Source: Terriglobia bacterium | GTDB taxonomy: Bacteria > Acidobacteriota > Terriglobia > Bryobacterales > Bryobacteraceae | NCBI GenBank assembly: GCA_020073145.1 | Contig: JAIQFS010000002.1 | Coordinates: 1-64,000, forward strand | DNA: 64,000 bases | Reading direction: 5' to 3' | Part shown: positions 1-64,000 of the stretch, piece by piece | Layout of the letters: each line of letters opens with the position of its first letter | Position numbering within the stretch: the first letter of the stretch is position 1 | Notes under the pieces: model-generated | What the model was told of the DNA's origin: nothing | Database searches by the model: none | The model's input: the letters and a program-made list of their open reading frames with translations, nothing else | Program-made: the position numbers and the translations under genes

Positions 1-252
1 AACGGACTTGGGAACTGCGGCGCAGGAAGCGAAGTAGCAGGCCGGGAACATCGACCCCGGAATGGAGTCCGCGAAAGCGGGAGCCGTTGCGGGCGAGGGA
101 AAGGCCGTTACGAGCGTCCGGTCCCGGACGGGAGAAGCAACAGGCTGCGGCGTGCCCGGAGGCATTGATCCGGTTCCTGGAGAAACCAGGGACGGGGGAG
201 CCGAGGGGCGAAACGTCCGGCGCTCTCGGCCGCGGAGCTCAATGCCGTGCAT
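1..252 (-). other. Unassigned open frame running off the left edge
   Basis: A minus-strand frame opens with ATG at 252 and stays open to base 1 (84 codons), rich in Pro, Ser, Thr and Ala with no recognisable domain. No Shine-Dalgarno sequence precedes the ATG. A plus-strand frame is also open from 3 to 263, so openness in this GC-rich stretch proves little. The 350 bases before the aminotransferase hold nothing else I can name: no tRNA, no known structured RNA and no clear terminator. It may be the start of a gene continuing leftwards, a decayed repeat, or plain intergenic DNA. Confidence 0.2.
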
Positions 253-350
253 GCCGGCGGTGAGCCAGGCTGGAAATCAGGTCACTTGGAACCATTTTCT
301 TTTTGGGGCGTAGCGGTTCTGCCTGCGCCTGCCCGCCTCTTCCAGACCCC

Positions 351-1232
351 TCAGCGCGCAGTCGGCGTCTGCTTGTGCTCCGCTACGTAGCGGTCCACGA
401 ATTCCGCGAATGCCGTCTTCAGTGCAGTCTGCGCCTTTTCAGTACGCCCCACCTTCTTCTCCTCCACCTGAACCACCGGCAGCAGGTTGCGCGTGGTCGA
501 GGTGATAAATACCTCGTCGGCGCTCTCCAGGTCGGTCGGCGAGATCCGCTTCTCCCCGATCCGGATCCCTGGAATTTGAACCTCCCCCAGCAGCACTTCG
601 CGCGTGATTCCCGGGAGGCAGCCCGCGCTGAGCGGCGGCGTCCAGACCTGGTTTTCGGTAGCAACGAAAATGTTCGCCGACGTGCATTCGGCCACTTCGC
701 CCCGCTCGTTCAGTAGGATCGCCTCATCGAAGCCGCGCGCCTGCACGGCTTCCAGCCATGTCAGATTCATCGCCCACGAAAGGACTTTGGTCCCGGAAAA
801 TGGATTGGCGGCGTGCCGCGCCTGTCTCACATAGGCCAGTTTCACCGATGCCCCCCATTGCTTCGAATCCGCCGTCAGCGCGATCAGATCGCTCGCCCGG
901 CCTGCCGCCGGCCCTTCCCACATGCCGCCGCGGTTGCGCACGATCACCAGCCGCATCGTCGAATGGTAGGCCCGGTTGGCTTCGATCAGTTCCCCCAGCC
1001 CGCGCCGCACCGCTTCCGCGTCTTCGGGGACCGGCACATGCAAGGCGGTGGCGTCCCGCAGGATGCGCGCCCAATGGCGTTCGAAAGCGAACGGCACGCC
1101 GTCGACAATTCGCAGCGTGCTGAAAACACCCCAGCCGGACAGTAGTCCCACCTGCCCCACCGACAGTGTCGCCTCCGAAGCTTCGCGAATGCTTTCGTTG
1201 TGAAGAACGTAGCGGTGCAGCACGTTTGCCAT
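351..1232 (-). CDS. Class IV PLP-dependent aminotransferase
   Basis: A 293-residue cytoplasmic pyridoxal-phosphate enzyme of fold type IV, the family of branched-chain aminotransferase, D-amino-acid transaminase and aminodeoxychorismate lyase. The PLP-binding lysine is K149 in the segment SGTKVLSW, and the family signature around E182 (EVAECTSANIF) is intact, as is the later STTRNLLPV segment. The length fits the family. The gene stands alone between an unassigned edge region and the divergent-looking HupE/UreJ gene end at 1263, so context does not fix the substrate. Branched-chain amino acids or aminodeoxychorismate are the most likely options; family assignment is secure, exact reaction is not. 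Confidence 0.85.
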   Translation of the reverse strand: MANVLHRYVLHNESIREASEATLSVGQVGLLSGWGVFSTLRIVDGVPFAFERHWARILRDATALHVPVPEDAEAVRRGLGELIEANRAYHSTMRLVIVRNRGGMWEGPAAGRASDLIALTADSKQWGASVKLAYVRQARHAANPFSGTKVLSWAMNLTWLEAVQARGFDEAILLNERGEVAECTSANIFVATENQVWTPPLSAGCLPGITREVLLGEVQIPGIRIGEKRISPTDLESADEVFITSTTRNLLPVVQVEEKKVGRTEKAQTALKTAFAEFVDRYVAEHKQTPTAR

Positions 1233-1262
1233 TTTACCGCGCGCCGCCGGACGGGTTCGTTT

Positions 1263-2222
1263 TCAGCTGCGGAGCCGCAGCAGGAACCAGATCATGCCGA
1301 AAGCCAGCAGCCCGCAGGCCGAGACCTGCAAAGGCCGCAACGCGCGCGCCACCCGGCTGATTCGCGCGAACCCGAACCACAACACCGCGGTCGCGATCGC
1401 TTCCGCCATCGCGGCGCCCGCCAGCACCAGCCCGGCGTGGTATCCGGTGGACTGCAAAAACAGATGGAAATACAGGCCGTGAAACGCCCCCAGCACCGCC
1501 GCGATCAGCCAGCGCCAGCCGGCTTCCGGCAGCAGCAGGATTTCTACCGCCAGGTATGCCACTGTGAGCGCTGCCGCCGCTTCCACAAAACGCGGCGCCG
1601 GCTGCCACCCCGTGAGCGGCACCAGCACCGCCGAAGCCGCCTGCCCGGCCAGAAACATCGCACCCAGCGCCAGCAGCTCTTTTCCGCTGCGTCCGGCCAG
1701 CACCAAGGCTGCCAGGAACAAAATTTGCACCACGCCTCCCCAAGCGCGCACGAAACCGGCGCCAATCTGCGTCACCGTGATTTCCAAAGGAGTTGGCGGA
1801 CGGAACCGCAGCGTGGCCCGTGAAAATGTCAGATCGAACACGGCCTGGTCGTTCTTCCCGCCCATCTCGGCGCGCAGCAGGTGGATGTGGTTCGGCACCG
1901 TAACCGAAGGGTACGTGCAGACCACGTCGATCAGGTCCGGCGGCTGCGTGAATTCGTAATCGGCCGTGCACAGATAGGCGCCAGCCGAAGGGTCCGCCTC
2001 GCATTGCGACGTCAGCCGCCGCGCCTCATGGCCGCCGCTCGAAAAGTGGATGTGCTCCAGCAGCGACCGCTCGGGGGTCTTGATGTGGGTCAGCTCATAC
2101 AGCGGCATGCGCAGTTCGTAGCGGGCGCGGGCTCCGTGGACCGTCAGGTCGCCCGAACTCATGCTCATTACGTGAGCGGCCGCCGGCCACACCGCCAGCG
2201 CCACCCACCACACGCGCATCAT
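1263..2222 (-). CDS. HupE/UreJ-like membrane protein
   Basis: A 319-residue protein with a short signal peptide (residues 1-16), a hydrophilic extracytoplasmic part of about 130 residues, then roughly six or seven hydrophobic helices from about residue 147 to the C-terminus. The helical part contains histidine-bearing segments such as GAFHGLYFHLF, typical of the second HupE/UreJ family found as stand-alone envelope proteins rather than in hydrogenase or urease operons. Its ATG overlaps the stop of the upstream AI-2E-like gene by four bases (ATGA, 2219-2222), so the two are translationally coupled. The function is unknown; metal transport is only suggested by the family name. Confidence 0.7.
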   Translation of the reverse strand: MMRVWWVALAVWPAAAHVMSMSSGDLTVHGARARYELRMPLYELTHIKTPERSLLEHIHFSSGGHEARRLTSQCEADPSAGAYLCTADYEFTQPPDLIDVVCTYPSVTVPNHIHLLRAEMGGKNDQAVFDLTFSRATLRFRPPTPLEITVTQIGAGFVRAWGGVVQILFLAALVLAGRSGKELLALGAMFLAGQAASAVLVPLTGWQPAPRFVEAAAALTVAYLAVEILLLPEAGWRWLIAAVLGAFHGLYFHLFLQSTGYHAGLVLAGAAMAEAIATAVLWFGFARISRVARALRPLQVSACGLLAFGMIWFLLRLRS

Positions 2223-3286
2223 GGCTTCACTGCTGCCCCCGCGAGGATTTGCGCATTCAACCGCGCCTTGCGAATCCGCAGATACAGGATCCGGGCTAGC
2301 GCTAGAATCGGAACCGAAAGGAACGCTCCCGGAATTCCCGCCACTTCGGCCCCGGCGAAAACTCCGAACATCACCAGCAGCGGATGCAGCTCCACTCCCC
2401 GCGCCATCACATGCGGCGAAAGAATGTAGTCCTGGAACAGGCGATACGCTACCAGGAAGATGAGCACTGTAATGCCATGCGCTCCCGCCAACGCGGCCAC
2501 CACGACAATCACCGCCCCGGCCGTCAGTGGGCCAATCATCGGGACAAACTCCAACAGGCCCGCCAGCGCCGCCAGCAGCACCGCGTACGGCACTCCCAGA
2601 ATCGAAAAGAAAATCCCGTACACCGTGAATGTAGCCAGCGAGAGCAGAACCAGGGCACGCATGTAACCAGCCAACAGAAGGTTGATGTCGGCCAGCACCT
2701 CATCCAGCAGCGCGCGCCGCGGCCCTTCGGTGACCAGGTCGAGTATATGCTGCCGCACTAACGGAGCATCTTTCAGGAAGAAGAATCCCAGGATGGGGAT
2801 AATCACCACGTAGATGAGATCGCTCGCCACCGCGATCGCCTTCAGACCCGCCTTGGGCAGTTCCGAAATCAGATCGCTCGACCGCTGCGCCACCTCCGTC
2901 CGGATCTTGCCGATGAGTTCGTCTCGAAGCGAACGAACGCCCGTCGCGCTTTCGGGAATCGGGCTCTGCCAACCCGCCAGCATCGTGGGGAACTTGCTGG
3001 CCAGATTGTTGGCCTCATCCACCGCTCGCGAGCCGATCTGGATGCTTCCAACAATCACCACGCCCACGAGAAGCAGGTAGGCGAGCCCCAGCGCCGGCGT
3101 GCGCGTGCGCCGAGCCGGCAGAAAACGGTCCAGCAAGTTCACCAGCGGTGACAGCACGTACGCGAACAGCAGCGCCAGGACGAAAATGAATAAAGTGACC
3201 CGCGCCAGGTAGACCAGGCACAGCAGTAACAGCACCAGCGCGGCGGTCCAGGTGGTGCTTGCGGCGCGGCGGTCGATCCCCAGCAT
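2219..3286 (-). CDS. AI-2E family transporter (PerM-like)
   Basis: A 355-residue integral membrane protein of the AI-2E/PerM family. Two N-terminal hydrophobic helices (about residues 14-52), a further pair near 60-85, a central amphipathic soluble stretch (90-150) and four to five C-terminal helices reproduce the family layout. The conserved segments LEFVPMIGP and the late FQDYILSPHVMARGVELHPL are both present, the latter being the family's clearest signature. Members have been proposed to export small signalling molecules or to act as Na+/H+ antiporters; substrate cannot be read here. The gene is the first of a two-gene unit with the HupE/UreJ-like gene. Confidence 0.88.
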   Translation of the reverse strand: MLGIDRRAASTTWTAALVLLLLCLVYLARVTLFIFVLALLFAYVLSPLVNLLDRFLPARRTRTPALGLAYLLLVGVVIVGSIQIGSRAVDEANNLASKFPTMLAGWQSPIPESATGVRSLRDELIGKIRTEVAQRSSDLISELPKAGLKAIAVASDLIYVVIIPILGFFFLKDAPLVRQHILDLVTEGPRRALLDEVLADINLLLAGYMRALVLLSLATFTVYGIFFSILGVPYAVLLAALAGLLEFVPMIGPLTAGAVIVVVAALAGAHGITVLIFLVAYRLFQDYILSPHVMARGVELHPLLVMFGVFAGAEVAGIPGAFLSVPILALARILYLRIRKARLNAQILAGAAVKP

Positions 3287-3328
3287 CGATGAGCCAATTC
3301 TAGCGCGGCGGAACCGGCGCCGTGGGCC

Positions 3329-4324
3329 CTATCCCCGCCCCGCACCGGCCCAGGAATCGTACGCCGCCCGCGCGACCTCCGCAATCACCCGGTCTCGCGC
3401 CGCGTCTCGACACGTGCTCCCCTTGACGAACACCGCCACTGCGATCTCGCCAGCTCTCCTCGGCAGAAAAATCACGCCCACGTCGTTCGTGGCTCCGTTC
3501 AGGCCGTTCACGGTGCCCCATGCGCCCGTCTTGTGCGCCACCACGGTGCCTTCGGGCAACAGGCCTTTTAACCGCGCGGGCCCGGTGGTGGTGGCCTTCA
3601 TGGTCTCGATCAGGAACCCGGTGGTGGACTTACTCAGCAGCTCTCCGCGAAAGGCCCGCGCCAGCAGTTGAACCGTCCCAGTCGGCGTTGCCGTGTCTCG
3701 CGGATCGGCCAGATAGCGGGCCATCGCGCGGGCGCGCACAACCGGTGTCGCTTGCGACATCAGCCGCTTGTACATTGCACCCGTCCACTGCTCCCTCGGC
3801 GGATACGGCGCTTGAATCCCTTCGAGCGCAATCTCTTCTTCCGCGCGATCGACACGGACGCCCTCCACTCGCCAGGTCCGGAATCGCGCCGCCAGAGCCG
3901 GCGCGCCGCCGCCGATCCGAAACAGCGTTTCCCCCACCGTGTTGTCGCTCTGCGCCACCATCAACCGCACTAGTTCATCCAGCCGGAATTGCCGCTGCTT
4001 CGGCCAGCGCCCGGCGATCTCGCTCACCTGCGGGAAAATGTCCTGCGCCAGCACTTCAATGGGCTGGTTGAGCTGCAACTTCCCCTCATCCACCAGACTC
4101 AGCATGTGAATGGCGATCGGCAGCTTGCACACACTCGCCATTGGAAATCGCTCATCACCATTCAGACTCGCATGCCGTCCCGACGCCAGGTGCAGCGCCG
4201 CGGCCCCCACTCTACCGTCGGTCGCTCGGGCGATCCGTCGCCATTCCAACTCCAGCGGTGATTCCGACCCAACCGCCATGCCCGCACTCAACATCAGCAG
4301 AGACTCGCGCCGCGTCAGTTTCAT
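3329..4324 (-). CDS. Class A serine beta-lactamase
   Basis: A 331-residue periplasmic serine hydrolase. With the start at 4324 the protein begins MKLTRRESLL, a twin-arginine type signal, which favours this ATG over the in-frame ones at 4411 and 4339; a GGAGG lies just upstream, though with only three bases of spacing. All three class A motifs are present: SVCK (S64, K67), SDN (126-128) and KTG (265-267, in HKTG). The omega-loop region carries a glutamate-rich stretch (RAEEEI), but the usual asparagine partner is not obvious, as in the subclass A2 (PER/VEB-like) branch. It probably hydrolyses beta-lactams; spectrum cannot be judged. It stands as a single gene with no resistance-island context. 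Confidence 0.88.
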   Translation of the reverse strand: MKLTRRESLLMLSAGMAVGSESPLELEWRRIARATDGRVGAAALHLASGRHASLNGDERFPMASVCKLPIAIHMLSLVDEGKLQLNQPIEVLAQDIFPQVSEIAGRWPKQRQFRLDELVRLMVAQSDNTVGETLFRIGGGAPALAARFRTWRVEGVRVDRAEEEIALEGIQAPYPPREQWTGAMYKRLMSQATPVVRARAMARYLADPRDTATPTGTVQLLARAFRGELLSKSTTGFLIETMKATTTGPARLKGLLPEGTVVAHKTGAWGTVNGLNGATNDVGVIFLPRRAGEIAVAVFVKGSTCRDAARDRVIAEVARAAYDSWAGAGRG

Positions 4325-4427
4325 ATCCTCCGCGATCATAGCAGGCGAATCCACACGGACGACCGTCTCGCCGCCCTGCGGGGCTTGACGCCAAGCCCCC
4401 GACCGAAACACACTAGCGGAGAGCCCT

Positions 4428-6026
4428 ATGCGTCAACCAATCCGATGCCTGTTCTCACTGGCCTTGGCCCTGGCCTCGCAGCCCGCCGTCTTCGCCGCGG
4501 AAAAACCCGTGACTTTGTACAAAGGACTGGGTTCCTGGACACACTCCATCGCCACCCGCAACGCGGACGCCCAGAAGTTCTTCGACCAGGGTCTGGCTTT
4601 GCTCTATGGCTTCAACCGCTATGAGTCGCTGCGCTCGTTTCGTAAGGCCTCCGAACTCGACCCGCAATCCGTGATGGCCTACTGGGGCATGGCCATGGCA
4701 CAGGGGCCGTATATCAATATGGACGGCGACGGCAGCTACGATCTCAAAGCTGCCTGCGCCGCCGTGGCCGCCGGCCGCAAGCTGACCGCGGCCCCCGAAC
4801 GCGAGCGCGCCTACCTGTCCGCTGTCGCCACTTGGTGTCCGGAGTTCCGCCCGGCAGCCTACGTGGAGGCCATGCATGCCCTCTCCGCACGCTCTCCCGA
4901 TGACCCCGATGCCGCCACCATCTATGCCGAAAGCCTCATGATTCCGGTGCGCTGGCATTGGTATTCGGCCGCGGGCGCGCCCGCCGCTGGAGTCCTCGAA
5001 GCCGAACACACCCTCGAAGGCGTGCTGCGCCGCTGGCCGCAACACCCCGGGGCCAACCACTATTACATCCACGCCGTGGAATCGTCGCCCACGCCCGAGC
5101 GCGCCGTCCCCAGCGCCCAGCGCCTCATGGGTATCGTCCCTTGGGCTGGACACGTGGTCCACATGCCCGGCCATATCTGGCTGGTGTTGGGTGAGTGGGA
5201 AACTGCCGCTGGCGTGAACGAGCGCGCCGTCGCCGTTGACCGCGAGTATTTCGCCGCCACCAACGTCACCGGCGGATCTTACACTCCGTACTACTATCAC
5301 AACCTCGACTTCATCCGGTACGCCCGCTCCATGCAGGGCCGCAAGGCTGACGCGCTCCGCGCCGCCGATGCTCTTGCCGCCGCCTCCGCCCCCATGCTGC
5401 AGGTCATGCCGGAAATGGGAGATTCCATCTTCCCCGTCGTCCTGTTCACCTATGTCCGCTTTGGCGAGTGGGACCACGTCCTCAAGACTCCGCAGCCCGG
5501 CGCCAAACAGGTCATGAGCACGGCCGCGTGGCGGTTCGCGCGCGGTGTGGCCTTGGCCGCGAAGGGCGACCGCGCGGGCGCCGCCCGCGAACGCGACGCC
5601 TTCGAAAAAACCAGGGCCTCTGCCCCGGCCGACGCGCCCTACGGCCAGAACCAGGTCCGCGACGTTCTTTCCTTGGCCTCGGAGGTCCTGGCCGCGCGCA
5701 TGGCCGCGACCCCTGCCGACGCCCTGCCCCACTGGCAGCGCTCCGTCGCCCTTCAGGACGCCCTGACCTACGACGAACCACCCGACTGGTATTACCCGCT
5801 CCGCGAGTCCTTCGGCGCGGCCTTGTTGCGCGCCGGCAAAGCGCCGCAAGCCGAACAGGTCTTCCGCGAAGGCGTCAAGCGCTCCCCCAAGAACGGCCGC
5901 ATGCTCTTCGGTCTCCTGCAGAGCCTGCAAGCCCAGCATAAGGCGGAAGACGCCCGCTGGGTCCAGCGCGAATTCGACGCCGCCTGGTCCAAGGCCGACA
6001 TCAAGCTGCGCTTAGAAGACCTGTAG
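4428..6026 (+). CDS. Secreted tetratricopeptide-repeat protein
   Basis: A 532-residue protein with a signal peptide (about residues 1-23, ending VFAAEK). The mature part is helical and repeat-like: residues 40-75 (FFDQGLALLYGFNRYESLRS) form a clear TPR-like unit and further helices follow to the end. Two histidine-rich motifs stand out, HYYIHAVE and HMPGHIWL, which recur in a family of uncharacterised secreted TPR proteins common in soil bacteria and could bind a metal. No catalytic domain is recognised. It is a single gene, with GGAGAG upstream of the start. Function unknown. Confidence 0.75.
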   Translation: MRQPIRCLFSLALALASQPAVFAAEKPVTLYKGLGSWTHSIATRNADAQKFFDQGLALLYGFNRYESLRSFRKASELDPQSVMAYWGMAMAQGPYINMDGDGSYDLKAACAAVAAGRKLTAAPERERAYLSAVATWCPEFRPAAYVEAMHALSARSPDDPDAATIYAESLMIPVRWHWYSAAGAPAAGVLEAEHTLEGVLRRWPQHPGANHYYIHAVESSPTPERAVPSAQRLMGIVPWAGHVVHMPGHIWLVLGEWETAAGVNERAVAVDREYFAATNVTGGSYTPYYYHNLDFIRYARSMQGRKADALRAADALAAASAPMLQVMPEMGDSIFPVVLFTYVRFGEWDHVLKTPQPGAKQVMSTAAWRFARGVALAAKGDRAGAARERDAFEKTRASAPADAPYGQNQVRDVLSLASEVLAARMAATPADALPHWQRSVALQDALTYDEPPDWYYPLRESFGAALLRAGKAPQAEQVFREGVKRSPKNGRMLFGLLQSLQAQHKAEDARWVQREFDAAWSKADIKLRLEDL

Positions 6027-6090
6027 CGCCGTGGCGCAGGCCTCGCCTGCCCAAGCCGCTCTTTCCGGCCGCCGCCGGCGCTCGCGTTGG

Positions 6091-6096
6091 TATACT
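6091..6096 (+). promoter_or_regulatory. -10 hexamer of a probable leaderless promoter
   Basis: TATACT ends eight bases before the ATG of the methyltransferase. Transcription would start at or within a base or two of the start codon, giving a leaderless mRNA; no Shine-Dalgarno sequence lies between. No convincing -35 hexamer is seen at the usual spacing. Confidence 0.45.
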
Positions 6097-6104
6097 GAGT
6101 TCCC

Positions 6105-7130
6105 ATGGCCACCACTCCTCACACCCAATCCGCCTCCCCCGAACTCGTCTTCGACACCCTGCTCGCCTATCAACGCTCCGCCGCTTTGCGCGCCGCCATC
6201 GAACTCGACCTCTTTCGCGCCATTGGCGAGGGCCTCGGCGACGTCGCAGCCATCGCCCGCCGCTGTTCCGCCTCCGAGCGCGGCGTCCGCATCCTCTGCG
6301 ACTACCTGGCCGTCATCGGTTTTCTAAGCAAGCAGGACGGCCGGTACCACCACACCCCCACCAGCGCGGCCTTCCTCGATCCGCGCTCGCCTTCGTGCAT
6401 CGCCTCCATCTCCAACTTCCTGACCAACGCCATGATGCACGACCCCTGCCGCCAACTCACGGACATCGTCCGCACCGGCACCACGATCCTCCCCGGCGAG
6501 GGCTCCGTCGAGCGCGAGAATCCCGACTGGGTCGAATTCGCGCACAGTATGGCCCCCATGATGGCTCCCATGGCAGGGCCGCTCGGCGCCATTGTGCTCG
6601 AAGGCCTCTCCGGTCCCCTCCGCGTCCTCGATATCGCTGCCGGCCACGGCGTCTTCGGCATCGAAGTCGGCAAGCAGCATCCGCAAGCCCGCATCACCGG
6701 GCAGGACTGGGCCCCTGTCCTCGAAGTCGCCCGGGCCAATGCCCGCAAGGCCGGCATCGCCGACCGCTACGACACCTTGCCCGGCAGCGCCTTCGACGTG
6801 GAATTCGGTGGGCCCTACGACATCATCCTGCTCACCAATTTCCTGCACCACTTCGACCAGCCCACCTGTGTCGCCATGCTGCGCAAAGTGCGGGCTGCGC
6901 TCAAGCCCAGCGGCCGGGCCGCTGCTCTGGAATTCGTGCCCAATGAAGATCGCATTTCGCCGCCCATGGCCGCCGGTTTCAGCATGACCATGCTGACCAC
7001 CACGCCCGCCGGCGATGCCTACACCCTCCGGCAACTCGAAACCATGTACCGCGAAGCCGGTTTTGGCCGCGTCACGGCTCACGCCGTTCCCACCGGTCCC
7101 CACACCGTCGTCACCGGGCTCAACCCCTAA
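6105..7130 (+). CDS. SAM-dependent O-methyltransferase
   Basis: A 341-residue cytoplasmic enzyme of the class typified by plant caffeate/flavonoid O-methyltransferases and bacterial polyketide O-methyltransferases. Residues 15-100 form the winged-helix dimerisation domain. The Rossmann methyltransferase core starts at about residue 170 with the glycine-rich SAM motif VLDIAAGHG (174-182), followed by an acidic end of strand 2 and the LTNFLHHF segment near 243 that lines the acceptor site. There is no biosynthetic cluster around it, so the acceptor is unknown. A -10 box sits immediately upstream (see 6091). Confidence 0.85.
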   Translation: MATTPHTQSASPELVFDTLLAYQRSAALRAAIELDLFRAIGEGLGDVAAIARRCSASERGVRILCDYLAVIGFLSKQDGRYHHTPTSAAFLDPRSPSCIASISNFLTNAMMHDPCRQLTDIVRTGTTILPGEGSVERENPDWVEFAHSMAPMMAPMAGPLGAIVLEGLSGPLRVLDIAAGHGVFGIEVGKQHPQARITGQDWAPVLEVARANARKAGIADRYDTLPGSAFDVEFGGPYDIILLTNFLHHFDQPTCVAMLRKVRAALKPSGRAAALEFVPNEDRISPPMAAGFSMTMLTTTPAGDAYTLRQLETMYREAGFGRVTAHAVPTGPHTVVTGLNP

Positions 7131-7166
7131 GGAACCGTCACAGCAGCCCCGGTCGCCTGCCCCACG

Positions 7167-7835
7167 TTAGACCAGATCCAACTGCAACTGGCGCGCCCGA
7201 TTGAGTATCCGTTCAATATCGGCAGACACTTGCTGAGGCCCTTGCCCGCCCTCGATCCGATGAACGGCGGAAGCGCCGTACCACGCCAGAATCGGATTGG
7301 TGACCTCCTCGTAGGCGCGGAGCCGCTGCCGGATGACAGCTTCCTGGTCATCTTCACGCGCGACTAATTCGGCGCCATCGTGATCGCAAAAACCTTCCCG
7401 GCGCGGCGCCTGGGCGATCAGATTGTAAATGCGCCGGCACTGTGGACACTGCCGTCGTGCCGTCAACCGGGTGAGGATGATGTCATCGGGGACGTCGAGG
7501 TGGATCACGACCGGCTCCGTCGATCCCCGTTGATCCATCAGGTTCGCGAAGAATTGAGCTTGCTCGACGGTGCGCGGATACCCATCGAGGAGGAAGCCGT
7601 TAGTGCAGTCGGCCGCGGAGATCCGGTTGACCACCATGGCGTTGACGATGTCATCGTCGACCAAACCGCCGGCGGCCAGGATGGAGCAGGCCCGCTTCCC
7701 CAAATCCGTTCCGGCTCGGCATTCGGCCCGAAACATCTCTCCCGTAGAGATCGCGGGGATGCCAAAGCGCTCCGCGAAGTACGCTGCCTGCGTCCCTTTG
7801 CCACATCCGGGCGGACCGAACAGTAAAACGACCAA
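7167..7835 (-). CDS. adk: Adenylate kinase
   Basis: A 222-residue cytosolic enzyme interconverting ATP + AMP and 2 ADP. The P-loop is GPPGCGKGTQ (residues 7-16), the AMP-binding segment LLDGYPRT lies at 82-89, and the LID has the zinc ligands C130, C133, C150 and D153, matching in type and even position the Cys3-Asp site of Bacillus adenylate kinase. The start is a TTG at 7835 with GGAGG five bases upstream. Unusually it does not lie in a ribosomal-protein operon with secY, so it may be a second adenylate kinase; a search of the rest of the genome would tell. Confidence 0.92.
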   Translation of the reverse strand: MVVLLFGPPGCGKGTQAAYFAERFGIPAISTGEMFRAECRAGTDLGKRACSILAAGGLVDDDIVNAMVVNRISAADCTNGFLLDGYPRTVEQAQFFANLMDQRGSTEPVVIHLDVPDDIILTRLTARRQCPQCRRIYNLIAQAPRREGFCDHDGAELVAREDDQEAVIRQRLRAYEEVTNPILAWYGASAVHRIEGGQGPQQVSADIERILNRARQLQLDLV

Positions 7836-8022
7836 GACAACCTCCGTGAGGTGAAATCCCTGAATCCGGGTACTCCAGGAGTTTAACCTCGACTGCCTTT
7901 AGTTGTAGCCCGAACACCGCGGGCAGCAGTACCAGAGATTCACCCCTCGGGTACCGGAACTGGTATGTCTGAATCCACTTATCGGCGGAACCGCCGTTTT
8001 TCGTGAGGCGGGCAGCGCCGCC

Positions 8023-9312
8023 TCAGCGCGTCGGCGTGAGCGAAGCCAGCAGGTCCCCGCTGAGCCGTAACAGGTTCCAGCGGGCTCTTTGGGAGTTATC
8101 CTGGGCATCGTAGAACGCGATCCATTTGGCGTTCTCGGCGACCCGCGCTTCCTCGACTTGGCGCAGGGTGGCGCGGCCCTCCTGCTGCTGGGAGAGGAGC
8201 ACGGAAAGCTGCTCGCGGGCGACGTCCAGGTCCAGGCGCGCCACGTCGGCCGCAGTCTCGGCCTTCTTGACGTCGCGGAAGGACTGTTGGATGTCGGTCG
8301 CAATGCGATTGCGTGTGGCGGTGAGCTCCGCCCGCAGACGAGCGATCTCGGTTTCGGTCTGCGCGATCTGGGCGGCAACGCCCGGGCCGGCCACCAATGG
8401 GATCTGGAAAGAAGCCCCAATCTGGACGTTGTTCCGCTGGAACTTCTGAAAGAACTCCGCGTAATTGTTGTACTTCGCGAGCACGGAATATTGAGCCACC
8501 AGGTCGACGCGGGGCAGGCGGGCGGACTTTTCGCCGCGCACCTCGAGCCCCTTGGCGGCGATCTGCGATTCCAGGCGGCGCAGCTCTTTGCTGGATTGAA
8601 GGGCCTTGCGAGTGACTTCCTCTTCGGACGCGGGCAGTGGTGGAGCGGCTGGTTCATCCGAGGCGGCTCGCACCCGGTCCTGCGGGGAAAGACCGAGGGC
8701 CGCCGCCAGCGCCGTCTCGGCCGTCTCCTGGTCCGATTCCAGGCCATCGGCAACCTGGCTGGCGCGAGCCAGATTCAAATTGGCCTGCTTTTCATTGAGC
8801 GGCAAGGCCCGACCCTCGCGGACTTGTGCCTGGACGGCTTCGAGCACGGTCTGGAGGCTCTCCGCATCTTTGCGCGCCAAGGCGCCGACCCGGGCGGCGC
8901 GTTCCGCATCGAGGTACAAGGATGCCACCCGGTAAGCCACTTCCTCCTGCTTCGCAGCGATGCCGATCTGAGCCGTGCGAGCGTTTTCGCGCGCTTGGGC
9001 CACGGCGTAATTCTGCGGCCGGTTGAACAAGTACTGAGTCGCATTGGCCTGCACGATGCTGGGCGCCGACCCTTCAATGCTCATGGGAAACCCATTGCTG
9101 TACGCCAGGCCGCTCCCCAGCACGAGCTTGGGCGAAAACGGATCGCGGGCCACGCGAATCGCCTGCCGGGCTTTTTCCTCGTCGAGCCGCGCCAGCGTCA
9201 GGTCGGGATTCTGTTTGAGTGCCGCGGCGACCGCTTGCGGAAGCGTCATGGGGAGAACTTCGGCATGCAACCCGGCGGCGAGAATCAGGGATAAGACCGC
9301 TGCTTTCGACAT
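8023..9312 (-). CDS. TolC-family outer-membrane efflux protein
   Basis: A 429-residue outer-membrane factor. The start at 9312 gives MSKAAVLSLILAAGLHA, a good signal peptide; the in-frame ATG at 9366 adds 18 charged residues and is unlikely. Two homologous halves of long amphipathic coiled coil can be followed (about residues 75-200 and 290-410), with segments such as KQNPDL near the N-terminus and AVAQARENARTAQ typical of TolC repeats. It would form a trimeric channel that works with an inner-membrane pump and an adaptor, but neither partner is encoded next to it. The 187 bases between this gene and adk contain no further gene. Confidence 0.85.
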   Translation of the reverse strand: MSKAAVLSLILAAGLHAEVLPMTLPQAVAAALKQNPDLTLARLDEEKARQAIRVARDPFSPKLVLGSGLAYSNGFPMSIEGSAPSIVQANATQYLFNRPQNYAVAQARENARTAQIGIAAKQEEVAYRVASLYLDAERAARVGALARKDAESLQTVLEAVQAQVREGRALPLNEKQANLNLARASQVADGLESDQETAETALAAALGLSPQDRVRAASDEPAAPPLPASEEEVTRKALQSSKELRRLESQIAAKGLEVRGEKSARLPRVDLVAQYSVLAKYNNYAEFFQKFQRNNVQIGASFQIPLVAGPGVAAQIAQTETEIARLRAELTATRNRIATDIQQSFRDVKKAETAADVARLDLDVAREQLSVLLSQQQEGRATLRQVEEARVAENAKWIAFYDAQDNSQRARWNLLRLSGDLLASLTPTR

Positions 9313-9370
9313 GCCCCCATTGTAGCGGCGGGCGGAGCGGAAGCGGCTGGGGAGCGCCGCTCGCAAATAC

Positions 9371-9403
9371 CAAGGGGGGAGCCCGCCGGGCTCCCCCCCC
9401 TTG
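9371..9403 (-). terminator. Strong hairpin at the end of the Sec-TonB operon
   Basis: An inverted repeat pairs AAGGGGGGAGCCCG with its complement across a very short loop. It lies between the stop of the TPR lipoprotein gene (9425) and the start of the TolC-family gene, so it probably ends the long minus-strand operon. The uridine tract after it is weak, so it may be an imperfect intrinsic terminator. Confidence 0.5.
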
Positions 9404-9424
9404 TAGAAACGGCGAACCGGACGG

Positions 9425-10234
9425 CTATTTCTGTTCAGCTACGATGCCGCCGCCAGTCTTCTTTTCTTTGCGGTCGGCCTTAATCTTCTTGGTGTCCAGA
9501 GCCTTCTGCACCCAGTCGTTGGCCACCTTGATGGCCGCGTCATACTCTTCCCGGGAATCCAGCAGGTCGGCGCGCTCGCGGATCAGCAGGTTCTCATACG
9601 ACATGGCGTCTTCGTATTCCGGATTGATCTGCAGGGTCTTGTCGAGAGCCGCCAAGCCGGAGTTGATGACCGGCAGCCACTGGGCCTTGAGCTCTTCCTT
9701 GACCTTCTTGTCTTTGATGGGGCCGGGGTCATCCTGCTTCATCCCCAGCTCCACGCGGGCCATGCCGTAGGCCGGATACCATTTGGACCAGGCAATGAAG
9801 CCGAGGCTGTAATAGGCGTCGGCGTTTTTGGGATCCACGGCCACCAGCTTCTCATACCACTGCTGAGCGTCGTCCCACTTCTTCTGATAGAGATAGAGCG
9901 AAGCCACGGAGGCCATGGCCACAGTGTTTTTGGTGTCCTGCTCCAAGACCGTCATGAACTGATCGTAGGCGGCTTTGGCCATTTGCGTGTTTTCGGGCGA
10001 TTCGGCGCCCGGGATGTACTGCTGGAAGTACGCGGTGGCCAGGTACAGACGAGCAGTGGGAAAGGCCGGATCGAGTTCGACGGCGGTTTTGAAGTGCTCC
10101 ACGGCCTCCGGGTACTGGGCGCTCTGAAAGGCGCGCACGCCCTGGTTGAGCTGGTCGCGCGATTTGAGTTTCTGGCAACTGGCGCCGAAGATCACCAACG
10201 CGCCTAAGGCCAGGCTGAGAAGGACCTTGCTCAT
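9425..10234 (-). CDS. TPR lipoprotein, last gene of the TonB operon
   Basis: A 269-residue lipoprotein: a hydrophobic signal ends in the lipobox FGASC with the lipidated cysteine at residue 20. The mature protein carries about four tetratricopeptide units (roughly residues 28-61, 62-98, 104-137 and 175-215), a fold used for protein-protein scaffolding in the periplasm. Its start is one base downstream of the upstream exbD-like stop, so it is tightly coupled to the ExbBD genes. The position suggests an accessory or scaffold of the TonB system, but this is inference from context. Confidence 0.75.
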   Translation of the reverse strand: MSKVLLSLALGALVIFGASCQKLKSRDQLNQGVRAFQSAQYPEAVEHFKTAVELDPAFPTARLYLATAYFQQYIPGAESPENTQMAKAAYDQFMTVLEQDTKNTVAMASVASLYLYQKKWDDAQQWYEKLVAVDPKNADAYYSLGFIAWSKWYPAYGMARVELGMKQDDPGPIKDKKVKEELKAQWLPVINSGLAALDKTLQINPEYEDAMSYENLLIRERADLLDSREEYDAAIKVANDWVQKALDTKKIKADRKEKKTGGGIVAEQK

Positions 10235-10235
10235 G

Positions 10236-10661
10236 TTATTGTCCGGCCTCCGATTTCGGGGTCATCAGTCCCACCTTGTCAATGCCCGCGCCATGGGCGA
10301 TATCGATGGCCCTGGCCACAGCGGCAAATTCGAGGTCGGGATCGCCCTTCACAAACACCACGCGCTCGGCACGAGTCTTGAAGATTTCTTCCAGCCGGGA
10401 CCCGAGGTTGGCTTCGGTGACCGGATCCTGGTTGATCTTGATGGAATGATCCTTGTCAATCACGATCACCACCGTGCGCAGGTCGGACAAGTTAGGCTTC
10501 GCATTGGGAGGAGGTGGCTGAGGCACCAAGGCCTCCAGCCCATGGGGCGTCAGCGGCGTGATGACCATGAAGATGATGATCAGCACCAACAGGACGTCGA
10601 TCATCGGCGTCATGTTGATGTCGGATTTGGGACCCTTGCCGGATCCAACTGCCATTGCCAT
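10236..10661 (-). CDS. exbD: ExbD/TolR-family biopolymer transport protein (second copy)
   Basis: A 141-residue inner-membrane protein with one transmembrane helix (about residues 18-40) preceded by SDINMTPMIDVLLVLL, the ExbD/TolR signature whose aspartate is the proton-path residue, and a small periplasmic domain. It couples proton flow through ExbB to TonB. A second ExbD follows upstream at 10699; pairs of ExbD-like proteins after one ExbB are common in this kind of TonB operon. The 38-base gap to the preceding gene and one-base gap to the TPR lipoprotein fit one transcript. Confidence 0.88.
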   Translation of the reverse strand: MAMAVGSGKGPKSDINMTPMIDVLLVLIIIFMVITPLTPHGLEALVPQPPPPNAKPNLSDLRTVVIVIDKDHSIKINQDPVTEANLGSRLEEIFKTRAERVVFVKGDPDLEFAAVARAIDIAHGAGIDKVGLMTPKSEAGQ

Positions 10662-10698
10662 AGAAGTGCTCCTTGAATGAAACCTTATCCGGCCGCCG

Positions 10699-11160
10699 TC
10701 ATTCCCCGGCCGGAGCCCCGGACTTGGGCTTATTCTTGTCCTGAGTCTGTTCGGTCAACAGACCGACCTGATCCACACCCGCCGCGCGCAGGTTATCAAC
10801 CACGTCGACGACTTTTTCATAGCGCGCTCGCTGATCGGACTTGATAAACACCATTTTATTAATCCGGTTGGTGAGCAGGTCTTTCACCTTGCCCGGCAGG
10901 TCTTCGGCCGACATCTGCGTGGTGCTGAGATAGACCTTGCCGTCCTTCGTGACGGAGACCAGGATGGCATCGCTCTTGTCGGCGTCCTGCATGGGGATGG
11001 GGTGATTCGTCTTCACCAGGTCGACCTGCACGCCATGCTGCAGCATGGGAGTGATGACCATGAAGATGATCAGCAGCACAAGCATCACGTCCACCATGGG
11101 GGTGACGTTGATGTCAGAAACGGGAGGGAGGTCTTTTGTCTTTTTAAACTGGACTCTCAT
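10699..11160 (-). CDS. exbD: ExbD/TolR-family biopolymer transport protein (first copy)
   Basis: A 153-residue inner-membrane protein with the signature SDINVTPMVDVMLVLL at its single transmembrane helix (about residues 17-40), containing the conserved membrane aspartate. The periplasmic part ends in the usual ExbD fold (VVDNLRAAGVDQVGLLT), followed by a short Lys/Gly-rich tail. It differs clearly from the copy at 10236, so the two are not a recent duplication. It lies between exbB and the second exbD in the same operon and would form part of the ExbBD motor driving TonB. Confidence 0.9.
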   Translation of the reverse strand: MRVQFKKTKDLPPVSDINVTPMVDVMLVLLIIFMVITPMLQHGVQVDLVKTNHPIPMQDADKSDAILVSVTKDGKVYLSTTQMSAEDLPGKVKDLLTNRINKMVFIKSDQRARYEKVVDVVDNLRAAGVDQVGLLTEQTQDKNKPKSGAPAGE

Positions 11161-11253
11161 GGTTGTTCTCCCTGGAACTCGGCAGGAGGTGGGGAGACTT
11201 TGCCCAGTCTCCCCGACTCAATCAACTCGCCGGATTCCGGCAACACTCAGGAA

Positions 11254-11994
11254 CTACTTGCGCGCCCCGGTGCCGCGCTGCGAACGCTTCAAGAAGTAGT
11301 CGATCAGCTCGGAGCTGGAATTGCCCATCTCCACGTCGAACGCCTCGATCTTGTTGTTGAAGTAGTTGAACGCCCAGACGGCGGGAAGGGCGACGAACAG
11401 CCCCAACGCCGTGGTCACGAGGGCCTCGGAAATACCGCCGGCAACAGCGCCTAGACCGGTGGACTTTTCCGTCGAAATTCCCTTGAACGCGTTGATGATG
11501 CCGACAACCGTTCCGAACAGACCCACGAAGGGGCCGGTGGAACCGATCGTCGCCAGGCCGCTCACGCCGCGTTTCAATTCGGCGCGCACGATGGCCTCGG
11601 AGCGATCCAAGGCCCGCTTGGAGGCGTCGATTTCTTCGCCCGGGATTTCGGTGCTGATCTGATGGGCCTGGAATTCCTGCAGGCCGGCCACCACCACCTT
11701 GGCGAGATGGCTTTTCTTGTAGCGGTCCGCAATCTTCACCGCTTCATCCAGCTTGCCTTCGCGCAACGCGCCGGCGACGGCCGGAGCGAACGCCCTCGAC
11801 TGCTTGCGGGCGGCGCTGTACGCCATCGCCCGATCGATCATGATGCCGATGGAATAGGCCGACATGATGAACAGCAGAATGACCACAGCCCTGGCGAGAT
11901 TCCCCATCTGGCCCCACATGGAACGGACATCGAAGCCGACCGCCTGTTCCTGGAGCAAATAGAGCGACCATACTTGCAATTGCAAAAGCAACAT
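11254..11994 (-). CDS. exbB: ExbB/TolQ-family proton channel subunit
   Basis: A 246-residue MotA/TolQ/ExbB-type membrane protein. Three hydrophobic helices are visible: residues 32-52, 138-165 (GLATIGSTGPFVGLFGTVVG, the signature segment with its conserved threonine) and 185-207. A charged cytoplasmic stretch lies between helix 1 and helix 2. It forms the pentameric stator around the ExbD dimer and uses the proton gradient to energise TonB. It is transcribed after tonB (12080) and before the two exbD genes. The C-terminal extension after helix 3 is short. Confidence 0.9.
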   Translation of the reverse strand: MLLLQLQVWSLYLLQEQAVGFDVRSMWGQMGNLARAVVILLFIMSAYSIGIMIDRAMAYSAARKQSRAFAPAVAGALREGKLDEAVKIADRYKKSHLAKVVVAGLQEFQAHQISTEIPGEEIDASKRALDRSEAIVRAELKRGVSGLATIGSTGPFVGLFGTVVGIINAFKGISTEKSTGLGAVAGGISEALVTTALGLFVALPAVWAFNYFNNKIEAFDVEMGNSSSELIDYFLKRSQRGTGARK

Positions 11995-12079
11995 TGTGTT
12001 TTTTCTCTCCTGCGAGTTGATTTTTCAATTCCCGAATACGGATTCGGGTTTACTGACTCTGTACGACTGACTCAAGCTC

Positions 12080-12817
12080 TCACTGGCTCAAGGTAAAGTT
12101 CACGTCGATTTCGGTATCCACGCCCACCGGATCGCCATTCAATAGCGTCGGCTCGTAGACCCACTGTTTCACGGCCTGCAACGCGGCTGGCACGAGCAGC
12201 GGATGGCCGCTGATGACGGTCAGATTTTCGATGGTGCCCTCCTTGGAAATGAGGGCATGGAGTTTCACCACTCCTTGAATGCGCGCCTGCTTGGCCAATT
12301 GGGGATAAACCGGTTTGGGCTGGCGGATCAGCTTGGCTCCCTGCACATTGCCGCCCACGCGGATGCGGGCCGGGGGAGGCGCTTTTTTCTCAACTGGCGG
12401 AGGCGGCGGAGCCACGGTTGGGACCGATCCCAGAATGCCCCCCAGCACGCCCGAACTGACCCCTCCCGCGATGCCACCGACCACGCCGCCGCCGGCGGTG
12501 GGCGGGGGCAGCTCGTCTTCCTTAATCATGGCGATCTGTTTGGGGACTTCCTTCGGCGCCATCAAGCGGCCAGCGTCGAACTGCCGCGGAATGACCTTGA
12601 CCACTTTGGGAGCTTCCGGCGGAGGCGGGGGTGGAGGAGGCGGCGGAGGAGGCGGAGCGACCAGCAGGCTCGTCAACTGAGCCGTGGGCAGCGCATCGAA
12701 GTAAATCATCGGGATCAGAACCAAGACGATGATGGCGACGGTTTGTACCACAAATGAGATCAAGACCGTCGTCGTCTTGTTCGTTCTCCCCGTCGCTACG
12801 AATGTCTGTTCGAACAT
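12080..12817 (-). CDS. tonB: TonB energy transducer
   Basis: A 245-residue inner-membrane-anchored periplasmic protein that transmits ExbBD energy to outer-membrane receptors. Residues 17-39 form the N-terminal signal anchor. A run of 13 prolines spans residues 55-67, with more Pro-rich sequence at 137-150, giving the extended periplasm-spanning rod. The C-terminal TonB domain (about 160-245) shows the conserved YPQLAKQARIQG start and the AVKQWVYEPTLLNG segment. The likely client in this window is the large receptor at 29448. It lies 68 bases downstream of secF and probably shares its transcript. Confidence 0.93.
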   Translation of the reverse strand: MFEQTFVATGRTNKTTTVLISFVVQTVAIIVLVLIPMIYFDALPTAQLTSLLVAPPPPPPPPPPPPPEAPKVVKVIPRQFDAGRLMAPKEVPKQIAMIKEDELPPPTAGGGVVGGIAGGVSSGVLGGILGSVPTVAPPPPPVEKKAPPPARIRVGGNVQGAKLIRQPKPVYPQLAKQARIQGVVKLHALISKEGTIENLTVISGHPLLVPAALQAVKQWVYEPTLLNGDPVGVDTEIDVNFTLSQ

Positions 12818-12885
12818 GCGAGCTTCCTTTCCATAGTTCCCGCTGGCGAGCCCCGTTGCCGGCGCCCTGCCTCCGCGGCCTTACC

Positions 12886-14121
12886 TTACTTAACCGCCCT
12901 CGTCGGACTCTTGCGGACGGGTTCCGTTCTGGGCGCGGCATTCAGCGCCGAAGACGACCGGGTTCTCTTGATACGCCTATCAGCGTAATTATGCCAGAAA
13001 AGCACGATCGGACTAGCTACGAAAACCGAAGAATAAGTACCAACGATGATTCCGCACACCAGCGCGAAAGAAAACGGGTGCAACACCGGACCGCCCCAAA
13101 TGAAAAGCGCAATGACCGTCAGGAACGTCAGGCCGGAGGTCATGACCGTGCGGCTCAAGGTCTGGTTGACGGCTTTGTTCATGACGACTTCGAGCGGCTC
13201 GCGCCGCATGAACTTCAGGTCCTCGCGAATCCGGTCGAAGATGACGATCGTGTCGTTCATCGAATAGCCCACCAGGGTCAACAACGCCGCGATGACGGTC
13301 ATATCCAATGCCTTATTAAAGAGGGAGAACAGACCGACGGTGATGATGGTGTCGTGCAGGCAGGCGATGACCGCGCCCAGCCCGTAGATCCACTCGAAGC
13401 GGAACGCGATGTAGACCAGCATTCCGGCCAGCGCATAGAGGGTGGCCAGCACGGCTTTGGTGCGCAACTCCGCACCCACCTTGGGGCCCACCATCTCCAC
13501 GTTGCGGATGTTGAACGGCGCCAGATAACACTCCTGTTGGAGAGTGTTCATAATACCAGCATTCATGCCCGGGACGGACGACAACTGACTGAAACCCGTG
13601 ATCAGGCCCGAGCGCGGCGGCGTGTTGCGGAAGTTCAACAAGTCGGCCACTAGTTTTTGGAGCTGCGGGTCGCTCAACGCCACGCCGGCGCGCGCCAAAG
13701 GGTCGCGCAGGCGGTCGATCAGTTGCTGCTGGCTGGCGTTGTTGAGATCGAGCTTGCCGCTGCCCGGCTGTCCGAAGGTGGTGGTGAGCGCGTCCGCCAT
13801 GGCTTGGCGGTTGATGTTGAGCTGCCGCTCTTCTTCCAACTCGGTCTGAATCGAGACTTCGTTATTGGCGGAGAGATCGGTAAAGTTCAGGACACTGACC
13901 TCGCCTTTGACCCTCTTGGACAGTGCCGCGCGGATCTTGTCCACGGGAGGCGTGTAGGCGAACTTGACGTTCATCAGTGCGCCGCCCTTGAAGTCGATTC
14001 CGTAGTTCAACCCTCTCACGGCCATGCTGGTGATCCCGGCCAGGCTCAACACCAGAGAGGCGCCGATGAAGGGCCACTTCCAGCGCAGGAAGTCGAAGTT
14101 CGTATTTTTAAATAATTCCAT
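12886..14121 (-). CDS. secF: Protein translocase subunit SecF with an enlarged periplasmic loop
   Basis: A 411-residue inner-membrane protein that with SecD and YajC uses the proton gradient to complete Sec-dependent export. The first helix (about 18-36) is followed by GLNYGIDFKGG, and the C-terminal bundle of five helices (about 222-380) carries the conserved GYSMNDTIVIFDRIRE segment. Typical SecF proteins are near 300-330 residues; the excess here is mainly residues 119-206, inserted in the periplasmic P1 domain. This insert contains KLDLNNASQQQLIDRL and a second GFSQLSSVPGMNAGIM stretch, both like helix-hairpin-helix repeats of the ComEA type. The Lys/Arg-rich tail (385-411) is cytoplasmic. 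Confidence 0.92.
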   Translation of the reverse strand: MELFKNTNFDFLRWKWPFIGASLVLSLAGITSMAVRGLNYGIDFKGGALMNVKFAYTPPVDKIRAALSKRVKGEVSVLNFTDLSANNEVSIQTELEEERQLNINRQAMADALTTTFGQPGSGKLDLNNASQQQLIDRLRDPLARAGVALSDPQLQKLVADLLNFRNTPPRSGLITGFSQLSSVPGMNAGIMNTLQQECYLAPFNIRNVEMVGPKVGAELRTKAVLATLYALAGMLVYIAFRFEWIYGLGAVIACLHDTIITVGLFSLFNKALDMTVIAALLTLVGYSMNDTIVIFDRIREDLKFMRREPLEVVMNKAVNQTLSRTVMTSGLTFLTVIALFIWGGPVLHPFSFALVCGIIVGTYSSVFVASPIVLFWHNYADRRIKRTRSSSALNAAPRTEPVRKSPTRAVK

Positions 14122-14215
14122 CAGCTTTTGCCAAGCCGGTTTCGCCCATCAGTTTGGACACCAGCCCTATCGAAATTGTTCCTCGGCCGAAACCTCGCGG
14201 CCTCCCGGATTCAGC

Positions 14216-15835
14216 CTAAATGCTCAACGCCTCCAGGCGGCGGTGACTGGACAGTTCATAACCGAAAATGGTCCGAGACACAAAAACCGCCGTGAAAACG
14301 TTGGCAAACAAACCGATTGTTAAGGTTACCGCAAAACCACGAACCGGACCCTCTCCAAACAGGAACAAAAAAGCGCAGGACACGATGGTGGTGACATGGG
14401 TATCCACGATCGTCCACCACGCTTTATTGAAGCCTATATCCACCGACGACACGACCGACTTGCCGGCCCGGAGTTCTTCTCGAATCCGTTCAAAAATCAG
14501 GACGTTAGAATCCACCGCCATGCCGATGGTCAGGACAATACCGGCGATGCCGGGCAGGGTCAGGGCGGCATGGAAGTAGGAAACTGCGGCTAATAGTACT
14601 ATCGCGTTCAAGAACAGGGCCAGTACCGCATTGACGCCGCTCCGTTTGTAATACACCAGCATGGCGAATACCACCGCGAACAGCCCGGCAACGCCGGAAA
14701 CGAAGCCCTGGTGGATGGAATCGGCGCCCAGCGAGGGGCCGACGGAACGCTCTTCCAGATAGACCACGCCGGCGGGAAGCGATCCGGAGCGTAGGTAGCG
14801 GGAAAGGTCTTCCGCTTCCTGCTCACTCCCTAGCCCGGTAATGCGGCCTGAATCGTCGATCTTGGATTGGATGGTGGCGACGCTCACAATGCTGTTGTCC
14901 AACACCACCGCCAGGCGGTTGCCGATGTTTGCCTCTGTGAAGGTGCCAAAGCGTTTGCCGCCATCCTGCGAAAGTGTAAAATTGGTCTCCCATTTGCGAA
15001 ACTCGTCCTGGCCGGACCGCGCGTTCCGCATCTCCCGGCCGCTAATGACGGGGGAGCGGTTCACCAGATACCACTGCTCGCCGGAGTCGCCGCCGCGCGG
15101 AATGGATTTGGCCAGCTTGGTGTTCAGGGGAAGCACGCCGCCATGGGCCGCCAGTGCGGCCTCGCGGCTGGCGAACGGACCCTCTTTGACGCCGGTGATC
15201 TCGAGCACGGCCGCAGTCCCGATCAACTCCTTGACGCGCGCCGGATCGTCCACACCGGGCAATTGCACCAAAACCTGGTAGTCGTCGGAAGCGCGCCCAT
15301 ACTGCTGGACCGATTTCTCCGCCAATCCGAGCTGGTCGATGCGGTTGCCGATGGTCTGGATGGTGCGCTCCACGGTGTCGGTCTTGAGGGCTTCCAGATC
15401 CGCGGGCTTCATGCGCAAGGTGTAGTCGGTAGAGTTCACTGAAGTTAAAACCCAATCGGCGTAGCGCTCGCTCAGCAGGGTGCGAAAGGCGCTCGTCTGG
15501 GTCACCGGAATGCCTTTGATGGTGATCTGGGTCGTGCCGGCGTCCTGAACCGTCTGCGGGTCATTTCGATCGATGCTGCTCCAGGAGACGTTCTGCTTCT
15601 TGAAATCGTCCTTCAAACGGTCCATCACCTGGTCCGCCTCGGCCTTGGCAGCATCTTGCACCTGCACTTGCAGGACCAGGCGGCTGCCGCCCTTCAGGTC
15701 CAGTCCGAGACGAATGTTATTCGACCAATTCTCTTTGAGCTGATCGATCGACTTGGGAAAGCCGATGATGCCAAAAACACAAACGAGCAGGGTCACGACG
15801 ATGACGACCGAGCGCAATCTCAGATTGTTTTGCAT
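14216..15835 (-). CDS. secD: Protein translocase subunit SecD
   Basis: A 539-residue partner of SecF. Residues 8-26 are the first helix, then GLDLKGGSRLVLQV opens the large periplasmic P1 domain (about 45-330), which binds emerging substrate protein. Residues 350-530 form the five-helix membrane bundle with DSNVLIFERIREELRAGK, the segment holding the proton-relay residues. The periplasmic part is of normal size, so the enlarged loop is confined to SecF. The gene starts 32 bases after yajC and ends 94 bases before secF, consistent with one operon. Confidence 0.95.
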   Translation of the reverse strand: MQNNLRLRSVVIVVTLLVCVFGIIGFPKSIDQLKENWSNNIRLGLDLKGGSRLVLQVQVQDAAKAEADQVMDRLKDDFKKQNVSWSSIDRNDPQTVQDAGTTQITIKGIPVTQTSAFRTLLSERYADWVLTSVNSTDYTLRMKPADLEALKTDTVERTIQTIGNRIDQLGLAEKSVQQYGRASDDYQVLVQLPGVDDPARVKELIGTAAVLEITGVKEGPFASREAALAAHGGVLPLNTKLAKSIPRGGDSGEQWYLVNRSPVISGREMRNARSGQDEFRKWETNFTLSQDGGKRFGTFTEANIGNRLAVVLDNSIVSVATIQSKIDDSGRITGLGSEQEAEDLSRYLRSGSLPAGVVYLEERSVGPSLGADSIHQGFVSGVAGLFAVVFAMLVYYKRSGVNAVLALFLNAIVLLAAVSYFHAALTLPGIAGIVLTIGMAVDSNVLIFERIREELRAGKSVVSSVDIGFNKAWWTIVDTHVTTIVSCAFLFLFGEGPVRGFAVTLTIGLFANVFTAVFVSRTIFGYELSSHRRLEALSI

Positions 15836-15867
15836 GGGAGTCAGCCTGTCAACTCAAACACTTAACA

Positions 15868-16176
15868 CTATTTCTTGCCTTCGCTGGAAACCAGCCCCGA
15901 AACTGCGCTGCGCAGCACCTGAACCTTGACATTGTCTGGTTTCACACGCAACACCAAGGTGTCGTCGGCATCGATGGAAACAATCGTCCCCACGATCCCC
16001 CCGCTCGTCTGCACCACGTTGCCGTTCTGCAACCCGGCCAACATCTTCTGCTGGTTCTTGCGCTGCCGCTGCATGGGCATGAACAACAGGAAATAGAAGA
16101 TGGCGAAAATTAACAGGATGGGGAGGAATCCCACCAGAGAACTCGGCGAGGTTTGCAAGAACAGATTCAGGATCAC
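15868..16176 (-). CDS. yajC: Preprotein translocase subunit YajC
   Basis: A 102-residue single-pass inner-membrane protein of the SecDF-YajC complex. The hydrophobic helix is at about residues 18-36 (GFLPILLIFAIFYFLLFMP), followed by the conserved QRQRKNQQKMLAGLQNG turn and a small cytoplasmic domain with TSGGIVGTIVSID. The length is standard. It sits between tgt and secD in the usual order for many bacteria (tgt-yajC-secD-secF), with 24 bases to the tgt stop. Confidence 0.95.
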   Translation of the reverse strand: MILNLFLQTSPSSLVGFLPILLIFAIFYFLLFMPMQRQRKNQQKMLAGLQNGNVVQTSGGIVGTIVSIDADDTLVLRVKPDNVKVQVLRSAVSGLVSSEGKK

Positions 16177-16200
16177 GATTCCGACCGACAGATAAGGACG

Positions 16201-17340
16201 TCAGCTCGCCTCGTGGCCAGCCGATCGCACACTCCTCAGATATTCAGGGAACAAACCCGACATTATAGCCTGCCTGATCTCCCGCATGATGTCAAGGTAC
16301 CGGCAGAGGTTGTGCCGCGTCGCGAGAACCGCATAGAGGATCTCGCCGGAGAGAAACAGGTGCCGCAGATAAGCCCGGGAGTATCTGCTGCAAGTATAGC
16401 ATCGGCACTTTTCATCGAGAGGGCGCTCATCCTCTTTATATTGGGCGTGCTTGATGATCAGGCGACCCTGAGAGGTGAACAGATAGCCGTTGCGGGCGTT
16501 GCGCGACGGCAGGACGCAATCCATCATGTCCACGCCGCGCGCCACGTATTCCGGAAGCTCGTCCGGCATCCCGACCCCCATGGCGTAGCGGGGCCTGGAG
16601 CGGGGCAGGATCGTTTCGGTCGCTTCCACCATCTCGAGGCTGAGGGCGCGCGGCTCGCCCACCGACAGCCCTCCCATGGCGTAGCCGTCCGCATCGAAAT
16701 CGAGCAGGGCCGTGGCGCACTGCCGGCGGAGGTCCGCGAATATTGATCCCTGCACGATCGGAAACAGCGCTCCCACGGACGGATCCTCCGCCAGGCGCCG
16801 CCGGTAATGCTCATGCGCCTGGCGCGCCCAGCGCACTGTCCGGTCCATGCTCTCGCGAGCGAACTCGTGGCTGACGGGGTACTCCGGGCACTCGTCGAGC
16901 GCCATGAGGATGTCGCTGCCGAAGGCCAGTTGGGCATCGACGGTGGATTCCGGAGTGAACGTGTGGAGGTCGCCGTCCAGGTGCGAGCGGAACTCCACGC
17001 CGTGATCGGTGATGCGGCGCAGCCCGCTGAGACTGAACACCTGGAAACCGCCGGAGTCGGTGAGGATGGCGCTGGGCCACGACATGAACCGGTGCAGCCC
17101 CCCCAGGCGGCGGATCAGTTCGTGGCCGGGCCGCAGGAACAGGTGGTACGTGTTGGCCAGCAAAATCTGCACCCCCAGTTCGTCGGCGAGGTCGCGCTGC
17201 GTCAAGCCCTTGACCGAACCCTGGGTCCCAACCGGCATAAAGACAGGGGTCTCGACGATCCCGTGCGCGGTATGCAGCAAACCGGCGCGCGCCCGCGTCT
17301 GCGGGCACTCGGCCACGACTTCAAAGGAGACTTGCGGCAA
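16201..17340 (-). CDS. tgt: tRNA-guanine transglycosylase
   Basis: A 379-residue cytosolic enzyme that exchanges guanine-34 of tRNAs for Asp, Asn, His and Tyr for preQ1 on the way to queuosine. The general-base aspartate D95 lies in LTDSGGFQVFSL, the nucleophile D274 in MDCVLPSRNARNG, and the structural zinc ligands are C312, C314, C317 and H343. All are intact and the length is normal. It is the first gene of the Sec-TonB operon. QueD, an earlier step of the same pathway, is at 28541. Confidence 0.96.
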   Translation of the reverse strand: MPQVSFEVVAECPQTRARAGLLHTAHGIVETPVFMPVGTQGSVKGLTQRDLADELGVQILLANTYHLFLRPGHELIRRLGGLHRFMSWPSAILTDSGGFQVFSLSGLRRITDHGVEFRSHLDGDLHTFTPESTVDAQLAFGSDILMALDECPEYPVSHEFARESMDRTVRWARQAHEHYRRRLAEDPSVGALFPIVQGSIFADLRRQCATALLDFDADGYAMGGLSVGEPRALSLEMVEATETILPRSRPRYAMGVGMPDELPEYVARGVDMMDCVLPSRNARNGYLFTSQGRLIIKHAQYKEDERPLDEKCRCYTCSRYSRAYLRHLFLSGEILYAVLATRHNLCRYLDIMREIRQAIMSGLFPEYLRSVRSAGHEAS

Positions 17341-17427
17341 CTTCGATTGTAACCATGACGAATGTCACGCTGAGCGGTTGACAACTTCCACTACCCTGGG
17401 CCGGGCGGGCCGGCCTACCATCCAACC

Positions 17428-18823
17428 ATGACCGCAAACCTCCGTTCCGCTTCCTTCGACTTCATCACCAGGCAGTTCCTGCTGCCCGCGATCCTGCTGA
17501 CCGGGACGACGGTCCCGCTATACCTCCTGATTCAATACAAAAACCGGCGAGTGGCTGGACGTGACCCTGGTTTTGGCCGGATGGGCCGCGCTGGTCTTCG
17601 GCTATTGGCTGCCGGTAGGCGCGCTGCTGTTCCGATGGAAGGGACACTGGCTCGGCCGCCTGGCCGCCGGGTACGTGGTCTCGATTCCCGCCTACTTCCT
17701 GACCCTGGCGCTGGTCTATGCAGCCTTCGGCTACCGGTTTCATCCGCGCTCGGGTTCGGTATGGGGAATCTATTTTTCGGCCACCCCCACATTCTATGTG
17801 CTGGCCCTGGCGCTTTATTTTCTGGTGCGGCAGGGGCGGACATTGGCGCGAGTGACGCAAGCGCTGGCCGGGGCGCTGTTCGCCGTCAGCTTGGCGGGGG
17901 CCGTGATGCTGTGGGCGCAGGTCGACCGCTACACCCCTCCGATGCCCGGGCGGGCGCGGGCCGACATTGTCAACGCCGGGATCGTCGATGCCGCCGGCGG
18001 CCGGATTCTCGAGGGGCAGAATCTCCTGATCGAGAACGGGCGGATCGTCTCATTGGTGCCGTCCCAATCCGACCGATCCGCCTGGCCCCGGATCGATGCC
18101 GGCGGCGGCTATCTGGTTCCGGGTCTGATCGACGTCCATGTCCACCTGCAGGTGCCGGAGCGGTCGACGCGCGGCGGGTTTGACTTCTCTTATTTCATCG
18201 ACTCGATACTGGGCGATTACGCACCCCAGCGCCGCGAGTACCTCGAGAACGGCGTGACCGCCATACGCTCGTTGGGCGAGCCGGCTTCGCACATTTTCGC
18301 CCTTCGCGAACGAGTGGCCCGCCGCCGGCTGCTGGGGCCGCGGATTTTCGCCGTGGGGAGGCTGGTCACTTCGCCGCATGGCCATCCGGCGAGCACCATT
18401 TGGACGCCGCAGATCACGCGGCAGGGCGCCATCCTCGCCGCGTCCCCAGCCGATTTGCTGTCCGGTCTCGAGAAGAATTACGCGGCGGGTCCGCTGGACG
18501 CCGTGAAGATCGTCTTCGGCACCATCGGCGAGGCCAAAGAGAGGCTGAGCCGGGATCTGCTGGACCGCTCGGTCGCCTGGGCCCGGCGCCGCGGCCTGAT
18601 CAGCATCGTGCACATCGGCACCACCGAAGAGGCCGCCGACGCGGTGGCCTCGGGCGCCACCGGCGTCGAGCACATAGCCTCCATCGAAAGCCCGCCGGAC
18701 ACCTTGGTGAGCGATATGGCGGCGCGCCGGACCGAGTCAGCCTCCGCCGGGACGGCGCGTTCTGCGAGTTGGCGGTGGCTGATAACGGCAACGGCGGCGA
18801 GCTCAAGGAGGGTAGCGGGTTGA
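17428..18823 (+). pseudogene. Decayed membrane-anchored amidohydrolase, frameshifted and 3'-truncated
   Basis: The reading frame starts at 17428 with MTANLRSASF and a hydrophobic helix, then must shift by one base near 17544: removing one C from AAAAACCGGCGAG joins QYKNGEWLDVTLVLAG to the downstream frame. After that the frame encodes about three more membrane helices, then the amidohydrolase fold with VHVH metal ligands (near 18140), the lysine segment and GVEHIASIE (near 18670). Homology stops abruptly around 18720 after VSDMAARR, and the remaining codons to 18823 are out-of-frame reading of a histidine-kinase fragment. The C-terminal part of the catalytic barrel is missing, so the enzyme is almost certainly dead. 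Confidence 0.75.
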
Positions 18824-18916
18824 GCGGCATGCGGGAGCGGGTCGAGCTGTTGGGGGGGCGCTTTGGAACGGGATGGCAGCCATGGCACCGTTCTGCGCAT
18901 CCGGGTTCCAGTATGA
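18724..18916 (+). pseudogene. 3' fragment of a DesK/NarX-type sensor histidine kinase
   Basis: Only the end of the ATPase domain survives: VSLRRDGAFCELAVADNG (N-box/G1 region, near 18730-18783) and GSGLSGMRERVELLGG (G2 box, near 18805-18855), typical of kinases paired with LuxR-type regulators. The frame breaks in a run of seven G at 18852-18858. With six G the C-terminus reads ERDGSHGTVLRIRVPV and stops at 18916, overlapping the regulator's ATG by four bases (ATGA). That restored overlap is strong evidence that this was the cognate kinase gene. Its sensor part, dimerisation helix and phospho-accepting histidine are gone, replaced by the truncated amidohydrolase. Confidence 0.75.
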
Positions 18917-19518
18917 CGATCCGGATCCTCATCGCCGAAGACCAGGCCATGGTGCGCGGCGCGCTGGCCGCGCTGCTCGAAACCGAATCGGACCTGAGTG
19001 TCGTCGCCCAGGCCCAAAACGGCGCCCAGGCGCTCGATCTGGCCATCTCCCAAAAACCCGACGTGTTGCTGTCCGATATCGAGATGCCGGAGATGACCGG
19101 TCTGGAAGTGGCCGCCGAAATCCAGCGCCGGCGGCTGCCCGTGCGCGTGGCCATCCTGACCACCTTCGCCCGCGCCGGCTATCTGCGGCGCGCCCTCGAT
19201 GCCGGGGTCTCCGGCTATCTGCTCAAAGACGCTCCCGCCACCACCCTGGCCAACGCCATCCGCCGCATTCACGCCGGCGGCCGCGTGATCGATCCCGAAC
19301 TCGCCGCCGAAGCCTGGACCGAACAGGATCCGCTGACCGACCGCGAACGCCAGGTCTTGCGCTACGCTAGTGAAGGCGCCACCGGCGCCGATATCGCGCT
19401 TCGCCTCAGCCTCTCCGAAGGAACCGTCCGCAACTATCTCTCCGAGGCCATCAGCAAACTGGGCGCTTCCAACCGCACCGACGCCGCCCGCATCGCCCGC
19501 CAGAAGGGCTGGCTCTGA
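18913..19518 (+). CDS. LuxR/NarL-family response regulator
   Basis: A 201-residue DNA-binding regulator. The receiver domain (residues 1-120) has the phospho-accepting D55 in LLSDIEMPEM, the acidic pair E9/D10 and the late lysine in YLLKDAPA. The C-terminal GerE helix-turn-helix (about 135-198) has LTDRERQVLRYASEGATGADIA. The size and the layout match DesR-type partners of DesK kinases. The gene is intact but its cognate kinase just upstream is a remnant, so it is an orphan unless another kinase or a small phosphodonor serves it. Confidence 0.92.
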   Translation: MTIRILIAEDQAMVRGALAALLETESDLSVVAQAQNGAQALDLAISQKPDVLLSDIEMPEMTGLEVAAEIQRRRLPVRVAILTTFARAGYLRRALDAGVSGYLLKDAPATTLANAIRRIHAGGRVIDPELAAEAWTEQDPLTDRERQVLRYASEGATGADIALRLSLSEGTVRNYLSEAISKLGASNRTDAARIARQKGWL

Positions 19519-19519
19519 G

Positions 19520-20539
19520 CTAAAACAACTGAATGCGCAGGTACTTTTTGGGGTTTCGGCGGAAGTCCCGCACCGCGTCGCGCATCTCGCGCGCCGCTCC
19601 GGCCAGATTGTCGTAATCCCGCGAGGTGCTGAACAGCGGGCTGGTGTTCAGGGCATCCACCTGCTCGATCAGGGAGCTCACGGTCTTATTCCAGCCCACA
19701 TACAGGTCGTCCGACGTCAGGAATTGCTGGGCGCGGAAATCGGCAGTGGACTTCCGAAGGCTCGCCGCTTGGTCGCGAAACGAGACGTACTGCCCATCTT
19801 CCCGCAGCAGGCGGCCGAGCTGGCCTTGTCCGGCCTGAATGCGTCCCAGCCGGTCGTCCAGCTCGGCCAACGGGACGCTGACTTGGCGATAGTCCTGGTC
19901 GGTCGTCAGCAACCGCCCGACCGCGCCCGTCGCGCTGGTAGCCTCGCGGAAACCGCGGTCGGCCTTCTCCAGGCCCTGGCGCAGATCGCTGTACGCAGCA
20001 GTGCCCGTCACCAACTCGCCCACCTGTCCGCGCCCCTGCTCGATGTCGGTCAGAGTGGCGTCCACGCTACGCAACTGCTGGGCGAACTGCTGCACGTCGA
20101 GGGTCTTGAGCAATTCCGGCTGCGCCCGAAACTGGATTTCTCCTCCCGGCAGAATGCGCGCCCGCGCCTTTCCCTGGGAGATGTCGATGTACCGATCGCC
20201 CAGCGCCCCTTCTGAGCCGATCTGCGCCGACGAATCGCCGGGGATGTCCGGCAGATGCGCGCGCTCGACGCTGAGCGTCAGGCGGATGACCCGTGTGGGT
20301 TCGCTCGACCCGGAGAACTCTACCGTGCCAACCTTCCCCACCGAAGTGCCGTTGACGCGCACGGCCGTGCCGGGCTCGATCCCCGTGGCGTCCGGCATAT
20401 AGAGATAGAGCGTTGTCTTCTGCTGGAGCAAGGTGCCGCCGGTCAGCAAATACACCACCACCGACAGAATCGCGACGGCCACCACCGCGGCCATCGTGAC
20501 GCGGAACCTGGCCCACAGGACGCCCCGGGCGTGCGGCAT
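19520..20539 (-). CDS. MCE/MlaD-family protein
   Basis: A 339-residue periplasmic-facing protein anchored by one N-terminal helix (residues 12-34). The MCE domain occupies about 38-120, with GIEPGTAVRVNGTSVGKV and the IGSEGALGDRYIDISQG segment of MlaD-type lipid-transport proteins. The rest (150-320) is a long helical region that probably builds an oligomeric tunnel across the periplasm. No permease or ATPase partner (MlaE, MlaF) is adjacent, so the rest of the lipid transporter must lie elsewhere. Its stop lies one base from the convergent response-regulator stop. Confidence 0.85.
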   Translation of the reverse strand: MPHARGVLWARFRVTMAAVVAVAILSVVVYLLTGGTLLQQKTTLYLYMPDATGIEPGTAVRVNGTSVGKVGTVEFSGSSEPTRVIRLTLSVERAHLPDIPGDSSAQIGSEGALGDRYIDISQGKARARILPGGEIQFRAQPELLKTLDVQQFAQQLRSVDATLTDIEQGRGQVGELVTGTAAYSDLRQGLEKADRGFREATSATGAVGRLLTTDQDYRQVSVPLAELDDRLGRIQAGQGQLGRLLREDGQYVSFRDQAASLRKSTADFRAQQFLTSDDLYVGWNKTVSSLIEQVDALNTSPLFSTSRDYDNLAGAAREMRDAVRDFRRNPKKYLRIQLF

Positions 20540-20625
20540 TCACCCGGATTGTACCGCGTGCCGCTCCCCGCGGGAGAGCGGCGAAACCCCGTCGCGCCTG
20601 CTACTGTAAATGGGTTGGAGCTGCC

Positions 20626-20886
20626 GTGAAGATTCGTTCCCGAAAATTTGACGGCCGGTGCGGTAAGCATAAACGGTACAACCCCGCGATCGACGGCCGT
20701 GGCGCCATCCGCGGCGCCTGCCCCCGCTGCCAGTTGCTCTTCGACATTTGGGAAGCCTCCCTGCGGCTGAACCAGTTGATCCGGAAATTCGACCCGTCGC
20801 ATGACGACGTGGAGCTTCCCAAAGCGCGCGAGGCGGCCGCCGGTGATCCGCGTCAATTGAGCCTGATCGAATCCGGCGACGAGTAG
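20626..20886 (+). CDS. Small basic protein with a possible zinc knuckle, function unknown
   Basis: An 86-residue protein starting with GTG at 20626; TTGGAG lies seven bases upstream as a Shine-Dalgarno candidate. Residues 12, 32 and 35 are cysteines (the last two as CPRC), with H14 nearby, so a small metal site is possible. Short charged N-terminus, no membrane segment and no recognised domain. It stands alone between convergent or divergent neighbours. A real gene is likely from the start signals and residue composition, but I cannot name it. Confidence 0.5.
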   Translation: MKIRSRKFDGRCGKHKRYNPAIDGRGAIRGACPRCQLLFDIWEASLRLNQLIRKFDPSHDDVELPKAREAAAGDPRQLSLIESGDE

Positions 20887-20907
20887 AGCCGCCGGTGCCG
20901 ATCGGCT

Positions 20908-21507
20908 TTACTGCGCCTTAAAGCGCAGAGAGATTCGGTTTTCCCCGCGGTCGCCGTAGGTGAGTTCCAGATCCTTCATCTTCTGCTTCTCCATCGAGAA
21001 GTAGAGGAGGCCGAACGCTGGCTCGTCGGTTTTCTTTTCCGGCAGGACTTTGTCGCTCAGCACCTTTTCGAGGGCCTGGTCGCCGGGGGAACTCGCATCT
21101 TTGACAACGGCTGGCCCGTTTACGGTCGGAGCCCGGTTGCCGTAGAGAATAGACCCCTCGTTGCCCCCGATGCGTTGTTGTGAGACCACCAGGGTCTCTT
21201 TTCCCACAATCTGCGAGGGCGCAAAAGGGGTGGCCTTTTCCCCGTTCTTGTCCGTACGCAGCGAAAAACTGTCACGGTCGATCTCGATCTCCTTGCCATA
21301 CTTGGGATCGATTTTGACGTCGGCCACGATGAAGTGCCCGCCTAAATCGGAACCGATCAGGTCCTTGACCGATGCCGGATCGAGATACAGCGTGACCTGG
21401 AGAGTCAGGTCCTGGTTTTCACCCCGGGCGGAGCCTACGATTCTTTTGTCGGAAGCGGCGAGCAGCAGCGCCAGCCCCGTCAGGAGGACCAAAAAACACG
21501 CTTTCAT
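20908..21507 (-). CDS. Secreted protein of unknown function
   Basis: A 199-residue protein with a clear signal peptide (residues 1-18, MKACFLVLLTGLALLLAA). The mature part is predicted mostly beta, with a segment listing charged residues around KIDPKYGKEIEIDRDSF and a tail ending YGDRGENRISLRF. No conserved catalytic motif is recognised. It is transcribed divergently from recA; the 86 bases between hold the promoters of both. Function unknown. Confidence 0.6.
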   Translation of the reverse strand: MKACFLVLLTGLALLLAASDKRIVGSARGENQDLTLQVTLYLDPASVKDLIGSDLGGHFIVADVKIDPKYGKEIEIDRDSFSLRTDKNGEKATPFAPSQIVGKETLVVSQQRIGGNEGSILYGNRAPTVNGPAVVKDASSPGDQALEKVLSDKVLPEKKTDEPAFGLLYFSMEKQKMKDLELTYGDRGENRISLRFKAQ

Positions 21508-21593
21508 CCGAGAAAACCCTTGCCCAGATTATACTCCTGGTTGTGCGGTGCACTCGGGTACAATGAGAGTTCACCCACAGGAGATTGGCAGCC

Positions 21594-22571
21594 ATGGACG
21601 AAAAGGAACGCGCGCGCGCATTAGACCTCACGCTCGGCCAGATTGAGAAGCAGTTTGGCAAGGGCTCGATCCTGCGTCTGGGATCGAAAGATGCCATCGT
21701 TCCGGTCTCGGTGATTTCGACGGGCTCGATTTCACTGGACGCAGCGTTGGGCGTCGGCGGACTCCCGCGCGGCCGCGTCTGCGAAATCTACGGCCCGGAG
21801 TCTTCCGGTAAAACCACGATCGCGCTCCAGGTGATCGCGGAGGCCCAGAAGAAGGGCGGAATGGCGGCGTTTATCGACGTGGAGCACGCGCTCGATCCCG
21901 CCTACGCCAAGAAACTCGGCGTCGACGTGGACAACCTTCTGGTGTCGCAGCCGGATTACGGCGAGCAGCTGGATGGAGAGATGGGAGACAGCCATATGGG
22001 CCTGCAGGCGCGGCTGATGTCGCAAGCGCTGCGGAAGCTCACCGGCGTGGTCTCCAAATCCAGGACCTGCCTGGTGTTCATCAATCAGATCCGCGAAAAG
22101 ATCGGAGTGATGTTCGGCAACCCGGAAACCACCACTGGCGGCCGCGCCCTCAAGTTCTATGCCTCGGTGCGGCTGGATATCCGGCGGATCGCCGCGATCA
22201 AGGACGGCGACACCGTAATCGGCGGCCGGACCCGCGTCAAAGTGGTGAAGAATAAGGTGGCGGCGCCCTTCCGCGAGGCCGAGTTCGACATGATCTACGG
22301 GGAAGGCGTTTCCCGCGAGGGCGACCTGCTGGATCTTGGCGTCGCGCAGAACCTGATTGAAAAGAGCGGCGCGTGGTTTAGTTACAAAGGGGACCGCATC
22401 GGACAAGGCCGAGAAAACTCGCGCCAGTTCCTCAAGGATAATCCAGACATCCGGCAAGCGCTCGACACCGAACTGCGCAAAGCGCTGGGCCTGCTGAAGC
22501 TCGAAGCCGCGCCGGCCGCGGAAGCCGCGGTCGCCGGCGCGTCCCCGCGGCCCGTGCCCGCGCGCCGGTAG
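21594..22571 (+). CDS. recA: RecA recombinase lacking the Walker B region
   Basis: RecA normally forms ATP-dependent filaments on single-stranded DNA and drives strand exchange and the SOS response. The ATG at 21594 follows CAGGAG; a TTG at 21585 is an alternative. The N-terminal helix, Walker A GPESSGKT (67-74), E97, loop L1 start GDSHMG, the FINQIR segment, loop L2 and the C-terminal domain are all well conserved. However QPDYGEQ (119-125) runs directly into LDGEMGDSH. About 30 residues are missing, corresponding to E. coli positions about 125-155, which include the Walker B strand with D144. Length is 325 residues against about 350 usual. Reading frame is kept. Activity is doubtful unless another protein compensates. 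Confidence 0.9.
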
Positions 22572-22587
22572 AAGGCCGCCTGCCGCG

Positions 22588-23340
22588 ATGAACGAGCTCG
22601 ATCGCCAGCGAGCCATTCATCTGCGGCTTTCGGCTATGCAGGCGTCTCCCTCGGGCCGGGATGCATCCTCGTTGCCCACTGGATTTGCGGCCCTCGACGC
22701 CGCCTTGGCAATCGGCGGACTTCCTACCGGCTGCATTGTGGAACTCTACGGTCCCGCTTCCTGCGGGAAGACGGCCTTGGCCTTGCAAGCCCTCGCACAC
22801 GGGCAATCGAGCGGCACGGCCGCCGCGTGGATTGACGTCGAGCACGTCTTCGACGCCGGGTTTGCCGCGCGACTCGGCGTCGATGTGGCCCGCCTGCCCG
22901 TCACCCAACCGGCCACCGCCGAGGAGGCCCTGGAAATGGCGCGCAGCTTGGCGGCTTCCGGTGCGGTGGAACTGGTGGTGATCGATTCCGCGGCGGCCCT
23001 GGTTCCCCAATTGGAAATCGACGTTGGACTCGGAGACTCCGGAATGGGCATGCAGAGCCGCGTGCTGGGCTCCGAACTGCGGCGGCTTTCGCGCGTGGCC
23101 GCGCGCTCCGGCGCCTGTATCCTGATCCTGAACCAGACGCGCGCCCGGCTCGAATCGACGGGAGGAGTCGAGACCAGCGCCGGCGGTCCGCCTCTCAAAC
23201 TGCATGCCGCGACGCGCATCGCGCTCTCCGCCACCGGCCGGAAAGTTCGCTTTCGTATCTTGAAGAACAAGCGTGGCGGGCCGTTCGCGACGGGTGAGTT
23301 GGAATGGCGCCCGGGCGCTGGTTTTGTGGATCGCCCATGA
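22588..23340 (+). CDS. RecA-like ATPase paralogue, tandem to recA
   Basis: A 250-residue protein 16 bases after recA and in the same direction. It has Walker A GPASCGKT (55-62), catalytic E85 in WIDVEHVFD, Walker B LVVIDSAAALVP (129-140), the L1-like GDSGMGMQS and a glutamine in ILNQTRA. Loop L2 is short and altered, and the protein ends after NKRGGPF and a short tail, so the RecA C-terminal domain is missing. It resembles RecA more than ImuA or SulA but is clearly divergent. It retains exactly the stretch missing in its neighbour. It might act as a RecA accessory, a mixed-filament partner or a regulator; none of these is shown by the sequence. Confidence 0.8.
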   Translation: MNELDRQRAIHLRLSAMQASPSGRDASSLPTGFAALDAALAIGGLPTGCIVELYGPASCGKTALALQALAHGQSSGTAAAWIDVEHVFDAGFAARLGVDVARLPVTQPATAEEALEMARSLAASGAVELVVIDSAAALVPQLEIDVGLGDSGMGMQSRVLGSELRRLSRVAARSGACILILNQTRARLESTGGVETSAGGPPLKLHAATRIALSATGRKVRFRILKNKRGGPFATGELEWRPGAGFVDRP

Positions 23341-23363
23341 CGTGCGGAACACGCCGCTCTACG

Positions 23364-23393
23364 TAAAAAACCCTGAAAAATCGGGCTTTTTTT
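23364..23393 (+). terminator. Probable terminator of the recA pair
   Basis: AAAAAACCC is followed by a nine-base loop and GGG, a one-base bulge and seven T residues. The stem is short in GC but ends in a clean T tract, placed 24 bases after the stop of the second gene. Confidence 0.5.
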
Positions 23394-23404
23394 GCGCATT
23401 TCTC

Positions 23405-23433
23405 TTTACATCATTCTGGCCTTCCCTTATTAT
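23405..23433 (+). promoter_or_regulatory. Sigma-70-type promoter of the HU gene
   Basis: TTTACA at 23405-23410 and TATTAT at 23428-23433 are separated by 17 bases, a near-consensus housekeeping promoter. Transcription from about 23440 would give a leader of roughly 135 bases before the HU start. Confidence 0.65.
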
Positions 23434-23576
23434 GGAATCGAATTGAGACGGGCGTGGCAGCGGACGCCGCCTCCTTCCACCGAGTTGGATGGTGCTGGAG
23501 GCGTCCTGCCTGAGATCACAGCGGACCTGCTCCATAGTTCAGTTCAAGAACCGACGGCAGAATCAGAAGGAGAGAT

Positions 23577-23879
23577 ATGGCAAATCAGAGAATGACCCAG
23601 ACGCAACTGGTGCGATCGCTCGCGGAAGGCTGCGAAGTCAACAATAAGACGGCGCGTGCATTCCTGGATGGCCTCTCGAGCTTGGCGATCGCCGAAGTGA
23701 AGAAGAACGGCGTATTCGTGCTTCCGGGAATCGGCCGGCTGGTGCGTGTGGATCGGAAGGCCCGGATCGGCCGCAACCCAGCCACCGGCGAATCCATCAA
23801 GATCCCGGCCAAGAAGGTAGTCAAGTTCCGCGTGGCGAAAGCCGCGAAGGACTCGATCGTTCCCCCCAAGAAGAAGTAG
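23577..23879 (+). CDS. hup: HU/IHF-family DNA-binding protein
   Basis: A 100-residue nucleoid protein that bends DNA as a dimer. The N-terminal helices (residues 5-45) are followed by the conserved GVFVLPGIGRLVRVDRKAR beta saddle and the DNA-inserting arm GRNPATGESIKIPAKK with its tip proline, then a Lys-rich tail ending PPKKK. The Shine-Dalgarno AGAAGGAGAG precedes the ATG at good spacing. It has its own promoter upstream and a strong terminator downstream, so it is transcribed alone. HU rather than IHF specificity is likely but not proven. Confidence 0.93.
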   Translation: MANQRMTQTQLVRSLAEGCEVNNKTARAFLDGLSSLAIAEVKKNGVFVLPGIGRLVRVDRKARIGRNPATGESIKIPAKKVVKFRVAKAAKDSIVPPKKK

Positions 23880-23901
23880 CTGGTGTTCTCCCAAAATCAA
23901 A

Positions 23902-23940
23902 AACCCCGCGACCCGGAATGGGCTCGCGGGGTTGTATTTT
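23902..23940. terminator. Strong, probably bidirectional intrinsic terminator
   Basis: AACCCCGCGA (23902-23911) pairs perfectly with TCGCGGGGTT (23924-23933) around a 12-base loop. T-rich sequence follows on the plus strand and A-rich sequence precedes it. It lies between the convergent HU and tatA genes and probably serves both. Confidence 0.8.
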
Positions 23941-23989
23941 CATAAGTCGATGAATTCAGCCCACCCTGCGGGCTGCTTCAGGAAGCCGC

Positions 23990-24181
23990 CTACTTCTTCG
24001 TTTCGACCTTGTCTTCTTCCTTCTTCACGTCTCCCTTGTCTTCGTCGCCTTTCAACGCTGATTTAAAGTTGCGAATTCCTTCACCTAAACCTTTCGCAAC
24101 TTCGGGAATCTTCTTGCCGCCAAATAGCAGCACCGCGACTCCCAGGATGACGAGAAGTTCGGGAAAGCCAATGGACCTCAT
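23990..24181 (-). CDS. tatA: Sec-independent translocase subunit TatA
   Basis: A 63-residue protein with the TatA/E design: one N-terminal transmembrane helix (about residues 6-22, [17 protein letters not shown]), the hinge [14 protein letters not shown] and amphipathic helix (25-42), then a charged tail. It forms the pore of the twin-arginine export system that carries folded proteins. Tat-type signals are present on the beta-lactamase (4324) and the FAD oxidoreductase (55833) in this window. tatC is not nearby. Confidence 0.93.
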
Positions 24182-24236
24182 ACGGCCTCCTTGTATACCG
24201 TATTGTAGGTATTTCGCTCGGGCGGCGTCAACCTGC

Positions 24237-25577
24237 CTACGATTTTGCCCTGCCTGCCGCCTTGGCCCGCGTTTTCAGCACGATGGGCGTTCCCTGAAAA
24301 CCAAAGCGCCGCCGGATCTGGTTCATGATCTGGCGTTCATGGGAAAAGTGGAGCGCGCCGCCCTTGCCCGTGAACAGCACAAACGTGGGCGGCCGCACCG
24401 CAGCTTGAGTGATATAAAAGATCTTCCGTTCCTCAAAACGGAGGTGCTCGACGAAGCGGTTTAGCTCTCCGGTCGGAATGCGTCGCGCGGCGGATTGATC
24501 CACTTCGCGGATCAACCGGAACAACGAGGGCACGCCCGCGCCGGTCTTCGCCGAGAGAAACACCACCGGCGCATAATCCAGGAATTTGAACTGGTCGCGG
24601 ACCTCGCTCTCGAATTCCTGCTTCTTGCGGCCCTTGGCCTCATCCCATTTGTTGACGCAGACGATGAGGGCGCGTCCTCCTTCATGCGCGTAGCCGGCGA
24701 TGGTGGCATCCAGCCCCACCACCCCTTCGGTGGCGTCCAGCACCAGCAAGGCCACGTGCGCCATGCGGATGTGCCGCCGCGCCATCACCACGCTCAGCTT
24801 CTCCGCCATGAGCCTGGTCTTTCCCTTGCGGCGGATTCCCGCCGTGTCAACGAATACGTAGTCGATGCCGTCGTGCGTGACCTTCTCGTCCACCGCGTCC
24901 CGCGTGGTTCCGGCCACCGGCGACACAATGGCGCGTTCCTGCCCCGTGAGCGCGTTGAGTAGGGTCGATTTCCCCACGTTCGGCCGCCCGATGATCGCCA
25001 CGCTGATGGGACGAATGTCGGGAGTAACTTCGGGTTGGACCGCGTCCGGCGATTCCTCCGGTTCGGCGCTGGCTTTGGTGAAACCGGCCGTGACGTGGTC
25101 GAGCAGAGCATCGACGCCCAGACTGTGCTCCGCCGAAACCGGATAAACCTCGGCGATCCCCAGTCCGTAGAATTCGTGCGCCAGCCCCTCCCGCGCCACG
25201 GTATCGATCTTGTTCACCGCCAGGGTGACGGGTTTGCCCAGGCGTTGCAGCATCTGGGCCAGGTCGCGATCGGCGCCCGTGATCTCCGCGCGGCCGTCCA
25301 CCAGCAGAATGATGTGGGACGCGTTCTCCAGCGCCACCCGCGCCTGGCGCAGGATCTGGCCGGGAATGTACTCCTGATCGTGGATGATGATGCCTCCCGT
25401 GTCGATCAGCTCGAAACGGCAAGCGTCGTGTTGAGCCGGCCCAACAATGCGGTCGCGCGTAATGCCCGGTTCGTCACCGACGATGGCGCGCCTTTGTCCT
25501 GTGATGCGGTTGAAGAGGGTGGACTTTCCTACATTGGGCCGGCCCACAATCACCACTGTGGGAAGGCTGCCCGGCAT
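24237..25577 (-). CDS. der: Ribosome assembly GTPase Der (EngA)
   Basis: A 446-residue GTPase with two tandem G domains and a C-terminal KH-like domain, required for 50S subunit maturation. Each G domain has the G1 motif GRPNVGKST, at about residues 9-17 and again after the acidic linker near 190, plus NKID and NKWD G4 motifs and DTGG/DTAG G3 motifs. The ATG at 25577 has GGGGGTGC upstream and gives the normal [13 protein letters not shown] start; an ATG at 25628 would add an unconserved Arg/Ala-rich extension. The tail is basic ([11 protein letters not shown]). Confidence 0.95.
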
Positions 25578-25619
25578 GCACCCCCATGATAGCGCGGCCG
25601 CGCGTGCTACAGTGCGGTC

Positions 25620-26051
25620 GTGACGCACTACCCGATCTTCCTCGATCTGCGGAATCGCCCGGTGCTGGTGGTAGGCGGGGGCAAAGTGGCCTTGCGAAAG
25701 GCCCGGGGCCTAGTGGACGCCGGGGCTCGGGTCACGGTGGTGGCCCCACGCGCGCAGCCCTCGTTCGATGCCCTGCCGGTTCGGAGGCTCCCGCGCCGTT
25801 TCCGCGTGTCCGACCTGGCGGGCGCTGCGCTGGTGTTTGCCGCCACCGACGCCCGTAGCGTGAATCTCCGGATCGGTGAGGCCGCCCGAAAGCGGGGCAT
25901 CTTGGCGAATATCGCCGATTCTGCCGCAGAGTGCGATTTCGTGGTTCCGGCGCGCCTGGAGCGCGGCGGGATCCAGATCGCGATTGCCACCGGAGGCCGG
26001 AAGCCGCGCCTGTCGGCGGAGTTGCGGAAGAAGCTGGAACAGATTCTGTAA
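25620..26051 (+). CDS. Precorrin-2 dehydrogenase-like protein (CysG N-terminal / Met8 type)
   Basis: A 143-residue NAD-binding protein that starts MTHYPIFLDLRNRPVLVVGGGKVALRKARGL as a GTG-initiated frame. The GGGKVA dinucleotide loop, the DAGARVTVVAP strand, FAATDA and NIADSAAECDFVVPA segments are those of the siroheme-synthase dehydrogenase, which oxidises precorrin-2 to sirohydrochlorin. It is shorter than the usual 200 or so residues: it ends soon after IQIAIATGGRKPRLSAELR and lacks the dimerisation and helical C-terminal part. No other siroheme or heme gene is adjacent. A TACAGT -10 box ends six bases before the GTG. Confidence 0.82.
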   Translation: MTHYPIFLDLRNRPVLVVGGGKVALRKARGLVDAGARVTVVAPRAQPSFDALPVRRLPRRFRVSDLAGAALVFAATDARSVNLRIGEAARKRGILANIADSAAECDFVVPARLERGGIQIAIATGGRKPRLSAELRKKLEQIL

Positions 26052-26091
26052 ACGCCCTCGCCCCTCCGGTGATTCCAATCCCGCGGTGTGG

Positions 26092-26276
26092 CTAAGGCCG
26101 GCGAACCTCGAGATCGTCACAGATCTTGCGAGCGAGGAAATCGTTCACTTCACGATGCCGCGGAACGGCGGAAGATCGCCGCACCTTCGATTTACATAGA
26201 CGGTGTGGTTGCCGCCTTCGCGGTGAAGCTCGCAGCCTTGCTGTTCCAGGTGCCGGATGAGGTCGGCGCGTTTCAC
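26092..26276 (-). pseudogene. hicA: HicA mRNA interferase gene broken by a frameshift
   Basis: HicA toxins are small double-stranded-RNA-binding-domain ribonucleases held in check by HicB. From GTG at 26276 the frame reads KRADLIRHLEQQGCELHREG and GNHTVYVNR, a standard HicA start with its catalytic histidine in GGNH. It then meets a stop, but one base later the second frame gives SSAVPRHREVNDFLARKICD and stops at 26092. One base is missing around 26186-26190 (AATCGAAGG). The total of 185 bases would make 61 residues, the normal length, if one base were restored. The GTG overlaps the hicB stop (GTGA). Confidence 0.8.
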
Positions 26277-26500
26277 GCGGCGGGGACGATCAGAGGTTCC
26301 CGAATGACCTCGGCGCCCTCCAGCGACTGCTCCGACAACTCACGGTTGGCATCCAGGACCATGGTGACCGCCTCCTCCAGGTTGGCGCGCGCCTCATCCA
26401 AAGTTCCCCCTTGCGTATTTGCGCCGGGGAGCTCCTCGACGAATGCCACGTAACCTTCGGGCACCTTCATGTATACAGCCGTCAGTGTCATTTGGGCCAT
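26273..26500 (-). CDS. hicB: HicB-family antitoxin
   Basis: A 75-residue HicB-like protein (72 if started at the next ATG, 26491). MTLTAVYMKVPEGYVAFVEEL and GANTQGGTLDEARANLEEAV are the partial RNase-H-fold signature of HicB antitoxins, which bind and neutralise HicA and often repress their own operon. The C-terminal DNA-binding helix-turn-helix of the longer HicB forms is absent, as in the short class. It is upstream of hicA with a four-base overlap. Because hicA is frameshifted, this antitoxin appears intact but without a working partner. Confidence 0.82.
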   Translation of the reverse strand: MAQMTLTAVYMKVPEGYVAFVEELPGANTQGGTLDEARANLEEAVTMVLDANRELSEQSLEGAEVIREPLIVPAA

Positions 26501-26616
26501 ACGCTGCAATGATACCAGGATGCGGCTGCTTGCCCGTGCGGCCCCGCCGCGGCCCGCCTGCGCAACGCAGAGAACCATGCGCCACCGCGCCCTCGCGCTA
26601 AAATCAATACGTCCCC

Positions 26617-28548
26617 ATGCCCATCCAGGCCCGAACCGCCTCCGCGCGCCAATTCTTCTCCCGAGGCGGCACGCTCTCCGGCTGGCATCCCCACTATGAG
26701 TTCCGGGCCGGGCAATTGGAAATGGCCGAGGCCGTGGAATCCGCTCTCACCGACAAGCGCCACTTGATCGTCGAGGCTGGCACCGGCACCGGCAAGACCC
26801 TCGCTTATCTCGTCCCCGCCCTCCAATCGGGCAAGCGCATCGTGGTCTCCACCGGAACAAAGAACCTCCAGGAGCAGCTTTTCTTCAAAGACGTTCCCTT
26901 CCTGCAGCAGCACTTCAACCGCCCCCTGAAGGTCTCCTACATGAAGGGCCGCAACAACTACGCCTGTCGGCAGAAGATCTACGACGCCGAGAAAGAGCCC
27001 ATCCTCTCCGGCCTGGAAGAGCTCGCCGATTTTCAGATCATCCGCGAGTGGGAAAAAACCACCGAATTCGGCGACCGCGGCGAGATCAACACCCTGCCCG
27101 AATCCAGCACCGCCTGGGCCAAGATCGACGCCCGCGCCGACCTCTGCTCCGGCCAGAAGTGCCCCAACTTCGAGCGCTGCTTCCTCACCCTCATGCACCA
27201 GCGCGCCCTCGAAAGCGACATCATCATCGTCAACCACCACCTTTTCTTTGCCGATCTGGCCCTCAAGGATGAGAACTACGAAGGCGGCATTCTGCCCGAC
27301 TATCACGCCGTGGTCTTCGACGAAGCCCACGAAATCGAAGACGTCGCCGGCCAGTACTTCGGCGTTTCCATCAGCAATCACCGCTTTCAGGACCTGCGGC
27401 GCGACCTCTCGGTGGTCAGCCGCCTGAAAAAATTCGGTACGCCCGAGCTGGACCGCATCCTCGAACGCATGGACGAGCTGACCCTGCGCTTCTTCGCGCT
27501 CTTCGGCGCGGGCGAGGGCCGCGCCCCCTTCCTCGGCCGGGAGGCTTTCCGCGAAGACAACGACGAAGTCTACACTGACCTGCTGGGCGTTCTCGACCTG
27601 ATCGGCTCTCACCTCAAGCTGCTCCGCAACCCGCCCGAAGAACTCATCCCGCTGTTCCGCCGCACCGGCGAACTCGCCATGGGGCTGCGCTTCCTCATGG
27701 AAGAGGACGACGAGCGCTACGTCTACTGGGTGGAAAAGCGGGGCCGCGGCTGCTTTGTGCAGGCCACCCCCATCGATGTCGCCAAGCTCCTGACCGAACG
27801 CCTGTTCGACCGCGTGGATACCGCCGTCCTGACGTCAGCCACTTTGGCGGTAGCCGGAGGCTTCGACTTCGTGCAGAAGCGCCTCGGCCTCGACAATGCC
27901 CGCACCCTGGTGGTGCCCGGCCATTTCGACTACCGCCGCCAGGCCCTGCTCTACGTTCCGCAGCATCTGCCCGATCCGCGTAGCCCGGCGTTCTCGAAGA
28001 TGGCGGCGGCCGAGGTGGCCCGCATCCTCCAGCACAGTCGCGGCCGCGCCTTCGTGCTCTTCACCAGCTACCAGCAGATGCGCTTGGTCTACGACGCGGT
28101 TTCTCTCGAAATCGAATACCCCACCCTGCTGCAAGGCACCGGCCCGCGCCGCGCCCTGCTCGAAGAATTCCGCTCCACCCCCCACTGCGTGCTCTTTGCG
28201 ACCTCCGCCTTCTGGCAGGGCGTGGACGTGCCGGGCGAGCAGTTGAGCTGCGTTATCATAGATAAGCTGCCTTTTGCGGTCCCCTCCGATCCCGTGGTGC
28301 AGGCCCGGATCGAGAGCATCCGCAGAGCGGGGGGGAACCCCTTTTACGATTACCAGATCCCGCAGGCCGCCATCGCGCTCAAGCAGGGCTTTGGCCGGCT
28401 GATCCGCAGCCGTTCCGACCGCGGCGCTTTGGTTCTGCTCGATAACCGCATCACCAAGCAGCGGTACGGGCAGGTGTTTTTCGACAGCCTGCCGGATTAC
28501 GGGTTCACCACCCGGATCGAAGACGTGGAGATTTTTTTCGATGTTTGA
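26617..28548 (+). CDS. dinG: DinG-like ATP-dependent DNA helicase (XPD family)
   Basis: A 643-residue superfamily 2 helicase that unwinds 5'-3' and acts on R-loops and damaged forks. Walker A is AGTGTGKT (54-61), motif II is DEAH in VVFDEAHEIED, and the four iron-sulfur cysteines sit in YACRQK and in the segment DLCSGQKCPNFERC. The C-terminal helicase domain ends with QAAIALKQGFGRLIRSRSDRG, the motif VI region. A TAAAAT box 12 bases upstream of the ATG suggests a promoter with a very short leader. The gene overlaps queD by eight bases. DinG or YoaA assignment cannot be separated by eye. Confidence 0.88.
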   Translation: MPIQARTASARQFFSRGGTLSGWHPHYEFRAGQLEMAEAVESALTDKRHLIVEAGTGTGKTLAYLVPALQSGKRIVVSTGTKNLQEQLFFKDVPFLQQHFNRPLKVSYMKGRNNYACRQKIYDAEKEPILSGLEELADFQIIREWEKTTEFGDRGEINTLPESSTAWAKIDARADLCSGQKCPNFERCFLTLMHQRALESDIIIVNHHLFFADLALKDENYEGGILPDYHAVVFDEAHEIEDVAGQYFGVSISNHRFQDLRRDLSVVSRLKKFGTPELDRILERMDELTLRFFALFGAGEGRAPFLGREAFREDNDEVYTDLLGVLDLIGSHLKLLRNPPEELIPLFRRTGELAMGLRFLMEEDDERYVYWVEKRGRGCFVQATPIDVAKLLTERLFDRVDTAVLTSATLAVAGGFDFVQKRLGLDNARTLVVPGHFDYRRQALLYVPQHLPDPRSPAFSKMAAAEVARILQHSRGRAFVLFTSYQQMRLVYDAVSLEIEYPTLLQGTGPRRALLEEFRSTPHCVLFATSAFWQGVDVPGEQLSCVIIDKLPFAVPSDPVVQARIESIRRAGGNPFYDYQIPQAAIALKQGFGRLIRSRSDRGALVLLDNRITKQRYGQVFFDSLPDYGFTTRIEDVEIFFDV

Positions 28549-28912
28549 AGTCACCATTGAACAGACGTTCGCCGCCGGGCACGCCCTTCGCAACTACCAC
28601 GGCAAGTGCGAAAACGTGCATGGCCACAACTACCGCTGTCAGGTCACCATGGAGGGAGAGCAGCTCGATCACGTGGGCCTGCTGGTGGATTTCGTGGCCC
28701 TCAAGAAGGCAGTTCAGGTCGTGATCGACCGGCTGGACCATCAATGGCTGAACGATTTCCCGCCGTTCGACGTGCTCAACCCGTCGGCCGAGAATATGGC
28801 CAAGTACATCTACGACGAAGTCAACAAAGGGATCGACGCCGGTCCCGGAGTGCACCTGGAATCCGTGCGCCTCTGGGAGACGGACACCTCGGTCGCCACC
28901 TACCGGCCGTAG
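28541..28912 (+). CDS. queD: 6-carboxytetrahydropterin synthase
   Basis: A 123-residue enzyme that converts dihydroneopterin triphosphate to 6-carboxy-tetrahydropterin, the second step of queuosine biosynthesis. Zinc ligands are H14 (FAAGHALRN) and H27/H29 (NVHGHNY); the catalytic cysteine is C23 in GKCENV, and the late E in WETDTS fits the active site. Its ATG overlaps the end of the helicase gene by eight bases, so it is translationally coupled. Tgt at 16201 acts later in the same pathway. queC and queE are not seen nearby. Confidence 0.95.
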   Translation: MFEVTIEQTFAAGHALRNYHGKCENVHGHNYRCQVTMEGEQLDHVGLLVDFVALKKAVQVVIDRLDHQWLNDFPPFDVLNPSAENMAKYIYDEVNKGIDAGPGVHLESVRLWETDTSVATYRP

Positions 28913-28966
28913 TGGTAGAAAGCTCCGCCTTGTGCGGACGCGAAGCGCCCGTCCCTCCGGGGCTTG

Positions 28967-29227
28967 CTATTTGCCGTAATAGGCGGCGTTCTTGGCGGTG
29001 AATTCCGCCCACTTCTCGGGCAGATCGTCTAGCGCGAAGATCGCCGAAACCGGACAGACTGGCACGCAAGCCCCACAATCGATACATTCGATCGGATCGA
29101 TATACAGCATTTCCGCGTCCGCGTAGCCGCCTTCGTCCTTCTTCGGATGAATGCAATCCACGGGACAGGCGTCCACGCAAGCGGTGTCCTTAGTGCCAAT
29201 GCAGGGTTCTGCGATTACGTATGCCAT
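28967..29227 (-). CDS. Ferredoxin with two [4Fe-4S] clusters
   Basis: An 86-residue bacterial-type ferredoxin. Cysteines at residues 9, 17, 21 and 25 form the first site (CIGTKDTACVDACPVDC, a 7-residue spacing after the first cysteine as in ferredoxins of the 7Fe/8Fe type), and CIDCGACVPVCP provides the second. The C-terminal tail has no more cysteines. It carries electrons in the cytoplasm; the partner is unknown. It is transcribed alone, convergent to queD. Confidence 0.92.
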   Translation of the reverse strand: MAYVIAEPCIGTKDTACVDACPVDCIHPKKDEGGYADAEMLYIDPIECIDCGACVPVCPVSAIFALDDLPEKWAEFTAKNAAYYGK

Positions 29228-29447
29228 CTATGAAGAGTTTCCAGTTCCCTATTCATAACACAGCTGCGCCGGGGAAGACAATTCGAGGCCGTCTAACGGC
29301 GTCTTTGCCGCTCCAAACTGCGCAAGAGAAAGGCGAAGGGCGAGAAAAGCCGGACCTACGATGAGATTATCGCGGGCCCGGCTTGACGATTTACGGCAGA
29401 GGACCGGGCTCCCGGCCTCATTTCGAGGCTGCGTGCCCGGCACCCGC

Positions 29448-32400
29448 TCAGAACGTAATGCGCGCGACGATCTGGCCCGATCGAGGCTGGGCTCCGCCGT
29501 TGATCCCGGCGGTTGCCCCCGTGCCTCCATTGACCCAGTTCACGTACCCCCAGCCGGACGACAACAGACCCTTGGTGCCGCTCAGGGTGTTGCCATGGCC
29601 AACGGTTGCGGTCGGGTTGACCGACGCGAATCCTGCCAGACCATTGGCAGGCGCGGCATAGAACAGGCGGTTGAAGATGTTCTGGAATTCCGCCCGAATC
29701 TGGATCTGAGCTCTTTCCTTGATGCGGAAAATGCGCCCAAAAGCCATGCTCTCGGAGGGTTGCCGCTGCCACCGAAAATCGTTGAAGTACGCAGCGGAAG
29801 CCCCGAATGTGCCGAACGCCGGTTCCACCCACGCGTTCTTGTTCAACGCCAGGGTCGTCGTGGGATCGAACTTGGAGTTCGGGTCAACCGTGAACAGAGG
29901 CTGGCCGGCGACGCGATTCAGGAATGTGGAGCCGCCGCCCCAGAGGGCGGGGTTATTGTTCGCCGCCCCTCGCCCCATGTTGAAGAGCAGATTGTTGCTG
30001 GAGAACGGGGTTGACAGGATCTGCCCGCTCTGATAGCGCAGCACTCCGCTGTAGGTCCAATCCCGCGCGAACGCGGACAATACCTTAAACCCGCCGCTGC
30101 CTCCCGCCAGTTTCGGCGTGGTGTAGCTGAACGAAATCACCAGCTCTTGCGGAACGCTGAAGCCGGAAATCTGTTTATTCAGGTCTTTGTTGAATACGTC
30201 GTTAATGAGTGGCGCGGAGGGGGTCACGTACGACGTGTTGGAATTGGTGCCGTTGGTGAGTTCCTTCTCCCAGGTGTAGGCTACCTGCCCGCTCAGGCCG
30301 CGGGAAAAGCGCTTGGTCAATTTTGCCTGCAGCGAGTCGTACCAGTTATTGCCCATGGGTGGCCCCAGGAATGGGGGGATGCCGGCCCACTGCGGATACG
30401 GCCGCAGGGCCTGATACAGAGGCTGTGAACTCGGGAACCCCGGGTAGACGTTGTTCGGATTGGCCAGCAACGGGAAGCGCGCAATGACATTCGGCGAGCT
30501 GATCGGCGTGTTGAGCAGACCGGCCTGTGTCGGCGAATTGATCGTGACGTCGATGCCCTGGGTCGCTCCGTAGGCCCGAGTATTCAGCAAGCCCTGCGGC
30601 GTCTCCGCATTGTAATTCAGGCCGGACAGCAGGGGCGCTGCCCACCAGGCGCCGCGGTTTCCCACGTAGGCGGCTTCCACCACCAAGTTGTTGGTGAGTT
30701 CCCGCTGGAATCCCAGGCTCCACTGGAACGTGCGCGGTAGCCGCCCCGTGTTGGGAGCGATCGAGACGAACGGCGATGCTGGCGGGATCACCCCGGGTGC
30801 CGCCGGAACCGGAAACTGCGGATTGAAATTCGGCCAATGGACTACCGGATTCCCATAAGGGTTGCCCGGTCCCAGCGGATCGCCATTTTGCAGAATCGGC
30901 GCGGTAAGGCCGTAACCCGGCGAACCAATGCTATAGAAATCGCCGGCGCTGCTGTTCAACCCGGCCTGATCGGAGGTCGCTGCGTAGGAAACCGCGCCGC
31001 CGGCGCGGAAAACCGTCTTCGGCGTGATCTGGTAGGCAACTCCCAGGTGCGGCCCGATGGCGTACGGGTATGCGTTGGCGAAGGTGCAGTGGCAGGTAGC
31101 CTCATATTCCACGGTGCCCAGCCGCCCGCCAAGCAACGAGTTGGGTTGGTCGAAGGCGGCATTCTGCATGCGGCCATACTGCTCTTTCCACAGAGACGCG
31201 TAATCCCAACGCAAACCGAACTCGAGTGTCATGCGGCGCGTGGCTTTCCAACTGTCCTGGACATAGATTCCGTAGGAATGCATGCCCAGCCGCACATCCG
31301 CCGGGGCGGCCGTGGAAGCGCTGCTGGTCTGGCCCAGCAGGAAGCTGGCATATCCGAATCCGCTGCTGGCGAAATTCGCAAAGGGCTGCGTAACCTGCCA
31401 GGGGTCGCTGGTCTGGGCGGCGGAAAATCCAAATTGTCCGTCGGCTCGGCTCTCGTTCAGGCTTTGAATGCCCTCGAACAGCGCAGTGGCCCCCAGCTTG
31501 TAGGTATGGTTCCCCTTGACCCAGGTCAAATTGGTGTTGAAGGTCGGCTTATAATCGTGCGCCACTGGAGTGAGAGTGAACGCCACGCCCGTGTTGCCGC
31601 CGGGGAAACCGACTCCTCCGTTCCAACCGCCTCCGATGGGGCTGTACATGCCCGCCATGTACGGGAAGTATTTACTTGCTGTAAAGGGAACGCCTTGAGG
31701 AAACAATTGCTTTTGATCGTAGGTGGGCGCGTCCTGCGGATTGGACGTCTCCAAATAGCCCGCGCCGATATGCAAGAGCATGGTCGGCGTGAGCGTCGTA
31801 TCCAGATTGAGCCGGATGGTCTGCGCCAGCGCGTTTTGCGGCTGCAATGCGGTATACGGTTGTGTGAACCCGTTGGCCTGCGGCGAGATGGTCTTGGTGG
31901 CGGAATAGTAGCCGGCCAGCTTCATCTTGGCGCTGATACTTTGATCGATCTTGATCGATGGAATGGTGGTGTGGCGGAAATTCGAGTAGGCCGGCACGGA
32001 ATAGTTGAGAAGGCCGCCCGCATTGGCCGCCGGAATCATGTTCTGAATGATCTTCGCGGTGGAGTCGAACATGGACTGCGGAACGGTGTTGTTGGAAAAG
32101 GGATCCCGCACCACACCGCCATTCACGGTTCGGGTGGTCGTCGGGTTGAAAATCTCATTTTGACAAACCTGCTGGCCAGCCGGATCTGGGCCGTTGCACG
32201 TCGGAAGCAGTGCTGCGCTAAAATCGCCCCCACGTTGCGCCGCGGTGGGCACGATGCCTTGGGTATTGGTGATCACGGCGCTCTGCCGAAACTGCTCAAA
32301 ACTAAAGAAGAAGAACGTCTTGTCGTGGCCGTTGTAAATCTTGGGGATAGCGATGGGGCCGCCCAGGGTGAACCCGTAGTCGTTCTGGCGCAGCGCGTTG

Positions 32401-33272
32401 CGAACGTGCTGCCCCGACTTAAGCGAGTTCGTCGACCCGGCATCGGTGAACGGCAATCCGGCGTCCAATGCTTCGTTTACGAAGTAGTCGTATCCGCTGC
32501 CATGGAACTGGTTGGTCCCCGATTTCATGGTGTAGTTGAAATAGCCCCCGCCCGCCTGACCATACTCGGCGGCGAAATTACTGGTTTGGATGGCCACTTC
32601 CTGAATCGCCTCGACGCCCGCCTGGTTGATCTGGTTCTGCTGTTTAAAGAACCCGTTGGTGGCGTCCTGCCCTTCGATATTGATCGATTGCGAGTTAGAC
32701 GGCATCCCGTTGATGCGCAGGATCGCGTCCGTTTGGATCCGTGCTCCGGGCAGCAGTTGAACCGCCGACAGCGGGTTCCGGATATTGCCCAGGCTGTTGC
32801 CGCTTCCGATGGCCGCCGCCGAGCCGGTGAGCGTGAGAATCGGCAGGTCGTCCAACGTATTGGTGGCGATATTACTCGACACCGCCGCGCTCTCCGTGTT
32901 CGTCAACGGAGCCGCCGCTTCCACCGTAACCGACTCCGTGGCTTGTCCGACTTCCAGTCCGACGTCGATGCGCACGTTGCCGGCCACTTCTACCTGGAGG
33001 CCTCCACGGACATATTTCTTGAAGCCAGGCACCGTGACCGTCAGCTCGTAGGCGCCGGCCGGCAATTGGGCGATGGTGTAATTCCCCGTCGCGGAGCTGG
33101 CGGCCGGGTAAGCCGCACCCGTGGCGATATTTCTCGCCTCGACCACCGCATTGCTGATCACGGCGCCCGCCGGATCTTGTATAGTCCCCGTGATGGTGCC
33201 GCGATCGGTTTGAGCAAACGCGGCGAAGATAAACACTGACAGACTCAGAACAAGCGACCGAACCCGCACGAC
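29448..33272 (-). CDS. Oar-like TonB-dependent outer-membrane receptor
   Basis: A 1274-residue outer-membrane protein. The GTG at 33272 follows AAGGAGGGA by about eight bases and gives a signal peptide ending FAAFAQ; longer frames upstream are noncoding. A carboxypeptidase-regulatory-like beta domain (about 22-105, GTITGTIQDPAGAVIS) precedes the plug (about 110-240, with NIEGQDATNGFFK) and a beta-barrel to the C-terminus, which ends in Phe. This architecture is characteristic of acidobacterial receptors, often present in dozens of copies, and probably takes up plant-polymer breakdown products or peptides. TonB, ExbB and ExbD are at 10236-12817. Ligand unknown. Confidence 0.9.
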   Translation of the reverse strand, partial: VVRVRSLVLSLSVFIFAAFAQTDRGTITGTIQDPAGAVISNAVVEARNIATGAAYPAASSATGNYTIAQLPAGAYELTVTVPGFKKYVRGGLQVEVAGNVRIDVGLEVGQATESVTVEAAAPLTNTESAAVSSNIATNTLDDLPILTLTGSAAAIGSGNSLGNIRNPLSAVQLLPGARIQTDAILRINGMPSNSQSINIEGQDATNGFFKQQNQINQAGVEAIQEVAIQTSNFAAEYGQAGGGYFNYTMKSGTNQFHGSGYDYFVNEALDAGLPFTDAGSTNSLKSGQHVRNALRQNDYGFTLGGPIAIPKIYNGHDKTFFFFSFEQFRQSAVITNTQGIVPTAAQRGGDFSAALLPTCNGPDPAGQQVCQNEIFNPTTTRTVNGGVVRDPFSNNTVPQSMFDSTAKIIQNMIPAANAGGLLNYSVPAYSNFRHTTIPSIKIDQSISAKMKLAGYYSATKTISPQANGFTQPYTALQPQNALAQTIRLNLDTTLTPTMLLHIGAGYLETSNPQDAPTYDQKQLFPQGVPFTASKYFPYMAGMYSPIGGGWNGGVGFPGGNTGVAFTLTPVAHDYKPTFNTNLTWVKGNHTYKLGATALFEGIQSLNESRADGQFGFSAAQTSDPWQVTQPFANFASSGFGYASFLLGQTSSASTAAPADVRLGMHSYGIYVQDSWKATRRMTLEFGLRWDYASLWKEQYGRMQNAAFDQPNSLLGGRLGTVEYEATCHCTFANAYPYAIGPHLGVAYQITPKTVFRAGGAVSYAATSDQAGLNSSAGDFYSIGSPGYGLTAPILQNGDPLGPGNPYGNPVVHWPNFNPQFPVPAAPGVIPPASPFVSIAPNTGRLPRTFQWSLGFQRELTNNLVVEAAYVGNRGAWWAAPLLSGLNYNAETPQGLLNTRAYGATQGIDVTINSPTQAGLLNTPISSPNVIARFPLLANPNNVYPGFPSSQPLYQALRPYPQWAGIPPFLGPPMGNNWYDSLQAKLTKRFSRGLSGQVAYTWEKELTNGTNSNTSYVTPSAPLINDVFNKDLNKQISGFSVPQELVISFSYTTPKLAGGSGGFKVLSAFARDWTYSGVLRYQSGQILSTPFSSNNLLFNMGRGAANNNPALWGGGSTFLNRVAGQPLFTVDPNSKFDPTTTLALNKNAWVEPAFGTFGASAAYFNDFRWQRQPSESMAFGRIFRIKERAQIQIRAEFQNIFNRLFYAAPANGLAGFASVNPTATVGHGNTLSGTKGLLSSGWGYVNWVNGGTGATAGINGGAQPRSGQIVARITF

Positions 33273-33561
33273 TGTGTCCCTCCTTGGCGATTTTCCACCC
33301 TGGCCCGATTTCCCCGAATGACCCCGCAGGCCAAATTTTGGATTGGGAGCGATTTTATATGAGCAGACTCCCGCCGTCAAGGGCTCCCATGAAAATTCTC
33401 GGAGTTTATTTCGGTTGTGGCGAATCCCAACGCCTCGAACGTATCGAGGCTCACCGATGGTTCCTTCCGGCGCGATCCACGGGAACGGAGTGCTCGCACG
33501 CCCTCGTACCCGATAAATGAGAACTTGCCAATCGCATCCAGGTGCCCCCAAACTGGGGAAG

Positions 33562-34446
33562 ATGCCAGCCAAAGTACGAAAAGCCGTCTTTCCTGCCGCG
33601 GGGCTGGGCACGCGCTTTCTCCCCGCCACCAAGTCCTTGCCCAAGGAAATGTTGCCGGTCGTGGACAAACCCATCATTCAGTACGGCGTGGAGGAGGCTC
33701 TCCACTCCGGCATCCAGAACATCATCATCGTCACCGGACGCGGCAAGTCCGCCATCGAGGATCACTTCGACGTGAGCTTCGAGCTGGAGGACCTGCTCGA
33801 GAAGCGCGCCAAAAAGGATCTGCTGGCCATCGTCCGCAACATCTCGGACATGATCAACGTTGCCTACATCCGGCAGAAGGAGGCGCTGGGGCTGGGGCAC
33901 GCCGTTTTGCGCGCGATGGAACTGGTGGGACAGGAGCCGTTCGCGGTGGTGCTGGCCGATGACGTGATCGACGCCGAAACCCCCTGCCTGCGCCAACTCC
34001 TCGACGTCTACAGTTTCTTCAGCGCGCCCGTGCTGGCGGTCATGGAGGTTCCCCGCGAAAACATCTCCGCCTACGGCTGCATCGACGCCGAGCCGGTTAC
34101 CCACAACAACACCAACGACCGCGTCTTCCGCATCCGCGACCTGGTGGAAAAGCCCAAGGCGTCGGAAGCGCCTTCGAACCTGGCGATCATCGGCCGCTAC
34201 GTCATCACCCCCGATATCTTCGATTCTCTGCAGAGCATCAATCCCGGCTCGGGCGGCGAGATCCAGCTCACCGATGCCCTCAAGCATCTGCTGCGCTCGC
34301 GCCCGATTTACGCCTATCGTTTCGATGGCACGCGCTATGACGCCGGCGACAAGCTGGGGTTCTTGAAAGCCACGGTGGAGTTGGCTCTACAGCGTCCGGA
34401 CCTGGGCGGCCCTTTCCGCGAATACCTGAAAGGCCTGAAGCTGTAG
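33562..34446 (+). CDS. galU: UTP-glucose-1-phosphate uridylyltransferase
   Basis: A 294-residue cytosolic enzyme that makes UDP-glucose for polysaccharides, lipopolysaccharide and galactose metabolism. The start at 33562 gives KVRKAVFPAAGLGTRFLPATK, the nucleotide-binding signature, with GGGGAAG just upstream; the in-frame ATG at 33517 adds unrelated residues. Also conserved are KEMLPVVDKPIIQY, the DDVIDAE Mg-binding region, and RDLVEKP with the late GGEIQLTDA. Length and motifs are normal for GalU. It is divergent from the receptor, with about 290 bases of noncoding DNA between them. Confidence 0.96.
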   Translation: MPAKVRKAVFPAAGLGTRFLPATKSLPKEMLPVVDKPIIQYGVEEALHSGIQNIIIVTGRGKSAIEDHFDVSFELEDLLEKRAKKDLLAIVRNISDMINVAYIRQKEALGLGHAVLRAMELVGQEPFAVVLADDVIDAETPCLRQLLDVYSFFSAPVLAVMEVPRENISAYGCIDAEPVTHNNTNDRVFRIRDLVEKPKASEAPSNLAIIGRYVITPDIFDSLQSINPGSGGEIQLTDALKHLLRSRPIYAYRFDGTRYDAGDKLGFLKATVELALQRPDLGGPFREYLKGLKL

Positions 34447-34630
34447 CCGGGGTGGTGGGCGCCCGCCCTGGGTCGCCGGAATCAGTCGCCGCCTTCGCCC
34501 CGGGGTTCCTGTCGGTTTCAATACATCCTGAAACCAAGGGCACGACCGTTGAACCTCGACACCGGCGTCCAATTATGTGAGACCGGGCCTCGGGTTCAGT
34601 TTCGTGATCGCCCCCCGCTGCCGCGCGGCG

Positions 34631-36004
34631 TCAGCGTTCCTTGGCAGCTCCCCTCTTCCCCACTTCCGCCTGTACCCCTGCCAACATTCCGCGGAGCGCG
34701 TCGGCTTCGATCAGGTGTCCGCGGCGCACCACCGCGCGAATCCTTCTCGTGTTCGCGATTGCGGTCAGGGGATTGGCGTCCAACACCACCAGGTCGGCCA
34801 CCTTGCCCGGACCGACGGAACCGTAATCACGGCTGACATGCAAGAACTCCGCCGGATTCCAAGTGGCTGCTCGCAGCGCCGCAGCCGGCGACAGACCGGC
34901 CTCCACCAGAAGCTCCAGTTCCTCGTGCAGCGCGAACCCTGGCACGTAATACGGATACGGCGTGTCGGTGCCCGCCAGAATCCGCACGCCGCGCCGATCC
35001 ATACGTCTCAGCAGATCCTGATACACCGCAAACACGCGGCGGGCGGAGTCGGCATCCAGGCCTCCAAACGGACCTCCCATGGCCTCGCGAGGCCACGACT
35101 TCAGATAGTCTTGCCTGGCATATTGCACGGGCGCGCCGCCGGGCAACTTGTGTTCCTCCGCCAGGACGCCGACCTGATGGATCACCAGCGTGGGAGTTTG
35201 CCAGACGCCGCCCGCGCGGAACGACTCGATGAGCGCATCCGCCTTCGCCGAATCGAAGGTGTCCAGTAGCAACTTCCAGGCGTTCTGGTTGTGCTGCATC
35301 ATCCATCGCGCTTCTGCTTCCTTTCGGGAGCATGCCAGCAGGATTCCATCAAGATGCTCCACGGAAGCCTGCCCGGCCCGCGCCACCTCACTGGCGCTGA
35401 CCTGATCGGGAATGTGACCGACCATCTGGAGGCCGCGCTTTCGGCATTCTTCGGCGATCGCGAAATACGCCTCGCGCGACAGCCCGTTGTAAATCTTAAT
35501 GTAGGTGAGACCCAGGGCCGCCCGCCGCGCCACCTCGGCCCGCGCTTGCCGTGCATCCTGAATGGCCGGAGCATCCATCGCAAACAACGTCCAGAACAGC
35601 TCCGGCCCGAACCGGCGGCCGCTGGCGGCATCCTGCTGGTATTGGCGCTGCCGCGGTGCGTTCTTCTCCGAGGCCGCCATTTCCCGCAGGCCCGTCACTC
35701 CATTCGCCAGGTAGAGCGGGAACCAGTCGTCTTCGATTGCGCCGACATGCACGTGCATATCCCACAATCCGGGAATCACGAACTTCCCGGAGCCGCTGAC
35801 AATCCGCGCCCCGGCCGGAATGCGCGTCGATGCCGCCGGACCGCGCGCCGTGATCCGATCCCCCGTGATGACGATGGTATTGTGTGCGGTTGCCCGCCCG
35901 GAGCGCGCGTCGATCAACGTGCAGTCCGTGACCGCGAGAGTCTGGCCCAGCAGTGCGGGAACAAATAAGACGAGGACGGCACTGCGCGCGATCGACGGCA
36001 CCAT
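34631..36004 (-). CDS. Secreted amidohydrolase-family enzyme
   Basis: A 457-residue metal-dependent hydrolase with a signal peptide (about 1-21). Metal ligands and neighbours are seen in order: HVH in DMHVHVG (near residue 85), the lysine in YIKIYNG, GHIPD and EHLDG histidines, and the aspartate in AGTDTPYP. The C-terminal segment GPGKVADLVVLDANP closes the composite beta domain. The fold is that of imidazolonepropionase/prolidase-like amidohydrolases common in soil bacteria. It follows the esterase-like gene by nine bases. A broken copy of its 5' end lies at 36857-37133. Confidence 0.85.
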   Translation of the reverse strand: MVPSIARSAVLVLFVPALLGQTLAVTDCTLIDARSGRATAHNTIVITGDRITARGPAASTRIPAGARIVSGSGKFVIPGLWDMHVHVGAIEDDWFPLYLANGVTGLREMAASEKNAPRQRQYQQDAASGRRFGPELFWTLFAMDAPAIQDARQARAEVARRAALGLTYIKIYNGLSREAYFAIAEECRKRGLQMVGHIPDQVSASEVARAGQASVEHLDGILLACSRKEAEARWMMQHNQNAWKLLLDTFDSAKADALIESFRAGGVWQTPTLVIHQVGVLAEEHKLPGGAPVQYARQDYLKSWPREAMGGPFGGLDADSARRVFAVYQDLLRRMDRRGVRILAGTDTPYPYYVPGFALHEELELLVEAGLSPAAALRAATWNPAEFLHVSRDYGSVGPGKVADLVVLDANPLTAIANTRRIRAVVRRGHLIEADALRGMLAGVQAEVGKRGAAKER

Positions 36005-36013
36005 TCGCTCCGA

Positions 36014-36754
36014 TCACGGCCGACGGTCAGGGGCCTGCTGGCACCCCTTCTTTGTCTCCTCAAACCCGTCAAACAGCCGCCCAGCATTCGCGCCCGCCAG
36101 CGTCTCCATCCGGTGAGGCTGCCCCTTCTCCACGGTATACCGCGCCACCGTCCCCTTCGATCGCAGGAATTCCGCTTCCATCCGCATCTCGTCGTGCCAC
36201 ATGTATTCGTCCTTCTCGCCGACATACATGAACACGCACATCTTGGAAATCGCTTCCAGCCGGGCCTGGCTGGGTTGCCACATGTATCCCGGGAAGGCGG
36301 TCACCGACAAGAAATACTGCGGATGCAAGGCCGCGATGTGGAACGCGGCGATCCCGCCATTGGACGGCCCAGCGATATGAAACTTGTTGCCCTGGATCTT
36401 GTACTCGGACAGGATCGTCTTCAGAAACTCGGGGAAAATGTGCGCCCCGTCTTCGAAGAACAACTCATCGTCCGGAGCCGCGGGAGCCACCACGAGATAT
36501 CCGCGTTTTTCGGCCTCGGCGCGCAAGTTGCGGTTGAGCACGCTGTCCACCGTGTTCATGGTTTGCGGACCGCCGCCGAACGCGAGGATCGCTGGATACG
36601 CCTTCGCCGGATCGTATCCGTTAGGAAGCACCAGCTTATACTGCACCATGGTGCCGCCCACCTTCATATGCTTCTCCACCAACTCCGCCCGCGCGGACTG
36701 TGTGGCGGACAGCGCGGCTCCAATCGCCGCCAACATCAATAATTGTCGTTTCAC
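36014..36754 (-). CDS. Secreted alpha/beta-hydrolase (esterase-like)
   Basis: A 246-residue protein, with GTG at 36754 preceded by GGAGG at eight bases, and a signal peptide (about 1-23, ending QSARA). Residue S in GPSNGG near 139 is the likely nucleophile, in the form G-x-S-x-G; KDEYMWHDEMR may hold the acid and QPHRMETL the histidine. The fold matches esterase-D-like/depolymerase-like hydrolases. Together with the downstream amidohydrolase it probably forms a two-gene secreted degradation unit, but the substrate is unknown. Confidence 0.78.
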   Translation of the reverse strand: MKRQLLMLAAIGAALSATQSARAELVEKHMKVGGTMVQYKLVLPNGYDPAKAYPAILAFGGGPQTMNTVDSVLNRNLRAEAEKRGYLVVAPAAPDDELFFEDGAHIFPEFLKTILSEYKIQGNKFHIAGPSNGGIAAFHIAALHPQYFLSVTAFPGYMWQPSQARLEAISKMCVFMYVGEKDEYMWHDEMRMEAEFLRSKGTVARYTVEKGQPHRMETLAGANAGRLFDGFEETKKGCQQAPDRRP

Positions 36755-36856
36755 CTCGCAAACCTCCGGATCCGGGAATGGAAACGTCGATTCCGTCCAG
36801 TGTATCAGCGGCGGCCTGCCAGGAGTCGAATCGAGCAGACACGGCCAGGGCCGCTT

Positions 36857-37133
36857 GGGAACCAGCCCTCTTCGATGGCGCCGACATGCACGTGCATGTC
36901 CCACAATCCGGGAATCACGAATTTCCCGGAGCCGCGGACAATCAGCGCCCCCGGCCGGGATGCCCGTCAAGGCCGCCGGACCGCGTGCGGTGATCCGATC
37001 CCCCGTGATGACGATGGTGTTGAGTGCGGTTGCCAGCCCGGAGCGCGTCGATCAACGGCAGTCCGTGACCGCGAGAGTCTGGCCCAGCAGTGCGGGAACG
37101 AAAACGGCGAGTACGGCCCGGCGCACGATCACA
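36857..37133 (-). pseudogene. Broken partial duplicate of the amidohydrolase 5' end
   Basis: About 275 bases closely match 35718-35997, the first 90 or so codons of the amidohydrolase (roughly nine bases in ten identical by eye). It begins like the intact gene with ALLGQTLAVTDC, but a one-base deletion, a two-base deletion and an extra G in CCGGCCGGGGGCG break the frame. Homology ends at GWFP, the rest of the gene being absent. It lies just upstream of the esterase gene, so an ancestral tandem pair seems to have lost one copy. The rest of 36755-37233 holds no gene. Confidence 0.75.
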
Positions 37134-37233
37134 CTGTAGCATTGGCGCCGGCCACCCCCCGGTGATCCCGTAAAGCGCGTCATCCGAACCTCCCCGGCCG
37201 GGAGCCGGCGCGCGATCTTCTACACTGGAAGGT

Positions 37234-38667
37234 ATGCTTCCCGCCGGTTGCAAGGAACGGATCGCCGCCCTGGTCGGCCCACGCGGCTACCTCGACCGCC
37301 CCGAAGACCTGGCGAATTACGAATACGACGGGAGTATCGACAAGCACCGCCCGGACCTGGTCGTGTTCCCGCGCCACACCGACGATGTTGCGGCCATCGC
37401 CAGGATCGCGCGCGAGTTCCAGGTGCCGCTGGTCGGCCGGGGGTCGGGCACCGGGCTTTCCGGTGGCGCCATCCCGCGCGAAGGCGGCATCACCGTGGCC
37501 TTCGCCCGGATGAACCGCATTCTCGAAATCGATCTGGAGAACGAGCGCGCGGTGGTCCAACCCGGCGTCATCAATCTCGATTTGACGGTGGCGGTTCAGG
37601 ACAACGGCTACTTTTACGCGCCCGATCCCTCCAGCCAGCGCGCCTGCTCCATCGGCGGTAACGTCGCCGAAAACGCCGGCGGGCCGCACACTCTCGCGTA
37701 CGGCGTCACCACCAACCATGTGCTCGGCCTGGAGGTGGTGCTCCCGGACGGTTCCGTTGTCGAAATCGGAGGTCCGGAACTCGACCTCCCCGGCTACGAC
37801 CTCACCGGCTTGCTCACCGGGTCGGAAGGCACCATGGTGCTGGTCACCAAGATAACCGTGCGGTTGATGCGCAAGCCGGAGACGGTGAAAACGGTGTTGG
37901 CGATCTTCGAATCGAGCGCCGATGCCGGCCATACCGTCGCCGAGATTACCGCCCGCGCCATCACTCCCGTAGCCGTCGAGATGCTGGATGGCGTCATGCT
38001 CCGCATGGTGGAGGAGGCCACCCACGCCGGCTATCCCGTGGACGCCGCGGCCGTGCTCCTCATCGAGTTGGAAGGCCTGACGGAAGCCGTCGAGGAGCAG
38101 ACCGAACAACTCCGCCAGGCCTGTTCCTTATGCAAGGCCCGCGAGTTCCGGGTGGCGCGCACCGCCGAGGAGCGGGACCTGCTCTGGAAAGGCCGTAAGA
38201 ACGCGTTCGGCGCCGTCGGCCGGGTCAGCCCTACCTATTACGTGCAGGATGGCGTGGTGCCGCGCACCAAAATCGAGCCGACTCTCCGCTTCATCGGGGA
38301 AGTCTCTCGGAAGTACGGCCTCACCATCAGCAACATCTTCCATGCCGGCGACGGCAACCTGCACCCCATCATCCTGTTCAATCCCCGCAAGCCGGGCGAT
38401 CTCGAAAAAGCTGTCGCCTCGGGAGAAGAAATCCTCACGTACTGCATATCGGTCGGCGGGTCCATCACCGGCGAGCACGGCGTCGGGATGGAGAAGAACG
38501 AGCTGATGTCGAAGCTCTTCAGCCCCGAGACGCTGGATTTGATCCGCCGCTTGAAGGTTCTGTTCGATCCCGACAACCGGCTGAACCCCGGCAAACTCCT
38601 GCCCACTGGCAAAGGTTGTCTGGAGATCCGCCAGCCCGCTCTTAGCTCGGGGACCGCCCCCTACTGA
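37234..38667 (+). CDS. glcD: FAD-linked glycolate/lactate oxidase subunit (GlcD-like)
   Basis: A 477-residue flavoprotein of the PCMH-type FAD-binding oxidases. GRGSGTGLSGGA (about 68-79) is the FAD-binding motif, PSSQRACSIGGNVAENAGG another part of it; the C-terminal half has the HAGDGNLHP and GEHGVGMEK segments typical of GlcD and D-lactate dehydrogenases. It oxidises 2-hydroxy acids. glcE and glcF are not adjacent, so substrate (glycolate or D-lactate) and electron acceptor are uncertain. A TACACT box ends seven bases before the ATG. Its stop overlaps the convergent sortase gene by seven bases. Confidence 0.88.
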   Translation: MLPAGCKERIAALVGPRGYLDRPEDLANYEYDGSIDKHRPDLVVFPRHTDDVAAIARIAREFQVPLVGRGSGTGLSGGAIPREGGITVAFARMNRILEIDLENERAVVQPGVINLDLTVAVQDNGYFYAPDPSSQRACSIGGNVAENAGGPHTLAYGVTTNHVLGLEVVLPDGSVVEIGGPELDLPGYDLTGLLTGSEGTMVLVTKITVRLMRKPETVKTVLAIFESSADAGHTVAEITARAITPVAVEMLDGVMLRMVEEATHAGYPVDAAAVLLIELEGLTEAVEEQTEQLRQACSLCKAREFRVARTAEERDLLWKGRKNAFGAVGRVSPTYYVQDGVVPRTKIEPTLRFIGEVSRKYGLTISNIFHAGDGNLHPIILFNPRKPGDLEKAVASGEEILTYCISVGGSITGEHGVGMEKNELMSKLFSPETLDLIRRLKVLFDPDNRLNPGKLLPTGKGCLEIRQPALSSGTAPY

Positions 38668-39233
38668 TTCCGCGCCTGCGCAGGCACCCGTTCCGCCCGA
38701 ACGACATACCGATTGGGGGCGGGACCAACGAAATAGAACGGATAACAGGTGACCAGGGTGAGGACCTCGCTGCCGCTGGGATCCAACACCGCCACGTCAT
38801 TCGGGCTCACTACCTTGGCCGAGACAACCCGATACTGGTACGAGCCGAACAGGGTGGTAAGGGTGATGACGTCGTTGTGCCGGATATTTCTCAAGGGCCG
38901 GAAAAACGTGTCGCGGTGCCCGGCAATACCCACGTTCCCCGCGTGCCCCGGCAGGGCCGTACCCGGAATATGGCCGGCAGCACGCCGGAGAGCGCCTGCA
39001 CTCACGCCTTCTTCGACGATTACCGAGAGGCCGAGGCGGCGGATCTCGATGCGGCCCATCAGACCCTGCGGTGAAGTGGCGGCCGCTGGCGGGCTGGCGA
39101 TCAACTGGTCGAGGTGGCGGCGCTCCCGGTTTTGGAAGACGTGGGCGTCCACCAACACGAACCCGCAATAGGCGAACATCCCGATGGCGCCTACAAAGAG
39201 CAGGCGCTCGGCCCATCGCAAAGCCTGCCTCAC
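38661..39233 (-). CDS. Class D sortase
   Basis: A 190-residue membrane-anchored cysteine transpeptidase. A helix at about residues 12-28 anchors it; the catalytic triad is H106 (AGHRDTFF), C163 (TLVTCYPF) and R175 (PNRYVV), with the class D TLVTCYPFYFVGPAP region. Class D enzymes prefer LPxTA-type signals. The start is a GTG at 39233 that overlaps the VWFA stop (GTGA), so the two are coupled; an ORF extension upstream is spurious. The likely substrate is the LPHTA protein at 40265. Confidence 0.88.
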   Translation of the reverse strand: MRQALRWAERLLFVGAIGMFAYCGFVLVDAHVFQNRERRHLDQLIASPPAAATSPQGLMGRIEIRRLGLSVIVEEGVSAGALRRAAGHIPGTALPGHAGNVGIAGHRDTFFRPLRNIRHNDVITLTTLFGSYQYRVVSAKVVSPNDVAVLDPSGSEVLTLVTCYPFYFVGPAPNRYVVRAERVPAQARNQ

Positions 39234-40201
39234 CGCGGCCCACCCCCGGCACGATAGCCGGTGCGGGTGCGCACGGAGAGCTTGCCCCGCCCAGCGGCCC
39301 GGGCGACGACTCGAATGGAGCGGGAGGCCGGGGTCTGCGCCGTGTTCGTGGATACGTATCCGAGCGTGTATTGATTGCGGATGTCGCGGGCGATGCCCTC
39401 GCAAATCGCGGTCACCTCCCCGATCTCGCCGGGGAAGAAAGCCTCGCCGCCCGTCGCCTGAGCCAGGCGATGGAGCACCGCTGGGTTGCGATCGGGATCC
39501 CCCGCCTCGAACAGCCCGATGGTATAGATCATGGCGCTGGATTCGGCGGCGCGGCTGGTGACCTGCGCGAGGCTGTGCGTGCTGGCGTTGTCACCGCCGT
39601 CGCTGATGACCACCAGCACCTTTTTATCCCGGCTCCCTTCCTGGAGTTGCTGCAGTCCACTGACGACCGCATCGTAGAGAGCCGTTTCGCCCATGGCGGC
39701 GGTGCGCCAGATCGCTCCTTCCAGTTCGACGGGATTATTGGTAAACCGGATAGCGCCGGGAAGGCCCAGCGCGACGGTCTCATTGAAGTTGACGACGAAC
39801 ATCTCGTCCTGAGGGTTGCTGAACTGGACAAAGCTTCGTGCCGCGCCGGTCACTTCGCCGAGTTTCGGCTGCATGCTTCCGCTGTGGTCGACAATCAGTC
39901 CGACGGTGACGGGAACATCTTCGTGCTCGAACAGGCGCAGGGATTGCCGGACCCCATCTTCGTAGACCCCAAAATCCTGCTCGTGCAGACCGGAGACGAA
40001 CCGCCCCTGCCGGTCGCGCACCGTGGCGTTCAGCACAACCAGGTTGAGATCCACCGACACCCGGTAAGGCTGCGTGTTCTGACGGTCGGGCGCCGTCGAT
40101 GCCTGGGATCCGGCGTGGCTTCCAAAAACGATGACGACGAGAACCAGAAAGGCGGACGCACTCGCGATGCAGCGCGCCGCCTTCCAAAGTTTCGCCGTCA
40201 T
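39230..40201 (-). CDS. Secreted VWFA-domain protein of acidobacterial type
   Basis: A 323-residue protein with an N-terminal hydrophobic segment (about 13-32), probably a signal peptide or anchor. A short beta segment (VDLNLVVLNATVRDRQGRF) precedes the von Willebrand factor A domain (about 98-290). Its MIDAS is complete: DHSGS, the threonine in GETALYDAV and the aspartate in VISDGGDN. This domain arrangement is widespread in Acidobacteriota and its role is unknown; adhesion or assembly are common guesses. It lies between the sortase substrate and the sortase. Confidence 0.85.
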   Translation of the reverse strand: MTAKLWKAARCIASASAFLVLVVIVFGSHAGSQASTAPDRQNTQPYRVSVDLNLVVLNATVRDRQGRFVSGLHEQDFGVYEDGVRQSLRLFEHEDVPVTVGLIVDHSGSMQPKLGEVTGAARSFVQFSNPQDEMFVVNFNETVALGLPGAIRFTNNPVELEGAIWRTAAMGETALYDAVVSGLQQLQEGSRDKKVLVVISDGGDNASTHSLAQVTSRAAESSAMIYTIGLFEAGDPDRNPAVLHRLAQATGGEAFFPGEIGEVTAICEGIARDIRNQYTLGYVSTNTAQTPASRSIRVVARAAGRGKLSVRTRTGYRAGGGPR

Positions 40202-40229
40202 TTGGACCCTTCTCTTTCTGCAGCCGCAA

Positions 40230-40250
40230 CGCGGCGCAGGATGCGCCGCG
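40230..40250. repeat. Perfect inverted repeat between the substrate and VWFA genes
   Basis: CGCGGCGCA and TGCGCCGCG flank a three-base loop, a nine-base-pair GC-rich stem. It sits in the 63-base gap upstream of the VWFA start and has no T tract on either side. It may be an RNA structure that adjusts the relative expression of the substrate and the downstream genes, or simply a chance hairpin. Confidence 0.4.
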
Positions 40251-40264
40251 CCGACTCAGACGAT

Positions 40265-41023
40265 TCAAGCTTTGACAGTAACCCGCTTGCGAGTTGCCCA
40301 GAGAGCCAGTGCGCCCCCCAGAGCTAAGAACCCAGCCAGCCCGATGAGGGGCAATGTGCCGGCAGTGTGCGGCAGCGCCGGCTCCGGCGCCACGGGGGCC
40401 CGGGCTTCCGCTACTTCCGTCTCCGCCGGCGGCGGAGTCACAACCTCGGCGAGTTGAACTTCTTCACCGGTGGGCTTGATGGCCAGGATGGGCGCCTGCT
40501 TAAACTTCACGACAAACGGCTCGTACGCCGTCTTGACGGGCGTGGCGACTTCAAGAGGAATCTCGACGGGCGTAAACAGTACCGGCGTGTTGGTGGTCCT
40601 CGCCAGTTCAATTGCTTTGGCCTTGGGATACACGAATTCCTCGCCCCAGTTTTTGCCGGGATAGAACCAGGCCCGCAGAGCTTCCGGCTGGCCAGCCGGT
40701 CTTTCCCGGAACGTGATTACGGTTTTGTCGGTCGCCTGCAGGCGGTAGTTTGGAATCGCCAGAATGGTCGCGTAGATCTGGGTTTCGTCCTGGTTGAAGA
40801 TCTGGACGATGTGGCGATCGGACTGCGAATCCAGGATCTTAAAGACATAGGTGCCGGCCGGGAGTACACCCCAACCCTGCAAGTGGACGCCTGGAATCTC
40901 CACTGGGCCGCTGAAGGTCACCACGGTTTTTCTGTTCCAATCGTCCGCGCGGGCGCTGGGGACGAACATCGTTCCCGCTAACGCGGTACAAATCACGGCT
41001 GTTGCTGTTCCGAATAGTCTCAC
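40265..41023 (-). CDS. Secreted protein with an LPHTA sortase signal
   Basis: A 252-residue protein with a signal peptide (about 1-26, ending PSARA). The central region (about 30-160) is beta-rich, with GTYVFKILD near the start, then a Pro/Glu-rich linker. The C-terminus is a classic sorting signal: LPHTAG at 217-222, a hydrophobic helix (224-244), then ATRKR with positive charges. Sortase cleavage would be between T220 and A221. The class D sortase two genes downstream fits. The amount of peptidoglycan or other acceptor in a diderm is unknown. Confidence 0.85.
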   Translation of the reverse strand: MRLFGTATAVICTALAGTMFVPSARADDWNRKTVVTFSGPVEIPGVHLQGWGVLPAGTYVFKILDSQSDRHIVQIFNQDETQIYATILAIPNYRLQATDKTVITFRERPAGQPEALRAWFYPGKNWGEEFVYPKAKAIELARTTNTPVLFTPVEIPLEVATPVKTAYEPFVVKFKQAPILAIKPTGEEVQLAEVVTPPPAETEVAEARAPVAPEPALPHTAGTLPLIGLAGFLALGGALALWATRKRVTVKA

Positions 41024-41092
41024 TGAGTTTCTCCTTGTCCTGCAAATCGTGTGGGGGCGATCTTCGCTGCGCCCACCGTCAGCGTGTGCCGC

Positions 41093-41788
41093 CTATCGGG
41101 TGAGCTGTGATACGTCCTTGTGCTCACGCGGCGAGTATTTGTTGAGCAGGCCCAGCAGCCTCGCAGCGGCGCGAGGAGGGCGCACGCCCGAGGTCACGAT
41201 TTCGCGGTTCTGGAGTTTCTTGCCGTAGAGTGTTGCGTTGTCATCCAGATCTTGCCGCAAGGTGGCGCCTTCGAGAGCCAGTCCGGCAAACACTCCCTGG
41301 GAGCGAGACCACGAGAGAATTTCGGCGTGCAGCTGGACATCGGTTTGAGCCGTAGCCGTGCGGCCGACCGGGCCAGCCGCGACCGAGCCCTCTGCGCCGA
41401 GAGTGAATTTGCTGGAAAGCAGCTTGTCGGCTCCGCGGTCGTTCATCACCAACATGATTAAGTCGGTTTCGGATCCGCCAATCTGGAAGCCCACACTGCC
41501 GCCCTCGATGCGGACGGTGCCAGGAGCCGACCAGCCCGCTACGCTTCTGTTGCGGCAGGAGAGGTAGCCCTTTCCATATTTCCCGCCAAAGACAAACGCG
41601 GCGGTTTTGAGTCCGGGAACGATGACGATGCAATGAGCGTTCTCGAGCATTTCCTGCGGAATGCCCTGATCCGGCGTGGCCATGACCTCGGAAAACACTG
41701 CCGCCGACTCCTCCAGCCGCTTGGCCGATTCTTTATCCATAGCCATCAGCGGGGTGAGGGCCAGGGCAGTCACTAACATGAATTTCAT
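41093..41788 (-). CDS. SYLF-domain (Ysc84-like) secreted protein
   Basis: A 231-residue protein with a signal peptide (about 1-17). The SYLF/Ysc84 domain covers about 40-200: the IPQEMLENAHCIVIVPGL start, FVFGGKYGKGYLSCR, GGSVGFQIGGSETDLIMLVM and GRTATAQTD segments. The domain binds phosphoinositides in eukaryotes; in bacteria it is found in periplasmic proteins of unknown role, often linked to stress. It is 69 bases downstream of the LPHTA gene in the same direction. Confidence 0.85.
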   Translation of the reverse strand: MKFMLVTALALTPLMAMDKESAKRLEESAAVFSEVMATPDQGIPQEMLENAHCIVIVPGLKTAAFVFGGKYGKGYLSCRNRSVAGWSAPGTVRIEGGSVGFQIGGSETDLIMLVMNDRGADKLLSSKFTLGAEGSVAAGPVGRTATAQTDVQLHAEILSWSRSQGVFAGLALEGATLRQDLDDNATLYGKKLQNREIVTSGVRPPRAAARLLGLLNKYSPREHKDVSQLTR

Positions 41789-41961
41789 TTTTGCCTCTTC
41801 TGTCGGAGGAAACCCTGCGACGGCGTAGCAAGTGCACGAACCACGCCAATCTCAGCGAGCGGCCGATTGGCGGGTAACTCCAGGCTGTGCCGCATGGGAT
41901 GGACGTCCCTGCGGAATCAGCGAGCCCGCCGGCGCGGGCCGTTTAACGTTATGCGGTCATG

Positions 41962-41977
41962 TGACCGGATATGGTCG
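41962..41977. promoter_or_regulatory. Operator-like palindrome, copy 1
   Basis: TGACCGGATATGGTCG, with GACC and GGTC arms, lies about 97 bases upstream of the small secreted-protein gene at 42074. A second copy with a better palindrome is at 42983. Both contain TGACCRRATATGGTC, so a shared regulator is likely. The rest of the 285-base gap (41789-42073) holds nothing else I recognise. Confidence 0.45.
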
Positions 41978-42073
41978 TGCTTTCCGAAAGCGATACCGGC
42001 TGGCGTTGTGCGGCATGATCGCGGCGAGCGAACGGCCCCCGATCTGCATGTCGTGTGCATGAGGTTTCACAAT

Positions 42074-42355
42074 ATGAAGCGTTTTCTGATTCTCAGCGGA
42101 TTCGTGGTTGGAGCCGCGCTCCTGGCGCCGCTCGCCACAGCGGACCACCACCATGACAAGCGGTATTACGATCGGGACGGCCGCGATTATCACGTGTACA
42201 ACAACCAAGAGGATCGGGCCTACCGGGTCTACCTGGGCGAACAGCACCGGGACTATCGGGAGTTCCGCAAGATGAACCGCCACGATCAGCAGCAATACTT
42301 CAGATGGCGTCACGAGCACTCGGATCAAACGCTCTTCAAGATCGAGATTCGATAG
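42074..42355 (+). CDS. Small secreted His/Tyr/Asp-rich protein
   Basis: A 93-residue protein. ATG at 42074 has GAGG nine bases upstream; longer frames are not needed. A signal peptide (about 1-23, ending PLATA) precedes DHHHDKRYYDRDGRDYHV and a mature part very rich in Asp, His, Tyr and Arg, ending FKIEIR. The composition suggests a periplasmic or envelope protein, perhaps metal-binding. No known family is certain. It lies next to two tiny membrane-protein genes and downstream of the palindrome at 41962. Confidence 0.6.
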   Translation: MKRFLILSGFVVGAALLAPLATADHHHDKRYYDRDGRDYHVYNNQEDRAYRVYLGEQHRDYREFRKMNRHDQQQYFRWRHEHSDQTLFKIEIR

Positions 42356-42449
42356 GTATGCTCCTGACGGCGTGAACCTGCAGGTGTGAAGAAGACTCGG
42401 CCAGATCGAGAAAGTGCTAGGGAAGTAAGTTGGCAATCGCGGAGAAACT

Positions 42450-42608
42450 ATGCTGCTACTCATTATTCTTTTGCTCGTGCTTTTTGGTGGAGGAGGAGGC
42501 TACTACGGCTATGGGCGGTGGGGACACCGTGGAGGACTGGGCGTGGGACTCGGAACGGTCCTGATGATCGTCCTGCTCGTTTACCTTCTTGGCGGCATTC
42601 GCTACTAG
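42450..42608 (+). CDS. DUF3309-like small membrane protein
   Basis: A 52-residue protein with two hydrophobic helices: residues 1-13 (MLLLIILLLVLFG) and 34-50, joined by a glycine- and tyrosine-rich turn (GGGGGYYGYGRWGHRGG). This pattern is that of DUF3309 membrane proteins, found near stress-response genes in many bacteria. ATG at 42450 is preceded by GGAG at five bases. Function unknown. It is too short for many gene finders, but the start signals and the protein type support it. Confidence 0.65.
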   Translation: MLLLIILLLVLFGGGGGYYGYGRWGHRGGLGVGLGTVLMIVLLVYLLGGIRY

Positions 42609-42690
42609 AACTCCATGCGGCCTCGGGCCGCTGCTCGTGGGACGTCTCGCCACCGGCAGGGGCCCTGCGTTTCCATTTTTCCCTCGGGAA

Positions 42691-42882
42691 CTATCGTCCA
42701 ATGTGGAACGCGCTGAGGCCGCCCCACAATCCGGCCACCTGCAACACCCATACCACCACGCAAACCACAACCACCGCATTCAATATCGATTTGATGCTGG
42801 ACGCCATGGGAATGTAGCGATTCACCAGCCACAACGCCACGCCGACCACAATCAGTGCAACCACCAGATTCACTAAGGGCAT
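42691..42882 (-). CDS. Small membrane protein (Thivi_2564-like)
   Basis: A 63-residue protein with two transmembrane helices (about 4-20 and 33-56) around the short loop VNRYIPMASSIKSI. MPLVNLVVALIVVGVALWLV resembles the Thivi_2564-type small membrane family. GGAGG at six bases upstream of the ATG at 42882 decides this start; the in-frame ATG further upstream is not supported. It is divergent from the PAS/sigma-54 gene, with the second palindrome in between. Confidence 0.7.
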   Translation of the reverse strand: MPLVNLVVALIVVGVALWLVNRYIPMASSIKSILNAVVVVCVVVWVLQVAGLWGGLSAFHIGR

Positions 42883-42982
42883 TTCGATCCTCCGATGCAA
42901 AGAAGAGGCAATCCGATGCCCAATCCCTAACTTGCTCAAAAGGATGGAAGCACATCAACTAACCCGCCCGCGCCCGGTCGCA

Positions 42983-42998
42983 TGACCAAATATGGTCA
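42983..42998. promoter_or_regulatory. Operator-like palindrome, copy 2
   Basis: TGACCAAATATGGTCA is a perfect inverted repeat (TGACCA, four-base centre, TGGTCA). It lies about 100 bases upstream of the 42882 start and about 137 upstream of the 43135 start, so it could control both divergent genes. Its core matches the copy at 41962. The rest of the 252-base gap shows no other clear element. Confidence 0.5.
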
Positions 42999-43134
42999 AA
43001 AGGGAACAGACGGTGATCGGGTCAGTGATATAATTGAGTTTAACCGCCATTCCTGGCTTCCAGCCGGTTGCAGAGCATCGTCTGCTCTCAACCCCTCCTG
43101 GCTTCCTCGACCGACGAGCAAGGAGAATCGCAAT

Positions 43135-44280
43135 ATGCCCAGCGCGGCTCCACAGCCACAAGCCGCCAATTGGCTGGTGGAAAACGGTCCGCGGGAGCTG
43201 GAGTTGCTCTTTCGGGCAATTGTTTACCATCCTTCGGCGCCGATCCTGATCACCGATAACGACCGGCATTACCGCGACGCGAGCTCCGGCGCCGGCAAGC
43301 TGCTCGGCCTTCCACGGGAAGAGATCATTGGGCGGAGTCTGGATGACTTCGCCGAACCGAGTTTCAAACCACAGATTTCCGAACTGTGGCAGGCGTTTCT
43401 GCAACGAGGGGAGCAGAAGGGTACCCTCCAGTTGCTGGGTCCGGATGGAAGCCCGCGGGAAGTGGAGTACACCGCCAAGGGTAACGTGCTACCTGTCCGC
43501 CACCTCCTGGTCTTGCGTCCGAAGACCGCTCCGTCGGAAACGGAACCCGAGCCTGCCCCCGGCGCCAGTCCGGCATGGGTGCAGGATTACGCCCTCTTTT
43601 TATTGAATCGGGACGGCGATGTGGTGGCTTGGTATTCGGGAGCCGAGCGCATCTACGGTTACAGGGAAGTGGAGGCCATCGGCCAGCCTGTGGCGATGTT
43701 CTATCCCCGGGAAGACACGCTGCGCATCAGGCTTCGCGAAGAACTGAAGAGGTCCGCGGCCGAAGGCCATTTCGGGAACGAAGGGTGGTGCGTGAGAAAG
43801 GACGGGACGCGATTCTGGGCCAACGTCATTACCATGGCTCTTAAGGATGTAAACGGGGAGTTGCAGGGTTTTGCCAGAGTGGTGCGCGACTTCAGCGAGC
43901 GCCACGAGCGAGACCAGAAGTTGCGGCGGAAGAGTGCACGTCTTCGCCCTTTCCCGGCGGAAACCACCGTTGCCGGCATCGTTTCCGGGGAGTTTGACCG
44001 GATTCCCGAAGCCAATGACGCGTTCCTCGAACTGGTCGGCTACAGCCGCGAGGATTTGGTCGCAGGACGGCTCCACTGGCCTGATCTCACTCCGCCGGAG
44101 TATTTTGCGTTAGACGAGCTGGCCCATGAGGAGGGTCTCCGGTTCGGGGCTTGCACGCCGTTTGAAAAGGAGCTGATCCGCAAGGACGGAACGCGGGTTC
44201 CCGTGCTGGTCGCTACCGCGGTCCTCAAGCTCTCCCCGTTTCGATGGATTGGCTTTTGTGCAGGACCTCCGCACGCGTGA
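43135..44280 (+). CDS. PAS-domain part of a split sigma-54 activator
   Basis: A 381-residue frame with AAGGAG upstream of ATG 43135. Three PAS domains are seen: about residues 18-115 ([20 protein letters not shown]), 145-265 ([20 protein letters not shown]) and 285-380 ([19 protein letters not shown]). They sense cofactor-bound or small-molecule signals. The frame ends within ...[13 protein letters not shown]. One T fewer in the TTTT run at 44254-44257 would continue in frame as WIGFVQDL into the AAA+ domain at 44249. The two parts therefore look like one gene of about 704 residues split by a one-base insertion, or by a sequencing error. Confidence 0.75.
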
Positions 44281-45250
44281 CCGGCAGGAGAGTATTGAGA
44301 ACGAATTTGTTGAGGTGAAGCAGCAGTTCGAGGAAATTGTCGGGCGCAGCGCGGCTCTGAAGCGGATTCTCGGCCAGGTGGAAGTGGTGGCACCGACCGA
44401 TGCGACGGTGTTGATTCTGGGCGAAACCGGCACCGGGAAGGAACTGATCGCACGCGCCGTTCATCGCCTGAGTCCGCGGCGGGATCGTCCGTTCATCACG
44501 CTGAACTGCGCCGCCATTCCGACCGGGCTTCTGGAAAGCGAGCTGTTCGGCTACGAGAGAGGAGCCTTCACCGGTGCTCTATCGCAGAAGATCGGGCGTT
44601 TTGAAATGGCGCATCGGGGAACGCTGTTCCTGGATGAGGTGGGCGACATTCCCTTGGATTTGCAGCCGAAGTTGCTGCGCGCGCTGCAGGAGAAGGCGTT
44701 CGAGAGATTGGGCGGCACCAAGACCATTCCCATTGACGTGCGGCTGGTAGCCGCCACCAATCGGAATTTGACGCAGATGATGGGCGATAAGCTATTTCGG
44801 AGCGATCTCTATTACCGGTTGAAGGTCTTCCCCATCACGACGCCTCCGCTGCGCGATCACCCTGAGGACATACCCATCCTCGCCCGGCACTTCACCCAAA
44901 AGTACGCCCTGAAGATGAGCAAGCAGATTGATAAGATCCCCTCCGATACGATGCGGGCCCTGGTGAATTGGTCGTGGCCAGGGAATGTGCGAGAGCTCGA
45001 AAATTTCATAGAGAGGGCGGTCATCCTCTCCCAGGGTCCCAACCTCCGCGCTCCTTTGGAAGAAATACGGACCGATGCGGTGGAACCCGCCGGCGACAGC
45101 ACGCTCGAGCACGTCGCAAGGGAGCACATTACCCGCGTGCTCCGGGAGACGGGCGGGGTGATCAGCAAGGCCGCTGTCCGTCTCGGGATGCCTCGGACCA
45201 CCCTGAACGCCCTGATGCAGAAGCTGGGCATCTCGCGCAAGGATCTCTAA
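44249..45250 (+). CDS. AAA+ and Fis part of a split sigma-54-dependent activator
   Basis: A 333-residue frame. After a short coiled linker (about 12-30) the AAA+ domain (32-260) has Walker A GETGTGKE, the sigma-54-contacting GAFTGA loop in [12 protein letters not shown], Walker [11 protein letters not shown], and the sensor region [15 protein letters not shown]. The C-terminal Fis-type helix-turn-helix (about 285-330) ends [13 protein letters not shown]. It remodels RNA polymerase carrying sigma-54. The ATG at 44249 lies inside the PAS frame, so normal translation as a separate protein is doubtful; it is probably the second half of the gene at 43135. sigma-54 sites (TGGC-N8-TTGC) were not found nearby. 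Confidence 0.8.
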
Positions 45251-45298
45251 GCATTCGCAAATTCTGCGGGGCCCGCACCGCCGATGTAAGGCAGAAGA

Positions 45299-45766
45299 TC
45301 ACGCCCTTCTCCGCATCTCCGCCCGCGCTTCGGCTTCGGCAGTCCGCGCCCGCTCGGTTTCGCGTTTGTCGTGCAGTTTCTTGCCCTTGGCCACCGCGAT
45401 CTCGCACTTAATCCGCCCATTCTTCAGATAAATCTTCGTCGGAATGAGCGACAGCCCCTTCTCCCGCGTCTGCCCCAGCAGCTTGTCGATCTCCTTCCGG
45501 TGCAGCAGCAGCTTTCGGTTCCGGATGGGCGGGTGGTTCTCCCGGTTCCCGTGGGAGTATTGGCTGAAATGGGCGTTGAGTAGCCAGGCCTCATTCCCCA
45601 GCACGGCCGCATAGGCCTCTTTCAACTGAATTTTGCCGTCTTTGGCCGCCTTCACTTCCGTGCCGGTCAGCACCATCCCGGCCTCGAAGCGGTCCATCAG
45701 AAAATAGTCGTGCCCCGCCTTCCGGTTGTCGCTCAGGATCTTGAGGGGGACGTCTTTGCCGGGCAA
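45299..45766 (-). CDS. smpB: SsrA-binding protein SmpB
   Basis: A 155-residue RNA-binding protein that carries tmRNA to stalled ribosomes for trans-translation. [42 protein letters not shown] and [13 protein letters not shown] are the conserved oligonucleotide-fold segments, and the tail [11 protein letters not shown] is the C-terminal helix that enters the decoding path. The length is normal. The tmRNA gene itself was not seen nearby. It is convergent with the sigma-54 activator gene. Confidence 0.95.
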
Positions 45767-45883
45767 TTTTTGGCCTCAACGCGCCGAAGCGCAGCCTCGT
45801 CAATGATTGTAGATGGCCATCGCTCGCGCAAACGCAATTCATCTTAGCACAGCGTCTCCCGAAGGCCGGGAAAACACGGGAAC

Positions 45884-48409
45884 ATGTCTTTTTTCAATCG
45901 TTTAACCGCAGTCTTCCTGACTGCGCTGCTGATCGCGCCCACGGTCCCGCTGGAGGCCAAAACCAAGAAGGGCGACCGCTACCTTGCCACCGGCCGCAGC
46001 GCCGAGGCCAAACAAGACTGGGACGCCGCCCTGGACGCTTACGAAAAAGCGCTCTCGGAAGATCCTTCCGAAATCGTGTATCAAATCGCGGCGCAGAAGG
46101 CGCGCTTCCAGGCGGCCCAGGCGCACTTGGATCACGGCCTGAAGGTCCGCGACCAGGGCCAACTGGGCGAGGCTCTGCTGGATTTCCAGAAGGCCTATGC
46201 CTTTAACCCCAGCTCCTCTGCCGCCGAACAGGAAATCCGCCGCACGCAGGTGATGATCGAGCGGGAGCGGAAGCGGGTCGAGCAGACCGGCAAGGAGGCT
46301 CCGCCCGAACAACGCTCGCTCACGCCCGTCGAGGTCGCCAAGAAAGCCACCCAGGACAAGATCGACAGCATGCTCCCGCTCCCCGAGCTCAGGCCCCTCA
46401 ACGCCGATCCCATTACCCTTAAGATGACCAATCAACCGGCTCGGGTGTTGTTTGAGACTGTGGCCAAGGTGGCCGGGATCAATGTCCTCTGGGACCCGGA
46501 CATGAGTCCTCCGCCGACCGGCAGAAACCTGACTTTTGAGGTGAACAATTCCACCCTGGACCAGGCCTTGGATGATCTGGCCACCCTGACCAAGTTCTAC
46601 TGGAAGGCGCTCTCGCCCAACACCATTTTCATCACCAACGACACCGTGCAGAAGCGCCGCGATTATGAAGACGAGGTGCTGAAGGTCTTCTATCTATCCA
46701 ACATCAACACGCCGCAGGAGCTGCAGGAAGTCATCAACGCCGTGCGCACGCTGACCGAGATCAACCGCATCATGCCCTATGCGTCGCAGAACGCCATCAT
46801 CGTGCGCGGGGAGGCGGACCGCGTGGCGCTGGCGGAAAAGATCATCACCGATCTGGATAAACCGAAGGCCGAAGTCGTGGTCGATATTCTGGTTTTGCAG
46901 GCCAGCACCGTCTTCAGCCGCCAGATCACCGCGGCGCTGGCTTCTACCGGCCTCAACGTGCCGGTCAATTTCTCGCCGCGGCCGGGGCTGCAGGTGGTGA
47001 CCAATCCCACCACCACCCCCACCACCCCAACTACCGATCAGAACGGCAATCCCATCACGACGCCGGCCACCACCACCACCGGCCCCGCAGCCATTCCTCT
47101 GGCCAACCTCGGCCACCTGGCCAGTTCCGATTTCTCCATCACGCTGCCGGGCGCGCTCCTCCAGGCAGCCATGAGCGATGCCAACACCAAGGTCCTCCAG
47201 TCACCGCAGATCCGCTCCGTCGACAACGTGAAGGCGACTCTCAACATCGGCGACCGACAACCGACGGCCACGGGCAGCTTCCAGCCGGGTATCGGCGGTG
47301 TGGGAATCAATCCCCTGGTCAACACGCAATTCACCTATATCGACGTGGGCGTCAACGTGGCGATCACCCCGAGGGTGCATGACAACGGCGACGTCTCCAT
47401 GCACGTGGAGCTGGATATTTCCAACGTCAGCGGGGAGGTGAACCTGGGCGGTCTCAGCCAGCCCATCATCAGTCAAAAGAAGATCGTCCACGACATTCGC
47501 ATGAAGGAAGGGGAGGTCAATCTCCTGGGCGGCCTGATCCAGCAGCAGGAGAATAAGACCGTCACCGGCATCCCTGGGCTCTCCAGCATTCCGCTGCTGC
47601 GGCGGCTGTTCACCGGCGAGAGCGTCGACCACAATCGCAGCGAGCTCATGATTGCGCTGATTCCGCACATCGTGCGCCGCCCTGAGATCACGCCGGAAAA
47701 CCTGCGCGGCATCTCGGTCGGCAACGCCACCACCATCAAGCTCAACTACGCGCCGCGGCTGGAGGAAACCGGCGCGCCCAAACCCGCTGCGGCAGCGCCG
47801 CCTACAACAGCGCCGCCGGTAGCGGTGGCTCCCGCGCCGGTGGCTCCTGCGCCCGTCGTCCCTGTACCCTTGGCTCAAGGCGCAGCGCCAATTCCGGGCG
47901 CGCCGCCGGCCACCGCACCACCGTTGCAGCCGCCCGCCACCGCGCCGCCGTTAGGGGCGCTCATTCCCAACGCGCCCGCGCCGCCGCCCGCGGCGGCCGG
48001 AACCGTCCGCTTTCTCCCTGCCCAGGTGAACGCCACCCTCTCCGGGACATTCAGCGTGGCGGTTGCCCTCGAAGGCGGCGCCGACGTGACTTCCGCGCCC
48101 ATGCAGATCCAGTTCGATCCCAAGATTCTCCGCCTCAATGACGTCTCCGGCGGCGATTTCCTGGCTCAGGCCGGCGTGCAGCCGGTCTTCGCCAAGAACA
48201 TCCAGAACGATTCCGGTACCGCCGCCATTCAGCTCAGCCGTCCCGCCGGCTCGCCCGGCGCTTCCGGCGCCGGAGTGCTTCTGACCCTGAGCTTTCAGGC
48301 CGTCGGACGCGGCACCACCGTGGTCTCGCTGTCCAACCTCAACGTGAGAAACTCCCAAGGCCAGCCCGCGGCCGGCGGCACACCGGCCTTGCCGGTCCAG
48401 GTACAGTAA
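45884..48409 (+). CDS. Secretin with N-terminal TPRs and a cohesin-like C-terminal domain
   Basis: An 841-residue outer-membrane secretin. Signal peptide about 1-24; TPR-like repeats about 26-110; STN/secretin N domains about 170-330 (PARVLFETVAKVAGINVLW); the secretin ring about 330-610, with DVGVNVAITPRVHDNGDV and GEVNLLGGLIQQQE. A Thr/Pro linker (about 375-400) and a long Pro/Ala/Val-rich linker (640-705) precede a cohesin-like domain (about 710-841, RFLPAQVNATLSGTFSVAVAL and MQIQFDPKILRLNDVSG). It builds the outer-membrane pore of a type II secretion or type IV pilus-like system; the two pseudopilin genes that follow support this. The cohesin-like domain is extra and may bind surface or secreted partners. 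Confidence 0.88.
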   Translation: MSFFNRLTAVFLTALLIAPTVPLEAKTKKGDRYLATGRSAEAKQDWDAALDAYEKALSEDPSEIVYQIAAQKARFQAAQAHLDHGLKVRDQGQLGEALLDFQKAYAFNPSSSAAEQEIRRTQVMIERERKRVEQTGKEAPPEQRSLTPVEVAKKATQDKIDSMLPLPELRPLNADPITLKMTNQPARVLFETVAKVAGINVLWDPDMSPPPTGRNLTFEVNNSTLDQALDDLATLTKFYWKALSPNTIFITNDTVQKRRDYEDEVLKVFYLSNINTPQELQEVINAVRTLTEINRIMPYASQNAIIVRGEADRVALAEKIITDLDKPKAEVVVDILVLQASTVFSRQITAALASTGLNVPVNFSPRPGLQVVTNPTTTPTTPTTDQNGNPITTPATTTTGPAAIPLANLGHLASSDFSITLPGALLQAAMSDANTKVLQSPQIRSVDNVKATLNIGDRQPTATGSFQPGIGGVGINPLVNTQFTYIDVGVNVAITPRVHDNGDVSMHVELDISNVSGEVNLGGLSQPIISQKKIVHDIRMKEGEVNLLGGLIQQQENKTVTGIPGLSSIPLLRRLFTGESVDHNRSELMIALIPHIVRRPEITPENLRGISVGNATTIKLNYAPRLEETGAPKPAAAAPPTTAPPVAVAPAPVAPAPVVPVPLAQGAAPIPGAPPATAPPLQPPATAPPLGALIPNAPAPPPAAAGTVRFLPAQVNATLSGTFSVAVALEGGADVTSAPMQIQFDPKILRLNDVSGGDFLAQAGVQPVFAKNIQNDSGTAAIQLSRPAGSPGASGAGVLLTLSFQAVGRGTTVVSLSNLNVRNSQGQPAAGGTPALPVQVQ

Positions 48410-48416
48410 GAGCGGG

Positions 48417-48881
48417 ATGAAACGCAGAAACCAGCGCGGGCTGACTTTGGTGGAGCTGATCGTCGCCTTCACCATCATGCTCATCCTGACCGCCATGGCG
48501 GTGCCGCTGGCCCGGGCCAAGGTTCGCGCCGAACGGGAGCGGGAATTGCGCCGCGCCCTCGATGACATGCGCTACGCCATCGACCGATACAAAGACTACG
48601 CCGACGCGGGCGCTTTCGGACCGCTCAAACAAGGCACCAACGGTTATCCCGAAACCCTCGATCAACTGGTGGAGGGGGTGAAGCTCTCCGGCCCTAAAGA
48701 CCAGAAACGGGTGTTTCTGCGCCGCATTCCGCGCGACCCGTTCACCGGCAAGGCGGAATGGGGTGAGCGCAGCGATCAGGATGACCCCGAGTCCACCAGT
48801 TGGGGCGGACAAAACGTCTTCGACGTCTACAGCAAAACTAGCGAAAAGGCTCCCGATGGCACGTGCTACTGCACCTGGTGA
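48417..48881 (+). CDS. GspG-like type II secretion pseudopilin
   Basis: A 154-residue protein with a prepilin signal MKRRNQRG followed by LTLVELIVAFTIM. Cleavage by prepilin peptidase after G8 leaves the conserved glutamate at position 5 (E13). After the hydrophobic helix (about 9-29) comes an amphipathic region with LRRALDDMRYAIDRYKDYA, and later the GspG-type IPRDPFTGKAEW and GQNVFDVYSKT segments. Starts seven bases after the secretin stop and overlaps the next pseudopilin by 26 bases. Confidence 0.87.
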   Translation: MKRRNQRGLTLVELIVAFTIMLILTAMAVPLARAKVRAERERELRRALDDMRYAIDRYKDYADAGAFGPLKQGTNGYPETLDQLVEGVKLSGPKDQKRVFLRRIPRDPFTGKAEWGERSDQDDPESTSWGGQNVFDVYSKTSEKAPDGTCYCTW

Positions 48882-49281
48882 GCGCGCGCCCGCGCGCGGT
48901 CGCTTCGGCTTCACCTTCGTCGAATTGATGGTGGTAGTCTCCATCATCGTCATCCTCATTTCCATCGCCATTCCGGTCTACCAGAGGTCCATCCTTCGCG
49001 CCAAGGAAAGCGTGCTCCGGAACAACCTCTTCACCATCCGGACCGTCATCGACAACTACACCTACGACAAGCAAAAGGCACCGCAGACCCTGCAGGACCT
49101 GGTCACCGAAGGCTATCTCCGTGAAGTCCCGGTCGACCCCATCACGGGGTCCAGCCAAACCTGGCAGACCGTCATGGAGGACGCCACCCAGGCCGTGGAT
49201 CAGGATCAGCCAGGCATCTGGGAAGTCCACAGCGGCTCCAACAAGACCGGGCTGGATAACACCGCCTACGCCGACTGGTGA
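48856..49281 (+). CDS. Second GspG-like pseudopilin
   Basis: A 141-residue protein. The prepilin signal is longer and basic (to RFG at 16-18), then FTFVELMVVVSIIVILISIAIPV gives the helix with E23 at position 5 of the mature protein. The GspG features VPVDPITGSSQTW and GIWEVHSGS are present. It overlaps the first pseudopilin by 26 bases in another frame, so the ATG at 48856 is inside that gene. Two pseudopilins after the secretin suggest a partial type II system; the ATPase and inner-membrane platform genes lie elsewhere. Confidence 0.85.
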   Translation: MARATAPGERAPARGRFGFTFVELMVVVSIIVILISIAIPVYQRSILRAKESVLRNNLFTIRTVIDNYTYDKQKAPQTLQDLVTEGYLREVPVDPITGSSQTWQTVMEDATQAVDQDQPGIWEVHSGSNKTGLDNTAYADW

Positions 49282-49321
49282 GGCTCGGCTCGCGGGCACA
49301 CCCTGTTACCCTAGTCCTTTC

Positions 49322-50293
49322 ATGCGCAGAATCTTTCCGGTGCTGGCTGCGGTGCTGGCCGCCGGCTGCGGGTACCAGGGCGAACCGCTGCCCCCCCTGG
49401 CGAACGTTCCCTCGGCCGTGGCCGATCTCACGGCCATCCAGCGCGGCGCCCGGATTGTCGCGGGCTTCACCGTGCCCACCGTCACCACCGAGTTGGCGCC
49501 CATCAAGCCGCCGCTGACGCTCGATCTCCGCATCGGCCCGGCTTCAAGTCCATTCCAGGCCGACGCTTGGGCGGCGGCTGCCAAGACCGTTCCCCCAGTT
49601 CCCGTGAGCAAAGGAATCGCGCGCTACGAAATTGCAGCGGAAAGCTGGACGGGTCAGACGGTCGTGCTGGGAGTCCGCGCGATCGGAACCAACGGAAAAT
49701 CCTCCCCCTGGTCCAACTTCGTGACCGTCCCGGTGGTGGCTGCCCCCGAATCCCCAGCCGATCTGCGGGCCGAAGCGACTCCCGACGGCGTGCGGCTCAC
49801 CTGGCAAGGACGCGGCACGGACTTCCGGATCTTCCGGCGCACCGGCTCGGAAGACTTCACCACTCTGGCCGACGCCGCGCAGCCGCCGTGGACCGATCCT
49901 TCCACCGCCTACGGCACGCGCTACGCATACCGTGTGGTGACCATCGTCAAGCTTGCCGGCAACCGCGAAGCGGAAAGCGAGCCTTCGCTGGAAGTCTCCA
50001 TCACCCCCGTAGACGTCTTCCCGCCCGCCGTGCCCACCGGCCTGCGCGCCACCGCCACGCCCAATTCGGTCGAACTCTCCTGGGAGGGCAATCGCGAGCC
50101 GGACCTTGCCGGTTACCGCATCTACCGGCAGGCGCCCGGCGGCGCGTTCCAGAAGATCGCCGATGCCGCGATTCCCACCTACTCGGATCATGCCGTCGAA
50201 TCCGGCAAAACCTACCGCTATGCGGTCAGTGCGGTCGATCAGACCGGAAATGAAAGCTCCCGTTCCACACTGGCTGAGGCCGCCCTGGAATAG
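49322..50293 (+). CDS. Lipoprotein with fibronectin type III domains
   Basis: A 323-residue lipoprotein: signal with lipobox LAAGC and lipidated C16. An N-terminal region (about 25-130) is beta-rich and unassigned. Two fibronectin type III domains follow, about 135-230 (SPADLRAEATPDGVRLTWQG) and 235-320 (PTGLRATATPNSVELSWEG, AGYRIYRQAPGG). It lies 40 bases after the pseudopilin stop and probably acts with the secretin at the outer membrane. A possible TACCCT -10 box lies nine bases before the ATG. Confidence 0.82.
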   Translation: MRRIFPVLAAVLAAGCGYQGEPLPPLANVPSAVADLTAIQRGARIVAGFTVPTVTTELAPIKPPLTLDLRIGPASSPFQADAWAAAAKTVPPVPVSKGIARYEIAAESWTGQTVVLGVRAIGTNGKSSPWSNFVTVPVVAAPESPADLRAEATPDGVRLTWQGRGTDFRIFRRTGSEDFTTLADAAQPPWTDPSTAYGTRYAYRVVTIVKLAGNREAESEPSLEVSITPVDVFPPAVPTGLRATATPNSVELSWEGNREPDLAGYRIYRQAPGGAFQKIADAAIPTYSDHAVESGKTYRYAVSAVDQTGNESSRSTLAEAALE

Positions 50294-50360
50294 GTTCTTG
50301 GACGAGCCCGATACACCGCTAGCTCGTGGTGCTTCAAGTCTGTAACAATACAAGCCTTGC

Positions 50361-50390
50361 TTGCATAGCGTACAGAAACCGGGGTATACT
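50361..50390 (+). promoter_or_regulatory. Promoter of the aroF leader
   Basis: TTGCAT (50361-50366) and TATACT (50385-50390) are 18 bases apart, close to consensus. The start site would be near 50397, leaving only a few bases before the leader peptide ATG. Confidence 0.65.
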
Positions 50391-50400
50391 GGTCGTTTCC

Positions 50401-50463
50401 ATGTCGGAAGCCTACGCCAACTCGTTTAGGTTCCGGTTCTGGCCTTTTCGCCAGGTCCGGTAG
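50401..50463 (+). CDS. Aromatic-rich leader peptide of the aroF attenuator
   Basis: A 20-residue frame with stop at 50461. Six of its residues are aromatic: Y5, F9, F11, F13, W14 and F16, concentrated in codons 9-16. This is typical of transcription attenuation leaders for aromatic amino acids, where ribosome stalling at Phe, Tyr or Trp codons decides the downstream hairpin. CCGG-CTGGC and GCCAG-CCGG (50433-50460) can form a hairpin over codons 11-20, and the terminator follows at 50498. No Shine-Dalgarno sequence; the mRNA is almost leaderless. I have not proved translation. Confidence 0.75.
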   Translation: MSEAYANSFRFRFWPFRQVR

Positions 50464-50497
50464 AGCGGCGTTGGTCGAGACGGCTGAATTCGTTCCC

Positions 50498-50528
50498 AAC
50501 CCACCCGCTCGGCGGAGTGGGTTTTTTA
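50498..50528 (+). terminator. Attenuator terminator upstream of aroF
   Basis: AACCCAC (50498-50504) pairs with GTGGGTT (50517-50523), with CCG and CGG extending the stem around a five-base loop, and six T residues follow. It lies 38 bases before the aroF start, inside the leader transcript. GTTGG at 50470-50474 can pair with CCAAC at 50496-50500, which would disturb the terminator stem and could act as antiterminator. Confidence 0.78.
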
Positions 50529-50566
50529 TTTGGTTCGTTGTCTGATCGCACTATTGGAGGGTACAC

Positions 50567-51607
50567 ATGATTATCTCGATGCGGCCTCATGCCACCCGGG
50601 AGGAGATTGAGCACGTCTGCGAACGCATCCGCGAGTTCGGGTATCGGGTCCACTCGATTGAAGGCGAAGAACGCGTGGTCATCGGAGTGGTGGGCATGGG
50701 CGACGTGACCGCCTGCCTGGAGTCGCTCGAGGCCACACCCGGAGTGGAGCGCGCCATGCGCATTTCGGCGCCATACAAATTCGTCAGCCGCGAATTCAAA
50801 AAGGAAGACTCGGTCATCAAGGTGAACGGCCTGGATATCGGCGGCGATGAGTTCATCGTCATGGCCGGGCCGTGCTCGGTCGAGAACGAAAAGCAGATCA
50901 TGGAGACGGCCGAAGGCGTGGCCAAAGCCGGAGCCCAGATGCTTCGCGGCGGCGCCTTCAAGCCGCGCACCTCGCCTTACGATTTCCAGGGTCTCGAGCT
51001 CGAGGGCCTCAAGCTGCTGCGCAAAGCCAAGCAGGCCACCGGCCTGGGCATCATCACCGAAGTGATGAGCGACCGCGATGTCGAGCTCGTGGCCGAATAC
51101 GCCGACTGCATGCAGTTGGGCGCGCGGAATATGCAGAATTTCGCCTTGCTGAAAACCCTGGGCTCCTGCGGCCGCCCCATCCTGCTCAAGCGTGGTCTCA
51201 GTTCCACCATCAAGGAACTGCTCATGTCGGCCGAGTACATCGTGGCGCACGGCAATCCCAACGTGATCCTGTGTGAGCGCGGGATCCGCACCTTCGAGAC
51301 GGCCACACGAAACACTTGCGATATCTCCGCCGTTCCCGTGCTCAATGAGCTCACGCATCTGCCGGTGGTCCTCGATCCCAGCCACGCCGCGGGCAAGCGC
51401 AGCCTGGTGCCCGCTCTCTCGCGCGCCGGCGTGGCCATCGGCGCCGATGGCCTGATCGTGGAAGTGCATCCCTACCCCGAGAAGGCCGTCAGTGACGGCG
51501 CGCAGTCGCTGACCCTGGATGGATTCCGCCAGATGATGCGCGACCTGCAGCCCTACATCCGCCTCTGGAAGGAAATGCGCAGTCTGGAAACCGCCGCCGT
51601 GGCTTAG
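50567..51607 (+). CDS. aroF: 3-deoxy-7-phosphoheptulonate synthase (type I beta)
   Basis: A 346-residue enzyme that condenses phosphoenolpyruvate and erythrose 4-phosphate, the first step of aromatic amino acid biosynthesis. Residues 1-67 form a ferredoxin-like regulatory domain as in the Thermotoga enzyme, where Tyr and Phe bind for feedback inhibition. The barrel follows with [51 protein letters not shown] and [14 protein letters not shown] precedes the ATG. Gene expression is probably attenuated by the leader at 50401-50528. Confidence 0.95.
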
Positions 51608-51676
51608 GGGGCGCATGCCGGAGTTTACCCGCTGCCAGGCTGACGCGGCCCGTCGGCTCGGAAGAGACACACTCTC

Positions 51677-52597
51677 GTGAACCGCTACCTCCGCGCCGGA
51701 CTGCTCGCCTTGCCGGTCGCCGCGGTCTGCGGCGCGGCCGTGTGGGGCGGGCTCTGGTACCGCTCGCGCGCGCTCGAGCCCGCCGCGCTGCTCCGGCGGA
51801 TTCCCACTGCCGACGCCCTGGTGGTGTACCTCGATTTTGCGGCCTTGCGGCGCGACGGCATCCTGAGTCTGCTGGCCGATCCCCAGATCGCCGAAGAGCC
51901 CGAATACCGGGAGTTCGCCCGGCGCATCGCTTTCGATTACCAAATGGATCTGGGCAGCGCCTTACTGGCCGTCGCGCCCACGGGAAAGTTTCTGCTGGCG
52001 CGCGGGAATTTCAACTGGCCGAAATTGCGCGCGTACGCCGAATCCCAGAACGGCCGATGCGACGGCGCGCTCTGCCGCTTGCAGGGCAGCACTCCCGACC
52101 GGCGGATCTCGTTCTTCCCGATCCGCTCGAATCTGATGGCGCTGGCCGTGAGCGCGGATGAATCCGCGGCCCTGCGCATGGCGAGCGCCGGCGGCGCGCC
52201 GGAACCCGAAGTTCCCGACGCGCCGGCCTGGGTCTCCATCCCCAGTTCCGTGCTGCGCTCCGGAGATAGTCTGCCGGCCGAAACCCAGATGTTTGCGCGC
52301 AGCATGGGCCGCGCCGACTCCGTCGTCCTCTCTTTCGTTCCCGAGAACGCCAGGTTCGCCGCCAAACTCATCGTCCGCTGCCGCGACAACCGCGACGCCG
52401 CGGACCTGGCCGCCCAGCTCACGGGCACCACCACCGTGTTGCAGAAGGTGTTTGCCGGCCAGCGGCATCTGCCCAACTCCGCCGATCTCACCGGCGTGCT
52501 GACGGCCGGCTCCTTCCGCAGCGATGGCGCCCGCGTCTACGGCTACTGGCCCATCGAACGCGCCTTCGTCGAGAATCTGCTGGGCGCCCGGAACTGA
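51677..52597 (+). CDS. Membrane-anchored protein of unknown function
   Basis: A 306-residue protein starting with GTG, anchored by one N-terminal helix (about 7-26). The rest is extracytoplasmic, with no known domain; segments such as ADALVVYLDFAALRRDG and GSALLAVAPTGKFLLARGNF suggest a two-repeat alpha/beta structure seen in a group of acidobacterial hypothetical proteins. It is downstream of aroF by 69 bases. Function unknown. Confidence 0.6.
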   Translation: MNRYLRAGLLALPVAAVCGAAVWGGLWYRSRALEPAALLRRIPTADALVVYLDFAALRRDGILSLLADPQIAEEPEYREFARRIAFDYQMDLGSALLAVAPTGKFLLARGNFNWPKLRAYAESQNGRCDGALCRLQGSTPDRRISFFPIRSNLMALAVSADESAALRMASAGGAPEPEVPDAPAWVSIPSSVLRSGDSLPAETQMFARSMGRADSVVLSFVPENARFAAKLIVRCRDNRDAADLAAQLTGTTTVLQKVFAGQRHLPNSADLTGVLTAGSFRSDGARVYGYWPIERAFVENLLGARN

Positions 52598-52734
52598 ATT
52601 CGCCGGCGCGGCTCCAGTGCCGGATTGTCCCAGCGTTCCGAGCGGCAGCGCGGGCACGCCAGCGGCCGCCACCGGAACTTCGGAACCCAGTCCTTCCCGC
52701 ATTGCTGACACTGAAGCCTGCGAGGCTGCGCCAT
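52543..52734 (-). CDS. Possible small zinc-ribbon protein
   Basis: A 63-residue frame with two CxxC pairs: CQQC at 9-12 and CPRC at 27-30, followed by an Arg-rich tail. This spacing fits a zinc ribbon. It overlaps the end of the neighbouring plus-strand gene by 55 bases and has no clear Shine-Dalgarno sequence, so it may not be expressed. The start at 52734 (MAQPRRLQCQQC) is chosen for the ribbon; the longer frame adds nothing recognisable. Confidence 0.4.
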   Translation of the reverse strand: MAQPRRLQCQQCGKDWVPKFRWRPLACPRCRSERWDNPALEPRRRIQFRAPSRFSTKARSMGQ

Positions 52735-52817
52735 TACTGGGTCAGACGCGCGCGTCCCGAAAAGGCTAGCTCTCGAAACGGCGCGAATCGGGAATTTAAC
52801 AAGCCTGAGGTCTGAGT

Positions 52818-53054
52818 TCAGTTGAAGTTCATGCCGCACATCCCCGGGTTACCGCACTGCCCGCTCGGGCAAGACGGCATCTCCGCGGACTTCGAGCTGC
52901 CGTTGCCGGCGTGCGCGGCGAAGGTGGAAAGCTCCTGCTGCAGGTGCTTCTGCCCGCACGACGGGCACTCCACACCCGGAGCCTCCGCCACCCGGCGGAC
53001 CAGCTTCTCAAACTTCGTCCCACAATCTTCGCAACGGTATTCGTAGATCGGCAT
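52818..53054 (-). CDS. FmdB-family zinc ribbon protein
   Basis: A 78-residue protein that starts MPIYEYRCEDCGTKFEKLV, the FmdB/CxxC zinc-ribbon signature, with CPSCGQK as the second half of the ribbon. The C-terminal tail is Ser, Cys and Met rich (CPSGQCGNPGMCG). FmdB was named from formamidase regulation but its members are mostly uncharacterised regulatory proteins. It is 12 bases upstream of the PBP4 gene end in the same direction. Confidence 0.88.
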   Translation of the reverse strand: MPIYEYRCEDCGTKFEKLVRRVAEAPGVECPSCGQKHLQQELSTFAAHAGNGSSKSAEMPSCPSGQCGNPGMCGMNFN

Positions 53055-53066
53055 AAGAACCTGTCT

Positions 53067-54539
53067 CTATTCTACTATTAACGCGCAAATCCGGTCCATC
53101 ACGCCCCGCACGTCGGCCGCCGGCCCGCTGTAGTTATTCACCAGAATGGAGAACGCGACCCATCGCCCATTGCGCCGCTCGGCATAGCCGGACAGAGCAC
53201 TGACGTGAGCCAGCGTGCCGGTCTTGGCATGGATCCGGCCGGCCGCCGGGCCGGTGCTGAACCGCGTATCGAGCGTGCCGTCCCGCCCGCCCACGGGGAG
53301 CAACCCAATCCAGTCCTCCCGCTGCGGCGACGAGTACATGAAACGCAGCAGCCCCAGAATGGCGGCCGGCGTGACCAGGTCCCTCCGAGCCAGCCCCGAA
53401 CCGTCGTTGAAGTGGTACGCATCTTCCTCAATCCCCACTTCGCCCAGAAACGTTTTCATCTCTTCCAGGCCGGCTTCCCGGCTGCCGTCGTTCCGGCGCC
53501 CGCGCCCCACGGCCCGCAACGCCAGCTCCGCATGCAGGTTCTGGCTGACTTTGGCGGTGATCCGCAGATCTTCGATCAATCGCGCCGAATCCAGCCGCGC
53601 CAGTTCCACCCCGCCGTCGTCCGAGGGTTCGACGTTCTCGTTCGCAAAACGGTGCCGCGCTCGGCTTCCGCCTTCCACCGTGACCCCCCGCTCTTCCAAG
53701 GCCCGGTGCAACGCCAGCGCCGCATACTCGGCCGGGTCATCCATTGCCAGCAGCACGTCCTCGCCCGCGCCACGCACTGGGATGGTGCCCCACAGGCGCA
53801 CTTGCCGGCTGCCCGGCTGCCGCTCCACGTGGATCTTCCGCGCCCCGCGCGCCCCCACCGTCTCCACCCGGTTGTCGATCGTGTAGTATTCCAGCGGCGG
53901 ATTTGATCCCAGTTCGGCCAAATCTCCCGCGCGCGTGCCCGGCCGCACGGTCAGCGTGATCGAGTTGTCGTTGACCGTCAGGGCGGAGACCGGCGCGCCG
54001 TAGTCATACGGCGTATCGTCCACGGCCCAGCCCTCGGGATACGGCTCCCACACGTAGCCGGTGTCGTCCCCCACGATGCCGCCTTCCACCCGCTTCACCC
54101 CGCGCGCCACCACCTGCTCCGCGAGTGCCTCGATGGCCGCCAGCGGATTCCCCGCGTTCGCGCCGGTGCGGTACGGAATCGCCCGCCCCGACAGGTTCGG
54201 ATCGCCGCCGCCCACCAACCGCAGCCCGCCGCGAACGCGTCCTTCCGCATCCGGAGCCGCCTCCGCCAGCACCCGCGTCTGAAACCGGTATTCCGGTCCC
54301 AGCCGGGAGAGCGCCAGCGCCAACGTGAACAGTTTTACGTTCGACGCCGGAACAAACAGCCGCCCCGCATTCCGCGCATACAACGTTTTCCCCGAACTGA
54401 GATCCGCAATCTGGATTCCCCAGAATGCCCGCTCCCCCGACGGAGAACTGTCCACCAGCCGCGCAATCTCCTGCGCCAAGGGAGCGGCCGAGAGATGGAT
54501 CGTCCACAGCGCCAGCAGCGCCACCCGGCCCCCGGTCAT
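53067..54539 (-). CDS. dacB: D-Ala-D-Ala carboxypeptidase/endopeptidase, PBP4 type
   Basis: A 490-residue penicillin-binding protein that trims peptidoglycan peptides or cross-links in the periplasm. The ATG at 54539 overlaps the stop of the MFS gene (ATGA) and gives a signal peptide (about 1-18). SxxK is S66-N-V-K69 in PASNVK; SQN in KVSQNLHAEL and KTG in HAKTGTLAHV are also present. A large insert of the PBP4 type lies between the first two motifs. The apparent upstream extension of this frame through the MFS gene is not coding. Confidence 0.92.
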   Translation of the reverse strand: MTGGRVALLALWTIHLSAAPLAQEIARLVDSSPSGERAFWGIQIADLSSGKTLYARNAGRLFVPASNVKLFTLALALSRLGPEYRFQTRVLAEAAPDAEGRVRGGLRLVGGGDPNLSGRAIPYRTGANAGNPLAAIEALAEQVVARGVKRVEGGIVGDDTGYVWEPYPEGWAVDDTPYDYGAPVSALTVNDNSITLTVRPGTRAGDLAELGSNPPLEYYTIDNRVETVGARGARKIHVERQPGSRQVRLWGTIPVRGAGEDVLLAMDDPAEYAALALHRALEERGVTVEGGSRARHRFANENVEPSDDGGVELARLDSARLIEDLRITAKVSQNLHAELALRAVGRGRRNDGSREAGLEEMKTFLGEVGIEEDAYHFNDGSGLARRDLVTPAAILGLLRFMYSSPQREDWIGLLPVGGRDGTLDTRFSTGPAAGRIHAKTGTLAHVSALSGYAERRNGRWVAFSILVNNYSGPAADVRGVMDRICALIVE

Positions 54540-55705
54540 CGTCCGGTCACCTTCGATTCCAGCCAGATCAGGAGCAACAGCGCCACCACCATGCACGTCC
54601 CCAGCAGCGGGATGCCGATCACGACTCCCACTCCGAGAGACGCCGCCGCGTATCCCAGCGTGGCCGGAGCCAGCAACCCGCCCAGAATCGCCAAGGAAAA
54701 GATGCCGTTGAAGAAGCCCGGGTGATAGTAAGGGAACCGCCTTCCAATGGCCTCCGCCACTAGCGGATAGATGCTGGCGTACCCGCCTCCCACGAAGGCC
54801 ACTCCGGTGGCCGCGCCGAACGCGTTGTTGGTGAGGAAGAGAATCAGACAGCCGAAGAGGGCTGCGAGCCCGCTGGTGAACAACAATCGCCCATGGCGCA
54901 TACGCGGCAGCACCGCTACCGCGACGAGACGCCCCAGCATCAGGAACAGCCAATACAGAGCCAGGGTCAGCAATGCGGCTTTCGGGCTCAGCCCCACGCG
55001 CCGGATCAGAAACAGCGGGAGCCACCCCGCTATCGACCACTCGTTGCCGAACTGGAAAAACAGCAGCAGCGCGAACAACACCGCGCCCGGGCTGCGAAAA
55101 TCCGCGACCGCCTGCCGTAGCGTGCGGTGAGCGCCTTCGGGAGCGGCCGCATAGGTGGTTCTGGCATACAGGCCGGCGAAAATCGCAGGCACCACCGCCA
55201 TGAAGATCACCATCGCCGGCACCGTGTAGACGGAGAACGTGCCTGCCACCAGCAGGGTCGCCGCCAGGCATCCGAGGCCATACCAGATACCGCCCCGGTT
55301 CACGGTTCCCGCGGCATCCCTCTGATAGTCCGGCGAGATGGCGTGAAACAATCCCAGGTTCAGCAGACCGGCGGCCATCCCCAGAACCAGCAGGCCGCCG
55401 GCCCGCCACCACTCCGAGGCCGGCGGGGACACTAACGCCAGGTAGGCCAACGCCGTGCAGGAAAGGGCGCTGGCGAACACCAGCAGAAACGACAGGCCCT
55501 TGCGCACCAGCAGTGGACGCGCCAGGGCCGATGACGCCAGGAGCCCCACTGCCAGGCTCAAAAAGTAGTTCCCCACCGCGATGAAGTCGGGCGGATCGCG
55601 GTGATAGCCCCAAGCCGGCAGAATCGCGCCCAGTAAGGCAATCAGGAACCCGGACAGCAGAAACCCCGCCAATGCCTTCCCCCCTCCGGACGAACGAGAT
55701 CCCAT
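54536..55705 (-). CDS. Major facilitator superfamily transporter
   Basis: A 389-residue inner-membrane protein with about twelve hydrophobic helices from residue 12 to 385. The ATG at 55705 is chosen because everything upstream in the frame is Arg/Ala-rich without helices. GNEWSIAGWLPLFLIRRVGLS and RHGRLLFTSGLAALFGCLILF are typical of the sugar-type or muropeptide-type group. The four-base overlap with the PBP4 gene suggests a cell-wall role, perhaps muropeptide uptake, but that is inference. Confidence 0.82.
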   Translation of the reverse strand: MGSRSSGGGKALAGFLLSGFLIALLGAILPAWGYHRDPPDFIAVGNYFLSLAVGLLASSALARPLLVRKGLSFLLVFASALSCTALAYLALVSPPASEWWRAGGLLVLGMAAGLLNLGLFHAISPDYQRDAAGTVNRGGIWYGLGCLAATLLVAGTFSVYTVPAMVIFMAVVPAIFAGLYARTTYAAAPEGAHRTLRQAVADFRSPGAVLFALLLFFQFGNEWSIAGWLPLFLIRRVGLSPKAALLTLALYWLFLMLGRLVAVAVLPRMRHGRLLFTSGLAALFGCLILFLTNNAFGAATGVAFVGGGYASIYPLVAEAIGRRFPYYHPGFFNGIFSLAILGGLLAPATLGYAAASLGVGVVIGIPLLGTCMVVALLLLIWLESKVTGR

Positions 55706-55832
55706 ACTCTGCGACGCGGCAGCCACTCGTTCGATTGTAGTATCTACGCCGCCGCTTCCCACCGCCCCCGCTTCCCACCGCACTGGATCCGCGCTAGTAT
55801 CGGGTAAACAGGCCTTAAAATGAGGACACACG

Positions 55833-57482
55833 ATGCCTGACAGCGATTTCACGCGCAGAGCCCTCCTCCGCGCCGCGCTGGCCGCCGCGCCCCTGGCCGC
55901 CTTCGACTGGGATGCCATCCCGGCGAACGCCGGCCCACGAGACGAGAACAAGTTCGATGCCGCCATTATCGGCTCCGGCCTGGGCGGCTTGAGTTGCGCC
56001 GCCGCTTTTGCCCGCAAGGGCTACCGCCCGCTCGTGCTCGAACAGCACGACAAGCCGGGCGGCTACGCCACTGCCTTCAGCCGGCCGGGCGGCTTCGTCT
56101 TTGACGTTTCCCTCCACTCCACCTCGGTCGGCGAACGAAACGGCGTCCCCAACCTGATCGGTGGATTCCCCGAAATCACCGGCGTCGAGTTTGTCGCCCA
56201 CCCCAACCTCTACCGCGCCATCTTCCCCGATCACGATATCCGCGTCGCGCAGCACGACCTGCCCGCCTACGTCGCGCAACTGGTGCGCCAGTTCCCCGCC
56301 GAGAAGCCCGGCATCGAAGGCCTCTTCGCCGACATGCGGAACTTGTCGCTCGAAGTCGCCAGGCTCTCCCGGCTGACGCACCCGCCCGACCAGATTCTGT
56401 TCCCCATCGAGTTCCCCATGCTCGTCCGGTATGGCCAGCAGACCTGGGGGCAAATGATGGATGCCCACCTGCATGACCCCAAGCTGAAGGCCATCGTTTC
56501 CGCCCAGTGGGCCTATTACGGGCTACCGCCCTCCAAGCTCGCCAGTTTCTATTACGCCATACCGGCCGTGGGCTACCTCGAAGGAGGCGGCTACTATCCC
56601 AAAGGCCGCTCGCAGACCATCTCCGACGCTCTGGTGAAGTTGATTGAGACCCGGGGCGGCAAGGTGTTGCTCAATACCAGCGTCGACCGTATCCTGGCGT
56701 CCAACGGAGCCGCGTATGGCGTCCACTGCGTCGACGGCCGCGAGTTCCACACCCGCGCCGTCGTCTCCAATGCCAGCGCCGGCCAGACCTTCCACCGCCT
56801 TCTGGCGGCCGACCCGGAAACCGAAGACGGCAGCCTCGCGGCCTACCAGGAGCGCCTCGCCGGGTTCAGCACCAGCCTCTCCTCCTTCCAGGTCTTTCTC
56901 GGCTTGAATCGCGACTTGGTCCGGGAGCTGGAAATCCCGGACTCCGAAATCTTCATCGAACATGGCTATGATCCGGAAGCCGGCTATGAAGCCGCCCGCC
57001 GGGCCGACGTCGAGCGCTCCGGCATGGCCATCACGCTGTATGACAATCTCTTTCCCGGCTACTCGCCCAAGGGCAAGAACACGGTGAACCTGATCGCCAT
57101 CCAGGGCTTCGACCATTGGGAGCCGTTTGCCGGCGATTACCGCGCCGGAAAGAAGGCATCCTATAACGCTGAGAAACAGAGGATGGCGGCTGTGCTGATT
57201 CAGCACGCGGAAGAGGCTTTGCTTCCCGGGCTGTCGAAGGCCATCGAAGTGACCGAGATCGGCACCCCGCTCACCAATCTCCGCTACACCGGCAACGATC
57301 GCGGCGCCATCTACGGCTGGGACCAGACCGTCGACAACTCCGGAGACCGCCGCCTGGGCCACGCCACGCCGATTCAGAATCTGTACCTGGCCGGCGCCTG
57401 GACCCGTCCCGGCCACGGTTACACCGCCGTCCTCCAAAGCGGCGTCGAGTGCTTCGCCGAAATCGCCCGCGCCTGGGCATGA
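55833..57482 (+). CDS. Tat-exported FAD-dependent oxidoreductase, phytoene-desaturase-like
   Basis: A 549-residue flavoprotein. The N-terminus has DFTRRALLRAALAAAPLAAF, a twin-arginine signal. FAD binding is by GSGLGG (47-52) in AAIIGSGLGGLSCAAAF, then EQHDKPGGYATAFSRPGG, and the C-terminal LYLAGAWTRPGHGYTAVLQSG. The family includes carotenoid desaturases and isomerases and FAD oxidoreductases of unknown substrate. Substrate is unknown. A small frame is coupled at the stop (ATGA). Confidence 0.85.
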   Translation: MPDSDFTRRALLRAALAAAPLAAFDWDAIPANAGPRDENKFDAAIIGSGLGGLSCAAAFARKGYRPLVLEQHDKPGGYATAFSRPGGFVFDVSLHSTSVGERNGVPNLIGGFPEITGVEFVAHPNLYRAIFPDHDIRVAQHDLPAYVAQLVRQFPAEKPGIEGLFADMRNLSLEVARLSRLTHPPDQILFPIEFPMLVRYGQQTWGQMMDAHLHDPKLKAIVSAQWAYYGLPPSKLASFYYAIPAVGYLEGGGYYPKGRSQTISDALVKLIETRGGKVLLNTSVDRILASNGAAYGVHCVDGREFHTRAVVSNASAGQTFHRLLAADPETEDGSLAAYQERLAGFSTSLSSFQVFLGLNRDLVRELEIPDSEIFIEHGYDPEAGYEAARRADVERSGMAITLYDNLFPGYSPKGKNTVNLIAIQGFDHWEPFAGDYRAGKKASYNAEKQRMAAVLIQHAEEALLPGLSKAIEVTEIGTPLTNLRYTGNDRGAIYGWDQTVDNSGDRRLGHATPIQNLYLAGAWTRPGHGYTAVLQSGVECFAEIARAWA

Positions 57483-57679
57483 CTGGACCGCGGGCTGGAG
57501 AGTCACCATCGACTGGGCATTGCCCGCTCAAGGCCGCGGTCGGCGTCTTTCTCGGCCAGATCGTCAAGAATGCGGCCGATGACTTGTGGAAAAGCCGGAC
57601 CGATGCGGCCACTCTCCCGTTCAGCACGCTCGTCGAGAACGACGCCAGAGTCGAAGAGTCAAGGCAAGATATCAGCTAA
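57479..57679 (+). CDS. Small possible gene coupled to the oxidoreductase
   Basis: A 66-residue frame whose ATG overlaps the oxidoreductase stop (ATGA). LKAAVGVFLGQIVKNAADDLW has the look of a folded helix, the rest is charged. No domain is recognised and there is no own Shine-Dalgarno sequence. It may be a coupled small protein, or a remnant. The remaining noncoding part to 57770 contains the triple repeat at 57695. Confidence 0.3.
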   Translation: MTGPRAGESPSTGHCPLKAAVGVFLGQIVKNAADDLWKSRTDAATLPFSTLVENDARVEESRQDIS

Positions 57680-57694
57680 TTGATCGGGAGCGGT

Positions 57695-57736
57695 AGTGGA
57701 GCGGAACAAGTGGAGCGGAACAAGCGGAGCGGAACT
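57695..57736 (+). repeat. Three tandem 14-base repeats
   Basis: AGTGGAGCGGAACA occurs twice at 57695-57708 and 57709-57722, then as AGCGGAGCGGAACT at 57723-57736. It lies in the intergenic gap before the antitoxin stop. The unit length allows slippage, so copy number may vary between strains. Confidence 0.75.
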
Positions 57737-57770
57737 CGTCACCGTGGTCGGCGTTGACTTCTGGCTCCCC

Positions 57771-58061
57771 CTACGCGGCCTTGCCGACGCGAAAATCAAC
57801 CCGCCGGCCGGCTGCGGCCAGCAGGTTCACCAGAGTGTCGATGGAGAAGAGCTGGATTTTGCCGCGCATCAGGTTCGAGACCCGCGGTTGTGTCATGCGA
57901 AGATGGCGTGCGGCCTGTGCCTGCGTCCAGCGCTTCTTCTCAATGTGAGCGATCAGAGCATTCATCATCTCCGCTCGGATGCGCAGATTGGCGGCCTCCG
58001 CTTCGCTGAAACCAAGATCGCGAAAAACGTTTTGGTTTCCCGTCGTGCCTTTAGTTCTCAT
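57771..58061 (-). CDS. XRE-family antitoxin (HigA-like)
   Basis: A 96-residue DNA-binding protein. The helix-turn-helix is about residues 46-66 (WTQAQAARHLRMTQPRVSNL) with the downstream LMRGKIQLFSIDTLVNLLAAAG typical of HTH antitoxins of the HigA/XRE group. It should bind the toxin upstream and repress the operon. Its ATG at 58061 shares one base with the toxin stop (TGATG), giving the toxin-first order of HigBA. Confidence 0.85.
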   Translation of the reverse strand: MRTKGTTGNQNVFRDLGFSEAEAANLRIRAEMMNALIAHIEKKRWTQAQAARHLRMTQPRVSNLMRGKIQLFSIDTLVNLLAAAGRRVDFRVGKAA

Positions 58062-58387
58062 CAGAATCGCTCCAAGAGTTCCTTCAACCGCACTTTTGCC
58101 AGCGCGATCGCGGCCGCCGGCGTCTTTCGGCTCTTCTTCACAAACGCATCTAACACGCAAACACCGAACTGCGACTTTGCGACATACAAGATTCGGTACT
58201 CGCGTCCAGCGTGAACCCGGATCTCAATCACACCAGGCCCCACGGACGGCAGCGGTTTCCAGTCTCGCGGATACAGTCCCTGCTGCACTCGGTAGAGTTC
58301 GAACCCAACTTCCTGCCGTGCCGGTTTCGCGAAGGACCGCACCACTCGCTTGCTGTCACCCATCCAGATAATGGGTCTCACAGGCAT
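58061..58387 (-). CDS. RelE/HigB-like toxin (phage Gp49-like)
   Basis: A 108-residue protein. The ATG at 58387 gives MPVRPIIWMGDSKRVVRSF; longer in-frame starts are Arg-rich and unlikely. Segments VGFELYRVQQGLYPRDWKPLP, GVIEIRVHAGREYRILYV and KKSRKTPAAAIALAKVR are those of the phage-derived Gp49-like HigB family of ribosome-dependent mRNA interferases. Paired with the antitoxin downstream. Both genes look intact. The 133 bases upstream, to 58520, hold the promoter region. Confidence 0.85.
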   Translation of the reverse strand: MPVRPIIWMGDSKRVVRSFAKPARQEVGFELYRVQQGLYPRDWKPLPSVGPGVIEIRVHAGREYRILYVAKSQFGVCVLDAFVKKSRKTPAAAIALAKVRLKELLERF

Positions 58388-58520
58388 TCGCGCCAGTCTA
58401 ATTATATCGGTTTTTGTATATTGCGGCAGGGGGGCCTTGCCACGCACCGCAACACGACGCTTCCACCGCCGTTGCAGAACCATCGAGATTGCCCGCGAGT
58501 GTGCGTGAGGTTGCGGCGCC

Positions 58521-59342
58521 CTAGGCGCCCAGCCGCCCCACCGCCAGCAGAATACCGTAGAGCAGCGCTTCCGGACGCGGCGGACAACCGGGAATGTAGA
58601 CATCCACCGGAAGCACCTGGTCCACGCCGCCGCGCGTCGCGTAGTTGGTTCCAAACAGTCCGCCGCTGATCCCGCACGCGCCCACCGCCACCACCAGCTT
58701 CGGATCCGGCGTCGCGTCGTACGTCTTGCGCAGCGCCAGTTCCATGTTTCGAGTCACCGGTCCGGTCACCAGCAGCATGTCTGCGTGTCGCGGAGAGGCC
58801 ACGAAGTGGATTCCGAAGCGCTCGATGTCGTACCGCGGCGCATTGAGCGCGTTGATCTCCAGTTCACAACCGTTGCACGATCCGGCGTCCACTTCGCGAA
58901 TCGCCAGCGACCGCCCCAGCACGCGATGAATCTCGCGCTCGAGTCTCGGTCCCGCCTCGTCCACCCGGCCCGCCCGGATCAGCTCATGGTGCGTCAGGTC
59001 CGCGCGCAGCGCATACTCCGCCGCCACCACCAGGTCCTGCCGCCCGCGCGCCGCCAGCTCGAACTTCGGAGTCATCCGCACCGCGCCCTCGGGCGTCACC
59101 GCCGCGCACTCGCCGCAGAAAATGCAGCGCCCGTAGTCTACCGTCACGGACCGCGCCAGCCCCGCGTCCACCACCGTGATGGCGCCTGTCGGACAGGCTT
59201 CCGTCGCCGGCCGGGCATCGCGCCACTGGCCGAAATCGAACTCCGGCGCCCCGCGCGCGTTCTCCGGAACCTGGGCCGCGCGTTTGGGGTAGGCCACGGT
59301 CACCGTGCCGGTCCGCACCGTCTTGTTCAGAATCTGAAACAT
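58521..59342 (-). CDS. hyfI: HyfI/NuoB-like small subunit with a ferredoxin domain
   Basis: A 273-residue cytoplasmic-side subunit that passes electrons within a complex-I-like assembly. An N-terminal ferredoxin-like region has C50, C73, C76 and C79, enough for one [4Fe-4S] cluster. The C-terminal NuoB/hydrogenase small-subunit domain keeps all four ligands of the N2-type cluster: C156, C159 (SCNGCE), C223 (GACG) and C253 (PGCPP). It is last in the operon, one base after the large subunit. Because the large subunit lacks Ni-Fe ligands, the complex is probably not a hydrogenase, but the cluster chain is intact. Confidence 0.88.
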   Translation of the reverse strand: MFQILNKTVRTGTVTVAYPKRAAQVPENARGAPEFDFGQWRDARPATEACPTGAITVVDAGLARSVTVDYGRCIFCGECAAVTPEGAVRMTPKFELAARGRQDLVVAAEYALRADLTHHELIRAGRVDEAGPRLEREIHRVLGRSLAIREVDAGSCNGCELEINALNAPRYDIERFGIHFVASPRHADMLLVTGPVTRNMELALRKTYDATPDPKLVVAVGACGISGGLFGTNYATRGGVDQVLPVDVYIPGCPPRPEALLYGILLAVGRLGA

Positions 59343-59343
59343 C

Positions 59344-60918
59344 TCAGCGGTCCGTTCCCGAGTACGACAGGTTGAAGCTCTTGTTGATCGCCGGAAAATC
59401 CGCGATGATATTCCCCTCCACCGCCTCCACTAGGGCCGGCCAATTGTTCAGCGACGGATCCTTCACCTTGCATCGTTCCAGCCGGCCGGCGGCGCCGGCC
59501 CGCAGCCAGTACAGGATCTCGCCACGCCATCCCTCTACCGCGCTCAGCGCGCATCGCCCCGGTTCCATCGGCCGCGCGGGCGTCCGATGCTCCCCGGCGG
59601 GCAGGTTGGCCGCGGCATCGCGAATCATCCCAAATGATTCCCGGACTTCATCGATCCGCACCTGCATGCGGCGCTGCACGTCGCCCTCTGAATACACCGG
59701 GATCCGCCACGTAAGGTTTCCGTAAGCCGCGTACGGATGGTCGCGCCGCACATCCCGGTCCACCCCGGAGGCGCGCCCGCCCACCCCCACGATGCCCAGC
59801 GCGGCCGCTTTCTCCGGCCTCAGAATTCCGGTGCGTTCCAGCCGGTCGCGCGTCGAATCCGACGATTGAATCAGCTGCACCAGATCGCGAAATTCCCGCT
59901 CCACCGTTTCCAGGGTCTGGCCGAGCGCTTTCCCGGGTCCGCCGGCCCAGTCCCGGCGCACGCCGCCGATGCACACCATTCCCCGCAGCAGCCGGCTTCC
60001 CGTCAGCTCTTCGTTGAGGGCCAGTAGCATCTCGCGCACCCGCGCCGCGTGCGCGTTGGCAATCACGAATCCCACGTCCATCGCGATCGCCCCGATGTCC
60101 GCCACGTGGTTGTAGATCCGTTCCAGTTCCAGCAGAATCGTCCGCATGACTTGCGCGCGGAACGGAACCTCCAGGCCGCTGGCCTTCTCCACCGCCTGGC
60201 AGAACCCCGTCCCGTGCGAAAACGCCGAGTCCCCCGACACGCTCTCCGCCAGGTACACCCCGCGCGCCGCCGGCATCCCCTCGAAGAGCTTTTCGATGCC
60301 TTTGTGCTTGTAGAACATGCGCAGCTGCAGGTACAGGATGGGCTCGCCCGCCACCGCGAAATTGAAGTGACCCGGCTCGATGATCCCCGCATGCACCGGC
60401 CCCACCGGAATTTGAAACACGCCTTCTCCCAAGGTGGGCCGGTACACGTGCCGCTCTCCTTCAAACGGCGGCAGTACGGTGTTGAGTGAAAAATCCTTGC
60501 GCAGCGGGTGCACGTCCGGCCAGTGATCGTGCAGAGCCACGCGGCGCGGGTTGGGATGCCCTTCGGCCTCAATTCCAAACCAGTCCTGGATCTCGCGCTC
60601 CTCCCAGTTCACCGCCGGAAGCGTCGACGCCAGCGAGGGAAACCGCGGATCCTCCGCCGGAATCCTCCCGCGGACCACCAAGTAGCACGGATCGCCCGCG
60701 CGCTCGAACACGTAGTAGTTGTAGAATGCCCCTTCCGGCGCCACCCGGTCTTCCGCAAATACCGTCACCAGCCGCGCGCCGTGCCACTCGCGCAGCGTCG
60801 CCGCCACCGCCGGCACGTCATCGATCGCCACTGAAACCACAAGCTGGTCCGGATACCCCGGCTCCGCCCGCAGGCGCTCGCCGTATTCTTGCTTGAGCTC
60901 TTCCACCACGCTCCGCAC
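59344..60918 (-). CDS. hyfG: HyfG/NuoCD-like large subunit without Ni-Fe cysteines
   Basis: A 524-residue fused NuoC-NuoD-type subunit. The N-terminal 30-kDa-like domain (about 1-145) has WEEREIQDWFGIEAEGHPNPRR; the NuoD-like domain (about 165-524) has GPVHAGIIEPGHF. Hydrogenases have CGxCG at the first nickel site; here the segment reads SVSGDSAFSH, with S228 and S231 in place of cysteines. At the C-terminus, where hydrogenases have DPCxxCTDR, it reads NLSYSGTDR, with S518 and G521 instead. No Ni-Fe site can form, so the protein is a hydrogenase-4-related or Ehr-type subunit. Length is normal. Confidence 0.88.
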   Translation of the reverse strand: MRSVVEELKQEYGERLRAEPGYPDQLVVSVAIDDVPAVAATLREWHGARLVTVFAEDRVAPEGAFYNYYVFERAGDPCYLVVRGRIPAEDPRFPSLASTLPAVNWEEREIQDWFGIEAEGHPNPRRVALHDHWPDVHPLRKDFSLNTVLPPFEGERHVYRPTLGEGVFQIPVGPVHAGIIEPGHFNFAVAGEPILYLQLRMFYKHKGIEKLFEGMPAARGVYLAESVSGDSAFSHGTGFCQAVEKASGLEVPFRAQVMRTILLELERIYNHVADIGAIAMDVGFVIANAHAARVREMLLALNEELTGSRLLRGMVCIGGVRRDWAGGPGKALGQTLETVEREFRDLVQLIQSSDSTRDRLERTGILRPEKAAALGIVGVGGRASGVDRDVRRDHPYAAYGNLTWRIPVYSEGDVQRRMQVRIDEVRESFGMIRDAAANLPAGEHRTPARPMEPGRCALSAVEGWRGEILYWLRAGAAGRLERCKVKDPSLNNWPALVEAVEGNIIADFPAINKSFNLSYSGTDR

Positions 60919-60921
60919 GTG

Positions 60922-62406
60922 TCAGTCTCCTGTGATGACCCGCGCTGCCCCGCGGATCAGCTCCAATAGCGGCGCCGGCAGCCAGAACGCCAGCATCACC
61001 AGCACGCCGGCCAGGGCGAGCATCGAAAGATCCCGCCACGGCCGCAGCGCCACCGCGGGCTGTCCGTCGCCCGCCCCCAGCACCAGCCCGCCCACGTGGA
61101 ACATCGCGCCGCCGAAAATGCCCGCGCCAAACAGCACGAACAACGCCGTCGCCAAATAGTGGCCGCCGCCCAGCGCCGCCCGCACCAGCAGAAATTCGCT
61201 CTGAAACATGCTGAACGGCGGCATTCCCAGCACCGCCAGCGTCGCCATCAGGAACACCCCGCCGGTCAGCGGCATGGTTCGCAGCACTCCGCCTTTGATC
61301 TTGCCGAACAGGTCGGTCTTGAAGTGTTGGTGCACATTGCCCGCGCACAGAAACAACAGCGGCTTGGTCACCGAGTGAAAGGTCATGTGCAGCATCAGCG
61401 CCAGCGCCCCCAGCTTGCTTCCCAACCCCAGCGCAATCGCCATGATGCCCGCCTGATCGATGCTCGAATATGCCAGCAGCCGCCGGAGGTTCCTTTGCAG
61501 CAGAATGAACGGCGTGGCGATTCCCATGGAAAGCACGCCCAACAGCACCAGCAGCGCGCCCGGAAACTCCGCGCCCAGACAGCGGCTCGCCAGAATGTAG
61601 AAACGGATCAGGCCGTACAGCGCGCAGTTGAGCAGCGCCGACGACAGCAGCGCCGCCGCCGGCACCGGCGCTTCGCTGTACGCGTCCGGTTTCCAGGTGT
61701 GCATCGGCGCCAGGCCCGCCTTGGTTCCGTAGCCCACCAGCACCAGGATGAACGCCAGCCGCATGGTGGTCCGGTCCAGCTCAGCCGCGTGCGCCGCCAG
61801 CACCGACCAGTTCAACCCCGCCAGCGTGTCGCTGCCCGCCAGACGGTGGGCCGAGTAGTATGCCAGCAGCGTTCCGAACAGCGCCATCGACAACCCCACC
61901 CCGCCGATGATCGCGTACTTCCAGGCCGCCTCGAGCGAAGTGACCTTTCCGTAAAACATCACCAGGAACACCGACGTCAGCGTGGTGCCCTCGATCGCCA
62001 CCCACATCACCCCTAGGTTGTTCGCCAGCGCCACCAGCAGCATCGCGCACACAAACAGCGGGGTCAGGCTGTAGTATTTGCGGAATTGCCAGAGGCCGGC
62101 CGCGGCGTCTTCGAACAATCCGCTCCGCTCGTCTTCCCGCACATACCCCACCGCGTAGACCGCGCACAGCAGCGCCACCGAGGCCGTCAGCAGGCACACC
62201 AGCGCGCTCAGCGAATCGGCGTACAGAAATCCGCCCCACACCGACACCGGCCCTCTGGCCAGCACCGCGCTCACCACCATCAGCGCCAGCGCGAATGTCA
62301 CCCCGAAGCCCGCCAGGTTGGCCGTCTCCATCGCCCGCCGCGTCCGCGCCAGCACCGACACCAGCGCCGCGACGAAGGGAACCGCGAGCAAAGCCAGCAG
62401 CAGCAT
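60922..62406 (-). CDS. hyfF: HyfF/NuoN-like proton-pumping membrane subunit
   Basis: A 494-residue integral membrane protein of the MrpA/NuoL/M/N antiporter-like family, with about fourteen helices. The conserved lysine and glutamate of proton transfer lie in GTKAGLAPMHTWKPDAYSEAP and VAIEGTTLTSVFLVMFYG; LAYSSIDQAGIMAIALGLGS is the later conserved segment. It pumps ions when electrons move through the peripheral arm. The other antiporter-like subunit, HyfB or similar, would lie beyond the right edge. Confidence 0.88.
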   Translation of the reverse strand: MLLLALLAVPFVAALVSVLARTRRAMETANLAGFGVTFALALMVVSAVLARGPVSVWGGFLYADSLSALVCLLTASVALLCAVYAVGYVREDERSGLFEDAAAGLWQFRKYYSLTPLFVCAMLLVALANNLGVMWVAIEGTTLTSVFLVMFYGKVTSLEAAWKYAIIGGVGLSMALFGTLLAYYSAHRLAGSDTLAGLNWSVLAAHAAELDRTTMRLAFILVLVGYGTKAGLAPMHTWKPDAYSEAPVPAAALLSSALLNCALYGLIRFYILASRCLGAEFPGALLVLLGVLSMGIATPFILLQRNLRRLLAYSSIDQAGIMAIALGLGSKLGALALMLHMTFHSVTKPLLFLCAGNVHQHFKTDLFGKIKGGVLRTMPLTGGVFLMATLAVLGMPPFSMFQSEFLLVRAALGGGHYLATALFVLFGAGIFGGAMFHVGGLVLGAGDGQPAVALRPWRDLSMLALAGVLVMLAFWLPAPLLELIRGAARVITGD

Positions 62407-62409
62407 CCG

Positions 62410-63090
62410 TCAGCCTCTCAGCCTCCGCAGTTTGCTCACGTCCATCGATTCGAACGTCTCGCGAATCCGGTAGACCAGAATCCCCAGCACCATCACCCCC
62501 ACCAGCACATCGAAGAACACCCCCAGCTCCACGATCAGCGGCATCCCGTAGGTCAGGCAGATCGCCGCCAGGAAAACCCCGTTCTCCAGGCACAGCAGCG
62601 CCAGCACCTGGGTCAGGGCCTTGCGCCGGTTGACCATCATGAAGAACCCGATCAGAAACAGCGAAATCGCCACCGCCAGCGTGTTGTGCCCCAGGCTCCT
62701 CGGCTCCGCCTCCGGGTGATAGAACGACGCGCCCACCAGGTACGCCACCAGCGTCAGCCCGCCCGAGATCACAATCGACACCGGCACGTTGACGATCGGT
62801 TCAATCTCGTGCCGGATCTCGATGCGGTCCACCAGCCTCTCCAGCAGATAGGGCACGGCGAAGGCTTTGACGATCACCGTCATTCCGGCCGCAAAATAGA
62901 TGTGCGGCGCGTGGTTGTACCAGGCAATGGCGGCCGCAATCGAGGCCAGCAGAAACGATTGCGCCGCGAACACCCGGATATTCATCACCAGCGACCGCTG
63001 CCCCACCATGGCGATCTGCAGCACCAGCACAAAGGCCGCCATCAGTGTGACCACCCGGTCGCCGAACTCGGGATTCTGTAAAAAGTCCAT
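62410..63090 (-). CDS. hyfE: HyfE-like membrane subunit
   Basis: A 226-residue membrane protein with about seven hydrophobic segments, the size of HyfE. It corresponds to a NuoK-like subunit fused to extra N-terminal helices, and the late ENGVFLAAICLTYGMPLIVELGVFFD is the NuoK-like part with a glutamate in the membrane. It lies three bases upstream of hyfF and seven after the HyfC-like gene. Confidence 0.85.
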   Translation of the reverse strand: MDFLQNPEFGDRVVTLMAAFVLVLQIAMVGQRSLVMNIRVFAAQSFLLASIAAAIAWYNHAPHIYFAAGMTVIVKAFAVPYLLERLVDRIEIRHEIEPIVNVPVSIVISGGLTLVAYLVGASFYHPEAEPRSLGHNTLAVAISLFLIGFFMMVNRRKALTQVLALLCLENGVFLAAICLTYGMPLIVELGVFFDVLVGVMVLGILVYRIRETFESMDVSKLRRLRG

Positions 63091-63097
63091 AAGCTGC

Positions 63098-64000
63098 TCA
63101 GAACAAAAATGTCGACGCCAGCGCCAGCGCCCCTAACGTGAACGCCACCGCCATCAGCTCGGGAACGCGGAACAGCCGCAGCTTGGCATTGGTGGTCTCC
63201 ACCAGCACCACCCCGGCGCTGAGAACCGCCAGCTTGACGGCCAGCCATCCCGCCCCAGCCGCCACCCCTCCGGCCGACCATCCCGCCGGCAGCCCGAACG
63301 GCCAGAAGACATTGATCAGCAGCGCCATCAGCAGCAGCTGCTTGATGGACGCCGCCCACTCGATCAGCGCCAGGTAGGGCCCCGAGTATTCCAGGATCAT
63401 GGCTTCGTGGATCATGGTCAGCTCCAGATGCGTGGCCGGATTGTCCACCGGAATCCGCCCGGTCTCCGCAATCAGCACCAGAAACAGCGCCGCGAAGGCC
63501 AGCACCTGCGAGGGCGCCAGAAACCGCCACTGCTCGCCGATCGCCGCCGCCACCATCTGCGACAGGTTGGTCGAGCCGGCTCCGATCGCCACTGTGAACA
63601 CCGCCAGCATCAGGGTCGGCTCCGCCAGCGCCGCAATCGTCATCTCGCGGCTGCTGCCCAGTCCCCCGAACGAGCTTCCCGCATCCAGTCCGCCCAGCGC
63701 CAGAAAAAACCGCCCGAGCCCCAGCAGGTAGACCACCGCCAGCACGCCGCCAACGAGGCCCACAGGCGTGTCCGCCGCCACCATCGGCACCATCAGCCCC
63801 GCCAGCAGCGTCGCCAGAAACACCACGTACGGCGTCGCCGAAAACAACCACGAGGCCGTGTTCGGGATCACCATGCCCTTGCGCAGCAATTTGTGGAGGT
63901 CGCGGTAGGGCTGAAGCACGCCCGGCCCGCGCCGCATTTGCAGCCGCGCCTTCGCCGTCTTGATGAAACCGCTCACCAGGGGCGCCAGCAGGAGCAGCAG
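63098..64000 (-). CDS. hyfC: HyfC/NuoH-like membrane subunit, truncated by the window edge
   Basis: At least 300 residues of the NuoH-like subunit that joins the quinone/cluster end to the membrane arm. The frame is open to base 64000; a GTG at 63976 is a possible start, but LLLLLAPLVSGFIKTAKARLQ before it reads like the normal first helix, so the real start lies beyond the window. GFIKTAKARLQMRRGPGVLQPYRDL is the conserved cytoplasmic segment, and the rest has about eight helices. The operon order here is hyfC-hyfE-hyfF-hyfG-hyfI. Confidence 0.88.
   Translation of the reverse strand: MLLLLAPLVSGFIKTAKARLQMRRGPGVLQPYRDLHKLLRKGMVIPNTASWLFSATPYVVFLATLLAGLMVPMVAADTPVGLVGGVLAVVYLLGLGRFFLALGGLDAGSSFGGLGSSREMTIAALAEPTLMLAVFTVAIGAGSTNLSQMVAAAIGEQWRFLAPSQVLAFAALFLVLIAETGRIPVDNPATHLELTMIHEAMILEYSGPYLALIEWAASIKQLLLMALLINVFWPFGLPAGWSAGGVAAGAGWLAVKLAVLSAGVVLVETTNAKLRLFRVPELMAVAFTLGALALASTFLF

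Follow-up and report, generated by a model that had tools for sequence, protein, structure and literature searches.

A putative near-leaderless attenuator with mixed aromatic codons upstream of a DAHP synthase gene in Bryobacteraceae and related Acidobacteriota

The window, i.e. the whole stretch of 64,000 nucleotides that was analysed, is part of contig C59 in the 6.3-Mb genome of a soil bacterium of the family Bryobacteraceae (Acidobacteriota). At 50567-51607 it carries a gene for a DAHP synthase of type I with an FXD domain (NCBIfam, Pfam); the first-pass annotation had named an aroF-type gene after the leader, and a pathway gene does lie downstream. Among the matches listed, the closest named relatives of this gene belong to the Bryobacterales (Acidobacteriota). 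Further upstream, at 45884-49281, lie two pilin-like genes and a gene that is secretin-like and contains a cohesin domain. The features considered here are given below, with their basis in brackets.

50312-50331, + strand: upstream of the promoter, an imperfect inverted repeat, TACACC-N7-(C)GTGGTG, that may be a regulator site (motif count in relatives)
50361-50366, + strand: -35 element TTGCAT (sequence; -35/-10 pair in relatives)
50385-50390, + strand: -10 element TATACT, ending 10 bases before the leader ATG (sequence; position kept in relatives)
50401-50463, + strand: leader frame MSEAYANSFRFRFWPFRQVR and stop, 20 codons, near-leaderless, no Shine-Dalgarno site (ORF translation, relatives)
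50415-50424, + strand: region 1 (CGCCAACTCG, codons 5-8), anti-antiterminator partner of region 2 (pairing in relatives)
50433-50460, + strand: hairpin over the control codons, possibly a pause hairpin or part of the 1:2 structure (folding, pair count)
50463-50474, + strand: region 2 (GAGCGGCGTTGG), its first base being the last of the stop codon; antiterminator 5' arm (relatives, folding)
50496-50510, + strand: region 3 (CCAACCCACCCGCTC), antiterminator 3' arm and terminator 5' arm (relatives, folding)
50498-50527, + strand: intrinsic terminator, stem 50498-50523, T-run 50522-50527, predicted -17.3 kcal/mol (folding, relatives)
50556-50561, + strand: Shine-Dalgarno-like GGAGGG before the DAHP synthase gene (sequence)
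50567-51607, + strand: DAHP synthase gene, PRK08673/TIGR01361 with ferredoxin-like FXD domain (NCBIfam, Pfam)

The two promoter elements with their 18-base spacer, and the ATG at 50401 that opens the 20-codon frame, were all found where the first-pass annotation had placed them. It had also described six aromatic residues packed at codons 9-16; the frame does contain six, but the packing is true of five, a Tyr being codon 5. Both the hairpin over the end of the frame (50433-50460) and the T-tailed terminator were recovered by folding. The evidence from the window alone is modest: a consensus promoter scan found no promoter (the TTGCAT/TATACT pair scores 8/12), the fold z-score of 50396-50532 is -2.75, and shuffled sequences do as well as the window's 2:3 duplex (p 0.51). 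No Rfam family reached its gathering score in the window; four matches within 50290-50600, at E 1.7-9.9, were far below the gathering scores. A riboswitch, a T-box and the known Rfam leaders (Trp leader, Phe leader) were rejected, as there was no covariance-model match at gathering score.

Relatives were taken from the best 80 loci on named contigs among the matches listed and from 101 genomes of the family, 97 of them with a match; stretches were obtained from 55 of these. We left out 15 loci that share their last 100 upstream bases with another and two whose upstream part was too short, and kept 113 distinct upstream regions with genes at least 60% identical, 111 of which are above 62% identity. 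An ATG leader 120-200 bases before the gene, with at least four aromatic residues in nine codons, occurs in 81/111 upstream regions vs 2.4 in shuffles, and the stricter rule of at least six aromatic residues gives 37 vs 0.05. The shuffles are a fair control against selection by aromatic content, and this conservation means that the aromatic leader is more than chance. The 79 leaders used below were picked by rule; 64 of them are in alignment A1, and the others (L012, L042, L126, L006, L107, L155, L119, L163, L122, L032, L018, L138, L139, L039 and L043) are absent from it, their layout or length being unsuitable or their terminator call misplaced. For the 34 loci that the rule did not pick, states were assigned by eye: L050 counts as a leader, 12 are leader-like (one of these 12, L141, was then left stateless by its cut contig) and 21 have none; some of these assignments are weak, e.g. 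L110 with one Phe. The mixture of Phe, Tyr and Trp codons that had been pointed out in the window is kept in the relatives: all three residues are present in 67 of the 79 leaders, the remainder having Phe and Tyr (7), Phe and Trp (4) or Phe alone (1).

In 76/79 leaders a -10 box ends at a distance of 5-14 bases from the leader ATG, on its upstream side (11.8 in shuffles), and with a -35 partner added the count is 64/79 (4.2 in shuffles); the leader start codon was picked blind to the promoter. The DAHP synthase ATG, taken as a comparison, has such a box in just 2/79 loci. A Shine-Dalgarno-like word precedes 2/79 leaders vs 60/79 DAHP synthase starts. By these counts the nearly leaderless character described for the window extends to the relatives, and the predicted near-leaderless initiation is a conserved trait of the element. 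On comparative sequence grounds the frame and its distance from the promoter are shown to be conserved. Boxes resembling a -10 element about 10-12 bases before the start codon have served in print as the mark of a leaderless gene; across three Acidobacteria genomes an average of 13.3% of genes were so classed, according to the passage concerned (PMC3160421).

The helices were compared in the 64 aligned leaders against column shuffles, which ignore relatedness and which related sequences can therefore exceed: the terminator (3:4) is paired in 99.0% of cells with 26 double-change cells vs 6.5, and the antiterminator (2:3) in 92.8% with 16 vs 6.1. The covariation score of 2:3 was reached by 0/500 shuffles, while the count of doubly changed pairs in this helix is unremarkable (105/500). 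Predicted helices 2:3 and 3:4 are in this comparison shown to be conserved and covarying. Comparison with relatives had been named at the outset as the check on the element, and both the leader frame and the terminator with its antiterminator are conserved there. Helix 1:2 is paired in 81.4% of cells vs 33-57% when slid; it has 14 double-change cells vs 8.9 (13/500 as high) and a covariation score matched by 152/500 shuffles, i.e. the putative helix is conserved without clear covariation. Region 1 is coded by YASS-like residues, which may be why non-aromatic residues of the leader are conserved too.

Linked changes on three strands, from triplets selected for best complementarity, were seen among the 79 loci: GAGTGG/CCACTC/GAGTGG (49) becomes GAGCGG/CCGCTC/GAGCGG (3) or GGGTGG/CCACCC/GGGTGG (2). 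The 2:3 duplex beats shuffles at p<=0.05 in 64/77 loci, L126 and L138 being left out of this count, and GAGTGGCGTTGG, the consensus that follows the leader, shows complementarity to CCAAC-CCACTC in the terminator arm if one C is skipped. In 31/64 loci region 2 starts within 0-3 bases of the stop codon's first base, and in some leaders (e.g. L122, L032, L139) it lies inside the frame; under an assumed footprint, a ribosome at the stop codon masks at most 5 of the 12 bases of region 2 in 30/64.

The codon hairpin is paired in 69.3% of cells in the 64 leaders (59.0% when slid by -1), with 34 double-change cells vs 18.7 and a score reached by 16/500 shuffles; its pair-type number is below nearly all shuffles. 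Its folds have a mean z of -2.37, with 39/64 at p<=0.05. The Arg codon of the [FY]R[FY] motifs in the 79 leaders is CGA in 45/69 cases, TTTCGATTT alone accounting for 27, whereas elsewhere CGA is rare (6/145 Arg codons in five window genes); the preference probably exists because CGA forms the codon hairpin.

We propose, with a probability of roughly 0.92, that this locus is a ribosome-mediated transcription attenuator by which the supply of aromatic aminoacyl-tRNA would control the DAHP synthase gene. The layout of such a system, as first suggested for the window, is borne out on comparative grounds by the conserved frame and the covarying 2:3 and 3:4 helices. We infer the start site, the stalling, the termination, the folding order and the response to each amino acid as follows. 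Judging from the promoter position, the RNA would start about 3 bases before the leader ATG, and the ribosome would load without a Shine-Dalgarno site. With ample charged tRNA it would reach the stop codon and cover region 2, and the 3:4 terminator would form. When Phe, Tyr or Trp is short, it would stall on codons 9-16, covering region 1 and leaving region 2 free; 2:3 would then form ahead of the synthesis of region 4, allowing transcription of the gene. If there is no translation, the expected outcome is that 1:2 forms and transcription terminates.

Predicted folds of the window's own RNA agree with part of this scheme. With a ribosome at codon 9, 11, 13, 14 or 16 the fold up to region 3 holds 2:3, whereas a ribosome placed on the stop codon removes 2:3 and leaves the terminator as the main fold. 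The predicted fold without any ribosome still contains 2:3 up to region 3, so 1:2 does not win in the window before region 4. The full-length fold is predicted to be the terminator at every ribosome position tried, and antitermination must therefore rest on folding order, i.e. on 2:3 forming before region 4 is made; the predicted energies are nearly equal (-17.7 kcal/mol for the 2:3 antiterminator vs -17.3 for the terminator). An alternative pairing of 50470-50474 with 50496-50500 had been proposed. GTTGG and CCAAC are indeed complementary, but this pairing appears only when forced, as the free fold slides the inner part: up to region 3 the free fold has -40.5 vs -40.0 kcal/mol with GTTGG/CCAAC forced, i.e. 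0.5 better. In the predicted fold up to region 3, GAGCGG (50463-50468) pairs with CCGCTC (50505-50510).

Mixed codons need not mean mixed sensing. The aroR leader of Corynebacterium glutamicum responds to Phe, and Tyr supply is reported to be without effect in the passages on aroR (PMC11802643). The switch might likewise sense mainly Phe, with the Tyr and Trp codons serving RNA pairing or reflecting history and their starvation having little effect, a reading to which we would give somewhat less than an even chance. Phe is the commonest of the three (on average 3.4 per leader vs 1.7 Tyr and 1.2 Trp, 79 leaders), the codons of the FRFW stretch form a hairpin arm, and the control zone holds Phe in 62/64 leaders, Tyr in 48/64, Trp in 17/64 and all three in 10/64, although these last counts come from a simple footprint model that is an assumption. 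The joint presence of all three aromatics in 67/79 leaders points the other way.

It is very improbable that the hairpins act without translation, as a protein- or ligand-binding leader in which RNA conservation produces the frame as a by-product. The codon hairpin is itself under selection and constrains the codons, yet promoter distance and start codon are conserved for the aromatic frame in its own right, and by eye the leaders show synonymous and Phe/Tyr/Trp exchanges. Aromatic codons make up 37.8% in frame vs 10.0 and 7.6% out of frame, a composition and contrast that are partly due to selection, because the 79 leaders were chosen by aromatic content; the lack of an Rfam match in the window also speaks against a binding leader. 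That a promoter and an ordinary terminator flank a short frame by chance is scarcely credible: the weak promoter and duplex scores of the window alone would allow it, but the conservation of leader, promoter distance and helices over many species contradicts it.

Mixed codons were said to suit a common first enzyme of the pathway; the mixing is conserved, but the argument is weakened by two further DAHP synthase genes in the same genome, both of type II (G000:C44:26815-28122 and G000:C57:58918-60219). Upstream stretches of these two, of two chorismate-binding matches and of one prephenate dehydratase match, inspected by eye in this genome with start codons uncertain, revealed no clear leader. 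Covariance model R1 finds this site alone and no second copy in the genome (next match E 8.6).

In a sample of the class, 132/299 genomes match the covariance model of the element at E<=0.01, with strong matches in families f1, f5 and f6; weak matches in f10 are probably plain terminators. In the phylum sample 3/396 genomes match at E<=1e-5, and these three belong to the window's own family. By these matches three families of the class, at the least, contain the predicted element. Among the relatives that carry it is L032, from Acidobacteriaceae bacterium KBS 96, whose record bears no metagenome-assembly label. Among 46 loci of the class search (the 26 best returned and 20 picked), a DAHP synthase homologue is present in 42, of which 40 have an aromatic leader under a looser rule; outside these 42, L210 ends just past the leader and L217 is without an aromatic leader. 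Two loci of one genome, L207 and L209 on two contigs, have leader and terminator before the first DAHP synthase codons only and then diverge, i.e. they are rearranged copies.

According to the hand assignment, the leader is absent in 20/111 relatives, and in 8/20 of these a -10 box adjoins the DAHP synthase ATG. The leader state changes 12 times on the FastTree gene tree, at least 5 changes being forced by starred branches, vs 19.5 with shuffled labels. The pattern reads most simply as repeated loss, with direction and root inferred and the states partly assigned by eye. L003, L007, L084, L095, L161 and L162 lack the attenuator, and in these loci it is the DAHP synthase gene that looks leaderless, a -10 box preceding its ATG by 6-9 bases. 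L012 and L042 have a Bryobacteraceae-type DAHP synthase (84% and 67% identical to that of the window) in records labelled otherwise, and their leaders (AETGNFEL) and terminator are similar to each other and different from the rest; these genes may have been transferred.

At distant DAHP synthase loci, an ATG frame with at least five aromatic residues in nine codons was found in 9/33 vs 0.53 in shuffles. Four of these loci (L049, L050, L052, L053) share one similar peptide, in records labelled Smithellaceae, Syntrophaceae and Deltaproteobacteria; by record label, the other mixed-aromatic leaders are L059 (Calditrichota), L062 (Armatimonadetes), L076 and L078 (Lentisphaerae) and L077 (Woesearchaeota). 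A hairpin and T-run follow several of the nine leaders by eye. A broader reading, which we hold tentatively and at just short of even odds, is that one attenuator integrates all three aromatics through a leaderless leader peptide and is old in one class of Acidobacteriota, while the mixed leaders before DAHP synthase genes of several phyla (records labelled Syntrophaceae and Deltaproteobacteria, Calditrichota, Armatimonadetes, Lentisphaerae) probably have separate origins.

In the trp and pheA attenuators of Escherichia coli, as in the element predicted here, regions 1-4 form mutually exclusive helices and the control codons precede the terminator; the E. coli systems differ in sensing one amino acid and in a leader led by a Shine-Dalgarno site. 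Multivalent attenuators of the ilv type are similar in that one leader carries codons for several products of a branched pathway, and dissimilar in that they sense branched-chain and not aromatic amino acids. The aroR transcript of C. glutamicum is reported to be leaderless. The original paper on aroR is reportedly that of Neshat et al. 2014. As far as the passages on it go, aroR is the nearest described case, with a Phe-Tyr-Phe leader peptide before the DAHP synthase gene aroF (PMC4046766, PMC11802643). It is like the present element, by description, in having more than one aromatic residue in the leader, a DAHP synthase gene and, as predicted for the present element, a dependence on aromatic tRNA supply; it is unlike it in being actinobacterial and in lacking Trp in the cited motif, whereas Phe, Tyr and Trp are mixed here. 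A mixed leader before a DAHP synthase gene has a precedent in aroR (PMC4046766), which is reported to respond to Phe and not to Tyr (PMC11802643, which also mentions the E. coli trp and pheA attenuators). The passages on trpL of Sinorhizobium meliloti describe an attenuator RNA that starts at the ATG of the leader frame, i.e. is leaderless, which is close to the start predicted here; unlike the present case, trpL concerns tryptophan, the trpE(G) gene and Alphaproteobacteria (PMC7298713). Shewanella aroF is tabulated as 'attenuator sensing tyr-tRNA' in an entry citing E. coli work (PMC2659441).

No description of an aromatic attenuator of Acidobacteriota was recognised in the open-licence literature searched. 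Within the literature covered, the element, its host group and a leader with all three aromatics appear to be new, while the kind of system is known. The analysis assigns to Acidobacteriota a predicted attenuator with gene, leader, structure and distribution. The element offers a natural test of the weight that a single leader gives to each of three amino acids, and of attenuation where the ribosome must load on a leaderless RNA.

The inverted repeat upstream of the promoter is possibly the operator of a regulator. A looser motif, ACACC-N6..12-GGTG, occurs in 26/111 upstream regions vs 1.7 in mononucleotide shuffles; a leader by rule is present in 13 of these 26 and absent in 13, and in 10 of the 13 leader-bearing regions the motif starts 82-89 bases before the leader ATG. 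A regulon of the repeat was rejected, the own genome having 9 matches (one mismatch) vs 49 for the reversed control pattern. Exact matches were found at 17 places in 16/61 genomes of the family: around 10 of them no aromatic-pathway gene was recognised by eye, and 7 lie, by position, at the DAHP synthase gene.
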